Assembly: GCF_008298035.1 (NCBI RefSeq)
Contig: NZ_CP042910.1
Span: 2,743,001 to 2,807,000, forward strand
Source: Gimesia maris
GTDB taxonomy: Bacteria; Planctomycetota; Planctomycetia; Planctomycetales; Planctomycetaceae
DNA: 64,000 nucleotides
Reading direction: 5' to 3'
Made by a program: the position numbers and the translations under genes. The notes beneath the pieces are model-generated. The model saw nothing but the letters and a program-made list of their open reading frames with translations, was not told where the DNA came from and searched no databases. Of this stretch, positions 1 through 64,000 are shown piece after piece (position 1 is the stretch's first letter; every line of letters begins with the position of its first letter).

Positions 1-232
1 GTCAGCCATCAAAAATTTGAAACACGAATACCTCTCTTCAGAAATGGAATCTTCTTCCTCACTTAACCAGATCTGAACCGGAACCCTGCACAATCAGAAA
101 ACAGGTACTAAAACTGTGTTGAATTAAAACGGAATTTTATAAATCTAAGTATTACCGCGGGGCGACTGTAATTGACTTTACGCGTTTCACCGTCAATTTC
201 ATTTGTGATGCAATTCACGATAGAAAATAATC

Positions 233-1675
233 ATGTCAGAATTCAAGAATCAGAAATCAGGCAGTTTTTATAAAAAACTGAAGCATTTCCTGCTGCCGAT
301 TATTATTTTAGTAGCAGGTGGTGGCAGCCTGGTTGTATTAATGGCGATGAAAAAAGAACCGGAACAGAGTCAGAAACTTCTGGACCAGGTAGCACCTCTG
401 GTTTTGACTCAGCCTGTGGTATCGACGGATGCCGGGTTTACGGTGACCGTTGATGGAACCGTGGTCCCTTCCCGCGAAGTCAAGCTGGCGGCAGAGGTGG
501 CAGGCAGGGTTTTATTGACGCGTGATGGATGTAAAGTCGGGAACCTGGTTCGCAAAGCTACCGATCAGGAACGGGCGGCATCGGGAACAGAGAATCTGTT
601 GATTCAGATTGATCCCGAAAACTATGAGCTCGAAGTCAAGCGACTGACGCAGGAACATGCACAGGCGCAGGATGTCATCGATGAACTGGAAGTAGAGATT
701 GATAATTCCAAAGCGATGATTGATCTGGCGCATGAAGAAGTCAATCTGCAGAAAACACACTTGAATCGTGTCGAAAAATTAAGAGCCAGAAATGTGGTTT
801 CCGATACGGAATACGAAGAAGCCAAGCGCAGCGAACTGGCTGCTCGTAATGCACTGCAGAAGTTAACCAATGAAGCCGACCTGCTGCGATCGAAACGACA
901 GCGGATGATGCATGCCCGTGATCTGGTGGGAGTGCAACTGTCTCGCGCCAGGCTGGATCTCAGCCGGACCCGCATTTACTCACCCATCAATGGAGTCATC
1001 GTGGAAGACTCCGTCGAGCAGGATGGTTATGTCAAAGTCGGTGACCCGCTGGTGACGATCGAAGATACTTCCGCCGTGGAAGTGAGCATCGATCTGCGGA
1101 TGGAAGAACTTTCCCTGCTCTGGCAGCACGCGGCGCAGGCTGCCCGGGGTACTCGTGCCGCTGCCAATCCATCCAATCGCCATGATCTGGGATATCAACT
1201 GCCACAACTGCCTGTGAAAGTTTCTTATGAACTTGGCGGACGCAAGTTTGTCTGGGATGGGGAACTGTCCCGCTTCGATGGGATTGGTCTGGATGAAAAA
1301 ACAAGAACGGTTCCCTGTCGGATTATAGTATCTGATCCACGCCCCTCTGCCATTCTGGTAAATGGGCAGCCGACCAGTCAGATTGTAGGGGCTCCCCCTT
1401 TGACACGGGGAATGTTTGTCGTAATTGATATTCCCCTCAAGGGGGATGTTTCCCTGTTGCAACTTCCCGAGATGGCCATACGCCCGGGAAATCTGGTCTG
1501 GGTGGTTCGGGATGGTAAACTGCATTCTGAAACAGTTCGTGTTGTGGACATGAGTGGTGATCAGCTGTTGGTCGAGCAGGGGGCTTCAGGCCTGAAGCCG
1601 GGAGACCGGGTGGTCGTCTCGCCACTCAGCACTGCTGATGAAGGCATGCTGGTGAGTGAGGGAGACACAGAATGA
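233..1675 (+). CDS. RND efflux periplasmic adaptor (HlyD/AcrA family)
   Basis: This is the membrane-fusion subunit that links an inner-membrane RND pump to the outer membrane. Residues about 18-39 form one hydrophobic anchor. A biotinyl-lipoyl-like half follows at about 80-125, then a long charged coiled-coil hairpin (about 130-245), the second lipoyl half with the typical SPINGVIVE stretch near residue 250, and beta-barrel/proximal domains to 480. The length fits the family. It overlaps the next gene by ATGA (1672-1675), so the two are translationally coupled as one pump. The adaptor family is clear but the substrate cannot be read from the sequence. No outer-membrane channel gene is adjacent. 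Confidence 0.9.
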   Translation: MSEFKNQKSGSFYKKLKHFLLPIIILVAGGGSLVVLMAMKKEPEQSQKLLDQVAPLVLTQPVVSTDAGFTVTVDGTVVPSREVKLAAEVAGRVLLTRDGCKVGNLVRKATDQERAASGTENLLIQIDPENYELEVKRLTQEHAQAQDVIDELEVEIDNSKAMIDLAHEEVNLQKTHLNRVEKLRARNVVSDTEYEEAKRSELAARNALQKLTNEADLLRSKRQRMMHARDLVGVQLSRARLDLSRTRIYSPINGVIVEDSVEQDGYVKVGDPLVTIEDTSAVEVSIDLRMEELSLLWQHAAQAARGTRAAANPSNRHDLGYQLPQLPVKVSYELGGRKFVWDGELSRFDGIGLDEKTRTVPCRIIVSDPRPSAILVNGQPTSQIVGAPPLTRGMFVVIDIPLKGDVSLLQLPEMAIRPGNLVWVVRDGKLHSETVRVVDMSGDQLLVEQGASGLKPGDRVVVSPLSTADEGMLVSEGDTE

Positions 1676-4600
1676 GGTCGATCATCAAATGGGCCATCAA
1701 TAATTCCCCAGCGATGAACACGCTGATGGTCACAGTGCTGGGGGTTGGCCTGGTTTCACTGATGATGATGCGTCGTGAAGTTTTTCCGGAATTTGAACTG
1801 GAAATCATTCTGGTCTCGGTGCCTTACCCGGGGGCCAGCCCTGATGAAGTTGAAGAAGGCATCTGCCAGAAAATGGAAGAGGCCGTTCGCGCCATTGACG
1901 GCATTAAAAAGATGACATCCATCGCCAATGAAGGTTCAGGCTCGATTGTTCTGGAATTAAGGGCAGATGTCCCCGATGTGCAGAAAATTCTGAACGAGGT
2001 TCGCTCTGAAATCGATCGTATTCCCAGTTTTCCGGAGCTGGCGGAAGATCCGGAGATTCAGCAGATCACGTTTCGGCAGGTGGCAATTGAAGTGGCCGTG
2101 ATTGGCCCGGAAGCGCGAGACGAAAGCAGTGCCCTGGAACTGCGGAACCTGGCAGAGAAAATTCGTGATGAATTGATGATGCTTAAATCGGTATCTCAGG
2201 CCAATATTGCCGGGGCACGTGACTATCAGATTGATATCGAAATTCCTGAAACCACCTTGCGCAAATATGGGCTGACTTTACAGGATGTGGCACGCACCGT
2301 ACGCCGGGAAAATCTGGAACTGCCCGGTGGTAAGCTGAATACCGTCTCGGAGGTCGTATTAGTACGTGGTAAAAATAAACACCTGACCGGTAGAGAAATT
2401 GAAAAAATTCCCCTCGTCACAGAACCGGGTGGTGTGGTACTGACCGTGGGGGACCTGGGGCGCGTTCAGGATGAATTTGCCGATACGACGATGATCAGTG
2501 AAATCAATGGCAAGCCGGCGTTGTCGGTCGCCGTGGAACGGACCGCTCAGGAAGACCTGCTGGCGATTGTGGAAGAGGTGCGGGCTTACGTCGAAACTGC
2601 CAAACTGCCTCCCGGCTATTCGCTGAAATTATGGAAAGACCAGTCAGTCGATGTACGCGACCGCATGGATCTGCTGACCCGAAACGGGTTACAGGGGCTG
2701 ATTCTGGTGTTTATCACGCTGGCAATTTTTCTGGAATTCCGGCTGGCATTCTGGGTGGCGTTGGGAATTCCCATTTCGATGTTTGGTGCTTGTGTGGTTC
2801 TGTACTATACGGGCCAGACTTTGAATATGCTGTCGATGTTTGCGTTCCTGATGGCGCTGGGGATTGTGGTCGATGATGCGATCGTGGTGGGTGAGAATAT
2901 TTACGAACATCGACAGTTGGGGAAATCATTTGTCACCGCTGCCATTGATGGTGCCACCGAAGTGCTGCCGTCTGTCTGTGCTTCCATATCGACCACTGTG
3001 ATTGCTTTTATGCCCCTGCTGTTCGTCTCCGGGATCATGGGAAAATTCATTGCAGTGATGCCGATCGCTGTCATTGCCATGCTGTTAATCTCTTTAATGG
3101 AGAGTATATTTATCCTTCCCTGCCACCTGGCGCATGCGAAACAAACGGCAGATGGGGGAGTACAGAAGCAGGAAGCGGGATTCGTCAGTCGAAAACTGGA
3201 ATGGTTTATTGACCGTTGTTATCTGCCTGTCCTGAAAGCGGCATTGAACTATCCTTCGTCGGCACTTGCAGTCGCCGGGGCGTTGATGCTGTTGTCGGCA
3301 GGATTGATTATGGGCGGTTTTGCACCGTTCAATATTTTCCCCAAGACCGATTACCGCATGATCGAAGCGACGGTCGAGTTTCCGGACGGAACACCGCAGT
3401 CAATTACCGGGGAAACGACGCGAAAAATTCAGGAAGATTTTGAAGCGTTGGATCGCGAATATCAGCAGGAATACGGGAATTCCCTGATCAAACTCGTACG
3501 ACGGAACGTGGGTTTCGGGACCCGTGATGAATCAGGAGCAAATCTGGGCGGATCGGTCGAGGGGAGTCATGTCGGCAAAGTCAGTGTCGAGATTGTAGAA
3601 GCGGAAGAACGCACGCTGGGCAGTGAAGAGATCCTCGAGATGTGGAGAGCGCGTGTCGGGAAAATTCCGGGTGTCGACCGGCTCACATTCAAATCACCTT
3701 CCATGGGGCCGGGAGGCAAGCCGATTGAATTCAAACTGCTGGCAGACGGAAAACATTTGACCGAACTGGAAGCGGCAGTGGAAGCCTGCAAGCGGGAACT
3801 GGAAACCTATCCGGGCGTGAAAGATGTCAACGACGATTCCAGCCCGGGCAAATGGGAATTTCAAATTAAGATCAAAGACAAAGCGCGAGCGATGGGAATT
3901 CCCCTGGCTGATGTCGCAGAGACGGTCCGCGCCACCTATTACGGTGAAGAGGTGATGCGTCTGCAGCGGGGACGTCACGAAGTCAAGCTGATGGTACGTT
4001 ATCCGGAAGAGGAGCGAAAATCATTATCGAGTTTTGATGACATTCGGATTCGCACCGGTGATGGCGCGGAGCGACCGCTGACGGAACTGGCCGATGTGAC
4101 CGTAAAACGCGGCTATTCGGAAATCAATCGAATCGATCAGCAGAGATCCATTACTGTTTCCTCCGATTTGAACGAAAAAGAGGGGAATGCACGCGAAATC
4201 GTCAAGTCTCTGAAAAAACAGGGAGGCTTTATGGATCAGTTACTCACACAGTACCCGAATGTCAGGGTTCGCTGGGAAGGGCAACAGGAACAGACCGATG
4301 AATCGGTCAACAGTCTGATTGTGGGGCTGATGATCGCTCTGGCATCCATGTTTGCGTTGCTGACCGTGGAGTTTCGCTCTTACATCCAGCCATTGATCAT
4401 TCTGGGCATCATTCCCCTGGGGATTATCGGTGCTGTATTTGGCCATGCGATTCTGGGGATGGAATTAACACTCTTTTCCCTGTTCGGCCTGGTCGCTTTG
4501 ACAGGTGTCGTGGTCAATGATTCTATTGTTCTGATCGACTTTATCAATCATCGGATCGCAGACGGTCTGCCTCTGCGCGAAGCTTTAATCGATGCCGGTC

Positions 4601-4905
4601 GTCGCCGTTTCCGACCCGTTCTGCTGACTTCCATGACAACAATTGTCGGGTTGGCTCCGATTCTCAAAGAGACTTCCTTCCAGGCACAGATTATTATTCC
4701 GATGGCTGCCAGTCTGATTTTTGGTTTGATGCTGGCGACGGTCCTGGTGCTGTTCCTGATTCCCACCTATTACTATCTCTATGCACGAGCCCTGGGGGCT
4801 CGAGCGGATGAACCCTGGATTCGTAAAATGGATGGAAACGAAGAGGGGGCTGACTATAATGTGAATGAGGGAGCGGTTTCAGGTCCGGTGCAGATACAGA
4901 CCTGA
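1672..4905 (+). CDS. RND multidrug/solute efflux permease (AcrB/HAE family)
   Basis: This is the inner-membrane proton-driven pump subunit that partners the preceding adaptor. At 1077 residues it has the usual size. The first membrane helix is near residues 12-30, followed by a large periplasmic loop, a helix bundle (about 335-480), a second periplasmic loop and a second bundle (about 875-1040). The TM4 acidic pair D401-D402 in GIVVDDAIVVGEN is present. The TM10 region reads GVVVNDSIVLIDFIN, so the lysine of AcrB-type pumps is not seen, as in many environmental RND proteins. It starts inside the adaptor stop codon. Substrate is unknown. Confidence 0.92.
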   Translation: MRSIIKWAINNSPAMNTLMVTVLGVGLVSLMMMRREVFPEFELEIILVSVPYPGASPDEVEEGICQKMEEAVRAIDGIKKMTSIANEGSGSIVLELRADVPDVQKILNEVRSEIDRIPSFPELAEDPEIQQITFRQVAIEVAVIGPEARDESSALELRNLAEKIRDELMMLKSVSQANIAGARDYQIDIEIPETTLRKYGLTLQDVARTVRRENLELPGGKLNTVSEVVLVRGKNKHLTGREIEKIPLVTEPGGVVLTVGDLGRVQDEFADTTMISEINGKPALSVAVERTAQEDLLAIVEEVRAYVETAKLPPGYSLKLWKDQSVDVRDRMDLLTRNGLQGLILVFITLAIFLEFRLAFWVALGIPISMFGACVVLYYTGQTLNMLSMFAFLMALGIVVDDAIVVGENIYEHRQLGKSFVTAAIDGATEVLPSVCASISTTVIAFMPLLFVSGIMGKFIAVMPIAVIAMLLISLMESIFILPCHLAHAKQTADGGVQKQEAGFVSRKLEWFIDRCYLPVLKAALNYPSSALAVAGALMLLSAGLIMGGFAPFNIFPKTDYRMIEATVEFPDGTPQSITGETTRKIQEDFEALDREYQQEYGNSLIKLVRRNVGFGTRDESGANLGGSVEGSHVGKVSVEIVEAEERTLGSEEILEMWRARVGKIPGVDRLTFKSPSMGPGGKPIEFKLLADGKHLTELEAAVEACKRELETYPGVKDVNDDSSPGKWEFQIKIKDKARAMGIPLADVAETVRATYYGEEVMRLQRGRHEVKLMVRYPEEERKSLSSFDDIRIRTGDGAERPLTELADVTVKRGYSEINRIDQQRSITVSSDLNEKEGNAREIVKSLKKQGGFMDQLLTQYPNVRVRWEGQQEQTDESVNSLIVGLMIALASMFALLTVEFRSYIQPLIILGIIPLGIIGAVFGHAILGMELTLFSLFGLVALTGVVVNDSIVLIDFINHRIADGLPLREALIDAGRRRFRPVLLTSMTTIVGLAPILKETSFQAQIIIPMAASLIFGLMLATVLVLFLIPTYYYLYARALGARADEPWIRKMDGNEEGADYNVNEGAVSGPVQIQT

Positions 4906-5006
4906 AAACAGACCCTGGTGGGCAAATGAATATATTCTTGCTTATCGTTAAGGCGAATGGTTAGTATACGCCGATCTTTTAAGTCTGGAAGTCTGTGTTC
5001 AGTTAA

Positions 5007-5025
5007 AAAGAAGTCCAACTTCTTT
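5007..5025 (+). promoter_or_regulatory. Perfect hairpin in the panD leader
   Basis: AAAGAAGT and ACTTCTTT form an 8-bp perfect inverted repeat with a CCA loop. It ends 10 bases before the first panD ATG and directly abuts the purine-rich TCAGGT ribosome-binding region. No U-run follows, so it is not a standard terminator. A translational or mRNA-stability role is inference only. Confidence 0.4.
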
Positions 5026-5035
5026 CAGGTTAAGT

Positions 5036-5419
5036 ATGATGAAGCGCGTCTTATTAAAATCAAAAATTCACCGGGCAACAGTTACCGAAGCAAATCTGGA
5101 GTACAACGGAAGTGTAACCATTGATCGGGAGCTGATGGACGCTGCAGATATCGTCGAATACGAGCAGGTGCAGATTTACAATATTACATCGGGGACTCGA
5201 CTGACGACCTACGCTATTATCGGTGAACCTGGTTCAGGCGTCATCTGTATCAATGGTGCAGCCGCACATCTGGTCAAGCCCCAGGATCTGGTGATCATCG
5301 CCAGTTACGCCGAATATAAAGAGAAAGAAGCACGCCGGCATCAACCCAAAGTCGTGCTTGTCGATTCACAGAACTCTCAAGTAATTCCCGAAGCCTCTGC
5401 CGTATCAAGTCCTGAGTGA
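5036..5419 (+). CDS. panD: Aspartate 1-decarboxylase proenzyme PanD
   Basis: PanD decarboxylates L-aspartate to beta-alanine for pantothenate and coenzyme A synthesis. The proenzyme self-cleaves at a Gly-Ser bond to form a pyruvoyl cofactor. Here that bond is G25-S26 in the YNGSVTID context. The downstream signatures [18 protein letters not shown] and [11 protein letters not shown] are all present. The length of 127 residues is normal. Two consecutive in-frame ATGs (5036 and 5039) exist. Starting at the second would give the textbook G24-S25 numbering. The gene stands alone between the RND pair and a regulator, with no other pantothenate genes nearby. Confidence 0.95.
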
Positions 5420-5735
5420 GTTGCTTGATTGTTGTGCAGTGTGCTTTATTGTTTTGCATTTCCGGTACATTGCAGGATCTGATCTGATCGAATACTGTTG
5501 AATTATAAAAAAAACAGGTCTACCTCTTTCCTCTTCTGATCAGGCAGCATATCATATCTAAGCGTTCGCCATCTTTTTGAGCATGTGGGTGCAATTATTT
5601 CATGCTGGTTAGCGGGGAGTATCAACCGTTTTCGGAAAGACATTCATCCGAAAGCTTTACGTTACAGTACCTTACTGATTTCCTTCTTTGATACTTTTCC
5701 CTGTGAATAATGAATAGGATTTTCCAATAGATAGA
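5420..5735. other. Intergenic region upstream of the sigma-54 activator gene
   Basis: This 316-bp stretch holds no convincing ORF. It contains an inverted repeat TTTCGGA / TCCGAAA (5630-5636 and 5647-5653, 10-base spacer) about 80 bp upstream of the next start, which could be an operator. A GATCTGATCTGATCG short direct repeat lies near 5475-5490. I could not place a convincing sigma-70 or sigma-54 promoter. Confidence 0.4.
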
Positions 5736-6776
5736 ATGGAAGACGATCGCCCCATTTTAGAAGACATGGTCGGCTTAAGTCCGGCCATGAGAAATATCTA
5801 TCGATTGACCCGCCGCGCAGCTGCCACCTCGTCTACTGTATTATTAACGGGAGAAACGGGGACAGGTAAAGAATTAATCGCCCGCGCGATTCACGAATTA
5901 AGCCCTCGTGCTACCGGTCCGTTTATTCGCGTGAACTGTGGCGCGCTCAGTGAAAGTCTACTGGAAAGCGAATTGTTTGGGCACATCAAAGGGGCGTTTA
6001 CCAGTGCGGTTGAAAATCGTACAGGCCGTTTTGAAGCCGCCCATGGTGGAACGATTTTTCTGGACGAAATTAATTCGGTCAGTTTTACATTGCAGGTGAA
6101 ACTGCTGCGGGTTTTGCAGGAACACGAATTCGAACGGGTCGGGGATACGCGATCGATTCAGGTCGATTGTCGCATTGTCGCTGCTACGAACCGTGATCTG
6201 CTGGATGAAATCGAAGCAGAACGGTTCAGGGAGGACTTGTATTACCGCCTGAACGTGATTCCGATTAACCTGCCTCCACTGCGTGAGCGTGCGGAAGACA
6301 TTCCTGAACTGGTTCACTTTTTTGCAAAACAGTTTTCCGCCGAAGAAAAAATCCCGCTGCCTGAATTCTCTGAAGAAGTGTTATCGACCTTCAAGAACTA
6401 TTCCTGGCCTGGAAATGTACGCGAGCTGCAGAATTATGTGGAACGTCTGATCGTGCTTTCAGGGCTGGATGGTCCCTCACTGGACCTGTTACCCGGCCAT
6501 GTCACCGGCAAATCCCTTGCACGTTCACTCCCCTCTAAAGCACAGGATCCGGAGACGATGTGTCGCGATCTGGTGAATATGGAGTTGCAGCGTGTGGGTG
6601 AGTCTTCAACCGACGTGCATACTCAGATTGTATCACTTGTGGAAAAAGAAGTGATTTTGCAGGTTTTAAGGTCCTGCCAGGGGGTCCAGACCAAGACGGC
6701 GACCCGTCTGGGGATCAACCGGAACACTCTGCATAAAAAAATCTCGGAGTACGAATTAGAATCCGAAGCAAGATGA
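5736..6776 (+). CDS. Stand-alone sigma-54 interaction domain regulator (PspF-like architecture)
   Basis: This is a bacterial enhancer-binding protein of 346 residues made only of an AAA+ domain and a Fis-type helix-turn-helix. Only about 12 residues precede the AAA+ core, so there is no receiver or sensor domain. Walker A GETGTGKE is at 39-46 and Walker B GGTIFLDEI at 104-112. The sigma-54 contact loop at 86-91 reads GAFTSA instead of GAFTGA. The C-terminal HTH (TATRLGINRNTLHKKI) is intact. With no input domain, activity is probably set by expression or a partner protein. Its target genes are unknown. It lies upstream of the hemX-hemA pair but in a separate unit. Confidence 0.88.
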   Translation: MEDDRPILEDMVGLSPAMRNIYRLTRRAAATSSTVLLTGETGTGKELIARAIHELSPRATGPFIRVNCGALSESLLESELFGHIKGAFTSAVENRTGRFEAAHGGTIFLDEINSVSFTLQVKLLRVLQEHEFERVGDTRSIQVDCRIVAATNRDLLDEIEAERFREDLYYRLNVIPINLPPLRERAEDIPELVHFFAKQFSAEEKIPLPEFSEEVLSTFKNYSWPGNVRELQNYVERLIVLSGLDGPSLDLLPGHVTGKSLARSLPSKAQDPETMCRDLVNMELQRVGESSTDVHTQIVSLVEKEVILQVLRSCQGVQTKTATRLGINRNTLHKKISEYELESEAR

Positions 6777-6777
6777 C

Positions 6778-6808
6778 TTGCCCTCTACCTGCTGTACAGC
6801 CCTATAAT
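6778..6808 (+). promoter_or_regulatory. Candidate sigma-70 promoter of hemX-hemA
   Basis: A perfect -10 TATAAT (6803-6808) is preceded at 19 bp by TTGCCC (6778-6783), a weak -35. It lies just after the preceding stop codon and about 80 bp before the HemX-like start. The -10 is good and the -35 and spacing are poor. Confidence 0.4.
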
Positions 6809-6886
6809 AGAGAGTCCGCTGGTGTCCCATCAGCGAAGTAAACAGCCCACCACTTTCTTTCCTCTCTACCAGACAAAGTACCAGAC

Positions 6887-7795
6887 ATGTTGTCGGAAGT
6901 GACCGTATTCTGTTTTATGGCCAGTTATCTGGTTGCCCTTGGATTAGAGGTGACCCGGTTTCTGCGAAAAAAAAACGGTTTTCTGCGCCCCCTGATTTTT
7001 CTGTTTTCACTCGCCGGTCTGGTGGCTCAGACAGCGTATCTGCTGAATCGAGCCCGGGTAACCGAGTTGCCGCCTCTGCTCAGTTCGTCGCATGACTGGC
7101 TGATTGTTTTTTCCTGGGTACTGGTAGCGATCTTTCTGTTTATCAATCTGATTGATGAAGAATTATCGATCGGACTGTTTCTGTTTCCGCTTGTGCTGAC
7201 ACTGGTGATTTCTTCCTATTTTGTTGATGACGCCACCAATACATTGATGGAACCTTCCATTCGTTCCTGGGCGATGCTGCATGCCTCTTTGCTGGTGCTG
7301 GGGGGGGTTGGCATTGTTCTGAGTTTTGTCCTGAGCCTGATGTATCTGATTCAGCACAGGCGCTTAAAGCAGAAACAGAATTTTTCGACCGGATTCAATC
7401 TACCCAGCCTGGCAAAACTGTCGCGCCTCAATCGCTGGGCGGTAATGGTCTCAGCGCCATTGATGACCGTCGGGATGGGGATCGGGATCGGGTTGGGAGT
7501 CTATGTTCGTAAGGGCGCTCACTCCATTTCATTTTTCGATCCCGTGATCATTGTGTATGAACTGGTCTGGGTGGGAATGATGTTGAGCGTCATTCTGATA
7601 CTGCGGACCAGACAGCCCAATCAGAAACATATTGCCCAGCTGACAATCTGGACCGGAGGCCTGATACTGCTGACGGTGATTGGCATTCAGATCCTGTCTA
7701 ATGTACGCATCTTGAAATTTGAATCGTGGCATTCACAATACTCCGCTCCCGTCATTGAAATTCATGACCCGACTGCAGAAAGGGTTGTGTCGTGA
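6887..7795 (+). CDS. Cytochrome c assembly/HemX-like membrane protein (CcsA superfamily)
   Basis: This is a 302-residue polytopic membrane protein with about eight hydrophobic segments. It resembles the CcmC/CcsA/HemX superfamily that often sits directly upstream of hemA. Known HemX proteins influence glutamyl-tRNA reductase level, while CcsA relatives handle heme for cytochrome c. Conserved features seen are a histidine in the WAMLHASLLVLGGVG segment and an aromatic-rich VWVGMM stretch late in the protein. Its stop overlaps the GTG start of hemA (GTGA at 7792-7795), so the pair is translationally coupled. The link to heme is strong from context. The exact role, HemX or CcsA, is unresolved. 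Confidence 0.75.
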   Translation: MLSEVTVFCFMASYLVALGLEVTRFLRKKNGFLRPLIFLFSLAGLVAQTAYLLNRARVTELPPLLSSSHDWLIVFSWVLVAIFLFINLIDEELSIGLFLFPLVLTLVISSYFVDDATNTLMEPSIRSWAMLHASLLVLGGVGIVLSFVLSLMYLIQHRRLKQKQNFSTGFNLPSLAKLSRLNRWAVMVSAPLMTVGMGIGIGLGVYVRKGAHSISFFDPVIIVYELVWVGMMLSVILILRTRQPNQKHIAQLTIWTGGLILLTVIGIQILSNVRILKFESWHSQYSAPVIEIHDPTAERVVS

Positions 7796-9072
7796 ATCTA
7801 CAGGTCGTGTATTGTAACCATCAGACAGCGGGTCTGGACATTCGCGAAAAACTGGCGTTCTCCTCCAAAGAACAGCTGGATCAGGCGTACTCTGTCTTGA
7901 GGCAATCGTATCCTGCTACCGAAATCGTAGTGATTTCGACCTGTAACCGGGTAGAACTGTATACCGCGACGCAGGACTCAGAGATTGGTCCTTCTCATCA
8001 GGATCTGGCCCGATTCTTTTCTGAATTCCATCAGGTCCCTGTCAGCGATTTCTTCGAGGACTTCCTGGAACGCACGGGCCCGGATGCGGTGCGGCATCTG
8101 TTTCAGGTGGCTTCCAGTCTCGACAGCATGGTGCTCGGCGAACCCCAGATTGTGAATCAGGTCAAAGAAGCCTACCAGTGTGCGACAGACAATGCATTAT
8201 GTGGGCCACTCACGCATGCCCTGTTTCAGCAGGCGATCCGGGTTTCTGCCCGGGTGCGGACCGAAACCCAACTGGCGGAAGGTCGGGTCTCGATTGCCAG
8301 TGTGGCTGTGGGGACATTCGGCAAAGGGATTTTTGAGCGGTTTGATGATAAGACCGTGTTGATTATCGGTGCCGGTGAAATGGCGGAAGAGACGTTGACG
8401 TATCTGAAAGATGAGGGCGTCAAACACATCATCGTCGTGAATCGCAGCCTGGAAAATGCACAGAAACTGGCAGGCAGGTGGGGCGGGGAAGCCCGGCCTT
8501 ATGAGGAACTGGAAGACTGTCTGGCGTCTGCCGACGTCATTGTGAGTACAACGGGCGCTTCGCGACCGATTGTCGACATTGCCTGTTTTGAACGGGTCTT
8601 GAAGAAATCCGGCAACAAAACGTTTTTCATTCTTGATCTCGGTGCACCCCGCGATTTTGAACCGGGAGTCGGTCAGATCAACGATAATATCTTCCTGTAT
8701 GATATCGACGATCTGGAAGCGACTTGCGAGAAGAATCGTCGCGCGCGTCAGAAAGAAGTCGAGAACGCACTCACAATCATTGATGAAGAAACAGAACGTT
8801 TCATGCACGGCGTCTATCATCGGGCGACGGGGCCCATCATCAAACAGCTTCGCGAACAATGGCACGATGTACGTGAGCAGGAAGTCGAAAAACTGTTCAG
8901 CAAGCTATCGCATCTGGATGAAAAAGACCAGGACCTGATTAAACGCTCGATCGAACAGATCGTCAATAAACTACTGCATCCACCACTGGAAGTATTAAGA
9001 CAGGAAGCCCGGGAAGGCACACCACATGGACTGCTCGACGCGCTCAAGCAGCTATTTCACATTCGTGACTGA
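7792..9072 (+). CDS. hemA: Glutamyl-tRNA reductase
   Basis: HemA reduces glutamyl-tRNA to glutamate-1-semialdehyde, the first step of C5-pathway tetrapyrrole synthesis. The nucleophilic cysteine is C51 in VISTCNRVELY. The SLDSMVLGEPQI motif marks the catalytic domain, a nucleotide-binding GAGEMAEE segment follows near residue 188, and a C-terminal helical dimerisation domain ends the protein. The length of 426 is normal. The GTG start at 7792 overlaps the preceding stop. The 3' end overlaps the convergent gene by 21 bases. No other heme genes are in the window. Confidence 0.96.
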   Translation: MNLQVVYCNHQTAGLDIREKLAFSSKEQLDQAYSVLRQSYPATEIVVISTCNRVELYTATQDSEIGPSHQDLARFFSEFHQVPVSDFFEDFLERTGPDAVRHLFQVASSLDSMVLGEPQIVNQVKEAYQCATDNALCGPLTHALFQQAIRVSARVRTETQLAEGRVSIASVAVGTFGKGIFERFDDKTVLIIGAGEMAEETLTYLKDEGVKHIIVVNRSLENAQKLAGRWGGEARPYEELEDCLASADVIVSTTGASRPIVDIACFERVLKKSGNKTFFILDLGAPRDFEPGVGQINDNIFLYDIDDLEATCEKNRRARQKEVENALTIIDEETERFMHGVYHRATGPIIKQLREQWHDVREQEVEKLFSKLSHLDEKDQDLIKRSIEQIVNKLLHPPLEVLRQEAREGTPHGLLDALKQLFHIRD

Positions 9073-9558
9073 GCCGTCTGCGTCGCTGCTTGTTGGCATC
9101 CGGGACAGCAGGGGGCCGTTGACGAGAATTGCTGCGATCAATGCCAGTAGAATGTTCACGCTGTTAATGTACTTCGAAGCCTGATGGTAGTGATGGAACT
9201 GAGCAGGCCGCGGGCTGCCGGCCGGTGTAATCATGGATTCCAGTGGCGTGTAAATCCAGAAGTAATCCACCACGCTGATGGCCAGGCTCAGCATGATTAG
9301 AGCGGTGATCAGGTTCGCTTTGTTCCGGGACCATATTTTTTTTGTTCTGAGTATCAGAGAACTGATAAATGAACCCGTTAAGAGCACCCAGGCGATCGTA
9401 TAGTAAACAGGGAAATGTAATGTAATCAGCTGATCTCTGGTGAGGGAGTCAAATGGCTGAAACGTGACATCCTGAACGCCGTTGATCACAAAGATCACGG
9501 CTGCACCAACCCAGGCCGACAGACAGAAACGGATTAAAACCAGACTTGTTGACTGCAT
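9052..9558 (-). CDS. Small four-helix membrane protein of unknown function
   Basis: A 168-residue protein with four predicted membrane segments (about 7-25, 48-69, 81-100 and 135-152). A motif-like FHHYHQASKYINSVNI stretch precedes the last helix and recalls the DUF4149/TMEM205-type membrane proteins, but I am not certain of this. It is transcribed toward hemA, and its last 21 bases lie inside the hemA 3' end. No ribosome-binding site is obvious before the ATG. Function cannot be given. Confidence 0.6.
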   Translation of the reverse strand: MQSTSLVLIRFCLSAWVGAAVIFVINGVQDVTFQPFDSLTRDQLITLHFPVYYTIAWVLLTGSFISSLILRTKKIWSRNKANLITALIMLSLAISVVDYFWIYTPLESMITPAGSPRPAQFHHYHQASKYINSVNILLALIAAILVNGPLLSRMPTSSDADGSVTNVK

Positions 9559-10009
9559 AATTCACGATTGATTCCAGGGAGAGTATTTCCAGTGATGTAC
9601 GCTTTCTGCTTCTTCAAAAGCGTGCTATCAGGGTAAACGATTCCAGAGGGGAGTGAAAAGCCAATTGAGTTCCGGTGGGAATGAATCCTCAAAATAACTG
9701 GCAGTGATAACAAAAAAAGGGGAGAGTCTCGTCGCAGGGGTGCAATGGGTTTCGTTAAACGTTAATATTGTTTATAAATTATCAAAAAGCAGGCTCAAGT
9801 TAGATAGAGAGTCGTAACCCTGTCGGTTACGATAGATTCGAAGTAAATTCATTTTTTGTAATTTAAATCATTGGTCCATCAATCCTGTTTTGACAGGTGG
9901 TCGATGTCAGGCGAGCACGTCAATGAGCGTGCGGACTATGTCGACCAACGTGCCATTCCAGGTCTGATAAGACACCAGAATTCCATCTGTATTGTTACGG
10001 TGATCCAAC
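9559..10009. other. Intergenic region between two divergent genes
   Basis: This 451-bp region separates the membrane-protein gene (minus) from the large heme-binding protein gene (plus). It contains an 8-bp perfect hairpin TCGTAACC / GGTTACGA with loop CTGTC (9812-9832), which has no following U-run and so is not a normal terminator. It also has an AT-rich stretch around 9765-9785 that may hold a promoter, and a weak hairpin GCACG / CGTGC near 9914-9933. A 60-codon ORF at 9871 has no coding features. Confidence 0.4.
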
Positions 10010-13000
10010 ATGAAATCAGCTACTTTTCAAGCCTTGAAACAATCCGCCGGTGAGGGAAAACATTCGACCCCGGGATTACCCCGACTGGTATTCCGCTGGG
10101 GCTCACTTCTGCTGGTGGCCGCTGTCTGTCTGAAGTTCTCTTTTGCTGCTGATCCTGAGAAAAAAGAAGTACCCAAATCTCCGTTAACACCGGAAGAAAG
10201 TTTGCAGCAGACGGTGGTGCATCCTGATTTTGAAATGCAGGTGGTCGCTTCAGAACCAAATATCATCAATCCGGTGGCGGTTGCCTTTGATGAAACCGGT
10301 GTGCTCTGGGCGGTGGAAATGACCGACTATCCGCATGGTCCCCAACCGGGTGAAGATCCTAAAAGTCGAATCAAATTATTACGGGATAAAGACCAGGATG
10401 GTTATTATGAGACCGCGACTGTCTTTGCCGACAAGCTGCTGTTTGCCACGGGAATTCAACCCTGGAAGGGGGGGCTGATTGTCACGCTGGCAGGTAAAGT
10501 GCAGTACATGAAAGATACCGACGGAGATGACAAAGCAGATCTCGTCGAAACCTGGTTCACTGGTTTTAAGGAAGAGAACTCTCAACTGCGGGCGAATCAT
10601 CCGACACTGGGACTGGACAATCATGTTTACATCGCCAATGGTCTGCGGGGTGGTTCCGTGATTGCCACTCATCCCGAGTGGAAAAAGAAAGCGGAGCAGG
10701 TTCCCATTAACGGCCTGGACTTTCGCTTTCAGCCACTGACTGGCAAATATGAATCGATCTCCGGGATCGGTCAGTTTGGTTTGACCTTTGATGATTACGG
10801 GAACCGATTTGTCTGTTCCAACCGTAATCCCAATAAACATATCGTGCTGGAAAATCGCTATTTGAAACGGAATCCATATCTGGCTGTGAAGTCGGTATAT
10901 CATGATGTTTCACCCGATGGTGAAGATTCTCGAGTGTACGCCATCAGCCGTACCTGGACGACTTCCACTTTACATGCCGGTCAGTTTACCGCCGCCTGTG
11001 GTGTAACCATTTATCGAGGCGGAATGTTTCCTCACTCGTTTTATGGCAACAGCTTCACCTGTGAGCCGACGGCGAATCTGGTTCACCGGGATGTATTGAC
11101 GCCCATGGGAGCCACTTACGATTCAAAATATGGGCGTGATCAGGTGGAATTCATCGCCAGTCGCGATGAATGGTTCCGGCCCGTCAACCTGGCCAATGGA
11201 CCGGATGGTGCATTGTATCTGTGTGACATGTATCGTGCCGTGATTGAACATCCGCAGTTCATGCCCGTCGAATTGAAAGAACGTTCCGATCTGAATGATG
11301 GGATTGATCGTGGCCGGATCTATCGCATTGTTCCCAAGGGAACAAAAATTGATAAAAGTGTCTATACTTCTCTGAAGGATGCCACACCACAGCAACTGGT
11401 GGCTGCCTTGTCTTCAGAAAATGCCTGGCAGCGGGAAACGGCTTCCCGTCTGATTTTCGAACGTCAGGACGCATCGATTCAACCCCAGCTGGAGCAACTG
11501 GTTTCCAGCGGTAAAACGGAACAGTCACGGATCCATGCCCTGTGGGCACTGGAAGGGCTCGGGAAACTGAGTGATGCCTTGATTGAAACCGCGTTGAAAG
11601 ATAAGTCTCAGAGAGTCGTGGCCCAGGCAGTCAAATTGAGCGAACCGCGGTTATCGCAGAATGAGAAGCTCAAAACCGCAGTGCTGTCACTTGTGAAGTC
11701 TGCTGACGCGCCTCTTCGATTTCAGCTGGCGATCAGTCTGGGAGAAGCGAAAGACGGTCCGTCTGCAGTGGACCAGCTGGCCAGTCTGATGCTAAACGGA
11801 GCCAGCGATCCCTTTACCCGCGCAGCGGTACTCTCCTCTGCTCCCGAACAGACTGTGGAAATTTTCAAATCATTCTTAAAGCAGCTGCAGTCCAGTGATG
11901 CGAAAAAAACAGCTCAGCCTGGTATCACTGACGCCGTCTCCGAAATGACAGCCGTCATCGGACCCCGGTTGAAACCAGAGGAAATTCAGGAAACCCTGTC
12001 ATTGATCGCCGGGCTGAATTCCGATGCACTCATGCCACTGCAGATTGCCGGTTTTGAAGGATTGGGTAACAGCCTCAGACGTCGAGGGAAGTCGATCACG
12101 GCATATCAGGACAAACTTTCTGACGTCGATCAGCAGAATCTGAAGACATTCTATCAGAAAATTGTCGATACCGCCGCGAATCCCAAAACTCCCACAGGAC
12201 AGCGCTTGAATGCGATCAGTATTTTACAGTTTGTCGGTTTTGAGACGGGTGGGGAAACACTGCTCTCCCTGATCCAGGAAGGCAATTCCCAAGCTGTGAA
12301 AATCGCAGCAATTGCAGCGATCAGTCCTTATTCGGATCCCCGGATTGGTGAAATGCTGATGGATGGATTTGCCACTCAGACTCCCGGTATGCGACGTGCG
12401 ATTCTGGATGCGATGCTGGCGAATCAGGATCGAACAGGTCTGTTACTGGATGCGATTGAAAAAGATCAGATCAAAATATCCGAACTGGGACCATCCCGTT
12501 CCAGTAGACTGCAGCGACACCGTAATCCCGAAATCAAAAAGCGGGCTGCTGCTCTGTTCGCTGCTGCAATTCCTGCGGATCGTCAGAAAGTTCTGGCCGA
12601 GTACCAGAAGGCTTTGAAATTGAAAGCCGATCCCCTGCAGGGCAAGCTGGTGTTTGCCAAGAACTGTGTGACCTGTCACAAGATTGGTGAAATGGGGATC
12701 AATGTGGCTCCTGATATCGGGGACTCACGAACCAAGACCCCGGAATACCTGCTGACCAATATTCTGGACCCGAATCGGGCCATCGATGCGAATTTCTTCA
12801 GCTACACGATCATCACGATTGATGGTGTGGTTCATACCGGGATCATTTCCTCTGACAGTGGGGCTTCCATTACCCTGACACAACCGGAAGGAAAGACGAT
12901 AACAGTTCTGAAAGATGAGATCGACGAGATGAAATCGAATGGCGTGTCACTGATGCCGGTTGGCCTGGAGAAATCCATTAATCCACAACAGATGGCCGAC

Positions 13001-13072
13001 TTGATTTCCTTTATCAAAAACTGGCGTTACCTGAGTGGGCAGGTTCCCAAAGAGATCGCCAAACCTCAGTAA
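10010..13072 (+). CDS. PVC-type secreted heme-binding protein (propeller, HEAT repeats, C-terminal CxxCH)
   Basis: A 1020-residue exported protein of the type expanded in planctomycetes. A signal segment lies at about 30-47 with a likely cleavage after SFA. An N-terminal beta-propeller dehydrogenase-like domain (about 65-440) has Ca-binding-type DxDxDG turns (for example DKDQDGYY and DTDGDDKAD). Helical HEAT-like repeats follow to about 860. The C-terminal cytochrome-like domain has CVTCH at 886-890 and a candidate methionine ligand in VSLMPVG. The family is thought to oxidise sugars or similar substrates in the periplasm, but its substrate is not known here. It is a single-gene unit that converges on queA. 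Confidence 0.88.
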   Translation: MKSATFQALKQSAGEGKHSTPGLPRLVFRWGSLLLVAAVCLKFSFAADPEKKEVPKSPLTPEESLQQTVVHPDFEMQVVASEPNIINPVAVAFDETGVLWAVEMTDYPHGPQPGEDPKSRIKLLRDKDQDGYYETATVFADKLLFATGIQPWKGGLIVTLAGKVQYMKDTDGDDKADLVETWFTGFKEENSQLRANHPTLGLDNHVYIANGLRGGSVIATHPEWKKKAEQVPINGLDFRFQPLTGKYESISGIGQFGLTFDDYGNRFVCSNRNPNKHIVLENRYLKRNPYLAVKSVYHDVSPDGEDSRVYAISRTWTTSTLHAGQFTAACGVTIYRGGMFPHSFYGNSFTCEPTANLVHRDVLTPMGATYDSKYGRDQVEFIASRDEWFRPVNLANGPDGALYLCDMYRAVIEHPQFMPVELKERSDLNDGIDRGRIYRIVPKGTKIDKSVYTSLKDATPQQLVAALSSENAWQRETASRLIFERQDASIQPQLEQLVSSGKTEQSRIHALWALEGLGKLSDALIETALKDKSQRVVAQAVKLSEPRLSQNEKLKTAVLSLVKSADAPLRFQLAISLGEAKDGPSAVDQLASLMLNGASDPFTRAAVLSSAPEQTVEIFKSFLKQLQSSDAKKTAQPGITDAVSEMTAVIGPRLKPEEIQETLSLIAGLNSDALMPLQIAGFEGLGNSLRRRGKSITAYQDKLSDVDQQNLKTFYQKIVDTAANPKTPTGQRLNAISILQFVGFETGGETLLSLIQEGNSQAVKIAAIAAISPYSDPRIGEMLMDGFATQTPGMRRAILDAMLANQDRTGLLLDAIEKDQIKISELGPSRSSRLQRHRNPEIKKRAAALFAAAIPADRQKVLAEYQKALKLKADPLQGKLVFAKNCVTCHKIGEMGINVAPDIGDSRTKTPEYLLTNILDPNRAIDANFFSYTIITIDGVVHTGIISSDSGASITLTQPEGKTITVLKDEIDEMKSNGVSLMPVGLEKSINPQQMADLISFIKNWRYLSGQVPKEIAKPQ

Positions 13073-13091
13073 AACTGCCTCAGCAAAACTG
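13064..13091 (+). repeat. Tandem 14-bp duplication at a stop codon
   Basis: CCTCAGTAAAACTG (13064-13077) is followed at once by CCTCAGCAAAACTG (13078-13091), with 13 of 14 bases identical. The first copy contains the TAA stop of the heme-binding protein gene. It occupies the short gap to the convergent queA gene. Confidence 0.6.
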
Positions 13092-13094
13092 AAT

Positions 13095-14150
13095 TTATAA
13101 AATCAGCATGGCGTCACCATAGCTGTAGAAGCGGTATTCTGCTTCTACAGCTTTTTTGTAGGCTTCGCAAATGAATTCAGCACCGGCAAAAGCGCTCACC
13201 AGTACCAGCAGCGTTGATTTCGGCAGATGAAAGTTGGTCAGCAGGCAATCGACAGCCTGAAACTGGTAGGGGGGGTAAATGAAAATGTCCGTCTCTCCCT
13301 GCCATGCCTGCAGCGGCCCCTGTTGTGCGACCGATTCCAGAGTACGAACGCTGGTGGTGCCGACGCAGACGATCCGGCCTCCCTGTTGACGAGACTGATT
13401 GAGCAGTTCTGCAGATTCGGCAGACAGCTCACACCATTCGGAATGCATTTTGTGTGCTTCGAGAGTCTCGACAGAGATAGGTTTGAAAGTTCCAATGCCG
13501 ACATGCAGCGTCACGTTTGCGATTCTGGTTCCCTGCGCGGTACAACGTTCCAGCAACTCCGGCGTGAAATGTAAACCCGCCGTCGGAGCGGCGACTGCGC
13601 CCGGTTGTGCTGCATACACGGTCTGATATCGTTCCCAGTCTTCTTCGGTTGCGAGGTTACGTTTCATGTAGGGAGGTAGTGGCATCGTCCCAAAATGCGC
13701 GAGCAGACTGTGGTGATCTTCATCGGACTTTACCAGAGCAGTCCAGTAGCCTTCGGTGTCCTTTGATAATAGTTTCAGTGTGACCTGTTTCTCGAGTGAC
13801 CGTTGATGTGCGGGACGCAATTCGATGATGTCTCCCGGATTCAGTTTTCCCCGGGTCTTACTCATTAATTTCCACTCACCCAGGGAATTGGAACCCAGGT
13901 AAAGGCCTTCCCATTTGCCTCCCGTCGACTGACGCGTGCCAAATAATCGTGCTGACAGGACACGGGTATTATTCAGAACCAGGCAGTCGTCCGGATTTAA
14001 ATAGCGGGGCAGGTCAGAAATGGAGCCATGCGTAATGGACTGGGACTTGCGGTCGAGGATCAGCAGGCGTGACTGATCCCGCTGCTGCGTGGGCTCGGTC
14101 GCGATCAATTCAGGAGGCAGTTGATAGTCAAAGTCGTTTAAATCGGTCAT
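13095..14150 (-). CDS. queA: S-adenosylmethionine:tRNA ribosyltransferase-isomerase
   Basis: QueA transfers and isomerises the ribosyl moiety of SAM onto preQ1 in tRNA, giving epoxyqueuosine at the wobble position. The 351-residue length is typical. Recognisable blocks are the N-terminal DFDYQLPPELIATEP, PPYMKR, the AAPTAGLHFT signature, the VTLHVGIGTFKP block, and TNFHLPKSTLL near the C-terminus. It is a single minus-strand gene, convergent with the heme-binding protein gene and divergent from the glycosyltransferase. No other queuosine genes are visible. Confidence 0.96.
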   Translation of the reverse strand: MTDLNDFDYQLPPELIATEPTQQRDQSRLLILDRKSQSITHGSISDLPRYLNPDDCLVLNNTRVLSARLFGTRQSTGGKWEGLYLGSNSLGEWKLMSKTRGKLNPGDIIELRPAHQRSLEKQVTLKLLSKDTEGYWTALVKSDEDHHSLLAHFGTMPLPPYMKRNLATEEDWERYQTVYAAQPGAVAAPTAGLHFTPELLERCTAQGTRIANVTLHVGIGTFKPISVETLEAHKMHSEWCELSAESAELLNQSRQQGGRIVCVGTTSVRTLESVAQQGPLQAWQGETDIFIYPPYQFQAVDCLLTNFHLPKSTLLVLVSAFAGAEFICEAYKKAVEAEYRFYSYGDAMLIL

Positions 14151-14499
14151 TCAGCAAAGTTCCAGCTGGTTTTCAGGTTGTGTTTCGCTATTCCAGGGGG
14201 ATCGTATGAATATGCTCCCGTCTGCATGAACAGGCTTCGTCGATCGTTTCGTCGGGTCGATTGTTGAAAATGAGGGATTTTAACGAAGGTTTTCATTTTC
14301 TCCGGACTCAATGAATATTAAATCCGAATCTAAGCTTGTCGAGCATTGTAACCTGAGAACAATAGGCAATAAGTGAACAAGAGAAATGTTTTCTCTCCCT
14401 GAACGGAAGAGAGGCTATCATACTGATAAAGAGACGGTTATGAAACGGGATGCATCCCGCATTCTGATAAAATCGGTTATGTCCTCAGAAAGATGATGC
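14151..14499. other. Intergenic region between queA and the glycosyltransferase
   Basis: This 349-bp divergent region has no ORF of note but carries two clean inverted repeats. AGAGAAA-TGT-TTTCTCT lies at 14380-14396. The 14-bp palindrome CGGGATGCATCCCG lies at 14446-14459, about 40 bp before the glycosyltransferase start. Both are good operator candidates. I could not assign a factor. Confidence 0.45.
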
Positions 14500-15621
14500 T
14501 TGGCTGATCAGACCAGACCAGTTCCAATCGCGTTTTGCATTACCGGCCTGCAGCCCGGTGGCGCAGAACGTGCGCTCGTGCAGATTGTCACTCGATTGAA
14601 TCGAGAACGCTGGGCCCCGGTGGTCTACTCTCTGACGGGGGCCGGTCCACTGGTGGAACGTCTGGATGCAGCTGGGATACCGACAGAAATCCTGGAGGTC
14701 CAATCGACCTGGGATGCGCGGATCATCTGGAAACTGGCACGAAAGCTGAAATCCCAAAAACCGCTTTTACTGCAGACATTTTTGTTTCATGCGAATCTGG
14801 CTGGCAGACTGGCCGGGAAGCTGGCCGGAATCCCGCATATTGTTTCCGGAATTCGAGTTTCAGAGAAACGGAAAAATAGTCACCTGTTGCTGGATCGATT
14901 TACAAACCGCCTGGTAGAGCTGAATATCTGTGTCAGCCAGTCGGTGGCTGATTTCTCGATTCAACAGGGGAAGTTGCAAGCGTCCAAGGTAACGGTGATT
15001 CCAAATGGCGTTGATTTTGAATTGTTTGATGAGGCTGAACCACTGGATCTAAGTCCCTGGGGAATCCCTGCTGGTGCGAAAGTGGTGCTGTTTGCAGGCA
15101 GACTGGATCCCCAGAAGGCTCCCCACGATCTGCTGACCGCGTTTGAACCCTTCGCTCAAGAGGCGGATGATTTTCATCTGCTGTTTGTCGGGGAGGGACC
15201 ATTGAAAGCGGAACTGCAGCAGAAAGCCGGTACGCTGACCTGTGCAGATCGGATTCATTTTTCCGGCTGGCAGGCCCAGGTACCCCAATTGATGCGGGCT
15301 GCAACCTGTCTGGTACTACCCTCTTTATGGGAGGGAATGCCTAACGTGGTCCTGGAAGCAATGGCGTCCGGATTGCCCGTCATTTCAACCCGGGTCGATG
15401 GAGTTTCCGAACTGATCCAGGATGGGGAGCAGGGGACCTTGGTGGCGACAGGCAGACCTGCTGAGATTCAGCAGGCGCTGCGTAAACTGAGTACCCAGCC
15501 TGCCAGGTTTATCGAGATGGCTGAAACTGCGCAAGATCTTGTGAAGAATGAGTTTACATGGGACTCAATTGCTGACAGATATGATCAGATTTATGCCCAA
15601 AGGCTGTCTCTGGAAGACTGA
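14500..15621 (+). CDS. Family 4 glycosyltransferase (GT-B fold)
   Basis: A 373-residue retaining glycosyltransferase. The N-terminal strand and glycine loop are FCITGLQPGGAERAL at about residues 12-26. The C-terminal donor-binding half includes KVVLFAGRLDPQKAP and the E-x7-E type motif in LWEGMPNVVLEAMASGLPV. Donor and acceptor sugars are unknown. The start is TTG at 14500: a stop lies in frame just upstream, and the first beta-strand begins a few codons in, so no later start fits. Roles in cell-envelope or extracellular polysaccharide synthesis are plausible. It stands alone upstream of the dcw genes. Confidence 0.88.
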   Translation: MADQTRPVPIAFCITGLQPGGAERALVQIVTRLNRERWAPVVYSLTGAGPLVERLDAAGIPTEILEVQSTWDARIIWKLARKLKSQKPLLLQTFLFHANLAGRLAGKLAGIPHIVSGIRVSEKRKNSHLLLDRFTNRLVELNICVSQSVADFSIQQGKLQASKVTVIPNGVDFELFDEAEPLDLSPWGIPAGAKVVLFAGRLDPQKAPHDLLTAFEPFAQEADDFHLLFVGEGPLKAELQQKAGTLTCADRIHFSGWQAQVPQLMRAATCLVLPSLWEGMPNVVLEAMASGLPVISTRVDGVSELIQDGEQGTLVATGRPAEIQQALRKLSTQPARFIEMAETAQDLVKNEFTWDSIADRYDQIYAQRLSLED

Positions 15622-15756
15622 TTCGGGGCGAAATGAGGGCCGCTGAATCGACTTCTCATAACAAAATTTAAAAATCATCAAAGTCACAATTCCTGTAGTG
15701 ATAAGTATCTAGGTCGATTCGTGTTCGCCGGGATCTGACCGAGCTTTCAATCATGC

Positions 15757-15784
15757 TTGACGATTCCATTTTGGGTGGTAAATT
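15757..15784 (+). promoter_or_regulatory. Candidate sigma-70 promoter of mraZ
   Basis: TTGACG (15757-15762), a 16-bp spacer and TAAATT (15779-15784) form a plausible promoter. It ends about 10 bp before the phased GTGG repeats and 40 bp before the mraZ ATG, so those repeats would sit at the transcription start. Confidence 0.45.
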
Positions 15785-15793
15785 CATCACTCT

Positions 15794-15819
15794 GTGGTGT
15801 CTGGTGGTGGTGAGTGGGG
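15794..15819 (+). promoter_or_regulatory. Probable MraZ operator: three GTGG repeats at 10-bp spacing
   Basis: GTGGTG starts at 15794 and 15804, and GTGGGG starts at 15814, exactly one helical turn apart. They end four bases before the mraZ ATG at 15824. Known MraZ proteins bind short TGGG/GTGG-type direct repeats with about 10-bp period in their own promoter. The match of spacing, core and position supports autoregulation. Binding itself is inferred. Confidence 0.6.
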
Positions 15820-15823
15820 CTCA

Positions 15824-16279
15824 ATGGCGTTAACGGGAACTTTCAATAAGATTCTGGATGGTAAACGTCGTTTGGCAATTCCAAAACGTCTCAAGGAAGA
15901 GCTCGTAGAGGAAAAGTCTCCCCAGGTTTATATTGCCCCAGGTACTGCGTCCGTATTGTTGGTCTACTCGGAGAAGGGATTTGAACAGCAGGCACAACGA
16001 TTAGCGGATTTTTCCAGAAATGGTCCGGAAGCTGCCCAATATCTGCGGCTGTATTATGCCAGAGCAGAGAAAGTGGAAGTCGACTCGCAGGGAAGAGTTT
16101 GTATCCCGGAGCGATTAGCAGAACTGGCCAGTCTGGAACCGAAACAGGAAGTGGTTTTGCTGGGAGTGCAGGACCATGCGGAAATCTGGAGTGCGGAACG
16201 ATGGAATACCTATCTAAATAATCATGGACCGAATTTTGATGAAATGGCCGCTCAGGCCTTTGGTCAAATGACCTGGTAG
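15824..16279 (+). CDS. mraZ: Transcriptional regulator MraZ
   Basis: MraZ is the AbrB-like regulator at the head of the dcw cluster. The 151-residue protein begins MALTGTFNKILDGKRRLAIPKR, typical of the first SpoVT/AbrB-type repeat. The second repeat contains KVEVDSQGRVCIPERLAELA. I use the ATG at 15824. The longer reading from GTG at 15794 would place the phased operator repeats inside the coding region and adds residues not seen in the family. It is followed by an unusually long gap before rsmH, which normally sits close by. Confidence 0.92.
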   Translation: MALTGTFNKILDGKRRLAIPKRLKEELVEEKSPQVYIAPGTASVLLVYSEKGFEQQAQRLADFSRNGPEAAQYLRLYYARAEKVEVDSQGRVCIPERLAELASLEPKQEVVLLGVQDHAEIWSAERWNTYLNNHGPNFDEMAAQAFGQMTW

Positions 16280-16887
16280 TTGTGGAAGGAATGTGGAACA
16301 TTTCTGTTAGAGGACCAGGTATTAAACACAAATCATAACAATGTATTGTTCAAGGAGGACAAACTGGAACTCTTCCGCTGGCTACCGGGCTTTGCGGATT
16401 GAAGGTGAAATGGATGTCACCTGTGTGTGCTCATGATATTGGGTTGGGCCACCGGTCGTTCGTCTCCGAGTACAGGTAGAATGGATGCTGCTTGAGACGG
16501 ATGGCTTCAGGGTTCCCTCCTTGAACAGGAGAAGACAGTACAGAAACAGAGTTGAGTTTTCTCCTCTGTTGTCGATTTCCCGCACGACGTGTGCATTCAA
16601 TCGGTTTCAAGTCAGTCACTTAGGGCTATTAAATTCCGATTCCCAAAAATCTTTAACTGATCTTGCCAGAAATAGAGGATTTTTCTAAACTTCCTGCGCT
16701 TGAGGATCGGGCTTGTTCTAAAATCCGCAACTCAGGTCAGCAATCTCTCTGAGTTTCACTTCTCAAGTCTCTGCCCCTCCCGAAACAATCAATTCGTATT
16801 TCTACTGGTTTCTGATGGAATCATTCCGTTGGAGTCAGTCAACCAGTCTATTGTTTAATTCATTTATATAGAATCGTTTTCAGTTGA
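16280..16887. other. 608-bp non-coding gap between mraZ and rsmH
   Basis: I find no credible ORF: the longest open stretches (about 60-72 codons) lack start context and coding character. A consensus AAGGAGG (about 16351-16357) is followed by no usable start codon. Several local hairpins are possible, including CTTCCGC pairing with GCGG-att-GAAG (16373-16403) and GGTGA / TCACC (about 16404-16422). A structured leader or small RNA is possible but unproven. No RNase P RNA, tmRNA or SRP RNA signature was recognised. Confidence 0.35.
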
Positions 16888-17808
16888 ATGTCAGGTAAGC
16901 CCGGTGATCAGAAAAGGCCTGTCCATTTACCGGTCCTGTTACGTGAAGTGATAACACAACTGGATCTGTCTCCTGGGCTGATTGTCGTTGATGGCACAGT
17001 CGGGGCAGGTGGTCATAGTGAGCATATACTGAAAAAAATTAATAATGAGGGGACCTTAATTGGTCTGGATCGCGATGCCATGATGCTGGGTTTTGCCACG
17101 CAAAAATTAAAACCAGAGTCACTACCTGCAGGTCGATGCTACCTGCGGCAGAGTAGTTACGCAGAACTGCCGGCCGTGATGGAAGAGTTACAGATTTCAT
17201 CTGTTGATCGTGTGTTACTGGACCTGGGCTTATCTTCCGATCAATTGAGCGACGATGAACGAGGCTTTGGATTCGAATCGGCAGGTGAACTGGATTTGCG
17301 TTTTGATACGAGACAGGGAGTTCCTGCCTGGCAGTTACTGGAAAGTCTCCCGGAATCAGAGTTATGTGAGATCCTGGAAGTCTATGGCGAAGAGCGGTTC
17401 AGTCAGCGAATTGCGAATCAAATTGTGAAACAGCGGAAAACCGCTCCCGTCAGAACTGCGGCCGATTTAATCAAAGCGGTGCAGCAGGCGATTCCTGGCA
17501 AAGCACTGGCGGCTGCCAGAAAAAATCCGGCAACGCGCGTATTTCAGGCGTTGCGGATCGCTGCAAATCAGGAACTGGAACAACTGGAAACCATGCTGGA
17601 GACTGTGTTACCACAGGTACTGCAACCTGGGGGGAGAGCTGTGATTATCAGCTTCCATTCGCTGGAAGACCGGATGGTCAAGCAGGCGTTTAAAAACCAG
17701 GCGATCTGGAAGAATCTGACTGCCAAACCGATAGTGGCGACGCAGGCAGAACAGAGAGTCAATCCACGGTGCCGCACTGCCAAGCTGCGTGTCGCTGTGA
17801 AAACATAA
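16888..17808 (+). CDS. rsmH: 16S rRNA (cytosine-1402-N4)-methyltransferase RsmH
   Basis: RsmH (MraW) methylates C1402 of 16S rRNA with SAM. The 306-residue protein opens with the family block HLPVLLREV. The SAM loop is VVDGTVGAGGHSEHIL near residue 33. Further conserved blocks are DLGLSSDQLSDDERGF, ATRVFQALRIAANQELE and IISFHSLEDRMVKQ. The C-terminal NPRCRTAKLRVA is intact. The ATG at 16888 lacks a clear Shine-Dalgarno. It is the second gene of the reduced dcw cluster. Confidence 0.96.
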   Translation: MSGKPGDQKRPVHLPVLLREVITQLDLSPGLIVVDGTVGAGGHSEHILKKINNEGTLIGLDRDAMMLGFATQKLKPESLPAGRCYLRQSSYAELPAVMEELQISSVDRVLLDLGLSSDQLSDDERGFGFESAGELDLRFDTRQGVPAWQLLESLPESELCEILEVYGEERFSQRIANQIVKQRKTAPVRTAADLIKAVQQAIPGKALAAARKNPATRVFQALRIAANQELEQLETMLETVLPQVLQPGGRAVIISFHSLEDRMVKQAFKNQAIWKNLTAKPIVATQAEQRVNPRCRTAKLRVAVKT

Positions 17809-17897
17809 ATGTGAGTACTGAAAATACAGGGAGGCAGACAGTTTTCTGTTTGTCTGAATAAGACTAATTTCGTTTAAACGGGAAATGGTTTAGAGCC

Positions 17898-19766
17898 ATG
17901 ACTGAAGAAAAAAAAGCAGAACAACCCACCGAAGAAGACTGGGGAATTGAAAAGCCCAAGTCGGGAATCGCCATTGAAACCAAGGTAGGACTGTGTCTGA
18001 TCTGTATCCTGCTCAGTGCCTTTGGTCTGGTTGTCTATCAGAAAATAAATCGTCCTCAGGAGTCTGTCGCCATTAATGGTCCGGAAGAGGGAGGGCAGGT
18101 AGAGGAATCGTCCGGGAAAGTAGATCCTTTCGCAGCTGGTAGCGACGACTCCAAAACAACGGGTCAAGTCGCCGAGCATTCCAGTGACTTTAATCCTCCG
18201 GCTGAAGATACAGGCTTTTCAACTCCCGCCGAGCAGTCGGCTCAGGATAACCCGTTTGGCCCGGCGCAATCAGCCGCAACGGAAACCAGTCAGTTCGATC
18301 AGAATGCCTTTCAATCACAGAATGAGCCAGCGCAGCCTGTGGAGATCGCTGCCAATCAGTCGGATAACGGATTTGAACAGTTTGATCCACCGCCGCAACC
18401 CGCAAATGATTTTTCGAATCCATCTGCGAATGAATTTCAGAATGGCATGCAGAACCAGGCAGAACCTGCCGCTTTTGATAAACCGCAACAGGACCCCTTT
18501 GGCGGGGCCGACCAGTTTGCGCAGCAGCCAGCGGCAACACCTCCAGCGAACGAATTTGGTAATGAACCGGCGTCTGGTTTTTCTCAACCAGCAGCCAGCG
18601 ATCAATCAGGCTTAATGGAGCAGCCTGCAGCAAATGAATTTGGTTCTGCTGCTGAAACGGGAACAGACACCGTTCAGGTCGATGAAAATCCATTCGGAGC
18701 AGAGCCAGAACCGGCTCAATCAATGCAGTCTCAGCAGCCTGCTGCCAGTGAGTTTGACGATTTTGGTCTGGCGGAAGATAAAAATTCTGTTCCGATGCAG
18801 AAATTTGATCCCGTGGCTGAGAAGACGGCCAAAGTAAATATCACTGAAATTTCCAATTCCAAAGGTTTCGACGAATTTAGTGATTCCGGTTTTGCCCAGG
18901 AACAACCTCAGGCTCCCGCTGCGGGACTCGAGAATTCTTTTGAGTCGGAAACACCGGCCATGGCTAACGAGGAGTTTGAACGCCCCGCTGTTTCGGAATT
19001 TAGCGAGACGGAAGTCGCTCAGACTGAAGAGCGTTTTGGGGATTTTCGAGCCGAAGAGTTTTCAGCACAACAGGCAGAAAGTGTGACGACTGTGAAACGT
19101 CCTGCAGCCGCCATTGATTCGAATACGTTTCGTGAAGACGAAATGACCGCAGAAAATCAGCCACAGGCACGCGGGCTGTTTGACGGACCTGCCCCTGTAA
19201 AAGAAGTTTCTACCCAGGAGTTTGGAGCGATTCAGGAAGAATCATTCAGTCAGCAGTCTGCGACAGCAGTCGGCGGGGAATATGTCGTTCAAAATGGTGA
19301 GAATTTCTGGACGATTTCGAAAAAACTGTATGGAACCGGTCGTTATTTTCAACTGCTGGCGCAGATCAATAAGAGTCGGGTCAGTGATCCTCGCAAAATG
19401 AAACCCGGTTTGAAATTGATTGCGCCTGATCAGGCTGCGATTGAAGCACGATACCAGGCCAGCCATAAGATAACCCAGACGACAGTCAGCGAGTTTACCG
19501 GTAGTACTGCCGTCCGCAAACCAGGTAAAACAGCCGGGTTTTTTATCAGTACCGATGGACGCCCCATGTACCGCGTGGGTAGCAACGACACATTGACTGA
19601 TATTTCACAGAAGCATCTGGGACGGTCTTCCCGCTGGTATCAGATTTATCAGATTAACCGGCAGAGACTGCAAAACCCGAACAAGCTTCAAATTGGAACA
19701 GAATTGCAACTGCCTTATGATGCCAGCCGGGTCAGTCTTGTTCCTGGAAACTCATCCAGCCGATAG
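17898..19766 (+). CDS. Membrane-anchored protein with low-complexity linker and two LysM domains
   Basis: A 622-residue protein with a cytoplasmic N-terminus, one membrane helix at about 30-48, and a roughly 400-residue Gln/Pro/Asn/Glu/Phe-rich linker. Two C-terminal LysM domains follow at about 461-512 and 557-608. LysM domains bind peptidoglycan or chitin-like glycans, so the protein probably ties the inner membrane to the wall. The linker repeats short motifs such as ANEFG, NPFG and DPFGG many times. Its place between rsmH and ftsI, where ftsL normally starts, suggests a cell-wall or division role. I do not know a named homologue. Confidence 0.75.
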   Translation: MTEEKKAEQPTEEDWGIEKPKSGIAIETKVGLCLICILLSAFGLVVYQKINRPQESVAINGPEEGGQVEESSGKVDPFAAGSDDSKTTGQVAEHSSDFNPPAEDTGFSTPAEQSAQDNPFGPAQSAATETSQFDQNAFQSQNEPAQPVEIAANQSDNGFEQFDPPPQPANDFSNPSANEFQNGMQNQAEPAAFDKPQQDPFGGADQFAQQPAATPPANEFGNEPASGFSQPAASDQSGLMEQPAANEFGSAAETGTDTVQVDENPFGAEPEPAQSMQSQQPAASEFDDFGLAEDKNSVPMQKFDPVAEKTAKVNITEISNSKGFDEFSDSGFAQEQPQAPAAGLENSFESETPAMANEEFERPAVSEFSETEVAQTEERFGDFRAEEFSAQQAESVTTVKRPAAAIDSNTFREDEMTAENQPQARGLFDGPAPVKEVSTQEFGAIQEESFSQQSATAVGGEYVVQNGENFWTISKKLYGTGRYFQLLAQINKSRVSDPRKMKPGLKLIAPDQAAIEARYQASHKITQTTVSEFTGSTAVRKPGKTAGFFISTDGRPMYRVGSNDTLTDISQKHLGRSSRWYQIYQINRQRLQNPNKLQIGTELQLPYDASRVSLVPGNSSSR

Positions 19767-19829
19767 TGAATACAGGCGCAATGGTGCCTCCTGTTTCATT
19801 ATCAACTTAGCCAGCGGCGAACTTCCTGA

Positions 19830-19925
19830 TAGACTGTGTCCAGTTTGACTATCGCGTCTCCAGGTCTATTTGGACCGAGAATATCAGATTGACAGACGCT
19901 CTGATTAAATGTGATGCTCTCTAAC
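19830..19925. repeat. Structured intergenic repeat, copy 1
   Basis: This roughly 95-bp element matches 51992-52086 over most of its length. Shared blocks include AGACTGT, TCCAGTTT, GCGTCTCCAGGTC, GGACCGA, AGATTGA, AGACGC, TGATTAAA and TGATGC. Both copies can fold into a first hairpin (AGACTG with CAGTTT), then an outer stem (GCGTCT with AGACGC) that encloses a GGTC/GACC hairpin. Loops differ while stems are kept. This copy lies between the LysM gene and the FtsL-like gene. Its nature is unknown. Confidence 0.65.
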
Positions 19926-19953
19926 ATTCTCGCTGGTGAGGAAGGTCGATTGG

Positions 19954-20268
19954 ATGTTATTCCGTTTCAGTAGTGCAATCTTACTGGCGGTTGCCGTCTC
20001 TCTGATTGGAATTGCACTCGAAAAAGAGAGTCTGAAGCTGAAACGACTGGTCAGTCGGCAGCATTATCAGCTGGATGTTCTGGTGAATGCTCATGCGAAG
20101 ATGAAGCTGGCAACACAACGCGCGGGTTCACCCCGTCAGGTGTTGAACTCGATCGAACGCGGGGAACTGGATGTCGAATCCAATCAGCAGCCTGCTCTGA
20201 GCAACCGTCGCGAGATGCCGTTGCTGCAATGGCATTTAAATCCTCATAAGGGACAGGCAGAAAAATAA
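19954..20268 (+). CDS. FtsL-like bitopic division protein
   Basis: A 104-residue protein with a short cytoplasmic tail, one membrane helix (about 7-22) and a charged helical extracytoplasmic segment. This is the FtsL layout, in the usual FtsL position just before ftsI. Sequence conservation in FtsL is low, so the call rests on topology and synteny. I chose ATG 19954 because GAGGAAGG (19938-19945) sits 8 bases upstream. The GTG at 19936 would lie within that ribosome-binding site. It would be expected to join an FtsI/FtsW-type septal synthase complex. Confidence 0.6.
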   Translation: MLFRFSSAILLAVAVSLIGIALEKESLKLKRLVSRQHYQLDVLVNAHAKMKLATQRAGSPRQVLNSIERGELDVESNQQPALSNRREMPLLQWHLNPHKGQAEK

Positions 20269-20342
20269 TACTGTCTGCATGATATTGTAGTCTGTCGTCG
20301 GGCGGTGATCAGCAGCAGGCAGTTCTGCGGGAGAAGCAATTC

Positions 20343-22127
20343 TTGAATTTGGTACCATCGAATCTGCGAAACAGCTGGCGCACCTGGAGCCTGGTTCTGG
20401 TGGTGGTGCTGGCCTGGCTGGTGATTTCGGGGCGGCTGGTCTATCTGCAATACATTGGACATCGACAGTTTGCCCGGGTTGTGGCTCGACAGCAGGTCTA
20501 TAAAGAAAAAATTCCCGCGCGACCAGGAGACATTCTTGATCGGAACGGTCGACTGCTGGCAACGACCATTGTCAGTAACAGCCTGTATGTTGTTCCCCAG
20601 CGCCTGGAAAATAAGAAGAAAGTCGACCGGATCTGCGACATTCTGCAACTGGATGCGGCTGCGTTTCGCAAACGGTTAAATGAAAACCAGGACAAACTGT
20701 TCCTGTGGGTCAAACGGCGTCTCTCTGATCAGGAACTGTCAGCGATCCGGGCATTGGGTCTCTCAGATGCTGTCTGGGGGTTTCGGCAGGAATACCGCAG
20801 ACAGTACCCACAAGGTGCTTTAGCAGCACATGCTCTCGGACTGCGGGATATTGATGGGAAAGGTCAGGGGGGGCTGGAAGAAGCATTTGACCATCTGATT
20901 TGTGGTCAGGACGGTTATCGTTTTCTGATTCGCGATGCGCATGGCCGCGTGATTGAAGTACGCAATGACTCCCGCGTCGCGGCCAGAAACGGGGAGACGC
21001 TGGTGGTGACGCTGGATTCCATTATTCAGCTCTACACGGAACGGCAACTCCAGTCCATTGTCGAAGAGTGGAAGCCCAAAAGTGCCTGTGCGATCGTAAT
21101 GGATGTCAAAACCTGTGAAGTCCTGGCGATGGCATCGGTTCCGACTTTCGATCTGAATCATCCTGAGGGGATTGATGAATCTGCCTGGAAAAATACAGCG
21201 ATTGCTTCGATCTATGAGCCTGGTTCCACACTCAAGCCGTTTATTGTCGCAGCGGCGCTCGAAAAGGGATTGATTCAAACCGAGGATGAATTTGATTGTG
21301 AGCATGGCGAATACCGTATGGGAAAGCGACTGTTGCACGATCATCACAGTTACGGGCTGTTGAGCGTGACGGATGTGCTCGTAAAGTCGAGCAACATTGG
21401 TATGGCGAAAATTGGAGAGAAACTGACCAATCCGGGACTGTATGAGGCAGTGACGGCGTTCGGTTTTGGGCAGAAGACCGGTATCCAGCTGCCCGGTGAA
21501 CTGGGAGGGATAGTCAGACCCTTAAAACGCTGGAATATCTATTCGACGGGTTCAGTACCGATGGGCCAGGAAATCGCTGTCACGCCGGTGCAACTGATTA
21601 CTGGACATGTGGCTCTGGCGAATCAGGGGAAATTGTTGAATCCGCGTTTGATCCGTGATCAGATTGATCATAATTACTTTCCCCGTTCTGAAGAAGAGTC
21701 AGATCAGGTACGCCCCCTTGTTTCCACACCGATTGTTTCTCCGGAAGTCGCTGACTGGCTGGTTCAGGTTCCTATGGTGGAAACGGTAACACGAGGGACC
21801 GGGAGGAAAGCTCAGCTTGAGGAGTATGTGGTGTTTGGGAAGACCGGAACCGCCCAAAAGCCCGATCCGAAAACAGGTAAGTATTCTTCCGAGTTACATG
21901 TCAGTTCTTTTATTTGTGGTGCCCCGGCACATGATCCACGTGTTCTTGTGCTGGTTGTGGTGAATGAACCTTCTGTGGGCGAGAACCATTATGGGGGAAC
22001 GATAGCCGGGCCTCCTGCCGCAGAAATCCTGAAGCAGACATTGATGTATCAGCGGGTTCCCTTTGATCATTCCAGTGAGACGCCTCCGGAACGGACGGCA
22101 CAACGATTGCGAAATGCGCTTCGCTGA
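20343..22127 (+). CDS. ftsI: Penicillin-binding protein FtsI / septal transpeptidase
   Basis: A class B PBP that cross-links septal peptidoglycan. One membrane helix lies at about 16-37, followed by the PBP dimerisation domain beginning ARPGDILDRNGR. The transpeptidase domain has all three active-site motifs: S295-T-L-K298, S349-S-N351 and K500-T-G-T-A. The length of 594 fits FtsI/PBP2. The start is TTG at 20343 with GGGAGAAG 6-7 bases upstream. An intact enzyme supports a peptidoglycan wall in this organism. It ends the visible dcw cluster. No murE, murF or mraY follows. Confidence 0.92.
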   Translation: MNLVPSNLRNSWRTWSLVLVVVLAWLVISGRLVYLQYIGHRQFARVVARQQVYKEKIPARPGDILDRNGRLLATTIVSNSLYVVPQRLENKKKVDRICDILQLDAAAFRKRLNENQDKLFLWVKRRLSDQELSAIRALGLSDAVWGFRQEYRRQYPQGALAAHALGLRDIDGKGQGGLEEAFDHLICGQDGYRFLIRDAHGRVIEVRNDSRVAARNGETLVVTLDSIIQLYTERQLQSIVEEWKPKSACAIVMDVKTCEVLAMASVPTFDLNHPEGIDESAWKNTAIASIYEPGSTLKPFIVAAALEKGLIQTEDEFDCEHGEYRMGKRLLHDHHSYGLLSVTDVLVKSSNIGMAKIGEKLTNPGLYEAVTAFGFGQKTGIQLPGELGGIVRPLKRWNIYSTGSVPMGQEIAVTPVQLITGHVALANQGKLLNPRLIRDQIDHNYFPRSEEESDQVRPLVSTPIVSPEVADWLVQVPMVETVTRGTGRKAQLEEYVVFGKTGTAQKPDPKTGKYSSELHVSSFICGAPAHDPRVLVLVVVNEPSVGENHYGGTIAGPPAAEILKQTLMYQRVPFDHSSETPPERTAQRLRNALR

Positions 22128-22460
22128 ATTCGTCAGTTTACCTGTTTTGTGATTTGCAGGAAACAGGAGCTGCTCACTGCCCAGTTTTCTGGGGCTGACT
22201 TGAATCAATATTGACAAAAATTCGCTTTTTTTTGTATTAATACTCAAGTTACACCTCTCTCCTATTCAATTCCTGAACCATCACAACACTCTCAGATTAT
22301 TTCTGCGAAGCGGATTTCTTCCCTTTGTGGAATACTACAATTCATTTCAACAATTCTGCTGATTACTTCCATTTTCCATCCCCTCAATCACCTGCTGATA
22401 TCGAATCAGGTTACGCGTCCCTGTTGAGGACGAGCCGGTTTCATCACAGGTAGCGCAGTC
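22128..22460. other. Intergenic region before the TPR/flagellar block
   Basis: A 333-bp region without a credible ORF. It holds the candidate promoter described separately (22211-22240) and a pyrimidine-rich leader of roughly 210 bp. I see no terminator after ftsI, so read-through from the dcw genes is possible. Confidence 0.4.
22211..22240 (+). promoter_or_regulatory. Candidate sigma-70 promoter for the TPR/flagellar block
   Basis: A perfect -35 TTGACA (22211-22216) is followed by an 18-bp spacer, rich in T, and TATTAA (22235-22240), a 4/6 match to the -10. It is the best promoter match upstream of the flagellar genes. No sigma-54 GG-N10-GC or sigma-28 element was recognised here. Confidence 0.5.
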
Positions 22461-25064
22461 ATGGCCAAAGAAACAAAAGCACAACCAGAATCAGATGAGT
22501 CAGCGAACGTCGCCGTGCAGGACCCACCTGAAAAAAAATCCGGAGATGCAGATATCGAGTCTGCTGCCTCTGATTCGGTTGCATTGCGCGCTCGTGTCAC
22601 AGGCTTTGTCAAATCGCGTTGGAAGATTCTGGCGGGTATCGTGCCTGTACTTCTTCTGCTGGGTGGATATCTGATGTCTCTCTCTGGTGAACCGGAAAAG
22701 ACTCCGAAAGAAACACTGGCAGAAGCACTGCAGATTCTGGGGTCATCGACAGATACCAAAACACGGTCCGAGGCACTTGAACTGGCTTATGCACTGAAAA
22801 AACAGGAATATCTGGATCCGGATTTCCCGGGTGCTTTGTACTTTATTTTTGGTGTTGTTGCTTTCCAGAATGCGGAAGAACTGCATGGGGAAGCTCAGGA
22901 TCACCAGTATCTGATCGCCAGCCGTTATCTGAGAGAAGCAGAACGCAGGGCCATTGATCAGGAACATCGTCCAGAATGGTGCTATGCACTTGGTACCAGT
23001 CTCTACAAGTCAGGTTCCATTCAAAAGTCGCGCCCGCTGCTGGAAGAAGCTGTCAGTACGTTTGCAGAAAATAAGTTAAATGCATCCATGTCGCTGACGG
23101 ACATTTATCTCGATCACAAAGAACCGTCTGAGTTAAAGCAGGCATTTGATTTGAATTCAGAGTGTCTGCAACTGGAAGATCTGGATCCTGAGATGCGGGA
23201 TCGATTGTATTTGCAGCGTGCACAGATTTTCCTGGCGCAAGGCAAGAATACTGAGGCACAGGAGGTACTGGACCGGGTCAAGCAGCAGGAGTCTGTGAAT
23301 CAGGTGACACTGGTGTTTCAGGCACAAACTCTGATGGCGGAAGGGAATTACAAGGAAGCATTAACGATTCTGGCGCCGGTCAAAGACAATCTGGGGCTGG
23401 AGCGTAAATTTTCCAGGCAGGCTTCCTACCTGATGGGAGTGTGTGCCGAGTCGCTTGGTGATGCTGATGGTGCCATTGATTTTTTTGAACAGACAACTCA
23501 TCGCTATGCCGGAACGCAGGAAGGCCTGGCGGCATTTCTGCGTCTGGCTGAATTACTACGGAAAAATGGTCGTACCGAAGAATCCCTGATTGCTTATCGG
23601 ACTGCGTTGCGGTCCATTCACAGTCCGGATGAATTCCGCAATCGCTGGATCAGTCTGCAGAGCGTGAAGACATATGTTCTGAATGCATGGAACGACTGGG
23701 TGGATGAAGACCGGATCAAAGATGACGTGACCTACTTCAATGCGGCGATTCAACTCTCTGATTATCTGCCTCCTTTGCTGCCGGAAGTCCAGTCGAAGGA
23801 ACTGGCTGCGAATGCCAATCGTCGCTGGGCGGAATATCTGCAACGCCGCTATGAAGAAGCAACTGTCACAGAGCAGGAGTCTCTTAGAGGCGAATTGAAT
23901 GAACACTGGAAGCAGAGCGGGCGTGCCTATTTTGAACTCGCCCGTCGATTGACGACTTCGGATCGATATGGAGATATTCTTGCCATCTCCGCAGATCACT
24001 TTCAAAAAGGTCTGGATTTCGAAACCGCGCTCAAAGTGCTGACACGGTTCATCAATACGAATCCGGAAAAGCAAATGCCGCAGGCTCTCGTTCAGCGAGG
24101 TGAGATTTTACTGGAGCTGGATCGGCTTGATGAAGCGATTAACCACTTCGAACGAGTGATGACAAATTACCCGACCGATGTCTCTGCCTTTGAGGCCCAG
24201 TATTTACTGGGGATTGTTTATCTGGAAAAGAATGAACTTGATCAGGCTCAAGCCGTATGGAAAGAGATTCTGGAGTCGAGCCAGTTAACCCCCAAAGCAA
24301 AACAGTGGGGGGATGCATTGTTTTCGCTGGGTAAGTTGAATTTTCACCAGGGAAAAATTGCCGAGTCAGAAAAACAGAGCGAGACCGCAGAAGATGCGCC
24401 GGAAGGACAGATCACAGGTTCGAGGCAGAATCGTTATTATGAAGAGGCCACACGACGTCTGACCGAATATGTCAAACGTTATCCAGAATCAGAAAAAATA
24501 TCGGAAGCACGCTATCTGCTGGCCCGGTCTTTACAGAATCTGTCAGATCAACCACTCCGGGAGATGAAGGAAGCCAGGACAGACAACGCCCGACAGGAAT
24601 TAAAACGGAAGCAGTTTGGCTATTTGAATCAGGCTCTGACACAACTTCAATATCTGAATCGGGATCTGCGTCAGTTGGAAAATCGAGACAGACTTGATGC
24701 ACTGGGAAAGCAGTTACTCAAGTCGAGCTGTTTTGGAAAAGCGCACATCTTGTATCTGACGGAAGAGTACGCCGAGGCAATTAAATCGTATCACGATGCC
24801 GTAAACCGGTACCCGCAATGTACGGAAGTGTTGATTGCGTATATGAAGATGTCGGGCTGTTACGAAGCATTAGGGAAAAAAAATGAAGCTAAAAGCATGC
24901 TGGAACAGGCCAAAATAATTTTGAAACAGATGCCTGACAGTGTGTTCGAGTCCGGAGCGACGAACCTGGGACGAGAAGAATGGAATCGCTGGCTGGACTG
25001 GTCGCGCGAGTTTCGTGATTCTGACAGTCGAACCAGCGCCCTGCCGCCAGTGAATGGTGCCTGA
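22461..25064 (+). CDS. Membrane-anchored TPR-repeat protein
   Basis: An 867-residue protein with an acidic, disordered N-terminus, one membrane helix at about 54-72 (KILAGIVPVLLLLGGYLM) and a long series of tetratricopeptide-like repeats filling the rest. Examples are the stretches around AINHFERVMTNYPTDVSAFEAQYLLG and similar, consistent with a protein-interaction scaffold outside the cytoplasmic membrane. It lies between ftsI and the first flagellar genes and probably shares the promoter at 22211 with them. I do not recognise a named family, and a specific function cannot be given. Confidence 0.75.
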   Translation: MAKETKAQPESDESANVAVQDPPEKKSGDADIESAASDSVALRARVTGFVKSRWKILAGIVPVLLLLGGYLMSLSGEPEKTPKETLAEALQILGSSTDTKTRSEALELAYALKKQEYLDPDFPGALYFIFGVVAFQNAEELHGEAQDHQYLIASRYLREAERRAIDQEHRPEWCYALGTSLYKSGSIQKSRPLLEEAVSTFAENKLNASMSLTDIYLDHKEPSELKQAFDLNSECLQLEDLDPEMRDRLYLQRAQIFLAQGKNTEAQEVLDRVKQQESVNQVTLVFQAQTLMAEGNYKEALTILAPVKDNLGLERKFSRQASYLMGVCAESLGDADGAIDFFEQTTHRYAGTQEGLAAFLRLAELLRKNGRTEESLIAYRTALRSIHSPDEFRNRWISLQSVKTYVLNAWNDWVDEDRIKDDVTYFNAAIQLSDYLPPLLPEVQSKELAANANRRWAEYLQRRYEEATVTEQESLRGELNEHWKQSGRAYFELARRLTTSDRYGDILAISADHFQKGLDFETALKVLTRFINTNPEKQMPQALVQRGEILLELDRLDEAINHFERVMTNYPTDVSAFEAQYLLGIVYLEKNELDQAQAVWKEILESSQLTPKAKQWGDALFSLGKLNFHQGKIAESEKQSETAEDAPEGQITGSRQNRYYEEATRRLTEYVKRYPESEKISEARYLLARSLQNLSDQPLREMKEARTDNARQELKRKQFGYLNQALTQLQYLNRDLRQLENRDRLDALGKQLLKSSCFGKAHILYLTEEYAEAIKSYHDAVNRYPQCTEVLIAYMKMSGCYEALGKKNEAKSMLEQAKIILKQMPDSVFESGATNLGREEWNRWLDWSREFRDSDSRTSALPPVNGA

Positions 25065-25131
25065 AACTGAGAAATTACCAGGGGACAGAATCTGTTCCTC
25101 ATCGTTAAACCTGAATCATGATGTAATTGAT

Positions 25132-25584
25132 ATGACTTCGACAAATATGATTGATTATCCCAAACTGTTTGCAGTACGCCTGGAGTATTCCCGGGCACTG
25201 TTAACCCTGTCGCTGCAACAGCAGGAACTGATCAAGGATGATGATTATTCCAGTTTGCTGGACGTGTTAGGAAAAAAACAGAGGTTACTGGGGCAGTTGG
25301 ATCAATACACGAAACAGTTGCCTCGACTCTGGGAGCAGTGGCAGCAGGACAGGGACCAGTTACCCCCCGAACAACGCGCCGCGTGTGAGCAGATTTTGAG
25401 TGATTCTGAAGCGGTGCTGGCACAGCTGCTGAAGAATGAGGATACCAGTACACAGTCCATGGTCGATCGACGGGATCGAACAAAGCAGCAGATCCAGTCG
25501 CTAAACCAGGGGGCAAAAGTCGGGGAAGCCTATCGTGACAGCCTGGCACCTTCGACCCATCGGCATCTGAATATAGATCAGTGA
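25132..25584 (+). CDS. FlgN-like flagellar export chaperone (tentative)
   Basis: A helical, Gln/Leu-rich protein of 150 residues, counted from ATG 25132. The longer reading from 25054 would overlap the TPR gene and gives an unstructured extension. FlgN chaperones hold hook-associated proteins FlgK/FlgL before export. The call rests on length, coiled-coil character (LLTLSLQQQELI, LLGQLDQYTKQL), a C-terminal IQSLNQGAKVGEAYRDSL reminiscent of FlgN tails, and position before flagellar genes. Flagellar FliT-type chaperones are an alternative. No strong ribosome-binding site is visible. Confidence 0.42.
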   Translation: MTSTNMIDYPKLFAVRLEYSRALLTLSLQQQELIKDDDYSSLLDVLGKKQRLLGQLDQYTKQLPRLWEQWQQDRDQLPPEQRAACEQILSDSEAVLAQLLKNEDTSTQSMVDRRDRTKQQIQSLNQGAKVGEAYRDSLAPSTHRHLNIDQ

Positions 25585-25643
25585 GAATGACAGATTACAG
25601 AAAAGATTAGAAGTATTCCCTTTGATTAAAGCGGGTTTTAATA

Positions 25644-27092
25644 ATGAATCATAGTTTGTTACACAGTTCAACATCACGCGGCCTGATCCAGGTGATTTCA
25701 GAGGATCGCATCCGTAGACTGGAAGTCTGCACGCAGTTTTCGAACCTGGGTTATACGGTCATTCCCTTGACCGAAATGAATTTCACTCCAAAATCCCGGC
25801 GACCGGATGCCGATATCTGTGTACTCCTGGATCAACGGTCGATTACCGAGTTCATGTTTGCCGTCGATTCCGTGCCCGAGCAGAATCTGATCCCGGTGCT
25901 GTACTATCCCCTGCTGACGCATGAACTGCAGCAGGCCTGTCTGAAGCCTTCCCGTACTGCATCACATGAAACGATGGCGCCGTTTGCGGAACTGCGTACA
26001 AACGACTCGCTGGATCATATCAGTCGGCTCCTGGATTCCGCGATCAAGTACTCGCGACTGTCCCATAAATGTACTGAGTTGATTTCTGAATTAAACCTGC
26101 GTTCCAGTCGGCGGCTGATCGGATACAGCCAGGCAATCCAGACATTAAGAGACCGGATTGCAGACCTGGTGCATTTGCGAACTCCCGTACTGGTTCAGGG
26201 GGGAGTCGGATCTGAGTTGTCTGTGGTGGCAGAAATCATTCATGACTCCATGTTCCTGAACTATCAGCCGCTCATCAGAGTCAACTGTAGTACGTTGACC
26301 ATTGAAAATGTTGAACGGGAACTGATCGGTTATTTTTCAAATGAAACAGGCAGTTACTCAGATGAACCGGTCTGGAATCCAGGTCAGTTCGAACAGGCGG
26401 CAGGCGGCACACTGGTGCTTGACCAGGTCCATTTGACTTCATTGCCCGTACAGGCGGCGCTGCTGAAAATTCTGGAGAGCAGCGAGTATCGTTCGCCGGA
26501 AGACAGTCAGCAGAAAAAATTGAACTGCCGCATTATCTCTCTGAGCCATCTCTCGCTGCATGAATTGTCGACGCAGAATCAGTTCAAGCGAAAACTGGCC
26601 GGCATTCTGTCTACGTCCAGTTTGTCGGTTCCGCGTTTGAATGATCGGAAAGAAGATCTCGCCCTGCTGACAGAAAACCTGTTAAGCGAAGTGGCGAACA
26701 CTGAAGGAACGGTTCCAAAACTGTTGACGCTGGATGGTCTGGAACTGTTGAAGAAACATGACTGGAGCGGGGATCTCCAGGAACTGCGAAATCTGATTCA
26801 ACATGTGAATCGTGTTGATAACGGGCCGCGCCTGGATGCCGCCAGTTTATTGCCCTGGATCGGGTCAGAATCGATTTCCAATGTGGATTCCCTGACAGGG
26901 ATGACGCTGCGTGAAATGGAACAGAAACTGATTGAAAGCACGTTTGCACGCTGCGGAGGCAACCGGGAAAGTACGGCTCAGATTCTGGATATCGGGTTGA
27001 GAACGCTTTCCGGCAAACTCAGATCCTATGGGTATCCACCTCGGGGAGGCCCGGATTCCAAACGGACTTTTTCGGTCAGGCGTGCTGCCTGA
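25644..27092 (+). CDS. Degenerate sigma-54-activator-like regulator in the flagellar cluster
   Basis: A 482-residue protein with an N-terminal receiver/REC-like or FleQ-type domain (about 12-130), an AAA+ domain (about 155-385) and a Fis-type HTH (about 440-470, CGGNRESTAQILDIGLRTLSGKL). The AAA+ core has lost key residues. The Walker A position reads GGVGSELS (186-193) with Leu192 in place of Lys. The GAFTGA loop region is GYFSNETGSYSDE. Walker B ends L-D261-Q262 instead of D-E. It probably cannot hydrolyse ATP or contact sigma-54. The fold assignment is firm. A FleQ-like non-catalytic role in flagellar control is inferred from its position just upstream of flgB. Confidence 0.72.
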   Translation: MNHSLLHSSTSRGLIQVISEDRIRRLEVCTQFSNLGYTVIPLTEMNFTPKSRRPDADICVLLDQRSITEFMFAVDSVPEQNLIPVLYYPLLTHELQQACLKPSRTASHETMAPFAELRTNDSLDHISRLLDSAIKYSRLSHKCTELISELNLRSSRRLIGYSQAIQTLRDRIADLVHLRTPVLVQGGVGSELSVVAEIIHDSMFLNYQPLIRVNCSTLTIENVERELIGYFSNETGSYSDEPVWNPGQFEQAAGGTLVLDQVHLTSLPVQAALLKILESSEYRSPEDSQQKKLNCRIISLSHLSLHELSTQNQFKRKLAGILSTSSLSVPRLNDRKEDLALLTENLLSEVANTEGTVPKLLTLDGLELLKKHDWSGDLQELRNLIQHVNRVDNGPRLDAASLLPWIGSESISNVDSLTGMTLREMEQKLIESTFARCGGNRESTAQILDIGLRTLSGKLRSYGYPPRGGPDSKRTFSVRRAA

Positions 27093-27129
27093 CCGCGGGT
27101 TTTGTTCTTTTAACCAGGCAGGTGAGAGT

Positions 27130-27594
27130 ATGTTAGATCAGGTTTTAAATTCGAATGCATTACCATTACTGGAAAAAATGGCGGCGTTTGCAGAGCGTCG
27201 ACAGGATGTCCTGGCAGGTAATATTGCGAATATCGATACCCCCTCATACAAGATGCGAGATCTTCCAGTTCAGGAATTTCAGCAGGCTTTACGTGATGCG
27301 GTGCAGTTGAAGGAAAACCTGACTGATCCGGTGTCGCAGCAGACTCTGGCGATGCCTGTCACTCTGGAAGCGACGAAATCTGTCGAAGCACAACTGCAGG
27401 AGTTGTTCCCGCGCAGCCTGTTTCAGGCACGGGAAGCAACTCCTCAGAACCTGACGTTTCAGGATGATAATAATCGAAGTATTGAATCACAAATGACGCA
27501 GATGACCAAAAACTCCATGATGCAGCAGTTCGCTGTGGAAGTCATGATGGCGCAGATGAATCAGTTGTTAACAGTCATTTCAGAACGCGCCTGA
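27130..27594 (+). CDS. flgB: Flagellar basal-body rod protein FlgB
   Basis: FlgB is a proximal rod subunit exported by the flagellar type III system. The 154-residue protein has the rod-family N-terminal signature RQDVLAGNIANIDTPSYKMRD and the C-terminal helix ending MAQMNQLLTVISE. I start at ATG 27130, preceded by GGTGAGAG. The longer open frame from 27028 overlaps the regulator gene. It heads the flgB-flgC-fliE-fliF series, in canonical order. Confidence 0.95.
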   Translation: MLDQVLNSNALPLLEKMAAFAERRQDVLAGNIANIDTPSYKMRDLPVQEFQQALRDAVQLKENLTDPVSQQTLAMPVTLEATKSVEAQLQELFPRSLFQAREATPQNLTFQDDNNRSIESQMTQMTKNSMMQQFAVEVMMAQMNQLLTVISERA

Positions 27595-27645
27595 GATTCA
27601 GACTGAGCGAACAGGACCCATCAGAAAATTTGAAAGGAGCAGCGG

Positions 27646-28059
27646 ATGTTAAAAGGAATTGATATCAGTACCAGTGCCCTGGTCGCCCAGCGGCAACGGA
27701 TGAACACGATTGCGGGGAATATTGCTGCAGTGAATGTATCACACGATCCCGCAAGTGGTGAAGAACCCTTTTATCGCCGAATGGTTACCTTCCAGGCGGA
27801 CACGGAAAGTCTGGACCAGAATGCGTCCGGAACCGGGGTAAAATATCATGTTGAAATTGATACAGACACACCGTTAAGAAAAACCTATGATCCCGGCCAC
27901 CGCCATGCGGATCAGGATGGGAATGTTACCTATCCTAACATTGATCTGGTGACCGAATTCGTCAATGCACTGGAAGCAGGGCGAGCCTATGAAGCCAATA
28001 TTTCGGCTCTGGATATCACTAAGGAAATGTTTAGTACGTCGTTGCGGATTTTAGCATAA
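27646..28059 (+). CDS. flgC: Flagellar basal-body rod protein FlgC
   Basis: FlgC is the second proximal rod subunit. The 137-residue protein has the N-terminal QRQRMNTIAGNIAAVNV motif and the late DLVTEFVNALEAGRAYEANISAL block typical of FlgC. A strong ribosome-binding site, AAAGGAG, lies about 7 bases before the ATG. It follows flgB at 51 bp in the same operon. Confidence 0.96.
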   Translation: MLKGIDISTSALVAQRQRMNTIAGNIAAVNVSHDPASGEEPFYRRMVTFQADTESLDQNASGTGVKYHVEIDTDTPLRKTYDPGHRHADQDGNVTYPNIDLVTEFVNALEAGRAYEANISALDITKEMFSTSLRILA

Positions 28060-28113
28060 ATCTTAGATATATAGAGATTTCAATCATCATCTGATCTCAG
28101 GGAAGGGAACAGT

Positions 28114-28428
28114 ATGACCAGTTCCATCAGTCATATCGGTAACTCATTACTGCCCGGTCTTTCACCGGCGGGGCTCAAAGATGCAGGGGCTGGCACGCCA
28201 GCCGGCGCCCCTTCATTTCAGAATATGATGTTACAGTCTCTGGACAGTGCCAATCAGTTACAGCTTCAATCGGAGCAGGCGATTCAGGCGGGGCTCCTGG
28301 GAGAAGATATTACTCAGGCCGAAGTCTTTTCCTCGATCAAGAAGGCAGATCTGGCTCTGAGAATGATGGTTCAAATGCGAAATAAACTTCTGGAGGCTTA
28401 CAACGAGATCCAGAAGATGCAAATGTAA
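28114..28428 (+). CDS. fliE: Flagellar hook-basal body protein FliE
   Basis: FliE joins the MS-ring to the rod. The 104-residue protein ends with the family block VFSSIKKADLALRMMVQMRNKLLEAYNEIQKMQ. GGGAAGGGAA precedes the start. It stands between flgC and fliF, as in most flagellar gene clusters. Confidence 0.94.
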   Translation: MTSSISHIGNSLLPGLSPAGLKDAGAGTPAGAPSFQNMMLQSLDSANQLQLQSEQAIQAGLLGEDITQAEVFSSIKKADLALRMMVQMRNKLLEAYNEIQKMQM

Positions 28429-28492
28429 AACCCAGGCAAATCAGGCAGTACTTTCACCATTTTGACACGGATTCGTCGATTGGTCACCCGGT

Positions 28493-30109
28493 ATGGATAC
28501 GATAAAAAAAATATATCAGCAGTTCTCAAACCTGTTTCAAACAATGTCTGGCAGCCAGCGTGCGATTTTGCTGTCTGTCCCCCTGCTGATGATGCTGGCT
28601 TTTGGCTTCCTCTTTTTTCGGGACAGTCAATCGAGCTACGTTTCACTCTCCCTGGGTAAAGATTTTACGACCGAAGAGGTCATTCATGCCGAAGAAGTTC
28701 TGTTGCGTGCCGGGTTGACCGATTTCTCAAGAAAGGGACAGCGAATTATGGTCCCTCAGAATGAAGTACCCCGCTATAATGCCGCGCTGATTGAAGGCGG
28801 CGGACTTCCGACCGACTGGGCTTCGGAATGGCAGGAGCAGTTTGAAAAATCGAGCATGTTTGTGAGTAAGGACCAGCTGCAGGTCATGCGGGATATTGCG
28901 CTGGGAAACCAGTTGCGTCGGATGATCCGCGCGATCCCGGCGATTGAGGATGCCAGTGTGATGTGGGCCCGTTCGAAAAAACGGTTGCGCTGGAATAATA
29001 CCACCCCGGAAGTGACGGCGACCGTCATGGTCAAACCCCGACCGGGACGGGAGTTGACCCCGGTTCTGGTGACCAGCCTGAGAGCTGCCGTCTCAACGAT
29101 GGTTCCCGACCTGACCACGGACTCGGTAACGGTCTTCGATCAGTCCACGGGAACTTCGTTTACCGCGGATGACAAAAACGAAGCCTTTGACAGTAAATTC
29201 ATCAGTTGGGTCAATAAGCATACCAAAAACTACCAGGATAAAATTCTCGATTCTCTCTCGTATATTCCAGATGTGATCGTGAATGTGAATGTCGACGTCG
29301 AAAATCTGAAACGGTATGTCGAACGCAAACAGGAAATCAGTACTGACGGTTCGGTGACACTTCAGTCAAAAGAGCAATCCACCGAACGCAGCCTCGTGGA
29401 AAAACCGACCCGGGCAGAACCGGGAGCTCGATCCAATCAGCCGAACTCCCTGGCAGTGGCGCGAGGGAACGAAAAGAATGAGAAGGTAACAGAGACGAAT
29501 AATGAGGCCACCACAGCTCCGTCATTTACCTGGACAGAAAAAGAGTTTGTCGCCGCCATGCCCAGCACGGTACAGGTTTCTGTTTCCATCCCGGAGGATT
29601 ACTATTCTGCAGTTGCTCTCAAACGCGGAATCAAAAAAGGAGAAGCGGAAGCGGATATCGCCGCTTTCAAACAGGCCACTGCCGCCATTCAGACCGAAGT
29701 TGAAACAAGTATTCAAAAGCACGTCCAGAAGCTGATTCCTTCACAGTCTGCCACAGATGCGGTCAGTGTCGCTTCTTATGTACGCGTTGATGCAGAAGTC
29801 CCTGAAATCGCCTTGCCGTTAACCGAAAGTGTCGGCGAGTTTGTGAGCCAGTGGGGCAGTACCCTTGGTCTGGGGTTATTCGCGATCTGGGCTTTATGGA
29901 TGCTGAATAAGAGTATGCCGCAAATGGAAGAGGTCAATTCAGAAGAGATTGATCTGCCACTGAAAAGACCCGTTGACTCAACTCCCGAAGAAGAATCGGT
30001 AAAACCTAAGAAAGAACCGACACAGCGCGATGAGGTTCAGTTACTGGTTCGCGATAATCCGGAGGTTGCTGCGATGGTGTTGAGTAAATGGATCCACTCA
30101 AAATCCTGA
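28493..30109 (+). CDS. fliF: Flagellar MS-ring protein FliF
   Basis: FliF builds the membrane MS-ring that anchors the rotor and export gate. The 538-residue protein has an N-terminal membrane helix (about 24-44), ring-building motifs (RBM-type region with AAVSTMVPDLTTDSVTVFDQ), a variable acidic segment, and a second helix near 452-472. The cytoplasmic tail of about 60 residues would bind FliG. The start context is weak. It ends 52 bp before fliG. Compared with enteric FliF the periplasmic loop is diverged, but the domain layout is kept. Confidence 0.94.
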   Translation: MDTIKKIYQQFSNLFQTMSGSQRAILLSVPLLMMLAFGFLFFRDSQSSYVSLSLGKDFTTEEVIHAEEVLLRAGLTDFSRKGQRIMVPQNEVPRYNAALIEGGGLPTDWASEWQEQFEKSSMFVSKDQLQVMRDIALGNQLRRMIRAIPAIEDASVMWARSKKRLRWNNTTPEVTATVMVKPRPGRELTPVLVTSLRAAVSTMVPDLTTDSVTVFDQSTGTSFTADDKNEAFDSKFISWVNKHTKNYQDKILDSLSYIPDVIVNVNVDVENLKRYVERKQEISTDGSVTLQSKEQSTERSLVEKPTRAEPGARSNQPNSLAVARGNEKNEKVTETNNEATTAPSFTWTEKEFVAAMPSTVQVSVSIPEDYYSAVALKRGIKKGEAEADIAAFKQATAAIQTEVETSIQKHVQKLIPSQSATDAVSVASYVRVDAEVPEIALPLTESVGEFVSQWGSTLGLGLFAIWALWMLNKSMPQMEEVNSEEIDLPLKRPVDSTPEEESVKPKKEPTQRDEVQLLVRDNPEVAAMVLSKWIHSKS

Positions 30110-30161
30110 GTTCGCTTTTCTGATTCGATGTTATTTTAATACTGGTTTTGCAGGCTGAAAA

Positions 30162-31157
30162 ATGGATGAACTACAAAAAGCCGCCGTCTTGTTACTGAGC
30201 CTGGATAAAGCGCTCGCCGCTGAAGTGCTCAGTCTGATGTCCAAAGAAGATGTCGAAAAAGTAACGATGATGATTGCCCGGATGCAGGATGTCTCCAAGG
30301 AGCAGCAGGCCACCGTCTTGTCCGAATTTACCAATTTGCGCGGTGAGCAGACCACGATGGAGCGGGGCGGTCTGGCGGCCGTGAATGAACTGCTCGAACA
30401 GTCTCTCGGAAAAGAAGGTGCCGGCTCGATTCTGGACAGTATTAATCAGACGATGAACTCCGTACCCTTCGGTTTCCTGCAGAAATCAGGTGCGAACAAC
30501 CTGTTGACCTTTATCATTGAAGAGCATCCCCAGACGATCGCGATGATCATGTCACACCTGCCCAGTAACATGGCGGCGGAAGTGCTGGCCGGACTGCCTT
30601 CCAATAAGCAGATGGATGTGATCAAACGCATTGCCAATATGGAGCAGACCAGTCCGGAAGTGATCCGCGATGTTGAGAAGAGCCTGGAGCATCGCATGAA
30701 AAACACTTTCAGCCAGGGTATGGAAAAAGCGGGGGGAGTCGAGCTGGTTGCCGAGATTCTGAACGTGACAGACCGCATGACTAACAAAGGGATTCTGGAA
30801 AGTATGGATCAGGAAACTCCCGATCTGGCGGATGAAATTCGCCGCCTGATGTTTGTCTTTGATGATCTGGTGAAACTGGATAATAAAGCGATTCAGGCTC
30901 TGTTGAAGGAAGTGGACACCAATCAGTGGGCGGTTGCCTTGAAAGGGGCTTCCGAGGAGATCAAGCAGAAAGTGCTCAGCAACCTGTCGCAGCGGGCAGC
31001 GGATATGCTGCGTGAAGAAATGGAATATCTTGGTCCTATCAAAGTCAGCGATGTGGAAGCAGTTCAGCAGCAGATCGTAGATAGTGTCAGACGCCTGGAA
31101 GATGCCGGAGAAATTGAAGTTGCTGCCGGAAATGAAAGTGAACAGTACATTACCTGA
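30162..31157 (+). CDS. fliG: Flagellar motor switch protein FliG
   Basis: FliG couples the rotor to the stator. The 331-residue protein has the N-terminal FliF-binding domain (KAAVLLLSLDKALAAEVLSLM), a middle domain with the EEHPQTIAMIMSHL motif, and the C-terminal torque domain with MFVFDDLVKLDNKAIQALL and VEAVQQQIVDSVRRLE. Charged residues expected to meet MotA are present in the C-terminal helix region. It sits in the flgB-to-fliJ series, with fliH starting 69 bp later. Confidence 0.96.
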   Translation: MDELQKAAVLLLSLDKALAAEVLSLMSKEDVEKVTMMIARMQDVSKEQQATVLSEFTNLRGEQTTMERGGLAAVNELLEQSLGKEGAGSILDSINQTMNSVPFGFLQKSGANNLLTFIIEEHPQTIAMIMSHLPSNMAAEVLAGLPSNKQMDVIKRIANMEQTSPEVIRDVEKSLEHRMKNTFSQGMEKAGGVELVAEILNVTDRMTNKGILESMDQETPDLADEIRRLMFVFDDLVKLDNKAIQALLKEVDTNQWAVALKGASEEIKQKVLSNLSQRAADMLREEMEYLGPIKVSDVEAVQQQIVDSVRRLEDAGEIEVAAGNESEQYIT

Positions 31158-31225
31158 TGCATGTCGGATTTTTGTCGTGAAAATCAAACAGAACGAATAA
31201 TCACAGGATTGATAAAGTAAAAGAA

Positions 31226-31945
31226 ATGGCGGAACTGGAAACAGCAAAATTGTTAAAGGCGGATGCGTTTCGCGCGCTGGGTTCGAAAATCGCCTATAAC
31301 TTTAATGATATCGAAAAACGCTGTGAAGATTATATTAGCAATGTGCGTAACCAGACGCGTCAGATGATTATCGATGCGCAAGCAGAAGCAGAACAGATCA
31401 AGCAGGAAGCGTATCAGGCAGGGAAGCAACGGGGACTGGAAGAGGCATTACGCGAGGTAGAAGCCCAGGTTCAGGCCCGATCGGAAGCGCAGGCCAGTCA
31501 GATGGTAGAAGAAAAACTGGGTACCGTTTTCCCCGCGATGCAGGCAGCCGTTGCAGGGTTGCAGCAGGAGCAGGTCAACTGGAGGCAGACGTGGGATGCT
31601 GCCGCGGTCAAAATGTGTCTGGTGATTGCAGAAAAAATGGTCAGGCATGAGATCAAGACCCGTCCCGATACTGTGAAACCCATGATGAGTGAAGCGCTCA
31701 AGCTGGCATCGGGAACTCAGCATATCCGGTTCCAGATGAATCCGACGGATGTCGTCCATCTGGGAAAGAATGCACAGAGTTTTATCACGAATCTGACGGG
31801 ATGTCAGACCTGTGAAATTATTGAAGATGAATCGATCTCCCCGGGGGGATGTATTATCGAAACACAGCATGGAACAATCGACGCCAGAATCGAAGTACAA
31901 CTGGATCGTATTTTCCAGGAGCTGATTATCCAGACTCAGGACTAG
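31226..31945 (+). CDS. fliH: Flagellar export ATPase regulator FliH
   Basis: FliH regulates and positions the export ATPase FliI. The 239-residue protein is largely helical, with an Ala/Glu/Gln-rich heptad segment (about 40-85) and a C-terminal V/A-ATPase-E-subunit-like domain with CEIIEDESISPGGCIIET. It is followed after 8 bases by fliI, so the two are likely translated together. The start at 31226 lacks a strong ribosome-binding site, but it gives the expected length. Confidence 0.88.
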   Translation: MAELETAKLLKADAFRALGSKIAYNFNDIEKRCEDYISNVRNQTRQMIIDAQAEAEQIKQEAYQAGKQRGLEEALREVEAQVQARSEAQASQMVEEKLGTVFPAMQAAVAGLQQEQVNWRQTWDAAAVKMCLVIAEKMVRHEIKTRPDTVKPMMSEALKLASGTQHIRFQMNPTDVVHLGKNAQSFITNLTGCQTCEIIEDESISPGGCIIETQHGTIDARIEVQLDRIFQELIIQTQD

Positions 31946-31953
31946 CCTCTTCC

Positions 31954-33330
31954 ATGTTCGATGTTTCTCAACAGATTAAACAGATTCTACCCTTTCGCCT
32001 GACAGGGAGAGTCACACGTGTGGTCGGGTTGACTGCATCGGTTTCCGGCTTTCCGGCACCGCTGGGATCCGTCTGTGCCATTGATCGGGAGAATGGTTCG
32101 GCAGTCGAAGCGGAAGTCGTTGGTTTCCAGAATGAAGAAACTCTGTTGCTGCCTTATGAAGATCTGGCGGGGATCCGACGTGGAGACCGCGTCAGTCTGA
32201 TTCAATCGGTGCCTGCGGTTGCTGTAGGGCAGGGGATCCTGGGGAGAGTTCTGGATGGTCGCGGTCGCTGTATTGATGGTAAGAACCAGGCAATGCTTTC
32301 TCATCGAGCCAATTTAAAAGCCAAACCGATTTCCCCTTTGAATCGCCCCCGTATTGATTCCCCCTTGAGCACCGGTATCCGCACCATTGATGGACTGTTA
32401 ACGTGTGGAAAAGGGCAGCGACTCGGGATTTTCGCCGGAAGTGGTGTTGGTAAAAGTACCCTGATGGGGCAGATGGCGCGTCAGAGTTCCGCTGATATTA
32501 ATGTGGTTTGTCTGGTCGGGGAACGTGGTCGTGAAGTACGCGAGTTTCTGGATCGTGATTTAGGATCGGAAGGGCTGGAACGCAGTGTCGTGATCGTTGC
32601 GACAAGTGATGAACCTGCGCTGATTCGCTTGCGGGCCGCTCATCTGGCGACCGCGGTTTCGGAATTCTTTCGTGACTGTGGCAAAGATGTCCTGCTGATG
32701 ATGGACAGTGTAACCCGCTATGCGCTGGCACAGCGGGAAATTGGTCTGGCTGCAGGAGAGCCGCCGGCGACTCGAGGCTATCCACCCAGCGTGTTTTCCC
32801 TCCTGCCTAAGCTGCTGGAACGGAGTGGTCGGACTGAATCTGGCAGCATCACCGGGTTCTATACCGTTCTGGTTGAAGCCGACGATGCGAACGAGCCGAT
32901 TTCTGATACCGTGCGGGGAATTCTGGACGGTCATATCATGCTTTCGCGGAAACTGGCACATGAATCCCATTGGCCTGCAATAGATGTGCTGCAGAGTATC
33001 AGCCGTTCGATGAATGACATTACATCAGCTGAGCACCAGCAGTCAGTCGCTCAAATCAAGAAACTCATGGCCGCCTACCAGCAGTCAGAAGATCTGATCT
33101 CAATCGGCGCTTACCAGGCGGGTTCAAATCCGGAAGTCGATCTGGCAATCAAGATGAGGCCGCTCTGGAATGAGTATCTGAAACAGGGAAATACAGAAGA
33201 CTCTGATTTCCATACCGCTTCAGAAGGGCTCACTAATCTGGTTGCCCGGATGCAGCAGCTTAAACCGATGAAAGCTTCGGAGGCGGGTCAGATCGCTGCG
33301 ACCGATCAAACCGCACAAACGACCGGTTAA
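31954..33330 (+). CDS. fliI: Flagellum-specific ATPase FliI
   Basis: FliI is the hexameric ATPase that powers type III export of flagellar substrates. It has 458 residues from ATG 31954. Walker A GSGVGKST is at 162-169, the AND-type signature VVCLVGERGREV follows, and the late block YPPSVFSLLPKLLERSG is intact. I reject the longer reading from 31849 because it runs inside fliH. A beta-barrel N-terminal domain (RVTRVVGLTASVSGF) precedes the catalytic core. It is followed by fliJ. Confidence 0.96.
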   Translation: MFDVSQQIKQILPFRLTGRVTRVVGLTASVSGFPAPLGSVCAIDRENGSAVEAEVVGFQNEETLLLPYEDLAGIRRGDRVSLIQSVPAVAVGQGILGRVLDGRGRCIDGKNQAMLSHRANLKAKPISPLNRPRIDSPLSTGIRTIDGLLTCGKGQRLGIFAGSGVGKSTLMGQMARQSSADINVVCLVGERGREVREFLDRDLGSEGLERSVVIVATSDEPALIRLRAAHLATAVSEFFRDCGKDVLLMMDSVTRYALAQREIGLAAGEPPATRGYPPSVFSLLPKLLERSGRTESGSITGFYTVLVEADDANEPISDTVRGILDGHIMLSRKLAHESHWPAIDVLQSISRSMNDITSAEHQQSVAQIKKLMAAYQQSEDLISIGAYQAGSNPEVDLAIKMRPLWNEYLKQGNTEDSDFHTASEGLTNLVARMQQLKPMKASEAGQIAATDQTAQTTG

Positions 33331-33386
33331 CTTGAAAAGTTGAATAGCAATTAACGAATTTTATATCCTGTGTGAACCTGAGTGAG

Positions 33387-33839
33387 ATGAAGAAATTTCA
33401 ATTTCAATTTGAATCAGTGCTCAAAATGCGACGGCATAAACGCAGTATGTGCCGTCAGCTGCTGGGGGAGATGCTCCAGACTGACCAGCGATTGATTGAT
33501 CAGGCCGAGCAACTGAAACAGCATCGCTCAGAACAGTTTCAGGAAATCCGGGTCCGTCAGTCCGAAGGGCGGGTGGATATTGATGGGACGACCAGTTTAC
33601 GGTATTACGCTGGCCAGTTGCAGACTCAAATTCAGTCGGTCAACACAAACCGGGAGCTAATGGGGAAACAGATTGTCCTCTGCAGACAGGCTTTGGCCAA
33701 GGCCGAGCAGGAAGTCAAAGCCATGGAAAAACTGTCTGATAAACATCGCGAAACATTTCTCTATGCACAAAACCAGAAAGAAATGGTTGAGCTGGAAGAA
33801 ACCTGGTCAGCCACACAGCAGACAGGAGGTTATCAATGA
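33387..33839 (+). CDS. fliJ: Flagellar export protein FliJ
   Basis: FliJ is the coiled-coil stalk of the export ATPase. The 150-residue protein starts MKKFQFQFESVLKMRRHK, the usual FliJ opening, and is nearly all helical with heptads. ATG 33387 has a GTGAG purine stretch just upstream and fits the family better than GTG 33372. Its stop overlaps the next ATG (ATGA, 33836-33839), giving translational coupling with the MotE-like gene. Confidence 0.85.
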   Translation: MKKFQFQFESVLKMRRHKRSMCRQLLGEMLQTDQRLIDQAEQLKQHRSEQFQEIRVRQSEGRVDIDGTTSLRYYAGQLQTQIQSVNTNRELMGKQIVLCRQALAKAEQEVKAMEKLSDKHRETFLYAQNQKEMVELEETWSATQQTGGYQ

Positions 33840-34486
33840 TTCGTCCTCTGGTTGTCATTATCTGTGTATTTTGCGTGGCGACGATCATCTCGGAGATTCT
33901 CGGGCTCAGTTATTTATGGGTTCGCGGTCATCTGAATGCGGATTCTGTCAAAGACATTCGCATGATCGTGACGGGGCAGTCACTGGATGACGTGGAATTA
34001 GTTGAGGAAGAAACCAGTCTGCCCTCACGTGATGAAGTTGCAGAAACACGGGCCATGCGAATTCTGGAATTAGCAGCGCGCGAAGATGAAATCGAGTTGT
34101 TGAAAAGTTCGATTACGGAATCCTCCGATTTTCTCAAAAAAGAGCGACTGGTTTTTGAAGAGGCGAAAAAGAAGTTTGAAGAGGAACTGGAAATTCTGAA
34201 AGAGAAGAGTCAGAATGTCGCTACAAAGAAAACGCAATCTGTACTGGTTGCATTACCCTCCGGAGATGCAGTTCAATATCTGATGCAGCTTTCCATTGAA
34301 GAAAATATTGAACTGTTGAAAGGGATGGAAGGTAAGTTCATCGCCAAGCTCCTGAAAGAGTTCCTGGTCGCTCCTGACCCACTGGTCATCAAACGCGGGA
34401 AAGAGATTTTCAAAGAGATTTCACAGGATGAACCGTTTCGCAGCTTCTCTGACGGTGCATTAGACAAACTGTCCCAGAATAATTAG
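33836..34486 (+). CDS. MotE-like / MgtE-N-domain flagellar protein
   Basis: A 216-residue protein with an N-terminal membrane helix (about 3-26), a long charged helical middle (about 55-135) and a C-terminal MgtE-N-like segment with alternating hydrophobics (LMQLSIEENIELLKGM, FIAKLLKEFLV). This is the layout of MotE, the chaperone/stator-associated protein often found after fliJ. It overlaps fliJ by four bases. Homology beyond this architecture is not certain. A role in stator assembly or motor function is inferred from position. Confidence 0.6.
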   Translation: MIRPLVVIICVFCVATIISEILGLSYLWVRGHLNADSVKDIRMIVTGQSLDDVELVEEETSLPSRDEVAETRAMRILELAAREDEIELLKSSITESSDFLKKERLVFEEAKKKFEEELEILKEKSQNVATKKTQSVLVALPSGDAVQYLMQLSIEENIELLKGMEGKFIAKLLKEFLVAPDPLVIKRGKEIFKEISQDEPFRSFSDGALDKLSQNN

Positions 34487-34771
34487 GTCGCGTACCTGAA
34501 ACAGAGTTGTGATTTGTAACAGACACGATTCTTAAATCAGGTACTGCCTGACCTTCTTCAACCAGCATCGATCAGATCTCTAATCGAGCTAATGCAATTT
34601 TTCGCTAAAATTGATCTATTTTGTGTATTCTTACGTGATGTCTCGATGATGATTCTGACGAATAAGATACTGGTGAAACAGTCCTTCCCATTGTGGATAC
34701 CACTGCGCGGTTTCCAGGTGACCTGCAGGGAGGCTGCCCTCAGTACTTATTTTTCTTAAAGGTAATGAGAA

Positions 34772-36676
34772 ATGTCAGATTCTCACAAGTTTTCTCTGCT
34801 GGATCTCCAACCGCTGGATCTCAGTAAATACGGTAAGCAGAAACTTGATCTGAATCAGGGGGCAACCCGCAATCCCGACTCGAGTTACCGCAGACAGTTA
34901 AGTGAGTCCCTTTCGAGGAAACAGCCGAGTCAGTCAGCTGATCAAAAACCGGAAACCGATGCCCGACCCCGGGATTTGAATTCAAAACGGGCAATCGACG
35001 AAAAACAGAGCCCTGAACCTCAGGCTCCGGCTCAAAAACCGAAGAATACAGAATCGCCAGAGAGTCTGCAGCGCGATGATTCGGCTGAATTACAGACTCA
35101 AACGGAAGTTGCTGGCAGCGAAGCGGAAAAAACGGAAGTTTCGAGTGAACCCGCTTCAGTCAGTGACACGAGTTCAGAAGAAAATAAATCTGATACCATC
35201 AATCCGCTGGCAGCCGAAGTACAACAGCCTGTCAAACAGAAAGAGCCAGTGTATTCACTGTTTAGCGATTCCGCTGTCAGTGATTCCAGGCAACAATCCC
35301 TCCAGGAAGTCACTTCGACAGATGGAGAGATTCAACCGCCAGCCAGTTTTCAGTTCACGGACAATCAGAATCTGGTCAAACTGCCAACTGAAGTAACAGA
35401 AACAGAACCCGAAGGAGCTTACCCTATACCGGAAGGACTGGCAGCTTTACTGAAGAATCAGAGCGAATCCATTTCGTCTACTCAATCGACTGATGTCGCA
35501 TTGTCGAGTGAACCTGTATTGGCAGAGCAGCAGAATCAGGCAGCAGAAAATTTAACCGCACAGGCGACAGGTGAAGTTGTTGAAGAGTCTGTTTCTCAAC
35601 AGTTGTCTGCTGGGCTCCAGCAGGTCAAAGTTACTGAAGAATTGAAACAGGCAATTAAAGAATTTCAGGAAAAGAACTCCGATAACGGGAATGCATCGAC
35701 AGAAGATTCAGAAGTTGATATTCAATCGCTCATGCAGCAGCGATATCAGAGTGCTGAAAATGAAAACCAGTCGGATTCCTCAGCAGATGAAACCAATCAG
35801 AGTGAACAGTCGGCGGAACAGACAGTTGTAGAAGACGTTTCCCGAACGGTCATCCAAGAGTTACAGCAGCCTGTAGAATCCACTCCTGATACAAAGTCTG
35901 AAGTCGTAGACCAGAAAACAGATGCGAAGTCTGAAGCTGTCGATGATTCTGCTGACGTTGTCACTTTCTCCCCGGTCCCTCCGGGTTTGAAGCCTGCCGG
36001 CGATGCTCCTGCTCTCTCAGTTGATCCATCCAGGCCCAGTCCACAAATTCAGGATACGACTGCAAATCAGCAGACAGATCACTCAAATATCCAGGTACTG
36101 AACGGCAACTCCACTGCCCCTGTGACAAATGAAATTGCACCGGCTGCGCCTGCGGGACCAGTGATTGATGTCAAACAGGTTGATCAACTGGTCGAGAGGA
36201 TTTCGACTGCCGTCAAACAGTCTCATTCTACCGGGCAGCAACTGAAGATTCGTTTGAGCCCACCTGAGTTGGGAACGTTGCAGATTGAGGTCTCGTTGAA
36301 AAACGGTGAATACACGGCGAAGCTGGAAGTACAGAACCGTCATGCACAAAAAGTGATCAATGATAATATTGCCCAGTTAAAAGAGGCATTATCAAAGACG
36401 GGCGTTTCGTTAGATCGGATCGACGTACACATCAACACGGACGCCAGTGAAGACCAGCGTTCTTCTCAATCAGGTACGCAGTCAGACTCAGGAAATGATT
36501 TTAATTCTCAGCAGTTCTCTGATAACCCGCAAGACAGTGAACAACGTCCGGGTGAGCAGTCATTTGTCGAGGATGCTGTGAAGCAGGATGAACCTGCAGA
36601 CCAGGATCGTCCCCAGGTCGTTCGTTCCCAGGGGATTGCATCAGAAAATGTCGAAGAAATAGACGTACAGATTTAA
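34772..36676 (+). CDS. fliK: Flagellar hook-length control protein FliK
   Basis: FliK measures hook length and switches export specificity. The 634-residue protein has a long low-complexity region rich in Ser, Glu, Gln and Thr (about 1-460) and a conserved C-terminal hook-length domain. That domain contains LKIRLSPPELGTLQIEVSL followed by an amphipathic helix with LKEALSKTGVSLDRIDVHI. The call rests on the C-terminal domain and on flgD and flgE directly after it. It starts at ATG 34772, 285 bp after the MotE-like gene. No promoter was placed in that gap. Confidence 0.9.
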   Translation: MSDSHKFSLLDLQPLDLSKYGKQKLDLNQGATRNPDSSYRRQLSESLSRKQPSQSADQKPETDARPRDLNSKRAIDEKQSPEPQAPAQKPKNTESPESLQRDDSAELQTQTEVAGSEAEKTEVSSEPASVSDTSSEENKSDTINPLAAEVQQPVKQKEPVYSLFSDSAVSDSRQQSLQEVTSTDGEIQPPASFQFTDNQNLVKLPTEVTETEPEGAYPIPEGLAALLKNQSESISSTQSTDVALSSEPVLAEQQNQAAENLTAQATGEVVEESVSQQLSAGLQQVKVTEELKQAIKEFQEKNSDNGNASTEDSEVDIQSLMQQRYQSAENENQSDSSADETNQSEQSAEQTVVEDVSRTVIQELQQPVESTPDTKSEVVDQKTDAKSEAVDDSADVVTFSPVPPGLKPAGDAPALSVDPSRPSPQIQDTTANQQTDHSNIQVLNGNSTAPVTNEIAPAAPAGPVIDVKQVDQLVERISTAVKQSHSTGQQLKIRLSPPELGTLQIEVSLKNGEYTAKLEVQNRHAQKVINDNIAQLKEALSKTGVSLDRIDVHINTDASEDQRSSQSGTQSDSGNDFNSQQFSDNPQDSEQRPGEQSFVEDAVKQDEPADQDRPQVVRSQGIASENVEEIDVQI

Positions 36677-36707
36677 CTCCATTTTTCAGGGATGAAGGAG
36701 TGCCATT

Positions 36708-37145
36708 ATGGCCGTTGATGGAATTGGTGGAAGCAGCAGTACCAGCGGTACGACTGCAGTAGAAGTGGTTGATCCAGATAAAGTTGGCTTCAATGGTTTA
36801 ACCGCCGAATCGTTTATGAAACTGTTGATTACGGAACTGCAAAACCAGGACCCGACAGAACCATTGGGGAACGAACAACTGCTGGCACAGATTTCCAGTA
36901 TGCGGGAACTGCAGTCGAATATCGAGTTATCAGATACATTGAAAGAAATTACGACCGGACAGTCGCTGACACAGGCTGCTGCGTTGATCGGAAAAGAAGT
37001 GGAAGGGCAGGAAGGCCAGCAAAATCCGGTTGCGGGTGTTGTGGAGCGCGCCTTTGTCCGCGATGGAAAGTCGTATGTCGGCATTGGTGCTTTTGAATTG
37101 CCTGTCTCTGCAATTACCAGTGTTCAAGAACCTGCAAGTGTTTAG
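36708..37145 (+). CDS. flgD: Flagellar hook assembly protein FlgD
   Basis: FlgD is the cap scaffold on which hook subunits polymerise. At 145 residues it is short: the N-terminal FlgD domain is present with SFMKLLITELQNQDPTEPL and QISSMRELQS, while the C-terminal Tudor/FnIII parts of longer FlgD proteins are missing. AAGGAG precedes the ATG by 8 bases. It lies between fliK and flgE, the usual place. Truncated FlgDs of this size occur in several phyla. Confidence 0.93.
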   Translation: MAVDGIGGSSSTSGTTAVEVVDPDKVGFNGLTAESFMKLLITELQNQDPTEPLGNEQLLAQISSMRELQSNIELSDTLKEITTGQSLTQAAALIGKEVEGQEGQQNPVAGVVERAFVRDGKSYVGIGAFELPVSAITSVQEPASV

Positions 37146-37335
37146 AGTTTTTAAGGTTACAGCAAATTTTTTTTGATGGGGTGCTCTGATACCAGAGACA
37201 TTCTAAAAAAAAATGGTATGAATTGTTTCTAATTAGACGATATTCAGAACAGGGAGCGGCCTCAGTTAAGCTGATGCTGCGCTCTGGAACCAATGGATTA
37301 GGTTTTTACCTGGTTGATTCAACCGAGGAGTAGTC

Positions 37336-39027
37336 ATGGGATTGACATCTGCATTAAATACATCGTTGGGTGGTTTAAGCCTGAATGAAACCAGTATCGA
37401 TGTACTGGGAAACAATATTGCCAACGCAGGCACGAACGGCTTTAAAGCCTCAAATGTGCTGTTTACCACTCAGTTATCCCGTACATTGAGTGTGGGGTCA
37501 CGCCCGACAACCAGTAATGGTGGAACGAATCCCCGTCAGGTCGGTCTGGGGGCCTTGAGTGCCTCAATTCGCAAAGACTTTACTCAGGGAAGTGTGACCA
37601 ACAGTACCAGTCCCTCCGACCTCGCGATCCAGGGAGATGGGTTTTTTATTCTCGATGGTCCGGATGGCCAGGTTTACTCTCGTAATGGTAACTTCGAACT
37701 TAACAGCCAGAGCCTGTTAACAAACCAGAGCGGTTTTAAAGTCCAGGGGTATGGCGTCGATGAAGATTTTAACCTTGTCACCACAACTCTGACTGATATT
37801 GAAATTCCCCTGGGGGATTTGAACGTGGCTCAGGCCACACAAAACGTACAGGTTGGTGGTGCCTTGTTACCTACGGGTGTTCTGGGCACGCTGGGGTCTA
37901 TTTTGACAACAGCAAATCTGACAGATGCCGGAAATGCCAATGCTGCCATTACAGGAACCACACTGTTATCAGATGTCGAAGAGACAATTGGTACGCCATT
38001 GTTTACTGTGGGTGAGACCCTGGAGTTTACTCCCAACAAGGGAGGTCGTTCGCTTGATCCAATGACATTGCTGGTTACTGGAACGACGACGGCAGCAGAC
38101 TTTGCAGATTTCATGGATCGGACGCTGGGAATTCAAAATGGTAGCGGTATTCCCAATGATGCCACGACGGGAGCCCAGCCAGGTGTGACAATCACCGGCG
38201 GGGGGGCATTTCAGATCGTTGGTAACTCAGGAACGGTCAATGACATCGCTGTCACAATCGGTAACATCACTTCCGATGGTGCCACGATTTCTCTGCCATT
38301 TACAAAGTCACAATCATCCAACGGTGAAAGTGCCATTACAGACTTTGTGATCTTTGACTCACTGGGTGAGCCTGTGACAATGAAGATGACCAGTGTGCTG
38401 GAATCTCAATCGTCTAACAATACGGTATTCCGCTATTTTCTGGAAAGTGCTGATGATAACGATGGAGACATTGCCGTCTCTAACGGAACAATCACGTTTG
38501 ACAGTAACGGGAATGTCACTAACTATACTCCCAATACATTTGGAATCAGTCGCGTTAATACAGCCGCGGACGAAATGGATGTGACACTGGACCTGTCAGA
38601 TATTTCCGGTATTTCTTCTGCGAGTGCCGGTAGTACTTTGAAGCTGACTCTGCAGGATGGTTCCGATCCGGGAACGCTTGCCAGCTTCGTGATTGATGAA
38701 ACCGGAATTATCAATGGTGTATTCGATAACGGGATTATTCGTACTCTCGGGCAGATCACTCTGTCTCGGTTTTCGAATCCCCAGGGATTGCTGGAATTCG
38801 GAAACTCGACATTTCAGGAAGGTGTCAGCTCCGGCCCTCCTTTCCTGGTGACACCTGGTAACTTCGGAGCGGGAACAATTCGCGCCGGTTCCATTGAATT
38901 ATCAAACACCGATGTCGGTCGGAGCCTGGTGGACCTGATCGTGGCTTCAACGAACTATCGTGGAAACGCGCGGGTGATCAGTTCCGTACAACAGCTGGTG
39001 GATGAACTGCTGGTCCTGGGACGATAG
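37336..39027 (+). CDS. flgE: Flagellar hook protein FlgE
   Basis: FlgE is the hook subunit. The 563-residue protein has the rod/hook N-terminus with SIDVLGNNIANAGTNGFKASNVLF, a DLAIQGDGFFIL block, a long central region rich in Thr, Asn, Gly and Ser that forms the outer domains, and the C-terminal VDLIVASTNYRGNARVISSVQQ helix. GAGGAG precedes the ATG. It is longer than the enteric FlgE, with most of the extra length in the central domains. It is followed by flbD and motA. Confidence 0.95.
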   Translation: MGLTSALNTSLGGLSLNETSIDVLGNNIANAGTNGFKASNVLFTTQLSRTLSVGSRPTTSNGGTNPRQVGLGALSASIRKDFTQGSVTNSTSPSDLAIQGDGFFILDGPDGQVYSRNGNFELNSQSLLTNQSGFKVQGYGVDEDFNLVTTTLTDIEIPLGDLNVAQATQNVQVGGALLPTGVLGTLGSILTTANLTDAGNANAAITGTTLLSDVEETIGTPLFTVGETLEFTPNKGGRSLDPMTLLVTGTTTAADFADFMDRTLGIQNGSGIPNDATTGAQPGVTITGGGAFQIVGNSGTVNDIAVTIGNITSDGATISLPFTKSQSSNGESAITDFVIFDSLGEPVTMKMTSVLESQSSNNTVFRYFLESADDNDGDIAVSNGTITFDSNGNVTNYTPNTFGISRVNTAADEMDVTLDLSDISGISSASAGSTLKLTLQDGSDPGTLASFVIDETGIINGVFDNGIIRTLGQITLSRFSNPQGLLEFGNSTFQEGVSSGPPFLVTPGNFGAGTIRAGSIELSNTDVGRSLVDLIVASTNYRGNARVISSVQQLVDELLVLGR

Positions 39028-39090
39028 TGAGACGCGTATGATGTTTCATGATCGCAGGATAGAAACTGCTTTGCCTGGGAGGTTGGTATT

Positions 39091-39285
39091 ATGATCAAAT
39101 TAACCCGGTTGAATGGTGAAGAATTCGTCGTAAATGCAGAGTTAATTCAATGCATTGAAAGTCGTCCCGATACCTTTATAACGCTGACATCGGAGGATCG
39201 GTTGATAGTCCGGGAAAGTGTTGAAGAAGTGGTGAAGCGGTCGATTGCCTATTCACGGGCGATCCGGCTGGTCCCCGGATTATAA
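39091..39285 (+). CDS. flbD: FlbD/SwrD family flagellar protein
   Basis: A 64-residue protein of the FlbD/SwrD family that begins MIKLTRLNGEEFVVNAELIQ and has the IESRPDTFITL motif. Its homologues raise stator or motor power in some bacteria and are typically found between flgE and motA, as here. It is not the NtrC-like FlbD of Caulobacter. GGGAGG precedes the start. Confidence 0.88.
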   Translation: MIKLTRLNGEEFVVNAELIQCIESRPDTFITLTSEDRLIVRESVEEVVKRSIAYSRAIRLVPGL

Positions 39286-39374
39286 AACTGAAATACAGGC
39301 TGGTGAGCTCTACCGGGCAGTGATTTGAATTTACAGTGGCTGACAGGCCACTATCAACAGGAACGTCGACAGAA

Positions 39375-40154
39375 ATGGATAAGGCAACCGCTGGTGGATT
39401 AGTTTCCGGGATCGCATTGCTGCTGTTGGCGATTGCGATTGCGCCGGGATCCAGTTTTGCTGCCTTTATCGATATTCCCTCGGCTGCGGTCGTGGTGGGG
39501 GGGGCTATCGCTGCCTGCTTTATTGCGTTTCCAGGCGCAGCAATGTTGCTGTTTCCCAAGGTACTCAAGAAGGTATTCTTTCCCAAACAGCAGGAACTGG
39601 CGCCCGTGATCACTCAAATCGTGGAGTTTGCAGAGATTGCCCGCCGGGACGGGATCCTGGCATTAGAAGCCAAAACCGAAGAGATCGAGGACCCCTTTAT
39701 TCTCCTGGGCGTCCAGATGGCGGTGGATGGGACCGATGTGGATCTCATGGAACAGATCCTGAGAACCGAAATGGAAGCAGTTGCCGGCAGGCATAAAAAC
39801 GGAAAATCACTGATGGATACCGTGGGGCGTTACGCTCCGGCGTTCGGGATGATCGGAACGTTGATGGGGTTGATCATCATGCTGGGAAACATGGATGACC
39901 CTGAAGCGATCGGCCCTGGTATGGCGGTGGCATTGATTACGACATTATACGGCGCGCTGGTTTCCAACCTGTTCTTCCTCCCGTTTGCGGATAAGCTGGC
40001 ATTTTACAGCAAACAGGAATTTCAAGTCCGTGAAGTCATCATCAAAGGGCTGATTGCCATTCAGGAAGGTGATAATCCGCGCGTGATTGAACAAAAACTG
40101 AATACCTTTTTACCACAGGATCAGCGGGTGGGCAAAGACAGCCAGGCAGCCTGA
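39375..40154 (+). CDS. motA: Flagellar stator protein MotA
   Basis: MotA with MotB forms the ion-driven stator. The 259-residue protein, from ATG 39375, has four membrane segments and the cytoplasmic torque region between the second and third. The MGTLMGLIIMLGNMDDPEAIGPGMAVALITTLYGALVSN region matches the MotA/TolQ/ExbB core. The frame is open to GTG 39336, but that adds an unstructured tail, so I prefer 39375. The stop precedes motB by 85 bp. The coupling ion cannot be read from the sequence. Confidence 0.94.
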   Translation: MDKATAGGLVSGIALLLLAIAIAPGSSFAAFIDIPSAAVVVGGAIAACFIAFPGAAMLLFPKVLKKVFFPKQQELAPVITQIVEFAEIARRDGILALEAKTEEIEDPFILLGVQMAVDGTDVDLMEQILRTEMEAVAGRHKNGKSLMDTVGRYAPAFGMIGTLMGLIIMLGNMDDPEAIGPGMAVALITTLYGALVSNLFFLPFADKLAFYSKQEFQVREVIIKGLIAIQEGDNPRVIEQKLNTFLPQDQRVGKDSQAA

Positions 40155-40239
40155 TTTTGTGAAGTTGCTCCCGAACTACTGATTCGTTCCAGTATCAATT
40201 TGGTTTTGATATTCACAGACCGCAAAGGAGAGTACTCAG

Positions 40240-40968
40240 ATGGCGATGCCGGAAGAAGATGCACCTCCTGGCGTTCCGGAATGGGTAGTGACGTATGGTG
40301 ATATGATGTCATTATTGCTGACATTTTTCATCATGCTGGTCTCGATGAGCGAAATTCGTAATGACGAAGGCAGTGTCCGCGCCATGCTGGATTCGTTACG
40401 CGAGCGGTTTGGTACTCATCAGGGAACAGCCGCAGTCCCCGGTAAATCGCTGGATCCCACCAGTAACCAGAGCAAGCCCGCTTCAAAAGGCTCCAGTTCT
40501 GATGGCGGTACCAAAACGGGAAAAGAAAAATCCAGCGGGGGAGGCGGCCCGAATAAAACCGTCGAGCGTATCAATACAGGTACCGAAGTGACTCTGGGGG
40601 GAGCAGCCTGTTTCGGCAGGTTTTCGGCCGAGCTGACGCCGGAAATAAAACAAAAACTCGACATCATAGCCGAAATTCTTCTACCAACTCCCAATCGGCT
40701 GATCGTCCGCGGACATGCATCCCCAGAACCCTTACCAAAGGACTCAAAGTTCCTGGATTCACAGGAGTTGTCTTTTTATCGGGCTAAGAATGTCGCGGAG
40801 TATCTGGAGTCCAAAGGAATTGAGCCTGAAAGACTGATTGTCAGTTCAGTGGGTGACGCCGAGCCCAGGACGATCACACGTAACCCCGAAGAGCAATACT
40901 TAAATCGTCGGGTTGACGTATTTTTAATTGATGCGTATATAGTCTCTCTTAAGACAGGCAATCGTTAA
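40240..40968 (+). CDS. motB: Flagellar stator protein MotB
   Basis: MotB anchors the stator to peptidoglycan. The 242-residue protein has a single membrane helix with the conserved aspartate in VTYGDMMSLLLTFFIMLV, a Gly/Ser/Lys-rich linker, and a C-terminal OmpA-like domain with the RLIVRGHASPEPLP, LSFYRAKNVAEYL and NRRVDVFLID signatures. AAAGGAGAG precedes the ATG. It pairs with motA and implies a wall the motor can hold onto. Confidence 0.95.
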   Translation: MAMPEEDAPPGVPEWVVTYGDMMSLLLTFFIMLVSMSEIRNDEGSVRAMLDSLRERFGTHQGTAAVPGKSLDPTSNQSKPASKGSSSDGGTKTGKEKSSGGGGPNKTVERINTGTEVTLGGAACFGRFSAELTPEIKQKLDIIAEILLPTPNRLIVRGHASPEPLPKDSKFLDSQELSFYRAKNVAEYLESKGIEPERLIVSSVGDAEPRTITRNPEEQYLNRRVDVFLIDAYIVSLKTGNR

Positions 40969-41128
40969 ACCAAGACGATTGAATTGACCTGATCGAGCGT
41001 TTTTCAGATTCACTCGGTTATATTTCGCTGAACCTGTAACCAACAGATCCGCACACAGCGGAGCGTAGATAAAAGACAACGGATTTGTCTTTGCGCAAAC
41101 AGGATGCGAGAGTTCAAGGAGGAGACTC

Positions 41129-41686
41129 GTGGCAACAGACACCGATACGCAAGAGCCTGGTGTCGATACGGAGGCGGTTGCTTCAACTGAAGAAGGAGCA
41201 CCCCAGGCGCAATCAAAAGGGAAACTGCTCAAGATTGGAGGCTTGTTACTTCTGGTAATCATCCTGCAGATCGGCATTTCCTACTGGCTGCTGACTCCAC
41301 CGGCTCAACCTGCTGAACTGGCAGAAGATTCGCTTTCGAAAGGGAGTGAAAACCTGCAGGTTACGACAGCTGAAGTGCCCGTCGATAATTTCAGCGTGAC
41401 CAACAATATCGCCGAACCGGGAGCGACCATTCATGTCACATTTAATCTGGTGGCGCTGGTCGAACAGGGGGCCGCTGCTGATTTTGATTCAATGGTCAAA
41501 GAGCAGAATAAAGCACGTGTCAAGCAGGCGGTCATTGAAGTCGTGCGAAAATCCAATCTGAGCGATCTGAATGATCCGCAGCTCAGTACGGTGAAACGCA
41601 TGATGAAAGAGTCCATTAACAAGGTTCTCAAGAAAAGTTATGTCATCGAGACTGTGATCAGCGAATATCGCACAATGACACAATAA
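41129..41686 (+). CDS. fliL: Flagellar basal-body-associated protein FliL
   Basis: FliL is a bitopic inner-membrane protein near the stator. The 185-residue protein has a membrane helix at about 34-55 (LLKIGGLLLLVIILQIGISYWLL) and a C-terminal extracytoplasmic domain with the VEQGAAADFDSMVKEQNKARVKQAVIEV block. The GTG start at 41129 has an excellent AAGGAGGAG 4 bases upstream. It is followed by fliN after 28 bp. Enteric clusters usually have fliM between them. Confidence 0.88.
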   Translation: MATDTDTQEPGVDTEAVASTEEGAPQAQSKGKLLKIGGLLLLVIILQIGISYWLLTPPAQPAELAEDSLSKGSENLQVTTAEVPVDNFSVTNNIAEPGATIHVTFNLVALVEQGAAADFDSMVKEQNKARVKQAVIEVVRKSNLSDLNDPQLSTVKRMMKESINKVLKKSYVIETVISEYRTMTQ

Positions 41687-41714
41687 AGCATGCATAGCAT
41701 AGCGGGATGGTAAC

Positions 41715-42395
41715 GTGGCTGAAGAGAATGATGATCTTCTGGATCCGTCTGAAATTGAAAAACTGCTGAATTCCCAAGGGCAGGGTGCGCCTGCTGAAAC
41801 TCCGTCTGCCGAAGGAAAATCAGATAATCTTCTCGATCCTGCTGATATTGAAAAATTACTGCAGGGAGCCGGAGCCGCAGAAAGCGATGGTGCAGACAAT
41901 CCAGGAGAGGTTGTCAACAACGACGATATCGATGCCCTGTTTAATCAGCATTCTTCTGACGCAGATGATCAGTCAGGAATGCCATTTTCTTCGCGAGAAG
42001 AAACGGAAGCATTATTAAATCAGGCCGAAGCGAATCTGGCAGCAGCAATTTCACCCAATCTGGGGCCCGGAAGCGGGATCCCGAATGATCTGGGGGGAAC
42101 CAAATCGTTTGAATTCCCTAATTTTGAGTCAATGGTCAGTAATCCAGAAGAAGCGATGAAACTGTCATCGCTGCAGAATGTAGAACTGGACCTGTGCATT
42201 GAGTTAGGTAGAACAGAACTGCTGATTGAAGAAGTTTTAAAAATGAAAGAGGGCGTCGTGGTTCCTCTGGACAAGCTGGCGGGTGATCCGGTTGATATTC
42301 TGGTGAATGGTCGGATTATCGCGCGTGGTGAAGTGCTGGTCCTGAATGATAATTTCTGCGTCCGTGTGGCAGAGATTATTTCTCCGGAACTGTAA
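41715..42395 (+). CDS. fliN: Flagellar motor switch protein FliN with tandem FliM-like N-terminal motifs
   Basis: FliN forms the C-ring with FliM and FliG. The C-terminal SpoA domain (about 155-226) has the FliN core [20 protein letters not shown] and [18 protein letters not shown]. The N-terminal half carries four related short motifs: [11 protein letters not shown] (8-18), [11 protein letters not shown] (39-49), [10 protein letters not shown] (67-76) and [10 protein letters not shown] (92-101). They resemble the LSQDEIDALL segment of FliM that binds CheY-P. No FliM-type middle domain is present, and no fliM gene is in the window. It starts GTG at 41715. Confidence 0.85.
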
Positions 42396-42453
42396 ACGGT
42401 GGCTGGAAATCTATGCTCCCGTGCAGCGGGAAACTGACGACGTAAAGGATGCG

Positions 42454-43353
42454 ATGATTCGTCTTTGTAATTTAACTCTGCTGGCCTTATTGTGCTCTCT
42501 GATTTGTACCCCTCTCGTGCATTCAGCAGACAATCCTGCCTTTACGCAACCTGCGGAATTTCGTAATCAGAGTCATACGTCAGAGCGGTACCCGCAAAAA
42601 CATCAGCAACGGATGCAAAGCGGAACAACGCGACCAGTGGTACAAACCAGCCGGACAGGTTCTGTTTCCGATTCGAAGACGCTCAACGGTACAAGAACTC
42701 AGACATTGCTTCCGCGGAGTGGAGCCGATGTGCGGAAGTCCGAGTCCAATCCCATCACTCCTTTAGAGCGTCAGAAGCAGCCGGTTTCGGGCTCTTCAAG
42801 TCAAACTCTCAGTAAGCGGGCTCCCTCGATCTGGGGGACATTCGGTGCATTACTGGTTGTGATTTCGATTATCCTGGTGGGGGCAAAGTTATTCAAAAAG
42901 CATCATCCGCTCGGCTCAGCGGGCTTGCCTCGTGAAGTGATGGAAGTGCTGGGAAAGAAACCACTGGATGCCCGACAGACCATCCATTTCGTGCGGTGTG
43001 GGTCCCGGATTCTGATCCTGGGTTCCTCTCCCGCCGGGCTGGAAATGCTCAGTGAAGTAGTAGATCCGGTCGAGGTCGATCTGATAACGGGTATGTGCCG
43101 GGAGGACGCTGAGTCATCTCGAGCGGCGAATTCATTTCTCAACCTGTTTCAAAGCGTACAGAAAAAAGAGGAGCCACGTTTTACTCGACCGGCAACGGAA
43201 CCGTTTCAGAACACTGAAGAATCAGAACCTGCTGGAACACCAGAGCAGGAACCGTTTTCAGATTATGACTCGGCAGTGAACCGTTTACAGCAGAAACTGC
43301 TGCATTCCCCTCGTCAGTCCCTGAATGAGCGTGCGGAGTCCGATCATGCATAG
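42454..43353 (+). CDS. fliO: Flagellar biosynthetic protein FliO
   Basis: FliO is an assembly factor for the FliPQR export gate. From ATG 42454 (AAAGGA upstream) it has 299 residues: a signal peptide (about 1-24, ending LVHSA), a Ser/Thr/Arg-rich extracytoplasmic stretch, a membrane helix near 129-147 ([17 protein letters not shown]) and a cytoplasmic domain with the FliO pattern [31 protein letters not shown]. The open frame from 42346 lies inside fliN and is not used. It overlaps fliP. Confidence 0.86.
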
Positions 43354-44317
43354 CCGGGGGGGCGTTCCAAACCTGATCACAGCTAAGATGACCGAAGCAG
43401 CAGTCCGAATTCTGCTGCCGGTACTGGTCATGCTCTGGCTGGGACTGTCTGCGCAGAGCGCCCAGGCACAGCCAACTCCCTCCAGTCAGGCTTTATCCAA
43501 TCAGGGAGTAACCAGCCAGAACCCGACTCAAGCACCGGTTCAGCCGGTATTCATGTCTCAAGACAACCAGCAAGGGGGCGCGGGTGTGCCTGAGATGCTG
43601 GATGTCGAACAGATGACATCTCCACAGGGGCTGAATTCGACACTGAAGCTGTTTTTGCTGCTGACAGTATTGAGCCTGGCCCCTTCGATTCTGATAATGA
43701 CGACGAGTTTTATCCGTTTCGTGATCGTGTTCGGGTTACTGCGTCAGGCGCTGGGAACCCAGCAACTGCCTCCCAACCAGGTACTGACAAGCTTAAGTCT
43801 GTTTCTGACAATCATGGTGATGGCACCTATCTGGGAAAAAGCATATGAAGAGGGCATCGTGCCTTACACCAATCAGACTCAGCAGGCACCGGTTTCACTC
43901 GAAGCTGCTTTTCAGAAAACGGTAGCACCCCTGCGGAAATTTATGAGTGATCAGATTGAGTTAACGGGCAACAGCGACACCGTCTGGATGTTCCTGGATT
44001 ACCAGCAGCCTCTGCCAGGTTCACCCGGGGCTGAATCGTATCAGCCACCCCGGGACTATGATGAGGTGCCACTGACGGTTTTATTACCGGCCTATATGTT
44101 GAGTGAAGTGAAGACGGCCTTTCTGATCGGTTTTCAACTGTATCTGCCGTTCATTGTGATCGATATGGTGATCAGTTCCATCCTGATCAGCATGGGGATG
44201 ATGATGCTGCCGCCCGTTCTCATTTCCTTACCCTTTAAAATTCTGTTGTTTGTTTTGATTGATGGCTGGTTACTGACAGTCGGGATGTTACTGGAAAGTA
44301 TCAGGGCCGTCGGTTGA
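43346..44317 (+). CDS. fliP: Flagellar export gate protein FliP
   Basis: FliP is the core subunit of the FliPQR pore. The 323-residue protein has a cleavable-type signal segment, a Gln/Thr/Pro-rich linker, then the FliP core with [28 protein letters not shown] and the C-terminal membrane segments [23 protein letters not shown] and [15 protein letters not shown] use ATG 43346, which has CGGAG 7 bases upstream and overlaps the fliO stop by 8 bases. ATG 43325 or 43388 are alternatives. Confidence 0.95.
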
Positions 44318-44368
44318 TGTCGGGCGCTCAGGTTGCGCCTGGATCTTTCTTAATTTCAGGTAAAAGTT

Positions 44369-44635
44369 ATGGATACATCCACTGTTCTCGATCTGGGACG
44401 TGAAGGATTACTGATCATGCTGGAAGTCAGTGGCCCGGTCATGCTGACTGCTGTTGTGGTCGGCCTGGTGATCAGTATTGGACAGGCTGTCACTCAGATT
44501 CAGGATCAGACCATCAGTTTCGTTCCCAAAATTATCATGATGGTGCTGGCGATCCTGTATACGCTGCCCTGGATCACCTCATTAATGGTGGAATACAGTA
44601 CGAATCTGATTACCAATATTCCGACACGTCTTTAA
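44369..44635 (+). CDS. fliQ: Flagellar export gate protein FliQ
   Basis: FliQ is the 88-residue two-helix subunit of the export gate. The GREGLLIMLEVSGPVMLTAVVVGLVISIGQAVTQIQDQTISFVPK stretch is typical, in which AVTQIQDQTISFVPK forms the family's inter-helix motif. The family is highly conserved, and the position between fliP and fliR confirms the call. CAGGTAAAAG precedes the ATG. Confidence 0.94.
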   Translation: MDTSTVLDLGREGLLIMLEVSGPVMLTAVVVGLVISIGQAVTQIQDQTISFVPKIIMMVLAILYTLPWITSLMVEYSTNLITNIPTRL

Positions 44636-44673
44636 CTGCCGGCTTCGAATGAACCAGGGAAACAACGAGTCCC

Positions 44674-45663
44674 GTGAGCGAACTCCTCGATCAATATGTG
44701 ATGAATCCGATCCTGCAGCTGGCTCCGGGACAGCTGCTGCAGTGGGCAATGCTGCAGTTTTATGCGTTTACGCTGGTACTTGTACGAATCAGTGGTCTGA
44801 TGATTATCGGACCTGTCTTCGGTCAACCGATTTTTCCCACGAATATCCGGATTCTGCTGATCCTGAGTCTGTCGCTGCTTATTACGCCGACGTTGCATGA
44901 CCAGACGACGGTCGGCTTTTATCAACTGGACAGCAACCAGGATCAGCGACTCAGCCAGGATGAAGTTCCGGAGCATCTGCAGGATCGGTTTGAGGATCTT
45001 GTGGTCACAGCAGGTCGCCAGGCAACTCGGGAACTGACAGTCAATGATTACCGGTTCGTGACGCGAATGCCGAATTCACTGCTGGATTATGCCTGGTCCA
45101 TCCTGGGGGAATTAACGTTAGGTTTTTCGCTGGGCCTGGGGATATATATCATACTACTCAGTCTGCAGATGGCAGGTCAGATGATCGATCAGCAGGCCGG
45201 GATGGCGCTGGGTGAAGTCTTCAATCCCGGTTTTGACATGAATGCTTCACTCAGTGGACAGTATCTGTATTTTATCGGGATCTCTGTCTTCCTGCTGATG
45301 GAACCGGTAAACGGTCATCTGTTAATGCTGTCGTCCCTGATTGATACCTTCCAGGTTTTTCCAGTAGGTGAAGGAATTGTATCTACGAATACGCTGGACC
45401 TGCTGCAGACGTTGATGCATCAGTCTCTGGTACTGTCGATTAAGGTGGCAGCCCCATTGCTGGCAATCAGTGCGTTAATCTCGATTTCGATGGGTTATCT
45501 CGGACACACGGTTCCCCAGATCAATGTACTGGTGATTGGTTTTCCCATTCGCGCAATGATCAGTCTGATCGTACTGGTTTTTACACTGTCGGGGGCTGCG
45601 GATATTGTTGTTGAATCCATTCCCTCTGCCATTGATCAGTTAAGCCGCAGTACCGTTTTATAA
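44674..45663 (+). CDS. fliR: Flagellar export gate protein FliR with an EF-hand-like insertion
   Basis: FliR is the single gate subunit that completes the FliPQR pore. The 329-residue length exceeds the usual 250-265. The extra residues lie between the second and third membrane helices (about 76-135). This insert contains DSNQDQRLSQDE at 86-97, a 12-residue match to an EF-hand calcium loop (D at 1, N at 3, D at 5, hydrophobic at 8, E at 12). The rest has normal FliR features, such as AGQMIDQQAGMALGEVFNP, FNGHL-like VNGHLLMLSSLIDTF, and VPQINVLVIGFPI. It starts GTG at 44674. Confidence 0.92.
   Translation: MSELLDQYVMNPILQLAPGQLLQWAMLQFYAFTLVLVRISGLMIIGPVFGQPIFPTNIRILLILSLSLLITPTLHDQTTVGFYQLDSNQDQRLSQDEVPEHLQDRFEDLVVTAGRQATRELTVNDYRFVTRMPNSLLDYAWSILGELTLGFSLGLGIYIILLSLQMAGQMIDQQAGMALGEVFNPGFDMNASLSGQYLYFIGISVFLLMEPVNGHLLMLSSLIDTFQVFPVGEGIVSTNTLDLLQTLMHQSLVLSIKVAAPLLAISALISISMGYLGHTVPQINVLVIGFPIRAMISLIVLVFTLSGAADIVVESIPSAIDQLSRSTVL
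44929..44964 (+). other. EF-hand-like calcium-binding loop inside FliR
   Basis: These codons encode D-S-N-Q-D-Q-R-L-S-Q-D-E, residues 86-97 of FliR. The positions that ligate calcium in EF-hands (1, 3, 5, 9, 12) are D, N, D, S, E. Position 6, usually glycine, is Q. The loop lies in the insert that lengthens FliR. Calcium binding is inferred from the pattern only. Confidence 0.55.
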
Positions 45664-45685
45664 TTTGATTTGAAATCGTTTTATC

Positions 45686-46765
45686 ATGGCTGAGAATGAT
45701 ACAGGAGAAAAAACGGAGCAGCCCACGGATCGCCGGCGCAATGAAGCCCGCGAGAAGGGGAACATTGCGAAAAGTACTGACCTGAATGCAGCCGGAATGA
45801 TGCTGGCCACAGCGGCTGTCCTTTATTTCTTTGCTGTCAGACTGAGCAGTGATATGAAAAACCTGATGGAAGTTTCGCTGACGACTCCTGTCTGGCTGCG
45901 TGTCGATCAGCCCCTGCTCATCGAACGCTGTGAATCCATCATTGAACTGTTCCTGGAAGGGACGCTCGTAATGATGGTAGTGCTGTTTGTTTCTGCAGTT
46001 TTCCTGAATATCGTGCAGGTGGGGTTCATGATGACACCGGATGTGCTCCAGCTCAAGTGGGAACGTCTGAATCCGATCGAAGGTGCCAAGCGGATCATTT
46101 CGATTCGCGGGCTGGTCAAGCTGGGGGTGAGTCTCGGTAAAATCTCCCTGCTGGTACTGATTGCTGTCTGGTTCAGTTATCTGGTGTTTCCCGGTTTTCT
46201 GGGTTTGATGGGGGCGCCTCCAGAAACGATTCTACGTGACATATTTAATTCCACCATTGAACTGGGACTGCTGCTGGCACTGGCGTTGATCATATTGGGG
46301 GGACTGGATTATGCCTTTCAGAAGTGGAAGCATGAAAAAGACCTGATGATGAGTAAACAGGAAATCCGTGAAGAAATGAAGTCGATGGACGGAGATCCGT
46401 TGATTCGACAGCGGCGTCGGGAAGCACACCGGAAGCTTGCCATGTCGCAGGAACTTTCCAAGGTGGAGTCAGCGGATGTGGTGATCACGAACCCCACACA
46501 CATTTCGATTGCAATCAAGTACGATCCGGAATCGATGCCGGCACCGGTTGTGGTGGCCAAGGGAGCGGGAGAGATTGCTTTTCAGATCCGAAAGATTGCC
46601 AACGAACACGGAATTCCCATTATTGAGCGGAAAGCACTCGCACGCCAGATGTACCGCGATGTAAAAACCGGTCAGGAAATCCCCTTTGAGTTATATGAAG
46701 TCTTTGTCGAGATTATGGCCTACGTTTACAGCCTGACTGGTAAAACCATGCCGGATCAACGTTGA
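45686..46765 (+). CDS. flhB: Flagellar export switch protein FlhB
   Basis: FlhB controls export specificity through autocleavage. The 359-residue protein starts with a charged segment rich in Arg/Lys/Glu (TEQPTDRRRNEAREKGNIAKSTDL), then four membrane helices, then the cytoplasmic domain. The cleavage motif NPTH is intact in VVITNPTHISIAIKYD. The C-terminal ALARQMYRDVKTGQEIP block is conserved. It follows fliR at 22 bp and ends the flagellar run. FlhA, FlhF and FlhG, which usually follow, are not in the window. Confidence 0.95.
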   Translation: MAENDTGEKTEQPTDRRRNEAREKGNIAKSTDLNAAGMMLATAAVLYFFAVRLSSDMKNLMEVSLTTPVWLRVDQPLLIERCESIIELFLEGTLVMMVVLFVSAVFLNIVQVGFMMTPDVLQLKWERLNPIEGAKRIISIRGLVKLGVSLGKISLLVLIAVWFSYLVFPGFLGLMGAPPETILRDIFNSTIELGLLLALALIILGGLDYAFQKWKHEKDLMMSKQEIREEMKSMDGDPLIRQRRREAHRKLAMSQELSKVESADVVITNPTHISIAIKYDPESMPAPVVVAKGAGEIAFQIRKIANEHGIPIIERKALARQMYRDVKTGQEIPFELYEVFVEIMAYVYSLTGKTMPDQR

Positions 46766-46984
46766 ATTATCTGAGGATCAGTTGCGACATTCTGTCAGCA
46801 GAAGCGGCAGCGAAAATATTCCATTATCCGATCTGGCAGCATTGAGGGGGGATACCTGCTTTTCAGTAACAAATACGGGTTTTTCTGCAGTGTACTCTGG
46901 TGTTTACCTTCAATACTCACCAAGATATTAAAGTGGAATCAAGTAGTGAAATTACGTTTCTGATGTTTGTGTGAGGGAAATTGA

Positions 46985-48325
46985 ATGCGTTGGGAACATC
47001 CGGTTCAGTTCGCATCGCAGAGTGATGTTGGCTTTCGGCGCAGGAATAATGAAGATTCGATCTCGGTTCGTATCTGCAAAGATCAGGAAAGCTGGCGAGA
47101 CCACGGGCATTTTTTTCTGGTCGCCGATGGTATGGGAGGTCATGCCGTAGGTGAGCTGGCAAGTAAGATGGCCTCTGAAACGGTCCCTCATACCTTCTTT
47201 AAGAATAAGCCGGGGCCAGTTACCAAATCGCTGAAATCTGCGATTGAGGTTGCCAATCAGGCGATCAATGAGCGGGGGATGGCCAATCGTGAATTCATGC
47301 GAATGGGGACCACCTGCAGTTCTTTGTGTCTTTGTCCGGAAGGCGCGGTCATCGGTCATGTAGGTGACAGTCGCGTCTACCGTGTGCGTGAAAATCGCAT
47401 TGATCAATTGACGTTTGATCATAGTCTGCAGTGGGAGCTGATTCGGCAGGGACGGATGAAGCCTGAAGAGGTTTACATGAATGAACCTCGCAACGTCATT
47501 ACACGCTCACTGGGACCGGAGCCGGTTGTCAAAGTTGACATTGAAGGCCCTTATACGGTCATGGAGGGGGATCGTTATATCTTGTGCAGTGACGGATTGA
47601 CCTGTCATCTGAAAGATGAAGAGATCGGTATGATCGCCAGGTACCTGGAGCCCAGTGATGCCTGCCGCCTGATGATCAATCTTGCCAATTTACGTGGTGG
47701 GTCAGATAACATTTCGGTGATTGTTGTTCGGGTGGGAGAATTACCTGATGTGAATTTGCCTCAGGAAAAAGCACCGGAACCAGAACCGGAAATCGAACTG
47801 GAACGCGAGTATGGTGAGTGGTTGTGGCTGGCCGGTGTCTGGGTCGCCTCACTGATGGTGGCAGCCGGGATTCTCATGTGGATCCTGACCCGGTTTGACC
47901 GCGGAGAGTTTCTGACTTTCGGAGGCATGTCACTACTGGTGATGTTACTGGTGCGTAAGGTATTCGCTCAGCGCGAGTCCAGTAAACGTGAGGAATATCT
48001 GGATAAAAGTAAGACGATTGAGTGGAAGCCTTATCGATCAGAAAAGCTGAAGTTCAATACGGATTTCCTGCAGTACCTGACCACCATGGAATCCGAATTG
48101 CAGCGGGCAGCGATGGAAGAAGAATGGACGATCGAATGGTCCGAACACAATAAGATCTATTACGAAGCCAAAGAAGAGCTGGAACAGAAGAAATACCTGC
48201 ATGCGTTTCGTGATTTTTCCCGCGCCATCGATATCCTGATGACGGGCCTGCATTCTTACCGCAAAGAAATGGTGCATCAGGCACGCTGGAAAAAAGGGCC
48301 TCCCTCCGCCTCTCAGGAAGATTAG
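46985..48325 (+). CDS. Membrane-linked PP2C-family Ser/Thr phosphatase
   Basis: An Mn/Mg-dependent phosphatase (PppA/Stp1-type) that removes phosphate from Ser/Thr residues. The N-terminal PP2C domain (about 1-250) has FLVADGMGGHAVGE, GHVGDSRVYRV, LCSDGLTCHLKDEE and GGSDNISVIVV, so the metal-binding aspartates are present. Two hydrophobic segments follow (about 277-300 and 307-323), and then a charged cytoplasmic C-terminal region of about 120 residues of unknown type. GAGGGA lies 7-8 bases before the ATG. It lies right after flhB, with 219 bp between. The target is unknown, and no paired Ser/Thr kinase is visible. Confidence 0.87.
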   Translation: MRWEHPVQFASQSDVGFRRRNNEDSISVRICKDQESWRDHGHFFLVADGMGGHAVGELASKMASETVPHTFFKNKPGPVTKSLKSAIEVANQAINERGMANREFMRMGTTCSSLCLCPEGAVIGHVGDSRVYRVRENRIDQLTFDHSLQWELIRQGRMKPEEVYMNEPRNVITRSLGPEPVVKVDIEGPYTVMEGDRYILCSDGLTCHLKDEEIGMIARYLEPSDACRLMINLANLRGGSDNISVIVVRVGELPDVNLPQEKAPEPEPEIELEREYGEWLWLAGVWVASLMVAAGILMWILTRFDRGEFLTFGGMSLLVMLLVRKVFAQRESSKREEYLDKSKTIEWKPYRSEKLKFNTDFLQYLTTMESELQRAAMEEEWTIEWSEHNKIYYEAKEELEQKKYLHAFRDFSRAIDILMTGLHSYRKEMVHQARWKKGPPSASQED

Positions 48326-48492
48326 GGTGTGAGCAGCTTTACGGGAGCATCTTCAGTAACGTTTAGCTGGCTATCATTGTAGGAGGGAAGCAGCGCTCAA
48401 GGGGAATGTGTCCTGAACGTACAGTCGTCTGTTCAGAAATTCTGCAGGGGTTCTGGGGTTTTGTGCACTTTCGGATCTTTGTAAATTTAACA

Positions 48493-48521
48493 TTGGATTT
48501 CCGCCGGATTTCAGATATGAT
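48493..48521 (+). promoter_or_regulatory. Candidate promoter of the histidine kinase gene
   Basis: TTGGAT (48493-48498), a 17-bp spacer and TATGAT (48516-48521) form a weak sigma-70-type promoter about 50 bp before the kinase GTG start. The -10 is good, and the -35 matches only at TTG. Confidence 0.35.
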
Positions 48522-48569
48522 CCGTCCCTTATTCAGGGAATCTGAAGGACTTGTGACACGGAGGTCAGT

Positions 48570-50132
48570 GTGTTCTTTACGCAAACAATCAGGCGCAAAC
48601 TGGGGCTGGGGCTGGGGATTATCTTCTTCATGCTCATCATCATGGCTTATGGCGCAGTGTCCGGTTTACAGTCTTATCATAATACGGTTAATGAGTTTAA
48701 GTATTCTCTGGATAACTTGCCTGACCGTGATCGCCTGGTTGTCTCTGTAGTGGCCCTCAATAAACCCCTGCAGAGAATTCGCCACTCCAAGCCGGCAGCC
48801 AGTGCACATTTTCAGCAGGAGTTTGATAAACAACTCCAGGAAGTACGCATGGAAATTCAGGGCTTTCTGCAGAAGGTGGATCGCTTGCCCGCGGATCCAG
48901 CAATCAAAAACTGGAAAGGATTCGTTGAATCACAATTGAGTGAACACAGTGCGTGCATGTCAATCCTGAATCAACTGGAATTGATGAAGGTACAACTGGA
49001 AGATCCCCAGAAGCGTCTTGAGATGTCCGAGCAGATGATTCTGGAAGTAGCCCATCTGGAGACGCTGATTCTGGAAGTACGGGATGTCCCCTCTGGTACA
49101 AAAGCAGTGCTGGCACGTGCGACTTCCGTTTATCGTTCCCGCTTTAATCTGGTGTCTGTGACCTGCGTGGTGGTTTTTATCGCATTTGGCTGTCTGATCT
49201 GGTACGGCTACCGTACCGTCCTTGCACCGATTCAGGCATTGCATGAAGGGGCGCGCATCGTGGCCCAGGGACATTATGACCACCATTTTGAAATCAAATC
49301 TGACGATGAGATGGCAGAGCTGGCGGAAGCATTCAACAAGATGACGATGCGGTTCAAAGAAAAACGGGACGAACTGAATCATAAGGTAGACGAGCGGAGT
49401 AAACAACTGGTGCGTTCCGAGCGACTGGCAGGAATCGGTGTGCTGGCAGCCGGCGTGGCGCATGAAATCAATAATCCCCTGTCTGCAATTTCGATGGCAT
49501 CAGAGTCATTACAGGGACGAATAGTCGACTTAAAACCGCATTGTGAGGATGCGGATTTTGAAGTGGTCGAACAGTATCTGAGTCTGATTCAGCGGGAATC
49601 CATGCGCTGTCGTGAGATTACTTCAAAACTGCTTGATTTTTCCCGGGGTCAGAATTCGGTTCGCAGTCAGAATGATCTGGTCGGGGTCATTGACGAAGTC
49701 TGCTCAATGGTCAATCTGATCAAGAGGCTGAAAGGTAGAAACATACATTTTTCTGTCCGCAATCCCTGTTGCGCTGAATTTAACCCTGCCGAAATCAAGC
49801 AGGTGGTTCTCAATATCATGACCAATGCCCTGGAATCGATGGAAGTAGGCGGAAATCTGGAGATTGAGGTCCGTGAGCATGTCGATTCTGTGACCCTGAT
49901 TTTCCGGGACGACGGACGGGGGATGACCCAGGAAGTCAAAGAGAGTCTGTTTGATCCCTTCTTTACACAGAGGGCCGATGGAACAGGAACAGGACTGGGG
50001 ATGTCGATCACTCATCGGATCGTTAAAGATCACGGGGGTGAGATCGAAGTGGAAAGTCCCGGTCCCGGACAAGGCAGTACAATTTTTGTAGAACTCCCGA
50101 AAAAGACTAAGTTGCAAAGTGTAGCAGCGTAA
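48570..50132 (+). CDS. NtrB-like sensor histidine kinase
   Basis: A 520-residue membrane kinase. An N-terminal membrane helix (about 8-30), an extracytoplasmic helical sensor region, a second helix near 195-215, a HAMP segment (TVLAPIQALHEGARIV), then the HisKA domain with phospho-accepting H298 in AAGVAHEINNPLSAI. The HATPase domain follows with NIMTNALESME, DDGRGM and TGTGLGMSITHRIVKDHGG. The GTG start at 48570 has a perfect GGAGGT 4 bases upstream. It probably phosphorylates the response regulator encoded 390 bp downstream. Confidence 0.93.
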   Translation: MFFTQTIRRKLGLGLGIIFFMLIIMAYGAVSGLQSYHNTVNEFKYSLDNLPDRDRLVVSVVALNKPLQRIRHSKPAASAHFQQEFDKQLQEVRMEIQGFLQKVDRLPADPAIKNWKGFVESQLSEHSACMSILNQLELMKVQLEDPQKRLEMSEQMILEVAHLETLILEVRDVPSGTKAVLARATSVYRSRFNLVSVTCVVVFIAFGCLIWYGYRTVLAPIQALHEGARIVAQGHYDHHFEIKSDDEMAELAEAFNKMTMRFKEKRDELNHKVDERSKQLVRSERLAGIGVLAAGVAHEINNPLSAISMASESLQGRIVDLKPHCEDADFEVVEQYLSLIQRESMRCREITSKLLDFSRGQNSVRSQNDLVGVIDEVCSMVNLIKRLKGRNIHFSVRNPCCAEFNPAEIKQVVLNIMTNALESMEVGGNLEIEVREHVDSVTLIFRDDGRGMTQEVKESLFDPFFTQRADGTGTGLGMSITHRIVKDHGGEIEVESPGPGQGSTIFVELPKKTKLQSVAA

Positions 50133-50522
50133 TGCTTTAGTGGTATTGTTTGCTGTCGAAGTTTCTGCGATTCTCCGATTGCCACGATTTTCAAAATCTG
50201 ATATTACTCGTCTCTCCCCACAAATGATTCACATAAAGTTAACGATACAGGAGAAAATGGATGTTCTCTGTACTGCAGGTAAGTCTCAGTATTTCCCTTC
50301 CTGATTTGACACAGTTTGTGCAGAGAAAGGTCCTGTATGGAGTCCCGGTTCCGGGGCTGCAGCTTTGAGTATCGATACTGGAGAAAAGGATGAGTCAGTT
50401 CAATGCGAACCGGCTTTCTCCAGAGCCTTTCCCATAATCCTTCCTGAATACCATTCGGTTATGAAATTTGTTAAATGGCTTTCTCTTTGACAGGATGTCA
50501 GAGCAGGAAGAAGGAGCACAAC
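50133..50522. other. Intergenic region between kinase and response regulator, with possible small ORFs
   Basis: No gene of normal size is seen here. Two very small ORFs have good ribosome-binding sites: ATG 50261 to 50368 (35 codons, GGAG 8 bases upstream; a nested 15-codon ORF starts at 50257) and ATG 50390 to 50437 (15 codons, GGAG with GAAAAGG upstream). The sequence before each is nearly the same: GATACAGGAGAAAATGGATG against GATACTGGAGAAAAGGATG. Whether either peptide is made is unknown. Confidence 0.3.
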
Positions 50523-51920
50523 TTGAGTAATTCGGTCAATAAATTACGGGTCCTGTTTGTCGACGACGAGGCGGCAATTCGGGAAGTCATGCGAATTGAA
50601 CTGCCACGTATGGGACATGATGTCACCATTTGTGAAGATGGTCAGTCAGCATTAACTGCATTGGATAAAATTACCTTTGATGCAGCGATTGTCGATCTCC
50701 GGATGCCTGGCCTGAGTGGCTGGGATGTGGTCGATCACATTAATAAGGTCTCTCCCGAGACAGAAGTGATCATCAGCACCGGTCATGGCAGTATCGACGA
50801 AGCCATTCAGGCGATCCGACGCGGTGCCTACGATTTCCTTCCGAAACCATGCAAGCTGATCGATATCGCCACCGTGTTGCAGAAAGTGGCTGATAAACGG
50901 TCGCTGCAGAACAAGAATTATGCCCTGGAATCCCGTCTGAAAAGCGTGGAAGGGCCCTGCCAGATTGTTGGTGAAACACCCCCGATGATGCGGGTGAAAA
51001 AGCTGATCGAAAAAATCGCACCGACCGATTCCACAGCGTTGATCCTGGGAGAAACCGGGACCGGGAAAGAACTGGTGGCACGGAGAGTTCATGACTTGAG
51101 TACGCGTGCCTCGATGCCTTTTGTTCCTGTCAACTGTGGTGCCCTGCCGGAAAACCTGGTGGAAAGCGAACTGTTTGGTCATCGTAAAGGCGCTTTTACC
51201 GGTGCAGATACGCCGCGTAAGGGGCTGATCGAGATTGCCAACGGCGGTACTCTCTTCCTGGACGAACTGGGAGAACTGGACAAAACCATGCAGGTGAAAC
51301 TGCTGCGGTTTCTGGAATCGGGTGAAGTCCGTCGTGTTGGTGACAGTGAAACATTCCATGTTGATGTGCGGATTGTCTGTGCGACAAACCGTGATTTGAA
51401 GGAAATGGTTACGGAAGGCACATTCCGTGAAGATCTTTATTTCCGTGTGAATACGTTTGAGATCAATCTGCCTGCATTACGGGAACGCAAAGGGGATATT
51501 CCGGAAATTTCCCGCGTGCTGCTGAAACGACATCTAAAAAAGGATTCTATTCCTCAGGATATTCTGTCGCAGGATACGATTGAAATTCTGCAGGAGTACG
51601 ACTGGAAAGGTAATGTCAGGGAGTTGGCCAATGCTCTGGAACATGCCGTCATCCTCTGGGATGGAGTTCAGATTCAGCCTGGTGATCTGCCATCCAATCT
51701 GACCCGGCATTCTTCGATTCCCATGTCTGCTGGTTCGACTGCAATCAACTGGACTGAGGGCATGGAAGGGAAAACATTGCGGGATATTGAGATGGAAGTG
51801 ATTTACCATGTTCTCGATAAACATGATGGGGATAAACCCAAGTGTGCCGCTGAACTGGGAATCGCATTGAAAACACTTTACAACAAACTGAATCAGTATC
51901 AGACTCGGGCGGCGGGTTAA
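50523..51920 (+). CDS. NtrC-family sigma-54-dependent response regulator
   Basis: A 465-residue regulator with a receiver domain (D14-D15, phosphorylation site D58, T86, K108), an AAA+ domain with Walker A GETGTGKE (K182), GAFTGA at 223-228 and an intact Walker B, and a C-terminal Fis-type HTH (KCAAELGIALKTLYNKLNQ). All residues needed for ATP-driven activation of sigma-54 RNA polymerase are present, unlike the regulator at 25644. I start at TTG 50523 because AAGGAG (50511-50516) lies 6 bases upstream. The ATG at 50475 has no such site. It pairs with the kinase at 48570. Confidence 0.92.
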   Translation: MSNSVNKLRVLFVDDEAAIREVMRIELPRMGHDVTICEDGQSALTALDKITFDAAIVDLRMPGLSGWDVVDHINKVSPETEVIISTGHGSIDEAIQAIRRGAYDFLPKPCKLIDIATVLQKVADKRSLQNKNYALESRLKSVEGPCQIVGETPPMMRVKKLIEKIAPTDSTALILGETGTGKELVARRVHDLSTRASMPFVPVNCGALPENLVESELFGHRKGAFTGADTPRKGLIEIANGGTLFLDELGELDKTMQVKLLRFLESGEVRRVGDSETFHVDVRIVCATNRDLKEMVTEGTFREDLYFRVNTFEINLPALRERKGDIPEISRVLLKRHLKKDSIPQDILSQDTIEILQEYDWKGNVRELANALEHAVILWDGVQIQPGDLPSNLTRHSSIPMSAGSTAINWTEGMEGKTLRDIEMEVIYHVLDKHDGDKPKCAAELGIALKTLYNKLNQYQTRAAG

Positions 51921-51958
51921 TAAAACCTGTCTGCACCTTACGCTTTACCTGTAAAAAA

Positions 51959-51992
51959 ATGCTCTGGCATAAACTGCCAGAGCATTATTTTT
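51959..51992. terminator. Bidirectional Rho-independent terminator
   Basis: A perfect 11-bp inverted repeat ATGCTCTGGCA / TGCCAGAGCAT with a TAAAC loop is preceded by a run of A and followed by TATTTTTA, so it can work on both strands. It lies after the response regulator and before the repeat and lexA, which end on the opposite strand. Confidence 0.85.
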
Positions 51993-52086
51993 AGACTGTT
52001 TCCAGTTTTACTGAAGCGTCTCCAGGTCGAACCGGACCGAATAAACAGATTGAGAGACGCGATGATTAAAGATGATGCGCTCTCAA
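51992..52086. repeat. Structured intergenic repeat, copy 2
   Basis: The second copy of the element at 19830-19925. Here the outer stem GCGTCTC / GAGACGC is a full 7 bp, and it encloses a GGTC/GACC hairpin. The upstream AGACTG / CAGTTT hairpin is kept. Loop sequences differ from copy 1. It directly follows the bidirectional terminator and lies downstream of the lexA 3' end. Confidence 0.65.
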
Positions 52087-52161
52087 TTCACTTCGAAAGT
52101 GATTCTGTCCGCTTTCATCTGTCACATTTATGCCGCAGATGAATCAGCAAGACAACTCACC

Positions 52162-52779
52162 TTAATATTTTCGAATCACGCCTGTCACAACTCCGAGAAT
52201 ATCTACATTCTTGGAGTAAATTGGCTGCATACTGGAATTCGCTGGCTCCAGGCGAATACGATCGCCTTCAGAGTAATAGCGTTTTAAGGTTGCTTCCTGA
52301 CCATCTACCAGCGCGACAACGATGTCACCTTCTTTACAGGTGTTCTGCTTGTGGACGATGACATAGTCTCCATCGGCGATCTGATCTTCGATCATGGATA
52401 CACCTTTGACTTTAAGGCAGAACTGATCATCGGGATCAAACAGTGAGCCGAAGTCGATATGCTCATCATCCTGGACAGCCAGAACCGGGCTTCCAGCGGC
52501 AATTTGACCAGCCAGTGGAAGGCGTGTCCGTTTCTGGGAATGATCGCACAGTTGAATCGCACGTGACATGTGAGATTCACGGGTAATCAGTCCCTTCTTT
52601 TCGAGGGCTTTCAGATGGCACATCACGCCATTGGGAGAGCGAATGCCAAAATTGGCACCGATTTCGCGAACGGTCGGGCCATAGCCTCGGTTAATGATCT
52701 TGTCTTTCAGGAAATCGTAAATTTCCTGCTGTCGTTGTGTAAGGTTTGCTTTGGTGCCTGCCATAACAAAGTACCCCAT
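52162..52779 (-). CDS. lexA: LexA repressor
   Basis: LexA represses SOS genes and is cleaved when RecA is activated. The winged-helix DNA-binding domain includes RQQEIYDFLKDKI and PTVREIGANFGIRSPNGVMCHLKALEKKG. In the 205-residue reading the cleavage site is A95-G96, the nucleophile S128 lies in KVKGVSMIE, and the lysine K166 lies in EATLKRYY. All are intact. An alternative ATG at 52764 (MAGTKANLTQ) gives 200 residues and fits the family's usual start better. No strong ribosome-binding site decides between them. Confidence 0.94.
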   Translation of the reverse strand: MGYFVMAGTKANLTQRQQEIYDFLKDKIINRGYGPTVREIGANFGIRSPNGVMCHLKALEKKGLITRESHMSRAIQLCDHSQKRTRLPLAGQIAAGSPVLAVQDDEHIDFGSLFDPDDQFCLKVKGVSMIEDQIADGDYVIVHKQNTCKEGDIVVALVDGQEATLKRYYSEGDRIRLEPANSSMQPIYSKNVDILGVVTGVIRKY

Positions 52780-53432
52780 TTCTTAAAAGTAGTGTCAACT
52801 GAATAGTAGTTTCCTGAAACAATCAGGAATAAAAAAACCTGTCCCAAACAAAAAAACATTTTGGGATCACTCAAAAAAATGCCTCATCAGAATAAAGAAG
52901 GGTTGAGGGTGTCTTCCTGTGATCATCACAAAGAATTCTGATTTTGCATGTAATCTTTATTATAGTATACTATCGTCTACACGACAAGTATGACGATTAA
53001 AAACCTGCTTGATTTCTAAAGTCTGAAATATTTATTTAAACAAAAGTAATAGTTGATATGGATCGTAAGGTTATGAATCAAATGAAGTTGTGGTTACTAC
53101 GCATTGAATAATCAATGTGTGATGTTTTTCTGAATATTTGTTTGAATGTTCATAAGAAGATACTGCAATACTCTAGGTAGAATTTCTGTTTTGAAAAGAT
53201 GTCTGAAAAATCAAATCTCAAAAAACCAGAAAAACTGACCATTCTATGCGTGTTTATTTATGAAAAGTGGGCGTTTATCTGTGAAAGCCTGCTCAAGATG
53301 GACTTCAGTAGTTAGTTGTATAGTGAGCATCCTTTCTTAACTCAGAAATCTGAGAATTTTAAAAGAAATAAAGGTGAAAAATTGAAATGGTGTTCCAGAG
53401 GTTGTCTAAGTGAGGCTGCCTTGGGGGGATAG
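52780..53432. other. Intergenic region between lexA and the DUF1559 gene
   Basis: A 653-bp AT-rich region. On the lexA side it holds the lexA promoter (described separately) and a leader of about 170-190 bases with two hairpins, TTCCTG / CAGGAA (52811-52829) and TCCCAAA / TTTGGGA (52842-52866). The DUF1559 side (about 53000-53432) has no ORF beyond a dozen codons and no clear promoter that I can place. Confidence 0.45.
52959..52987 (-). promoter_or_regulatory. Probable lexA promoter with overlapping palindromic operator
   Basis: Read on the minus strand, TTGTCG (52987-52982), a 17-bp spacer and a perfect TATAAT (52964-52959) form a strong sigma-70 promoter. The 12-bp palindrome ATAGTATACTAT (52962-52973) overlaps the -10 and spacer, the usual place for a repressor. 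It is the obvious candidate LexA operator for autoregulation. Its sequence is not one of the SOS boxes I know from other phyla. Confidence 0.6.
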
Positions 53433-54485
53433 ATGTATAACGTCGATGACAAATACAGGAAAGCAGAACAGCGGATTCGGCCTGGTTTCACTTTGATCGA
53501 ACTTCTGGCAGCATTGACGATTATTGGTCTCCTGATCGCATTGCTGCTGCCCGCGGTACAGGCGGTTCGGGAAGCCGCCCGCAAAATGCAGTGTACTAAT
53601 AATCTGCATCAGATCGGAATTGCCTTGCAGGCTTACCATGAATCGCATGAGGTCTTACCGTTTGGAGTCGGAGATGATCAGGATGGGCCGATCTCCTCAC
53701 TGGGAACCCTGGCGGATCGCCGCTATTCAGCACATGCGATGTTGCTGCCTTACCTGGATCAGGCTGTGGTTTATAACCAGTTAAATTTCAATGTAGCTCC
53801 TTTTTACCCTTTTGCGAATGCGGCGAATGACGATCAGGCTGAACTGGAAACCCGCTTTAATGAAGTGATTAACGGACCAGCTGCTCAGACCAGACTCAAT
53901 GTCTTTCTCTGTCCCAGTGATCTGGACCGACTCAAAAGTCGCTGGGGACCCAATAACTATCGCTCCTGTAACGGAAGTTCCTGGTCGGGCAGGGAGGGGA
54001 ACGGAATGTTCGGTCAGAACAGCAGTGTGCGGATGCGGGATGTCAAAGACGGCCTTTCTCAGACAGCGATGTTCAGCGAACATGTCAAAGGGAGTTGGGA
54101 CGATACGGTCATCGATCCCCTGTCCGATTTATATAACCTGCAGGGAGTCTGGACCGAAAGTCAATTCTCTGATGCCTGTGGAGGGTTAACGCCACAGTCT
54201 GCTGGAGCCTATCAGTACGATGTAGAATCAGGGCAGACCTGGCTAGCGGGGAATATGAACTGGACCCGATATAACCACGTGCGAACGCCAAACCGGACCA
54301 ACTGTAAGAATGGATTTACCTGGGATGGTGTGATATTAAATCCTTCCAGCTGGCACGGACAGGGAGTGAATGTGCTGATGGGAGATGGCGCTGTCAGATT
54401 TGTGAATGAAAATATCAATACTGAGGTCTGGCAGGCGCTGGGAACGATCTCCGGCGGTGAATCTGATACAGGGGCTGGTCTATGA
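53433..54485 (+). CDS. DUF1559 pseudopilin-like protein
   Basis: A 350-residue protein with a type IV/type II prepilin N-terminus: a short basic leader and the RPGFTLIELLAALTIIGLLIALLLPAVQ segment, cleaved by prepilin peptidase before F. The GFTLIE motif and the E at +5 are present. The rest is a DUF1559 domain, ending in WHGQGVNVLMGDGAVRFVNENI. These proteins are heavily expanded in planctomycetes and their roles are mostly unknown. A purine-rich GGGGGGAT precedes the ATG. Its stop overlaps the next gene by ATGA. Confidence 0.93.
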   Translation: MYNVDDKYRKAEQRIRPGFTLIELLAALTIIGLLIALLLPAVQAVREAARKMQCTNNLHQIGIALQAYHESHEVLPFGVGDDQDGPISSLGTLADRRYSAHAMLLPYLDQAVVYNQLNFNVAPFYPFANAANDDQAELETRFNEVINGPAAQTRLNVFLCPSDLDRLKSRWGPNNYRSCNGSSWSGREGNGMFGQNSSVRMRDVKDGLSQTAMFSEHVKGSWDDTVIDPLSDLYNLQGVWTESQFSDACGGLTPQSAGAYQYDVESGQTWLAGNMNWTRYNHVRTPNRTNCKNGFTWDGVILNPSSWHGQGVNVLMGDGAVRFVNENINTEVWQALGTISGGESDTGAGL

Positions 54486-55342
54486 AGTCTCAATTCCGTA
54501 CCGGGGTGATCCCTTGGTGGGGCGTCTGTCTGTTTCTGTTGCTGACCGGACCGGTCGGGGCAGAGCAGGGGAGACGCGAGTTGAAATTCAGTTTTCTGGG
54601 ACAACAGTTTGATAATGCGCAACTGGTTCCACTGGGAAGAGGTATGCTCAGGTTAATCGAACCACGCAGGGACGGCCTTTTCTTCAATCTGCCGGCGGGA
54701 CATCAGGTATCCAGTGTTGGAATCAGCCCCCGGTTTCAGCTAAGTGGTGATTTTGAAATTACCGCTGCGTATGAGGTCCCTGCCTGGAAAAAACCAGGGG
54801 CGGGGTATGGCATGGGGCCGAGCATGTATTTAAGAATGCACGACGAAAAAGAATCGGCAGCGATGATTGGTCGATTATTGCGACCGAAGAACAAGCATGT
54901 TTTCAGCACGAGTCTGTCGACGACAGTTGCAGGCAAACGTCAGTATGATGTCAAGCTGGTAGACGCGAAACAGAACTCGGGAAAACTGAAACTGGTCAGA
55001 ACCGGGAGTCAGTTGAAATTCCTGATTTCTGACGGCTCGGGAGACGAATTTCGCGAACTGCGGGAGGTGGAACTGGGAACAGCCGACGTCGACCTGCTAC
55101 GGCTGGGAGCCCAGCAGAGTGACGTAGACACTCCCGTCCAGGTGTTATGGAAAGACCTCTCGATTACTGCAGAAGCATTTCCGAATCATCCCGATTCGCT
55201 GGCGACAGGCGAGCGTCAGCATGTTCCCACCTATCAGGCCGCGCCACAGCCTCATTCCATATCACTGATCTGGAGCCTGGTCTCGGGCATTGCGTTGGTC
55301 TGTCTTCTTTTTGCGGTCCACCTGATCCGAAAACGGATCTGA
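54482..55342 (+). CDS. Secreted protein with C-terminal membrane helix, coupled to DUF1559 gene
   Basis: A 286-residue protein with an N-terminal signal segment (about 8-26, GVIPWWGVCLFLLLTGPVGA), a beta-rich middle (LSGDFEITAAYEVP, GKRQYDVKLVDAK, LRLGAQQSDVDTPVQVLW) and a C-terminal hydrophobic helix at about 262-281 followed by RKRI. The central part recalls the concanavalin-like DUF1583 domain, but I am not certain. Its ATG overlaps the DUF1559 stop, so the two products are probably made together and may act together at the membrane. Function is unknown. Confidence 0.65.
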   Translation: MKSQFRTGVIPWWGVCLFLLLTGPVGAEQGRRELKFSFLGQQFDNAQLVPLGRGMLRLIEPRRDGLFFNLPAGHQVSSVGISPRFQLSGDFEITAAYEVPAWKKPGAGYGMGPSMYLRMHDEKESAAMIGRLLRPKNKHVFSTSLSTTVAGKRQYDVKLVDAKQNSGKLKLVRTGSQLKFLISDGSGDEFRELREVELGTADVDLLRLGAQQSDVDTPVQVLWKDLSITAEAFPNHPDSLATGERQHVPTYQAAPQPHSISLIWSLVSGIALVCLLFAVHLIRKRI

Positions 55343-55507
55343 CTCACGACAGTTCCCCCTGAAGCGGAGTACCTGCACTGCAGCAAAATAGCCCGCTCGG
55401 ACTGGCAACGATCACGCAGTTGCGGTTAGACTGAAGAGATGATATTCAATCTGGATTCCAGCTGGAATGACCTCTCAGATCGCATCAATGAAGAAAGCGG
55501 GGCTACG

Positions 55508-57733
55508 ATGATTCAGAATGACGACCAGTTTTCCATGGACCGCAGAACAGCTTTGCAGAATATCGGACTGGCTTTGCTGTCCGCAGGAATCCTTAGTTCT
55601 CCCACGGAACTGGCAAATGTTTTCGCAGCGGAGGAAGACCCGGCATTCAAAGACAGTCGGCTGGGTGCATTGAAAGATCTGAATGGTTACTTCCCCTTTA
55701 CTCCCGCTGATTCGCCGGAAGACTGGGAAAAGCGGGCTGAGTATGTCAGACGACAGATTCAAGTCGCTGCCGGGGTCTGGCCGGAACCCGAGAATACAAA
55801 AATCAAGGCGACCGTCCATGGAAAAGTCGATCGAGATGAGTACACCGTTGAGAAAGTGTTTTTTGAAAGTTCTCCGGGACTGTATGTGACGGGCAACCTG
55901 TATCGTCCGAAAGGCAAATCGGGACCGTTTCCGATGGTGCTCTCGCCGCATGGCCATTTTGCAGAAGGTCGTTTCTATGACAGGGGCGCACAGAAAGTTC
56001 AGGCTGATATTAAAGCGGGCGCAGAAAAATATGAAGTCGGCGGACGCTATCCTCTGCAGGCGCGTTGCGTTGAACTGGCCCGGATGGGCTGCATGGTTTT
56101 TCATTATGATATGCTGGGTTACGCCGATGGTTTCTGTTTGAGTTATGATCTGATCCACCGCTTTGCGAAACAGCGCCCTGAAATGTCGAGTGAAAAGAAC
56201 TGGGGACTGTTCAGCGCGCAATCAGAATTGCGGTTAATCAGTGCGCTGGGCTTGCAGACATTGAACTCGATTCGTGCTCTGGACTGGGTCTGCTCACTGT
56301 CGGAAGTTGATCAGAAACGGATCGGGATTACGGGAGCCAGTGGCGGCGGAACACAGACATTTATTCTGGCCGCCATCGATCAGCGTATTACCGCTGCGTT
56401 TCCCGCAGTGATGGTTTCTACCGCGATGCAGGGGGGGTGTACCTGTGAAAATGCGACCTATCTGCGCGTCGGTACGGGCAATATAGAATTCGCAGCGTTA
56501 CTGGCACCGCGACCGTTAGGCATGACCGCAGCGGATGACTGGACCAAAGAAATTGAAAGCAAAGGTCTGCCGGAACTGAAACAGCATTTTAAAATGCTGG
56601 GTGTGCCTGAGAAAGTGAGCGGTAAGTATTACCCGTTCCCGCATAATTATAATTATGTCAGTCGGGCGATGATGTATGAGTTTTTCAATCAGCATTTTCA
56701 ATTGGGTATGTCTTCACCCATTGTCGAAGAAGATTTCAAGCCGCTTTCTCGTGAGGAATTAAGCGTCTGGAACAAAACATACCCGGCACCTCCCGGAGAT
56801 GAACAGTCGGAAATTAAAATTCTGCATACACTGGCGAAGAATAATACGGAGCAGATTAAACGACTGACGCCATACGATCAAACGAGTCTGCAAGAATACC
56901 GCAGAGTTGTCGGCGGCGCGATTCAAGTAATGATCGGCCGTTCGCTGCCTGATAAAGAAGACCTGGAACCAGAAAATCTTTCTGAAGAAGCCAAATCGGG
57001 CTATCGTCAATATCATACATTGATCAAAAACAGGCGACATGGGGAAGTGACTCCCACCCTGTTCTTTTTGCCTGACCAGTGGAATCAGAAAGTGGTGATC
57101 TGGTTAGACGACCAGGGAAAAGCGGGTCTGTTGAAAGCAGATGGAAGTCTCAAAACACCTATCCAGCGACTGGTTGATACCGGGACTGCTGTGGCGGGTA
57201 TCGATGTTTTATACCAGGGGGAATTCAATCAGCTGCAGCCTGCTCCCACGGAAATGCCTGTCGTTAAAAACCCCCGTGAATTCGCCGGGTATACTCTGGG
57301 CTATAATCATCCCATCGTTTCGAAGCAGGTGCATGACATCCTGAATGTGCTTTCCTTTTCGAAATATCATGATAGCCAGCCACAATCGATTTCTCTGGCT
57401 GGTTTCGGATTTTCCGGGGTACTGGCAGCGGCAGCTTGTGCACACTCTTCCGATGTGGTTGAGAAGCTGGCGGTTGATACAGGCGGATTTCATTTTGCGG
57501 AGATCACCAACATTCGTGATCTGCGTTTGTGGCCTGGTGCCGTCAAGTATGGTGATGTCGAAGGGGTACTGTCTCTCTGCCAGCCGGCATCACTCTGGCT
57601 TGCGGGAAATTCCAGTTCGATTCCAGAGTTGATCCAGGCAACATACAATGCGGCCGGCCAACTGCATCAGGTGACTTTGTATAATGACAAGGGAAATCGA
57701 CAGGCAGCAGCTGTCAAATGGCTGTTACAGTGA
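55508..57733 (+). CDS. Exported acetyl xylan esterase-like alpha/beta hydrolase
   Basis: A large hydrolase, 741 residues from ATG 55508 or 764 from ATG 55439. The N-terminus has a Tat-type signal, DRRTALQNIG followed by a hydrophobic stretch ending near FAAEED, so it is exported folded. The alpha/beta-hydrolase core has the nucleophile elbow GITGASGGGTQTF and upstream blocks PMVLSPHGHFA and VFHYDMLGYADG, as in acetyl xylan esterase-like proteins of planctomycetes. A second, less conserved region fills the C-terminal 300 residues. The substrate is probably an acylated polysaccharide but cannot be proven. It appears to be monocistronic. Confidence 0.82.
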   Translation: MIQNDDQFSMDRRTALQNIGLALLSAGILSSPTELANVFAAEEDPAFKDSRLGALKDLNGYFPFTPADSPEDWEKRAEYVRRQIQVAAGVWPEPENTKIKATVHGKVDRDEYTVEKVFFESSPGLYVTGNLYRPKGKSGPFPMVLSPHGHFAEGRFYDRGAQKVQADIKAGAEKYEVGGRYPLQARCVELARMGCMVFHYDMLGYADGFCLSYDLIHRFAKQRPEMSSEKNWGLFSAQSELRLISALGLQTLNSIRALDWVCSLSEVDQKRIGITGASGGGTQTFILAAIDQRITAAFPAVMVSTAMQGGCTCENATYLRVGTGNIEFAALLAPRPLGMTAADDWTKEIESKGLPELKQHFKMLGVPEKVSGKYYPFPHNYNYVSRAMMYEFFNQHFQLGMSSPIVEEDFKPLSREELSVWNKTYPAPPGDEQSEIKILHTLAKNNTEQIKRLTPYDQTSLQEYRRVVGGAIQVMIGRSLPDKEDLEPENLSEEAKSGYRQYHTLIKNRRHGEVTPTLFFLPDQWNQKVVIWLDDQGKAGLLKADGSLKTPIQRLVDTGTAVAGIDVLYQGEFNQLQPAPTEMPVVKNPREFAGYTLGYNHPIVSKQVHDILNVLSFSKYHDSQPQSISLAGFGFSGVLAAAACAHSSDVVEKLAVDTGGFHFAEITNIRDLRLWPGAVKYGDVEGVLSLCQPASLWLAGNSSSIPELIQATYNAAGQLHQVTLYNDKGNRQAAAVKWLLQ

Positions 57734-57872
57734 TGTGCAACAACAGACGGCTTCTTTTGAAATACAGATATTTTTGATGCATTCCTGTCTGCGCTGATTA
57801 TACTATGGTAAACTTTTGCTCTGGTGTATTACCAGCAGTTGTCTGGCCCACTTTTTTCTCGGGGAGTCTTCC

Positions 57873-59441
57873 ATGTTTGCGCGCATCCATACACAAGTAT
57901 GCTCTGTCTATGTCTGTTTGACTGTCCGCTTCTGTCTGCTGATCAGCTTTTGCCTGCTGACGATCTCGGCAACGTCTGCATTCAGTCTGGCCGCTGATCA
58001 GCTGCCACTGAAATACAAATGGGATAAAGGCCAGCAGTATGCGTATCGAGTAAAAATTGAAGTCAACATGGAAAACTATGAAGAGACATTGAGTGGTGTG
58101 GAAATATATGATGTGACGGCCGCGGATGACAATTCATTCTCGCTGCGCTGTTCGGGGAATTTAAATTCGGTGACGAAAAGCAAAAGCCGGCGTCCGTTAA
58201 TTCCCCCCATGCGAATGCACCGTCATCGCAGTCCTTTTGCCGGACTGTCTGGCAGTTTTGCAGGGGCATTCGAACAGCATTCTCTTGAACTAAACCGTCA
58301 TGGTGAAATTGATACCGTCAAGGGGTCATCGCTACTGCCTTATCTGCTGGGGCACCTTTCGCAGATCAACCTGATTCCACTCTCTCCGGATGGCCAGCGT
58401 AGCTGGTCCGAGTCGGAGAAAAGCAGTATTTCAGTCATCTCTTCATCTACTCGAATTTCGTCTCCTTTGCGGGGGCCTGGCATTGATAAGACGATGGGGG
58501 CGAAAAAAACATCGGAATATAAAATTACCGGTCAGGAAGGAGACCTGGTTACCATCGAAGCCAGCTATTCCTATCGCACGATATCGACAATTGATGACAG
58601 TGAGCCGGAAGTCGAACTGACGGGAACCGGTATCATTCAGTTTGATCAGAAACAGGGGTGTGTTCAGAATCTGTCCCTGAATTACAAGCTCATTCAGCGT
58701 TCAGAAAACAGCACACAAAAAATTCCGATTACACTCTCATCTACTTTATTAAGTACAGACGAACTGACAAAGCTGAAAGCAGAACAGAAGGCAGCCATGG
58801 CAAAGCATGCTGCAGAGAAGAAGAAGCGTGAGGATGCGGCCCGATTTGAGATTCCCGAAAACATTGACGATGAATTGAAATTGATTCTGACAGATCTGTC
58901 GACGAAAAATGTGCTCAAACGCAAAGCAGCATTACAGAAGTTAAGTCAGACAAAACCGGATCAGGAAAACCCGGATATCTCCGGGATCTTAATCGGAATT
59001 TTAGAAAGCAAAGATATCACCGTTGTGCAGGATGCTTCGCGCGCACTGGCAGTCTGGTCGACCAGGGCTGACATCCCGGCAATGACCGGGCTTTTAAAAG
59101 AAGTGAATATCCTGGGGCAGGCGAGTGTTATGGAAGCTATTCTGAAACATGAAACACCGGAAGGAGTAACGGCGGTCGCTGAACTGCTGAAGGATCCCAT
59201 TAAAGCCCATAATGCTTCCAAGAAACTGATAGAGTATGGAAGCGGGGCAGAGGATGCTGTTTTGAAACAGCTGGATCCGGATCAGTTTATCGTGCTGGTC
59301 AACGTCTTTCGGGTACTGAAAGAGATCGGCACAGAGAAAAGTCTGAAAAAAATTGAGGAAGTGAATCAATCGACAACAAATAACAACTTCCGTTTTCAGG
59401 CAGCATCTACTGTCAAGGCGATTGAATCGCGGATCAACTGA
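57873..59441 (+). CDS. Secreted protein with C-terminal HEAT-like repeats, unknown function
   Basis: From ATG 57873 (GGGGAG upstream) the protein has 522 residues. A signal peptide at about 8-42 ends in FSLAAD. A beta-rich domain (about 45-300) begins PLKYKWDKGQQYAYRV, which resembles planctomycete secreted proteins with a DUF6263-like start. A basic, Lys/Ala-rich helix follows (about 305-330). The C-terminal third has helical HEAT-type repeats (for example GILIGILESKDITVVQDASRALAVW and GVTAVAELLKDP). The frame is open to 57816 but without a good start. Its role is unknown. It is convergent with the TPR lipoprotein gene. Confidence 0.65.
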   Translation: MFARIHTQVCSVYVCLTVRFCLLISFCLLTISATSAFSLAADQLPLKYKWDKGQQYAYRVKIEVNMENYEETLSGVEIYDVTAADDNSFSLRCSGNLNSVTKSKSRRPLIPPMRMHRHRSPFAGLSGSFAGAFEQHSLELNRHGEIDTVKGSSLLPYLLGHLSQINLIPLSPDGQRSWSESEKSSISVISSSTRISSPLRGPGIDKTMGAKKTSEYKITGQEGDLVTIEASYSYRTISTIDDSEPEVELTGTGIIQFDQKQGCVQNLSLNYKLIQRSENSTQKIPITLSSTLLSTDELTKLKAEQKAAMAKHAAEKKKREDAARFEIPENIDDELKLILTDLSTKNVLKRKAALQKLSQTKPDQENPDISGILIGILESKDITVVQDASRALAVWSTRADIPAMTGLLKEVNILGQASVMEAILKHETPEGVTAVAELLKDPIKAHNASKKLIEYGSGAEDAVLKQLDPDQFIVLVNVFRVLKEIGTEKSLKKIEEVNQSTTNNNFRFQAASTVKAIESRIN

Positions 59442-59454
59442 TTGATTCAGTTGT

Positions 59455-60675
59455 TTATGGACCGGTCAGCTCATCGGGTGAACGGAACATGGGTTCTTCT
59501 GCAGGGATCTCGTTCGAAATCCGGATAATGGCCGGGGTGTCTTCATCGGTGATTTCATCATCGGTAATTTCATCCAGGCTGCGGAACGAATTGATTTCCA
59601 GTGGTTCCAGAAATTCTTCTTCCTGTTTCTGTACCTGAGGTTCGATTCTGGCTGCAGGAGTTGTCGGCTGGCTTGGGGCAAGCAGTTCTTTTTTGAGAGT
59701 TGCCTGTGACACCAGTTTCTGTCTTGTCTCTTTGACTGGTGCATCAAGTGACTGCCGCGATACTACAGGAACGACCTCTTTGGCGCTCACTAACTGAGTC
59801 GTCTGCTGAGCAGGTATTTTACGAAAATTCTGTTCTGCAGACGGTTTTGCCGTTTCCGTCCGACTGGCGACACTTTCTTTCGTGACTGTTTTTTCAATGA
59901 AAGGATTCTTCGTCACCGGTTTCTCAGGGACGGTTTGAGCTGGCTGTGGTTGAGTGGAAGCGAGTTGCTGTTCCTCTTTTACCTGTGGCTGTTTTTCCTG
60001 TTTTGCAACATAAATATTTTTCATCACAGCTAATTCAGCTGCAGCAAGACCCGCTGCTTCCAGCGTTGGATCAGCCGTCAAAGCCAGGTCGTATTCCTTG
60101 AGCGCCATCTCTCCCTCACCACGCTGGGTATGAATATATGCCACATTCGCGTGTGCTTCCGCTTCCGGCATGATATTGCGGAAGAGAGTATAGCTTTCTT
60201 TGAACCGGCCCTGGTGTCCTACTGTTAACGCCAGGTTGTTCATGATTCGTTTATTATTCGCATCGTTTTGCAGTGCTGCCGTCAGTACTTTTTCCGCAGC
60301 ATCATATTGAGCGCGTTTATACAGAGCGTAACCGAAGTCATTAAGAACTTCGGAATTATTCGGGTCAAGCTGTTTTGCCTGAGTGAAGTAACGAGTGGCT
60401 GCCACAGAATCACCCAGTTGGGAACAGACTATCCCCAGCCGATGGCAGGCGACCACACTGCGAGGATTTTTTTTCAGATAGACTTCATACTGCTTTCGGG
60501 CTGCCAGCCATTCTTTTTTATGCTCAAAACTGCGAGCTGCAGTAAGTACTTTTTCTGAATGATGTTTTCCCGGTAAAGCTGATTTCACTCTGGCAACCTG
60601 AGTTCCCATCTGGGCGCATCCCTGGAGTGAAATGATGAGGATTACAGCTGAACAAAACAATCCTTTGTCGTTCAT
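59455..60675 (-). CDS. TadD-like TPR lipoprotein
   Basis: A 406-residue lipoprotein with the lipobox LQGC at about 17-20 and five or so TPR repeats between about 45 and 215 (for example YFTQAKQLDPNNSEVLNDFGYALYKRAQYDAAEKVL). The rest is a Glu/Gln/Pro/Thr-rich disordered tail. This is the layout of TadD, the pilotin-like TPR lipoprotein of Tad systems. With the secretin and OmpA/CpaD-like lipoprotein on the same strand, a role in outer-membrane export is likely but not proven. It has its own upstream gap after a terminator. Confidence 0.65.
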   Translation of the reverse strand: MNDKGLFCSAVILIISLQGCAQMGTQVARVKSALPGKHHSEKVLTAARSFEHKKEWLAARKQYEVYLKKNPRSVVACHRLGIVCSQLGDSVAATRYFTQAKQLDPNNSEVLNDFGYALYKRAQYDAAEKVLTAALQNDANNKRIMNNLALTVGHQGRFKESYTLFRNIMPEAEAHANVAYIHTQRGEGEMALKEYDLALTADPTLEAAGLAAAELAVMKNIYVAKQEKQPQVKEEQQLASTQPQPAQTVPEKPVTKNPFIEKTVTKESVASRTETAKPSAEQNFRKIPAQQTTQLVSAKEVVPVVSRQSLDAPVKETRQKLVSQATLKKELLAPSQPTTPAARIEPQVQKQEEEFLEPLEINSFRSLDEITDDEITDEDTPAIIRISNEIPAEEPMFRSPDELTGP

Positions 60676-60810
60676 AACTCTGTCCTGACGTAAATCGACT
60701 TTAATATTGAGGAATTCACCTGGAATTCCATGGTGTCACAGTGATAAAAATCGTCTGTAGAAATGGTTGATAAATTTTACTTCTGTGAAGAGAAATGTGA
60801 GCGGATGGTT

Positions 60811-60849
60811 TTTATCAAAAAGTGGACGGATTCACTGGAATCCGTCCAC
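60811..60849 (-). terminator. Rho-independent terminator after the OmpA/CpaD-like lipoprotein gene
   Basis: GTGGACGGATTC and GAATCCGTCCAC form a perfect 12-bp stem with a 4-base loop (60822-60849). Read on the minus strand it is followed by TTTTT, then GATAAAA. It lies about 30 bases after the end of the lipoprotein gene, separating it from the TPR gene. Confidence 0.88.
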
Positions 60850-60879
60850 CACAAATCAATTCGATTGATTCAGCCTGGA

Positions 60880-61464
60880 TTAGAAGACACCAGCTCCGCC
60901 TCCGCCGCCCATTCCACCAAAGCCGCCACCGAATCCACCACCGCCACCACCGCGATTCATGAATCCATTGGAGTAAGCTCTGTAGGCTTCGAATCCTTCA
61001 AAGCCAGGTGTGAAGGCAGGTGCCACAACAACGCGTTCATCCGCATCCTGAACGTTCATTGACTGCAGCATCTTGACAATCACGTTGCGCCGATGCATGT
61101 CCAGGTCATCGTTGCCATGGATCGGATATTTATATTCCGAAGATGCACTGACCGACATCGAACTGGGTTCGACAACAACCGGGAACGGTGTTGAGCCCAT
61201 GCGGACAGCGATCTGTTTAATGTGATCTTCACCAGCGGCATTGAGTTTTGCAGTCGCGCCTACGAATTCACTTTCGACAATCACGAAGTCGGAAGCTTCT
61301 CCGTTTTCTTCCTGCTTTTGCCAAATGTCATCACTGATGGTTCCCAGTGGCGCTACAGAGTCGTAGGGAATTTCTGCGTGATGTTGTTTATGTTGGCAAC
61401 CACTGATCAGCATTGCTGCTAATGCAATAGCAGGCAAACTTGCAATTATGGGTTGTATAGACAT
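60880..61464 (-). CDS. OmpA/CpaD-like lipoprotein with glycine-rich tail
   Basis: A 194-residue protein with lipobox ISGC at about 20-23, so it should be lipidated. The middle (about 60-155) is OmpA/CpaD-like: IKQIAVRMGSTPFPVVVEPSS and a DLDMHRRNVIVKMLQSMNVQDADERVVVAPAF block that resembles the end of an OmpA domain. The last 25 residues are nearly all Gly and Phe. AAGGAAGT precedes the ATG at 61464. It lies between the secretin and the TPR lipoprotein, as cpaD or its equivalent does in Tad loci. Confidence 0.6.
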   Translation of the reverse strand: MSIQPIIASLPAIALAAMLISGCQHKQHHAEIPYDSVAPLGTISDDIWQKQEENGEASDFVIVESEFVGATAKLNAAGEDHIKQIAVRMGSTPFPVVVEPSSMSVSASSEYKYPIHGNDDLDMHRRNVIVKMLQSMNVQDADERVVVAPAFTPGFEGFEAYRAYSNGFMNRGGGGGGFGGGFGGMGGGGGAGVF

Positions 61465-61556
61465 CGCTTACTTCCTTGTATTTCTCTCACATTCGTTTCA
61501 AAAATGTGATTGGAATTTTATAGGTATCATTTGGCAAAGAAATAATCATTTAAAAA

Positions 61557-63230
61557 TTATTCAGAGAATCCGTAGTCACCATTGATGTAATACTTATCAC
61601 ACTTGCTCTGGTGAATGAAATCTTTCTGTTGCTGGTGAATCCGTTTTTTCTGCATGTACCAGACTGTGCTTCGATGATGCACATCAGGTTTGCCTTCAAT
61701 ATTATTCATAAAGAAGAAGTCCACATCACCTGGCTCGGTGACTTCCATGCCCGGCAGCACGGTTGGGGCGTCTTCTGGTTCCATCGGATGTACCAGTTCG
61801 GGGCTGATCAGGATGATCAATTCTGTCTCGTCGCGGGAAACTCCCTTGTTAGAGAACAGTGGGCCTACCAGGGGGATATCTCCAATGAAGGGAACGCGGT
61901 TCAAGTCACCCCGCTGTTGTTCCTGGAGCAGACCGGCGATCGCCAGTACTTGTCCTTCCCGCAGATCAACTGTCGTGGTGACAGCTTGAACATTCACACC
62001 CAGAACCCCACCTGAAGTTAATGCAGGATTGACCGTACTGAATGAAGGAGACACCTGTAATCGAATTCGATCTTTATCCAGCACTGTCGGCAGGAAGGAT
62101 AACTGAGTACCAAATCCTTTAAAGGTTGTCGTGGCTGCCTGAGCACCACCGACCCCGACCACAGTCGGTACCGCGAATTCTCCACCAGAGATAAAGTTGG
62201 CGGTACGTCCACTGATGGTGACCAGGTTTGGTTCTGCTAAAATTTTCGCATAACCATTCTGTGCGAGAGCCGAGATAAACACGTCGACATCACTGCTGGT
62301 AAAGGAAGCTGTCACAAGACCAGTCCCCCCATTGCCCAGTTGTTGCGCCACACCGGTGAATAACTGAGCCCAGCCAAAATCTCCGGACTGAGCAATGATG
62401 TTGGTGCTTGCGGTACGGGCTGCAGACCGGTCGATCTGAGCGATACGGACTTTAAGCATGATCTGTTTTTCGCCAGGCACTTTCAACATGTCGATGACGG
62501 TTGCTTCTGGAAGCATGGCACCACCGGGGAATGGATCAGCGGCTGCACCATCTGCGAACAGAGATCCGCCTCCCCCTCCACCACCCTGGCCGCCACCTGA
62601 ACCGGAACGGGCACGGATAATGGTTATGATCTGGACTGCTTCCTGTTCATCCCTGGCCTGCCCACGGACAATCAGTTTGTCTGCAAACGGGACAAGTTGA
62701 ATTTTGCTGTTCGGGAAGAACTCGTTAATCATTTTCTGGAATTCGCCGTATTCCATACGACGAAGATCTTCGATGGAATTGTCACCCTCTACCTTCACCT
62801 GCACGCTGAGGATCTGGGGGTTTGCTTCGTCACCCAGCCAGAGAGTCATAGTGGTAGTACCGGTATCTTTTCCGATGACTTCGACTTCCTGTGAGCCAAA
62901 TGCGACCACTTCAATTTTTGAAGGGTCTGCGATCGCTACACGAAACACATCCATCTTCATTTTCAGAATTTTTGAATGTCGCTGTTGAACACTGAGTTCG
63001 ACTTCAGATTCATAAATCTGATCAACGAGTTGATGGACTTTTTCTTTGGTTTTGGTACTGATGACTGGTGCGAGATTTTTCTTCTTACCAGGCACGTAGT
63101 TATTGGTTTTCAACTTTCCCGGGACAGGAGGAGCTGGTGGAACCTGCGCAGAAAGTGGCGATGCTGTGATAGCGACACCGCAGGCAACAGCCAGCATTGT
63201 GCGTCTTTTCCATGAGGCATTTATAGACAT
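61557..63230 (-). CDS. Type II/Tad pilus secretin (CpaC/RcpA-like)
   Basis: A 557-residue outer-membrane secretin. A signal peptide at about 11-30 ends SPLSAQ. A pilus-secretin N-domain follows with QRHSKILKMKMDVFRVAIADPSKIEVVAF, then N-domain/BON-like repeats, and the secretin core with VPFIGDIPLVGPLFSNKGVSRDETELIILISPELV. A Gly-rich insert (about 215-228) separates the N-domain from the core. The ATG at 63230 has GGGAG upstream. In Tad systems this forms the pore for the pilus. The ATPases and pilin genes are not in the window. Confidence 0.92.
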   Translation of the reverse strand: MSINASWKRRTMLAVACGVAITASPLSAQVPPAPPVPGKLKTNNYVPGKKKNLAPVISTKTKEKVHQLVDQIYESEVELSVQQRHSKILKMKMDVFRVAIADPSKIEVVAFGSQEVEVIGKDTGTTTMTLWLGDEANPQILSVQVKVEGDNSIEDLRRMEYGEFQKMINEFFPNSKIQLVPFADKLIVRGQARDEQEAVQIITIIRARSGSGGGQGGGGGGGSLFADGAAADPFPGGAMLPEATVIDMLKVPGEKQIMLKVRIAQIDRSAARTASTNIIAQSGDFGWAQLFTGVAQQLGNGGTGLVTASFTSSDVDVFISALAQNGYAKILAEPNLVTISGRTANFISGGEFAVPTVVGVGGAQAATTTFKGFGTQLSFLPTVLDKDRIRLQVSPSFSTVNPALTSGGVLGVNVQAVTTTVDLREGQVLAIAGLLQEQQRGDLNRVPFIGDIPLVGPLFSNKGVSRDETELIILISPELVHPMEPEDAPTVLPGMEVTEPGDVDFFFMNNIEGKPDVHHRSTVWYMQKKRIHQQQKDFIHQSKCDKYYINGDYGFSE

Positions 63231-63714
63231 ACTTGTCTCCCAATCCTTTGGTCGTCAATTTTGAGAAATTGGAGTAAGTGATTTATTGAGTTAATTGAAG
63301 TTCAAATAAAACTACGTTTAAAGGAACTTTGTTTTAAACTTAATCCAGGTGTCTGTTCTGTGTTGCCTGCTATCACGCCACTTTATCAAGTGACTTGTGA
63401 GATCTAGAATTATCATGTTTCATGATCGGCAATGAAGGATCTGTTCTTTTCAGACAAATCCCATAGCATCAATCATATCGGTTGGAGCTGTACGGAAGGT
63501 TGATAGTAATTTTGTCGTGTTTCCCAATTTATGTATATTTTAAGATTTTATTGATTTCCTCTATTTTCACTTTACATTAGGACCTTAGCAGGACGAAAAC
63601 GAGATATGGTGGGAAAATATTGTGCTCTGATTCCAGAGTGACTATCAATTGAATGTCCACCATAATGCCTAACCAAAAGTGTTGTTGATACAACGTAAAT
63701 ATAAAGGTGGTCTC
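63231..63714. other. Divergent intergenic region between secretin and a cysteine-rich ORF
   Basis: A 484-bp region without a credible gene. It includes ATCATG-TTT-CATGAT (63412-63426), a 6-bp hairpin. A candidate promoter for the right-hand ORF is TTGTCG (63512-63517), a 16-bp spacer and TATATT (63534-63539), about 175 bp before its start. The secretin side is AT-rich without a clear promoter that I can place. Confidence 0.35.
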
Positions 63715-64000
63715 ATGAATGCGAGTTTTGCATTGCTCATCGGTTTAAGTGTCTGGCAGTACGATGGAGAAGTTGTACCAGTCAACACTGTCAGTGCTCC
63801 CGCCACAATCTCAATGGCAGCATGCCAAAATACCTGTATTACTTCCGATGCTTGTACAGCAGGCGGTTGCACGACAGGAGACCTCTGTCAGCCAGGGGGG
63901 CTCTTCGGTCACTGGGGGATGTGGGGTAACTGTTACAGCAACGATGGTTGCAAATTGAAAAAGCGTAGCTGGTTGTGCTGGAAAACGACGGGTGATATGT
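63715..64000 (+). CDS. Cysteine-rich protein, truncated at the window edge
   Basis: The frame from ATG 63715 stays open to the end of the window (95 codons seen). AAAGGTGG lies 4 bases upstream of the ATG. The N-terminus starts with a short hydrophobic run (FALLIGLSVW), and eight cysteines occur in residues 37 to 88, spaced as in disulfide-bonded secreted proteins. It is not recognised. An upstream in-frame TAA at 63670 limits the start. Its role is unknown, but divergence from the secretin gene may link it to export. Confidence 0.5.
   Translation, partial: MNASFALLIGLSVWQYDGEVVPVNTVSAPATISMAACQNTCITSDACTAGGCTTGDLCQPGGLFGHWGMWGNCYSNDGCKLKKRSWLCWKTTGDM

Follow-up and report, generated by a model that had tools for sequence, protein, structure and literature searches.

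A predicted EF-hand pair inserted in FliR, a flagellar export-gate protein, in Gimesia maris and its relatives

The export-gate protein FliR of Gimesia maris contains a stretch resembling an EF-hand calcium loop, which raises the question of whether the resemblance is genuine and, if so, what such a loop might do in the gate. The gene lies at 44674-45663 on the plus strand of the window, by which we mean the whole 64,000-nucleotide stretch analyzed (positions 2743001-2807000 of a 7.8-Mb genome assembled as a single contig). It has a GTG start and encodes 329 residues (Pfam Bac_export_1, E value = 4.9 × 10−45), and the genome has no other FliR gene (one Bac_export_1 match). Besides the family profile, the window FliR has the expected operon place: on the same strand it follows fliP (43325-44317; Pfam FliP, E value = 7.2 × 10−72) and fliQ (44369-44635; Bac_export_3, E value = 2.6 × 10−26) and precedes flhB (45686-46765; Bac_export_2, E value = 1.3 × 10−115), and the order fliO-fliP-fliQ-fliR-flhB is common to the window and known systems. 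The flagellar cluster around fliR holds fliE, fliF, fliG, fliH, fliI, fliK, fliO, fliP, fliQ, and flhB. An AlphaFold2 model of the whole chain (87 sequences, mean pLDDT of 83.6) aligned with solved FliR chains (Z of 17.5 to 25; 25.1 to 9k29_F). The protein was 97% identical to its homologue in a Gimesia sp. MAG, and a genome-contig scan with it returned close Gimesia and distant clostridial/Bacillota FliRs only. Between fliJ and fliK, the cluster also has a 216-amino-acid open reading frame (33836-34486) with zero Pfam matches.

Residues 86 to 97 (44929-44964) read DSNQDQRLSQDE, exactly as in the original prediction, with the ligand residues that it had named at loop positions 1, 3, 5, 9, and 12 (D1, N3, D5, S9, and E12). 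The loop is of the EF-hand type and belongs to an insert of about 55 to 60 residues; the membrane segments said to flank it, the second and third, correspond to predicted helices 56-85 and 136-175. A strict EF-loop pattern matched FliR once and matched nothing else in the window (six-frame open reading frames of at least 100 amino acids, 30,562 residues). Since 0.16% of shuffled FliR sequences matched the pattern as well, the match in the single sequence, taken by itself, is only moderately surprising, and the isolated window insert reached an E value of just 0.03 against Pfam EF-hand_7. These two figures are what a chance resemblance in an unrelated insert has in its favor.

To see how the loop fared among homologues, FliR genes from across the window's family, class, and phylum were fetched and aligned. 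The loop was kept in 58 of 61 full-length family inserts and in 27 of 30 genera; the scan pattern itself demanded the ligand classes, and the unbiased conservation figure is the 58 of 61 inserts. When each genus was represented by a single sequence, position 1 was D and position 12 was E in 27/27, positions 3 and 5 were D or N only (27/27 each), and position 9 was polar in 21/27; position 8 was L, I, or V, and positions 2, 4, 7, and 10 varied freely. The hydrophobic core was also kept (F at −4, L at loop position 8, and P at +2). Within Gimesia, pN was 0.054 at ligand codons, 0.056 in the FliR core, and 0.15 in the remaining insert (15 sequences, saturated synonymous sites). Judged by these sequence comparisons, the EF-hand ligands are under selection. 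The refuting condition set in the original prediction, failure of homologues with the insert to keep the ligand residues, thus turned out in favor of the loop. In Gimesia, loop position 6 is Gln rather than Gly, which may weaken Ca2+ affinity.

A profile of 48 inserts was then searched against all PDB sequences and gave 508 distinct matches at an E value of ≤10 (best, 5.3 × 10−11); the best 60 of the 508 were all calcium-binding proteins or calmodulins. Single inserts matched the Pfam EF-hand models weakly (EF-hand_6 in 25 of 48; best E value = 3.2 × 10−4). In the full-length model, residues 56-122 form a helix, loop, short strand, helix, and strand, and residues 73-132 superpose on Frq2, caltubin, calmodulin, NCS-1, and troponin C at 2.0 to 2.4 Å over 53 to 56 residues, with Z scores of 6 to 7 that are modest alone, although the matches are consistent. 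Folded alone (71 residues, pLDDT of 77.6), the insert was predicted as two helix-loop-helix units with strands at 22-24 and 50-52, and its best Foldseek matches were all EF-hand proteins (probability mostly >0.9, with weak E values of 0.08 to 0.4). Conservation among homologues decides that the loop is no chance match; together with the structural alignment and the profile search, the persistence of the ligands across 27 genera leads us to reject that explanation as hardly conceivable.

Profile and models alike indicate that the insert is a genuine EF-hand pair with an intact first hand and a degenerate second one. The identification of an EF-hand thus stands, while the single loop originally described is in fact one of two (residues 86-97 and 114-125). 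All parts of the pair lie on the plus strand. The entering helix of hand 1 (residues 74-85; 44893-44928; part of model helix 56-85 and helix 4-15 of the stand-alone model) runs on from the preceding long FliR helix and leads into the canonical loop 1. The exiting or linker helix follows (residues 100-113; 44971-45012; seen in the full-length model and as helix 30-42 in the stand-alone model) and then the degenerate loop 2 (residues 114-125; 45013-45048), whose strand 50-52 pairs with strand 22-24 in a predicted beta bridge between the hands at loop position 8. The second exiting helix starts at residues 126-131 (45049-45066; stand-alone model), and position 13, in this helix, was F, Y, W, or L in 27/27 genera. 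Loop 2 has no acidic ligands at positions 1, 3, and 5 in the window FliR; across the 27 genera its position 8 was always hydrophobic and its position 12 was D or E in 20 and Q in 5, but no conserved ligand set was seen.

The pair resembles members of the EF-hand superfamily (calmodulin, NCS-1/Frq2, and troponin C; PF13499) in its beta-bridged helix-loop-helix units and loop 1 ligands. It differs from them in that it sits inside a protein of a membrane complex, borrows a continued FliR helix as its entering helix, and has a degenerate second hand. Dockerin-type repeats are paired F-hands without an entering helix and carry Asp at loop position 12; they were ruled out by the Glu at that position in 27/27 genera and by the entering helix in the models. 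Glu at position 12 is also a mark of Ca2+ over Mg2+, and its constancy makes Mg2+ the less likely ion. Ca2+ binding at the predicted site is very likely, and there is good support for the inference that hand 1 holds one ion. Among 20 further window proteins, no other EF-hand was detected in the flagellar cluster at an E value of ≤0.01.

The same data bear on whether a metal is needed at all. The insert might be a partner-binding scaffold, a module for helices of FliE, FliF, or FlgB in which any metal is incidental: binding of amphipathic helices is common among EF-hand pairs, conservation extends to the hydrophobic core positions, and the ligands of hand 2 are already gone. However, no positions of the insert are more conserved than ligands 1, 3, 5, and 12, and the exchange of D for N only at positions 3 and 5 is left unexplained if no metal is bound. 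We consider an ion-independent scaffold unlikely.

Where the domain sits was judged by homology to solved gates. Residues 64-100 and 173-245 of FliP are the structural counterparts of residues 18-55 and 71-155 of FliR, and the periplasm-facing level of the gate includes the N-terminal half of FliR (PMC8239009). From these counterpart helices it follows that the insert replaces a short FliR loop matching the FliP periplasmic domain, and a cytoplasmic placement was rejected on the same homology (PMC8239009). In Salmonella, FliR Phe-66 contacts FliE Met-84, and opening of the exit gate has been proposed to follow from the docking of FliE (PMC8546590). By alignment, the EF-hand insertion point lies just before the segment matching Salmonella P64-W72, which includes Phe-66; in the window FliR this segment would be residues 133-141 (45070-45096, plus strand), the residue-level equivalence resting on the alignment and that structure (PMC8546590). 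The insert is thus placed, with good support, at the FliE contact on that side of the gate which faces the periplasm and the rod, and it may touch FliE. The proposed docking partner would be the product of fliE at 28114-28428 on the plus strand (read from its open reading frame; Pfam FliE, E value = 1.4 × 10−20 at genome positions 2771186-2771425).

Compared with Salmonella FliPQR (FliR/SctT family PF01311; 6F2D, 7BIN, and 9K29), the window FliR shares the core fold and the place in the operon. It differs in its extra EF-hand pair, between the equivalents of Salmonella residues 63 and 64-71, where the loop of described FliRs is short. The FliP periplasmic domain occupies the equivalent place between the homologous FliP/FliR helices, but its sequence is unrelated to the FliR insert. 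The FliP periplasmic segment measured 76 to 83 residues in genomes with the EF-hand versus about 64 to 72 in many relatives of the class and phylum; that of the window FliP (43325-44317) is about 10 to 18 residues longer than in many other Planctomycetota. A coupling of FliP length to the EF-hand was considered and dropped for lack of a clear link, the segment being as long in EF-hand-free members of genera g52 and g57 and 84 to 95 residues long in some other families.

A search of 5.39 million open-access papers gave no description of an EF-hand in FliR or in any export-gate protein; the component families are known, and as far as could be searched their combination is new. Few parts of flagella and injectisomes are as conserved as the FliPQR gate, and here a single insertion at the FliE-contact point of its single-copy FliR has been kept in at least 27 genera. 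A domain of known ion chemistry offers a handle on the coupling of gate and rod, as well as a case in which the involvement of calcium in type III export can be put to the test.

Next, we looked into how the insert is distributed. In class and phylum surveys of about 490 genomes, which overlap with the family set, the insert was located in the window's GTDB family only, within a vertically inherited FliR lineage; all FliR matches listed outside the family spanned at most about 741 bases versus about 830 to 885 in carriers. In a FliR tree built without the insert columns, the family splits into this vertical lineage, placed with other Planctomycetia and comprising all EF-hand carriers, and a second, insert-free lineage; the deep branches of the tree have weak support. 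The simplest reading of these sequences is that the insert was gained once, near the base of the vertical lineage, and later lost several times. Inserts of about 35 to 76 residues without an EF loop occur at the same place in genera g35 (L160-L173) and g31 (L075, L092, and L165), and these intermediate inserts are apparently decayed EF-hands. The second FliR lineage corresponds to a second flagellar cluster (fliE, fliG, fliI, fliQ, flhB, motA, and motB), found at L189 (G040), L191 (G048), L192 (G042), and L193 (G026), which in some genera coexists with the vertical cluster or replaces it.

The presence of the EF-hand was then compared with that of the axial structure in the 61 genomes represented by vertical-lineage FliRs. 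FliE was present in 39 of 40 genomes with the EF-hand versus 2 of 21 without it (Fisher test without phylogenetic correction, P value = 1 × 10−12), and the one carrier without FliE is a 1250-contig assembly. The association is clumped on the tree: only three independent contrasts lie on supported branches, and although all run in the same direction, they are too few to be significant. In a subset of 40 genomes, flagellin and rod/hook domains were found in 24/24 carriers; of the 16 noncarriers, 13 had no FliE, flagellin, or rod/hook domains, 1 had flagellin only, and 2 had all of them. Genera g52 and g3 have full flagella and no EF loop. FlhA and FliR were kept in the noncarrier genomes tested, as were FliO, FliP, and FliQ where inspected. 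The EF-hand is thus lost together with the axial structure while the gate stays, which favors a role at the joint of gate and rod over a role in the pore, and this matched loss reveals planctomycetes with an export gate and no flagellum.

The losses also invite the reading that the domain was captured once, has no present use, and is now disappearing, with the decayed long inserts of g35 and g31 as its remnants. Purifying selection on the Gimesia ligand codons contradicts this, as does the near confinement of losses to genomes without FliE and axial genes, and we hold such a vestige to be very improbable.

The periplasmic, rod-side placement and the loss in axial-less relatives both speak more for a function in structure or assembly at the FliE/rod junction than for a Ca2+ valve. 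The account that we favor, at roughly even confidence, is that Ca2+ acts structurally here and braces the joint of gate and rod. An EF-hand-pair domain would have been gained in the loop between the FliP-like helices of FliR in the Planctomycetaceae lineage, where by homology it would lie beside the FliE-docking segment, on the distal (periplasmic) face of the FliP5Q4R1 gate. Periplasmic Ca2+ is normally high and steady; since it tracks the medium, hand 1 would hold its one ion more or less permanently. The bound ion would stiffen a platform on which FliE and the proximal rod, or the MS-ring wall, are docked or oriented at the ring's single FliR position; this platform may have an open groove that binds helices. 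Against this account, the loop is not indispensable, as the flagellated genera without it show, and its loss in axial-less genomes may reflect general relaxation only.

A refined form of the idea behind the original prediction, a calcium-responsive gate in which Ca2+ binding or release near the FliE contact switches exit-gate opening or rod initiation, draws on the canonical, regulatory-type loop with its invariant Glu12, on a position matching the FliE contact to which opening of the Salmonella gate is ascribed (PMC8546590), and on the way in which a single-copy FliR breaks the symmetry of the ring. In seawater, however, periplasmic Ca2+ would be about 10 mM, enough to keep an ordinary EF-hand constantly saturated. 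Two intact, cooperative sites are usual in calcium sensors; the FliR pair has one intact hand, and the degenerate hand 2 makes cooperative switching unlikely. With the Ca2+-rich periplasm and the loop-free flagellated g52 and g3, this argues against a general, indispensable calcium valve, and we regard a responsive gate as doubtful. A variant is perhaps a checkpoint that the distal face truly meets the Ca2+-rich periplasm: the domain would fold only there, let FliE dock, and so allow the gate to open and the rod to start. We think this rather unlikely; if true, type III export would be licensed by calcium beyond the membrane in bacteria with the domain.

As for the origin of the domain, the genome is rich in EF-hands, with 18 EF-hand-pair matches, several in multihand proteins (for example, 3253257-3253667 and 3897597-3898109). 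The protein with the latter match, a 384-amino-acid frame, has a nearly identical loop (FQQLDKNSDGTVTADEVPQDKERFFDHL versus FYQLDSNQDQRLSQDEVPEHLQDRFEDL). Unlike FliR, these proteins are multihand and are not parts of the export gate, and given the very similar sequence they are a likely source of the domain.

Several observations concern the axial-less relatives themselves. FliE, flagellin, and rod/hook domains were undetected in genera g35, g31, g4, g46, g7, and g28 and in one g57 genome, all of which keep FlhA and fliR. The five axial-less loci read (L221, L222, L223, L224, and L225) contain fliO-fliP-fliQ, some with flhB; in G135 (L221, G135:C1:6716000-6735900), fliOPQR has only housekeeping genes around it. 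Three axial-less FliPs visibly carry the M-gasket motif, as GMMM or a close variant. By gene content, such loci look like a flagellum-derived export gate that has outlasted its axial structure, perhaps a nonflagellar exporter. Lastly, G010 (genus g11; assembly 79% complete) has three flagellin_N matches in a row on contig C88 (E value = 2.8 × 10−42), with FliE and rod/hook domains undetected.
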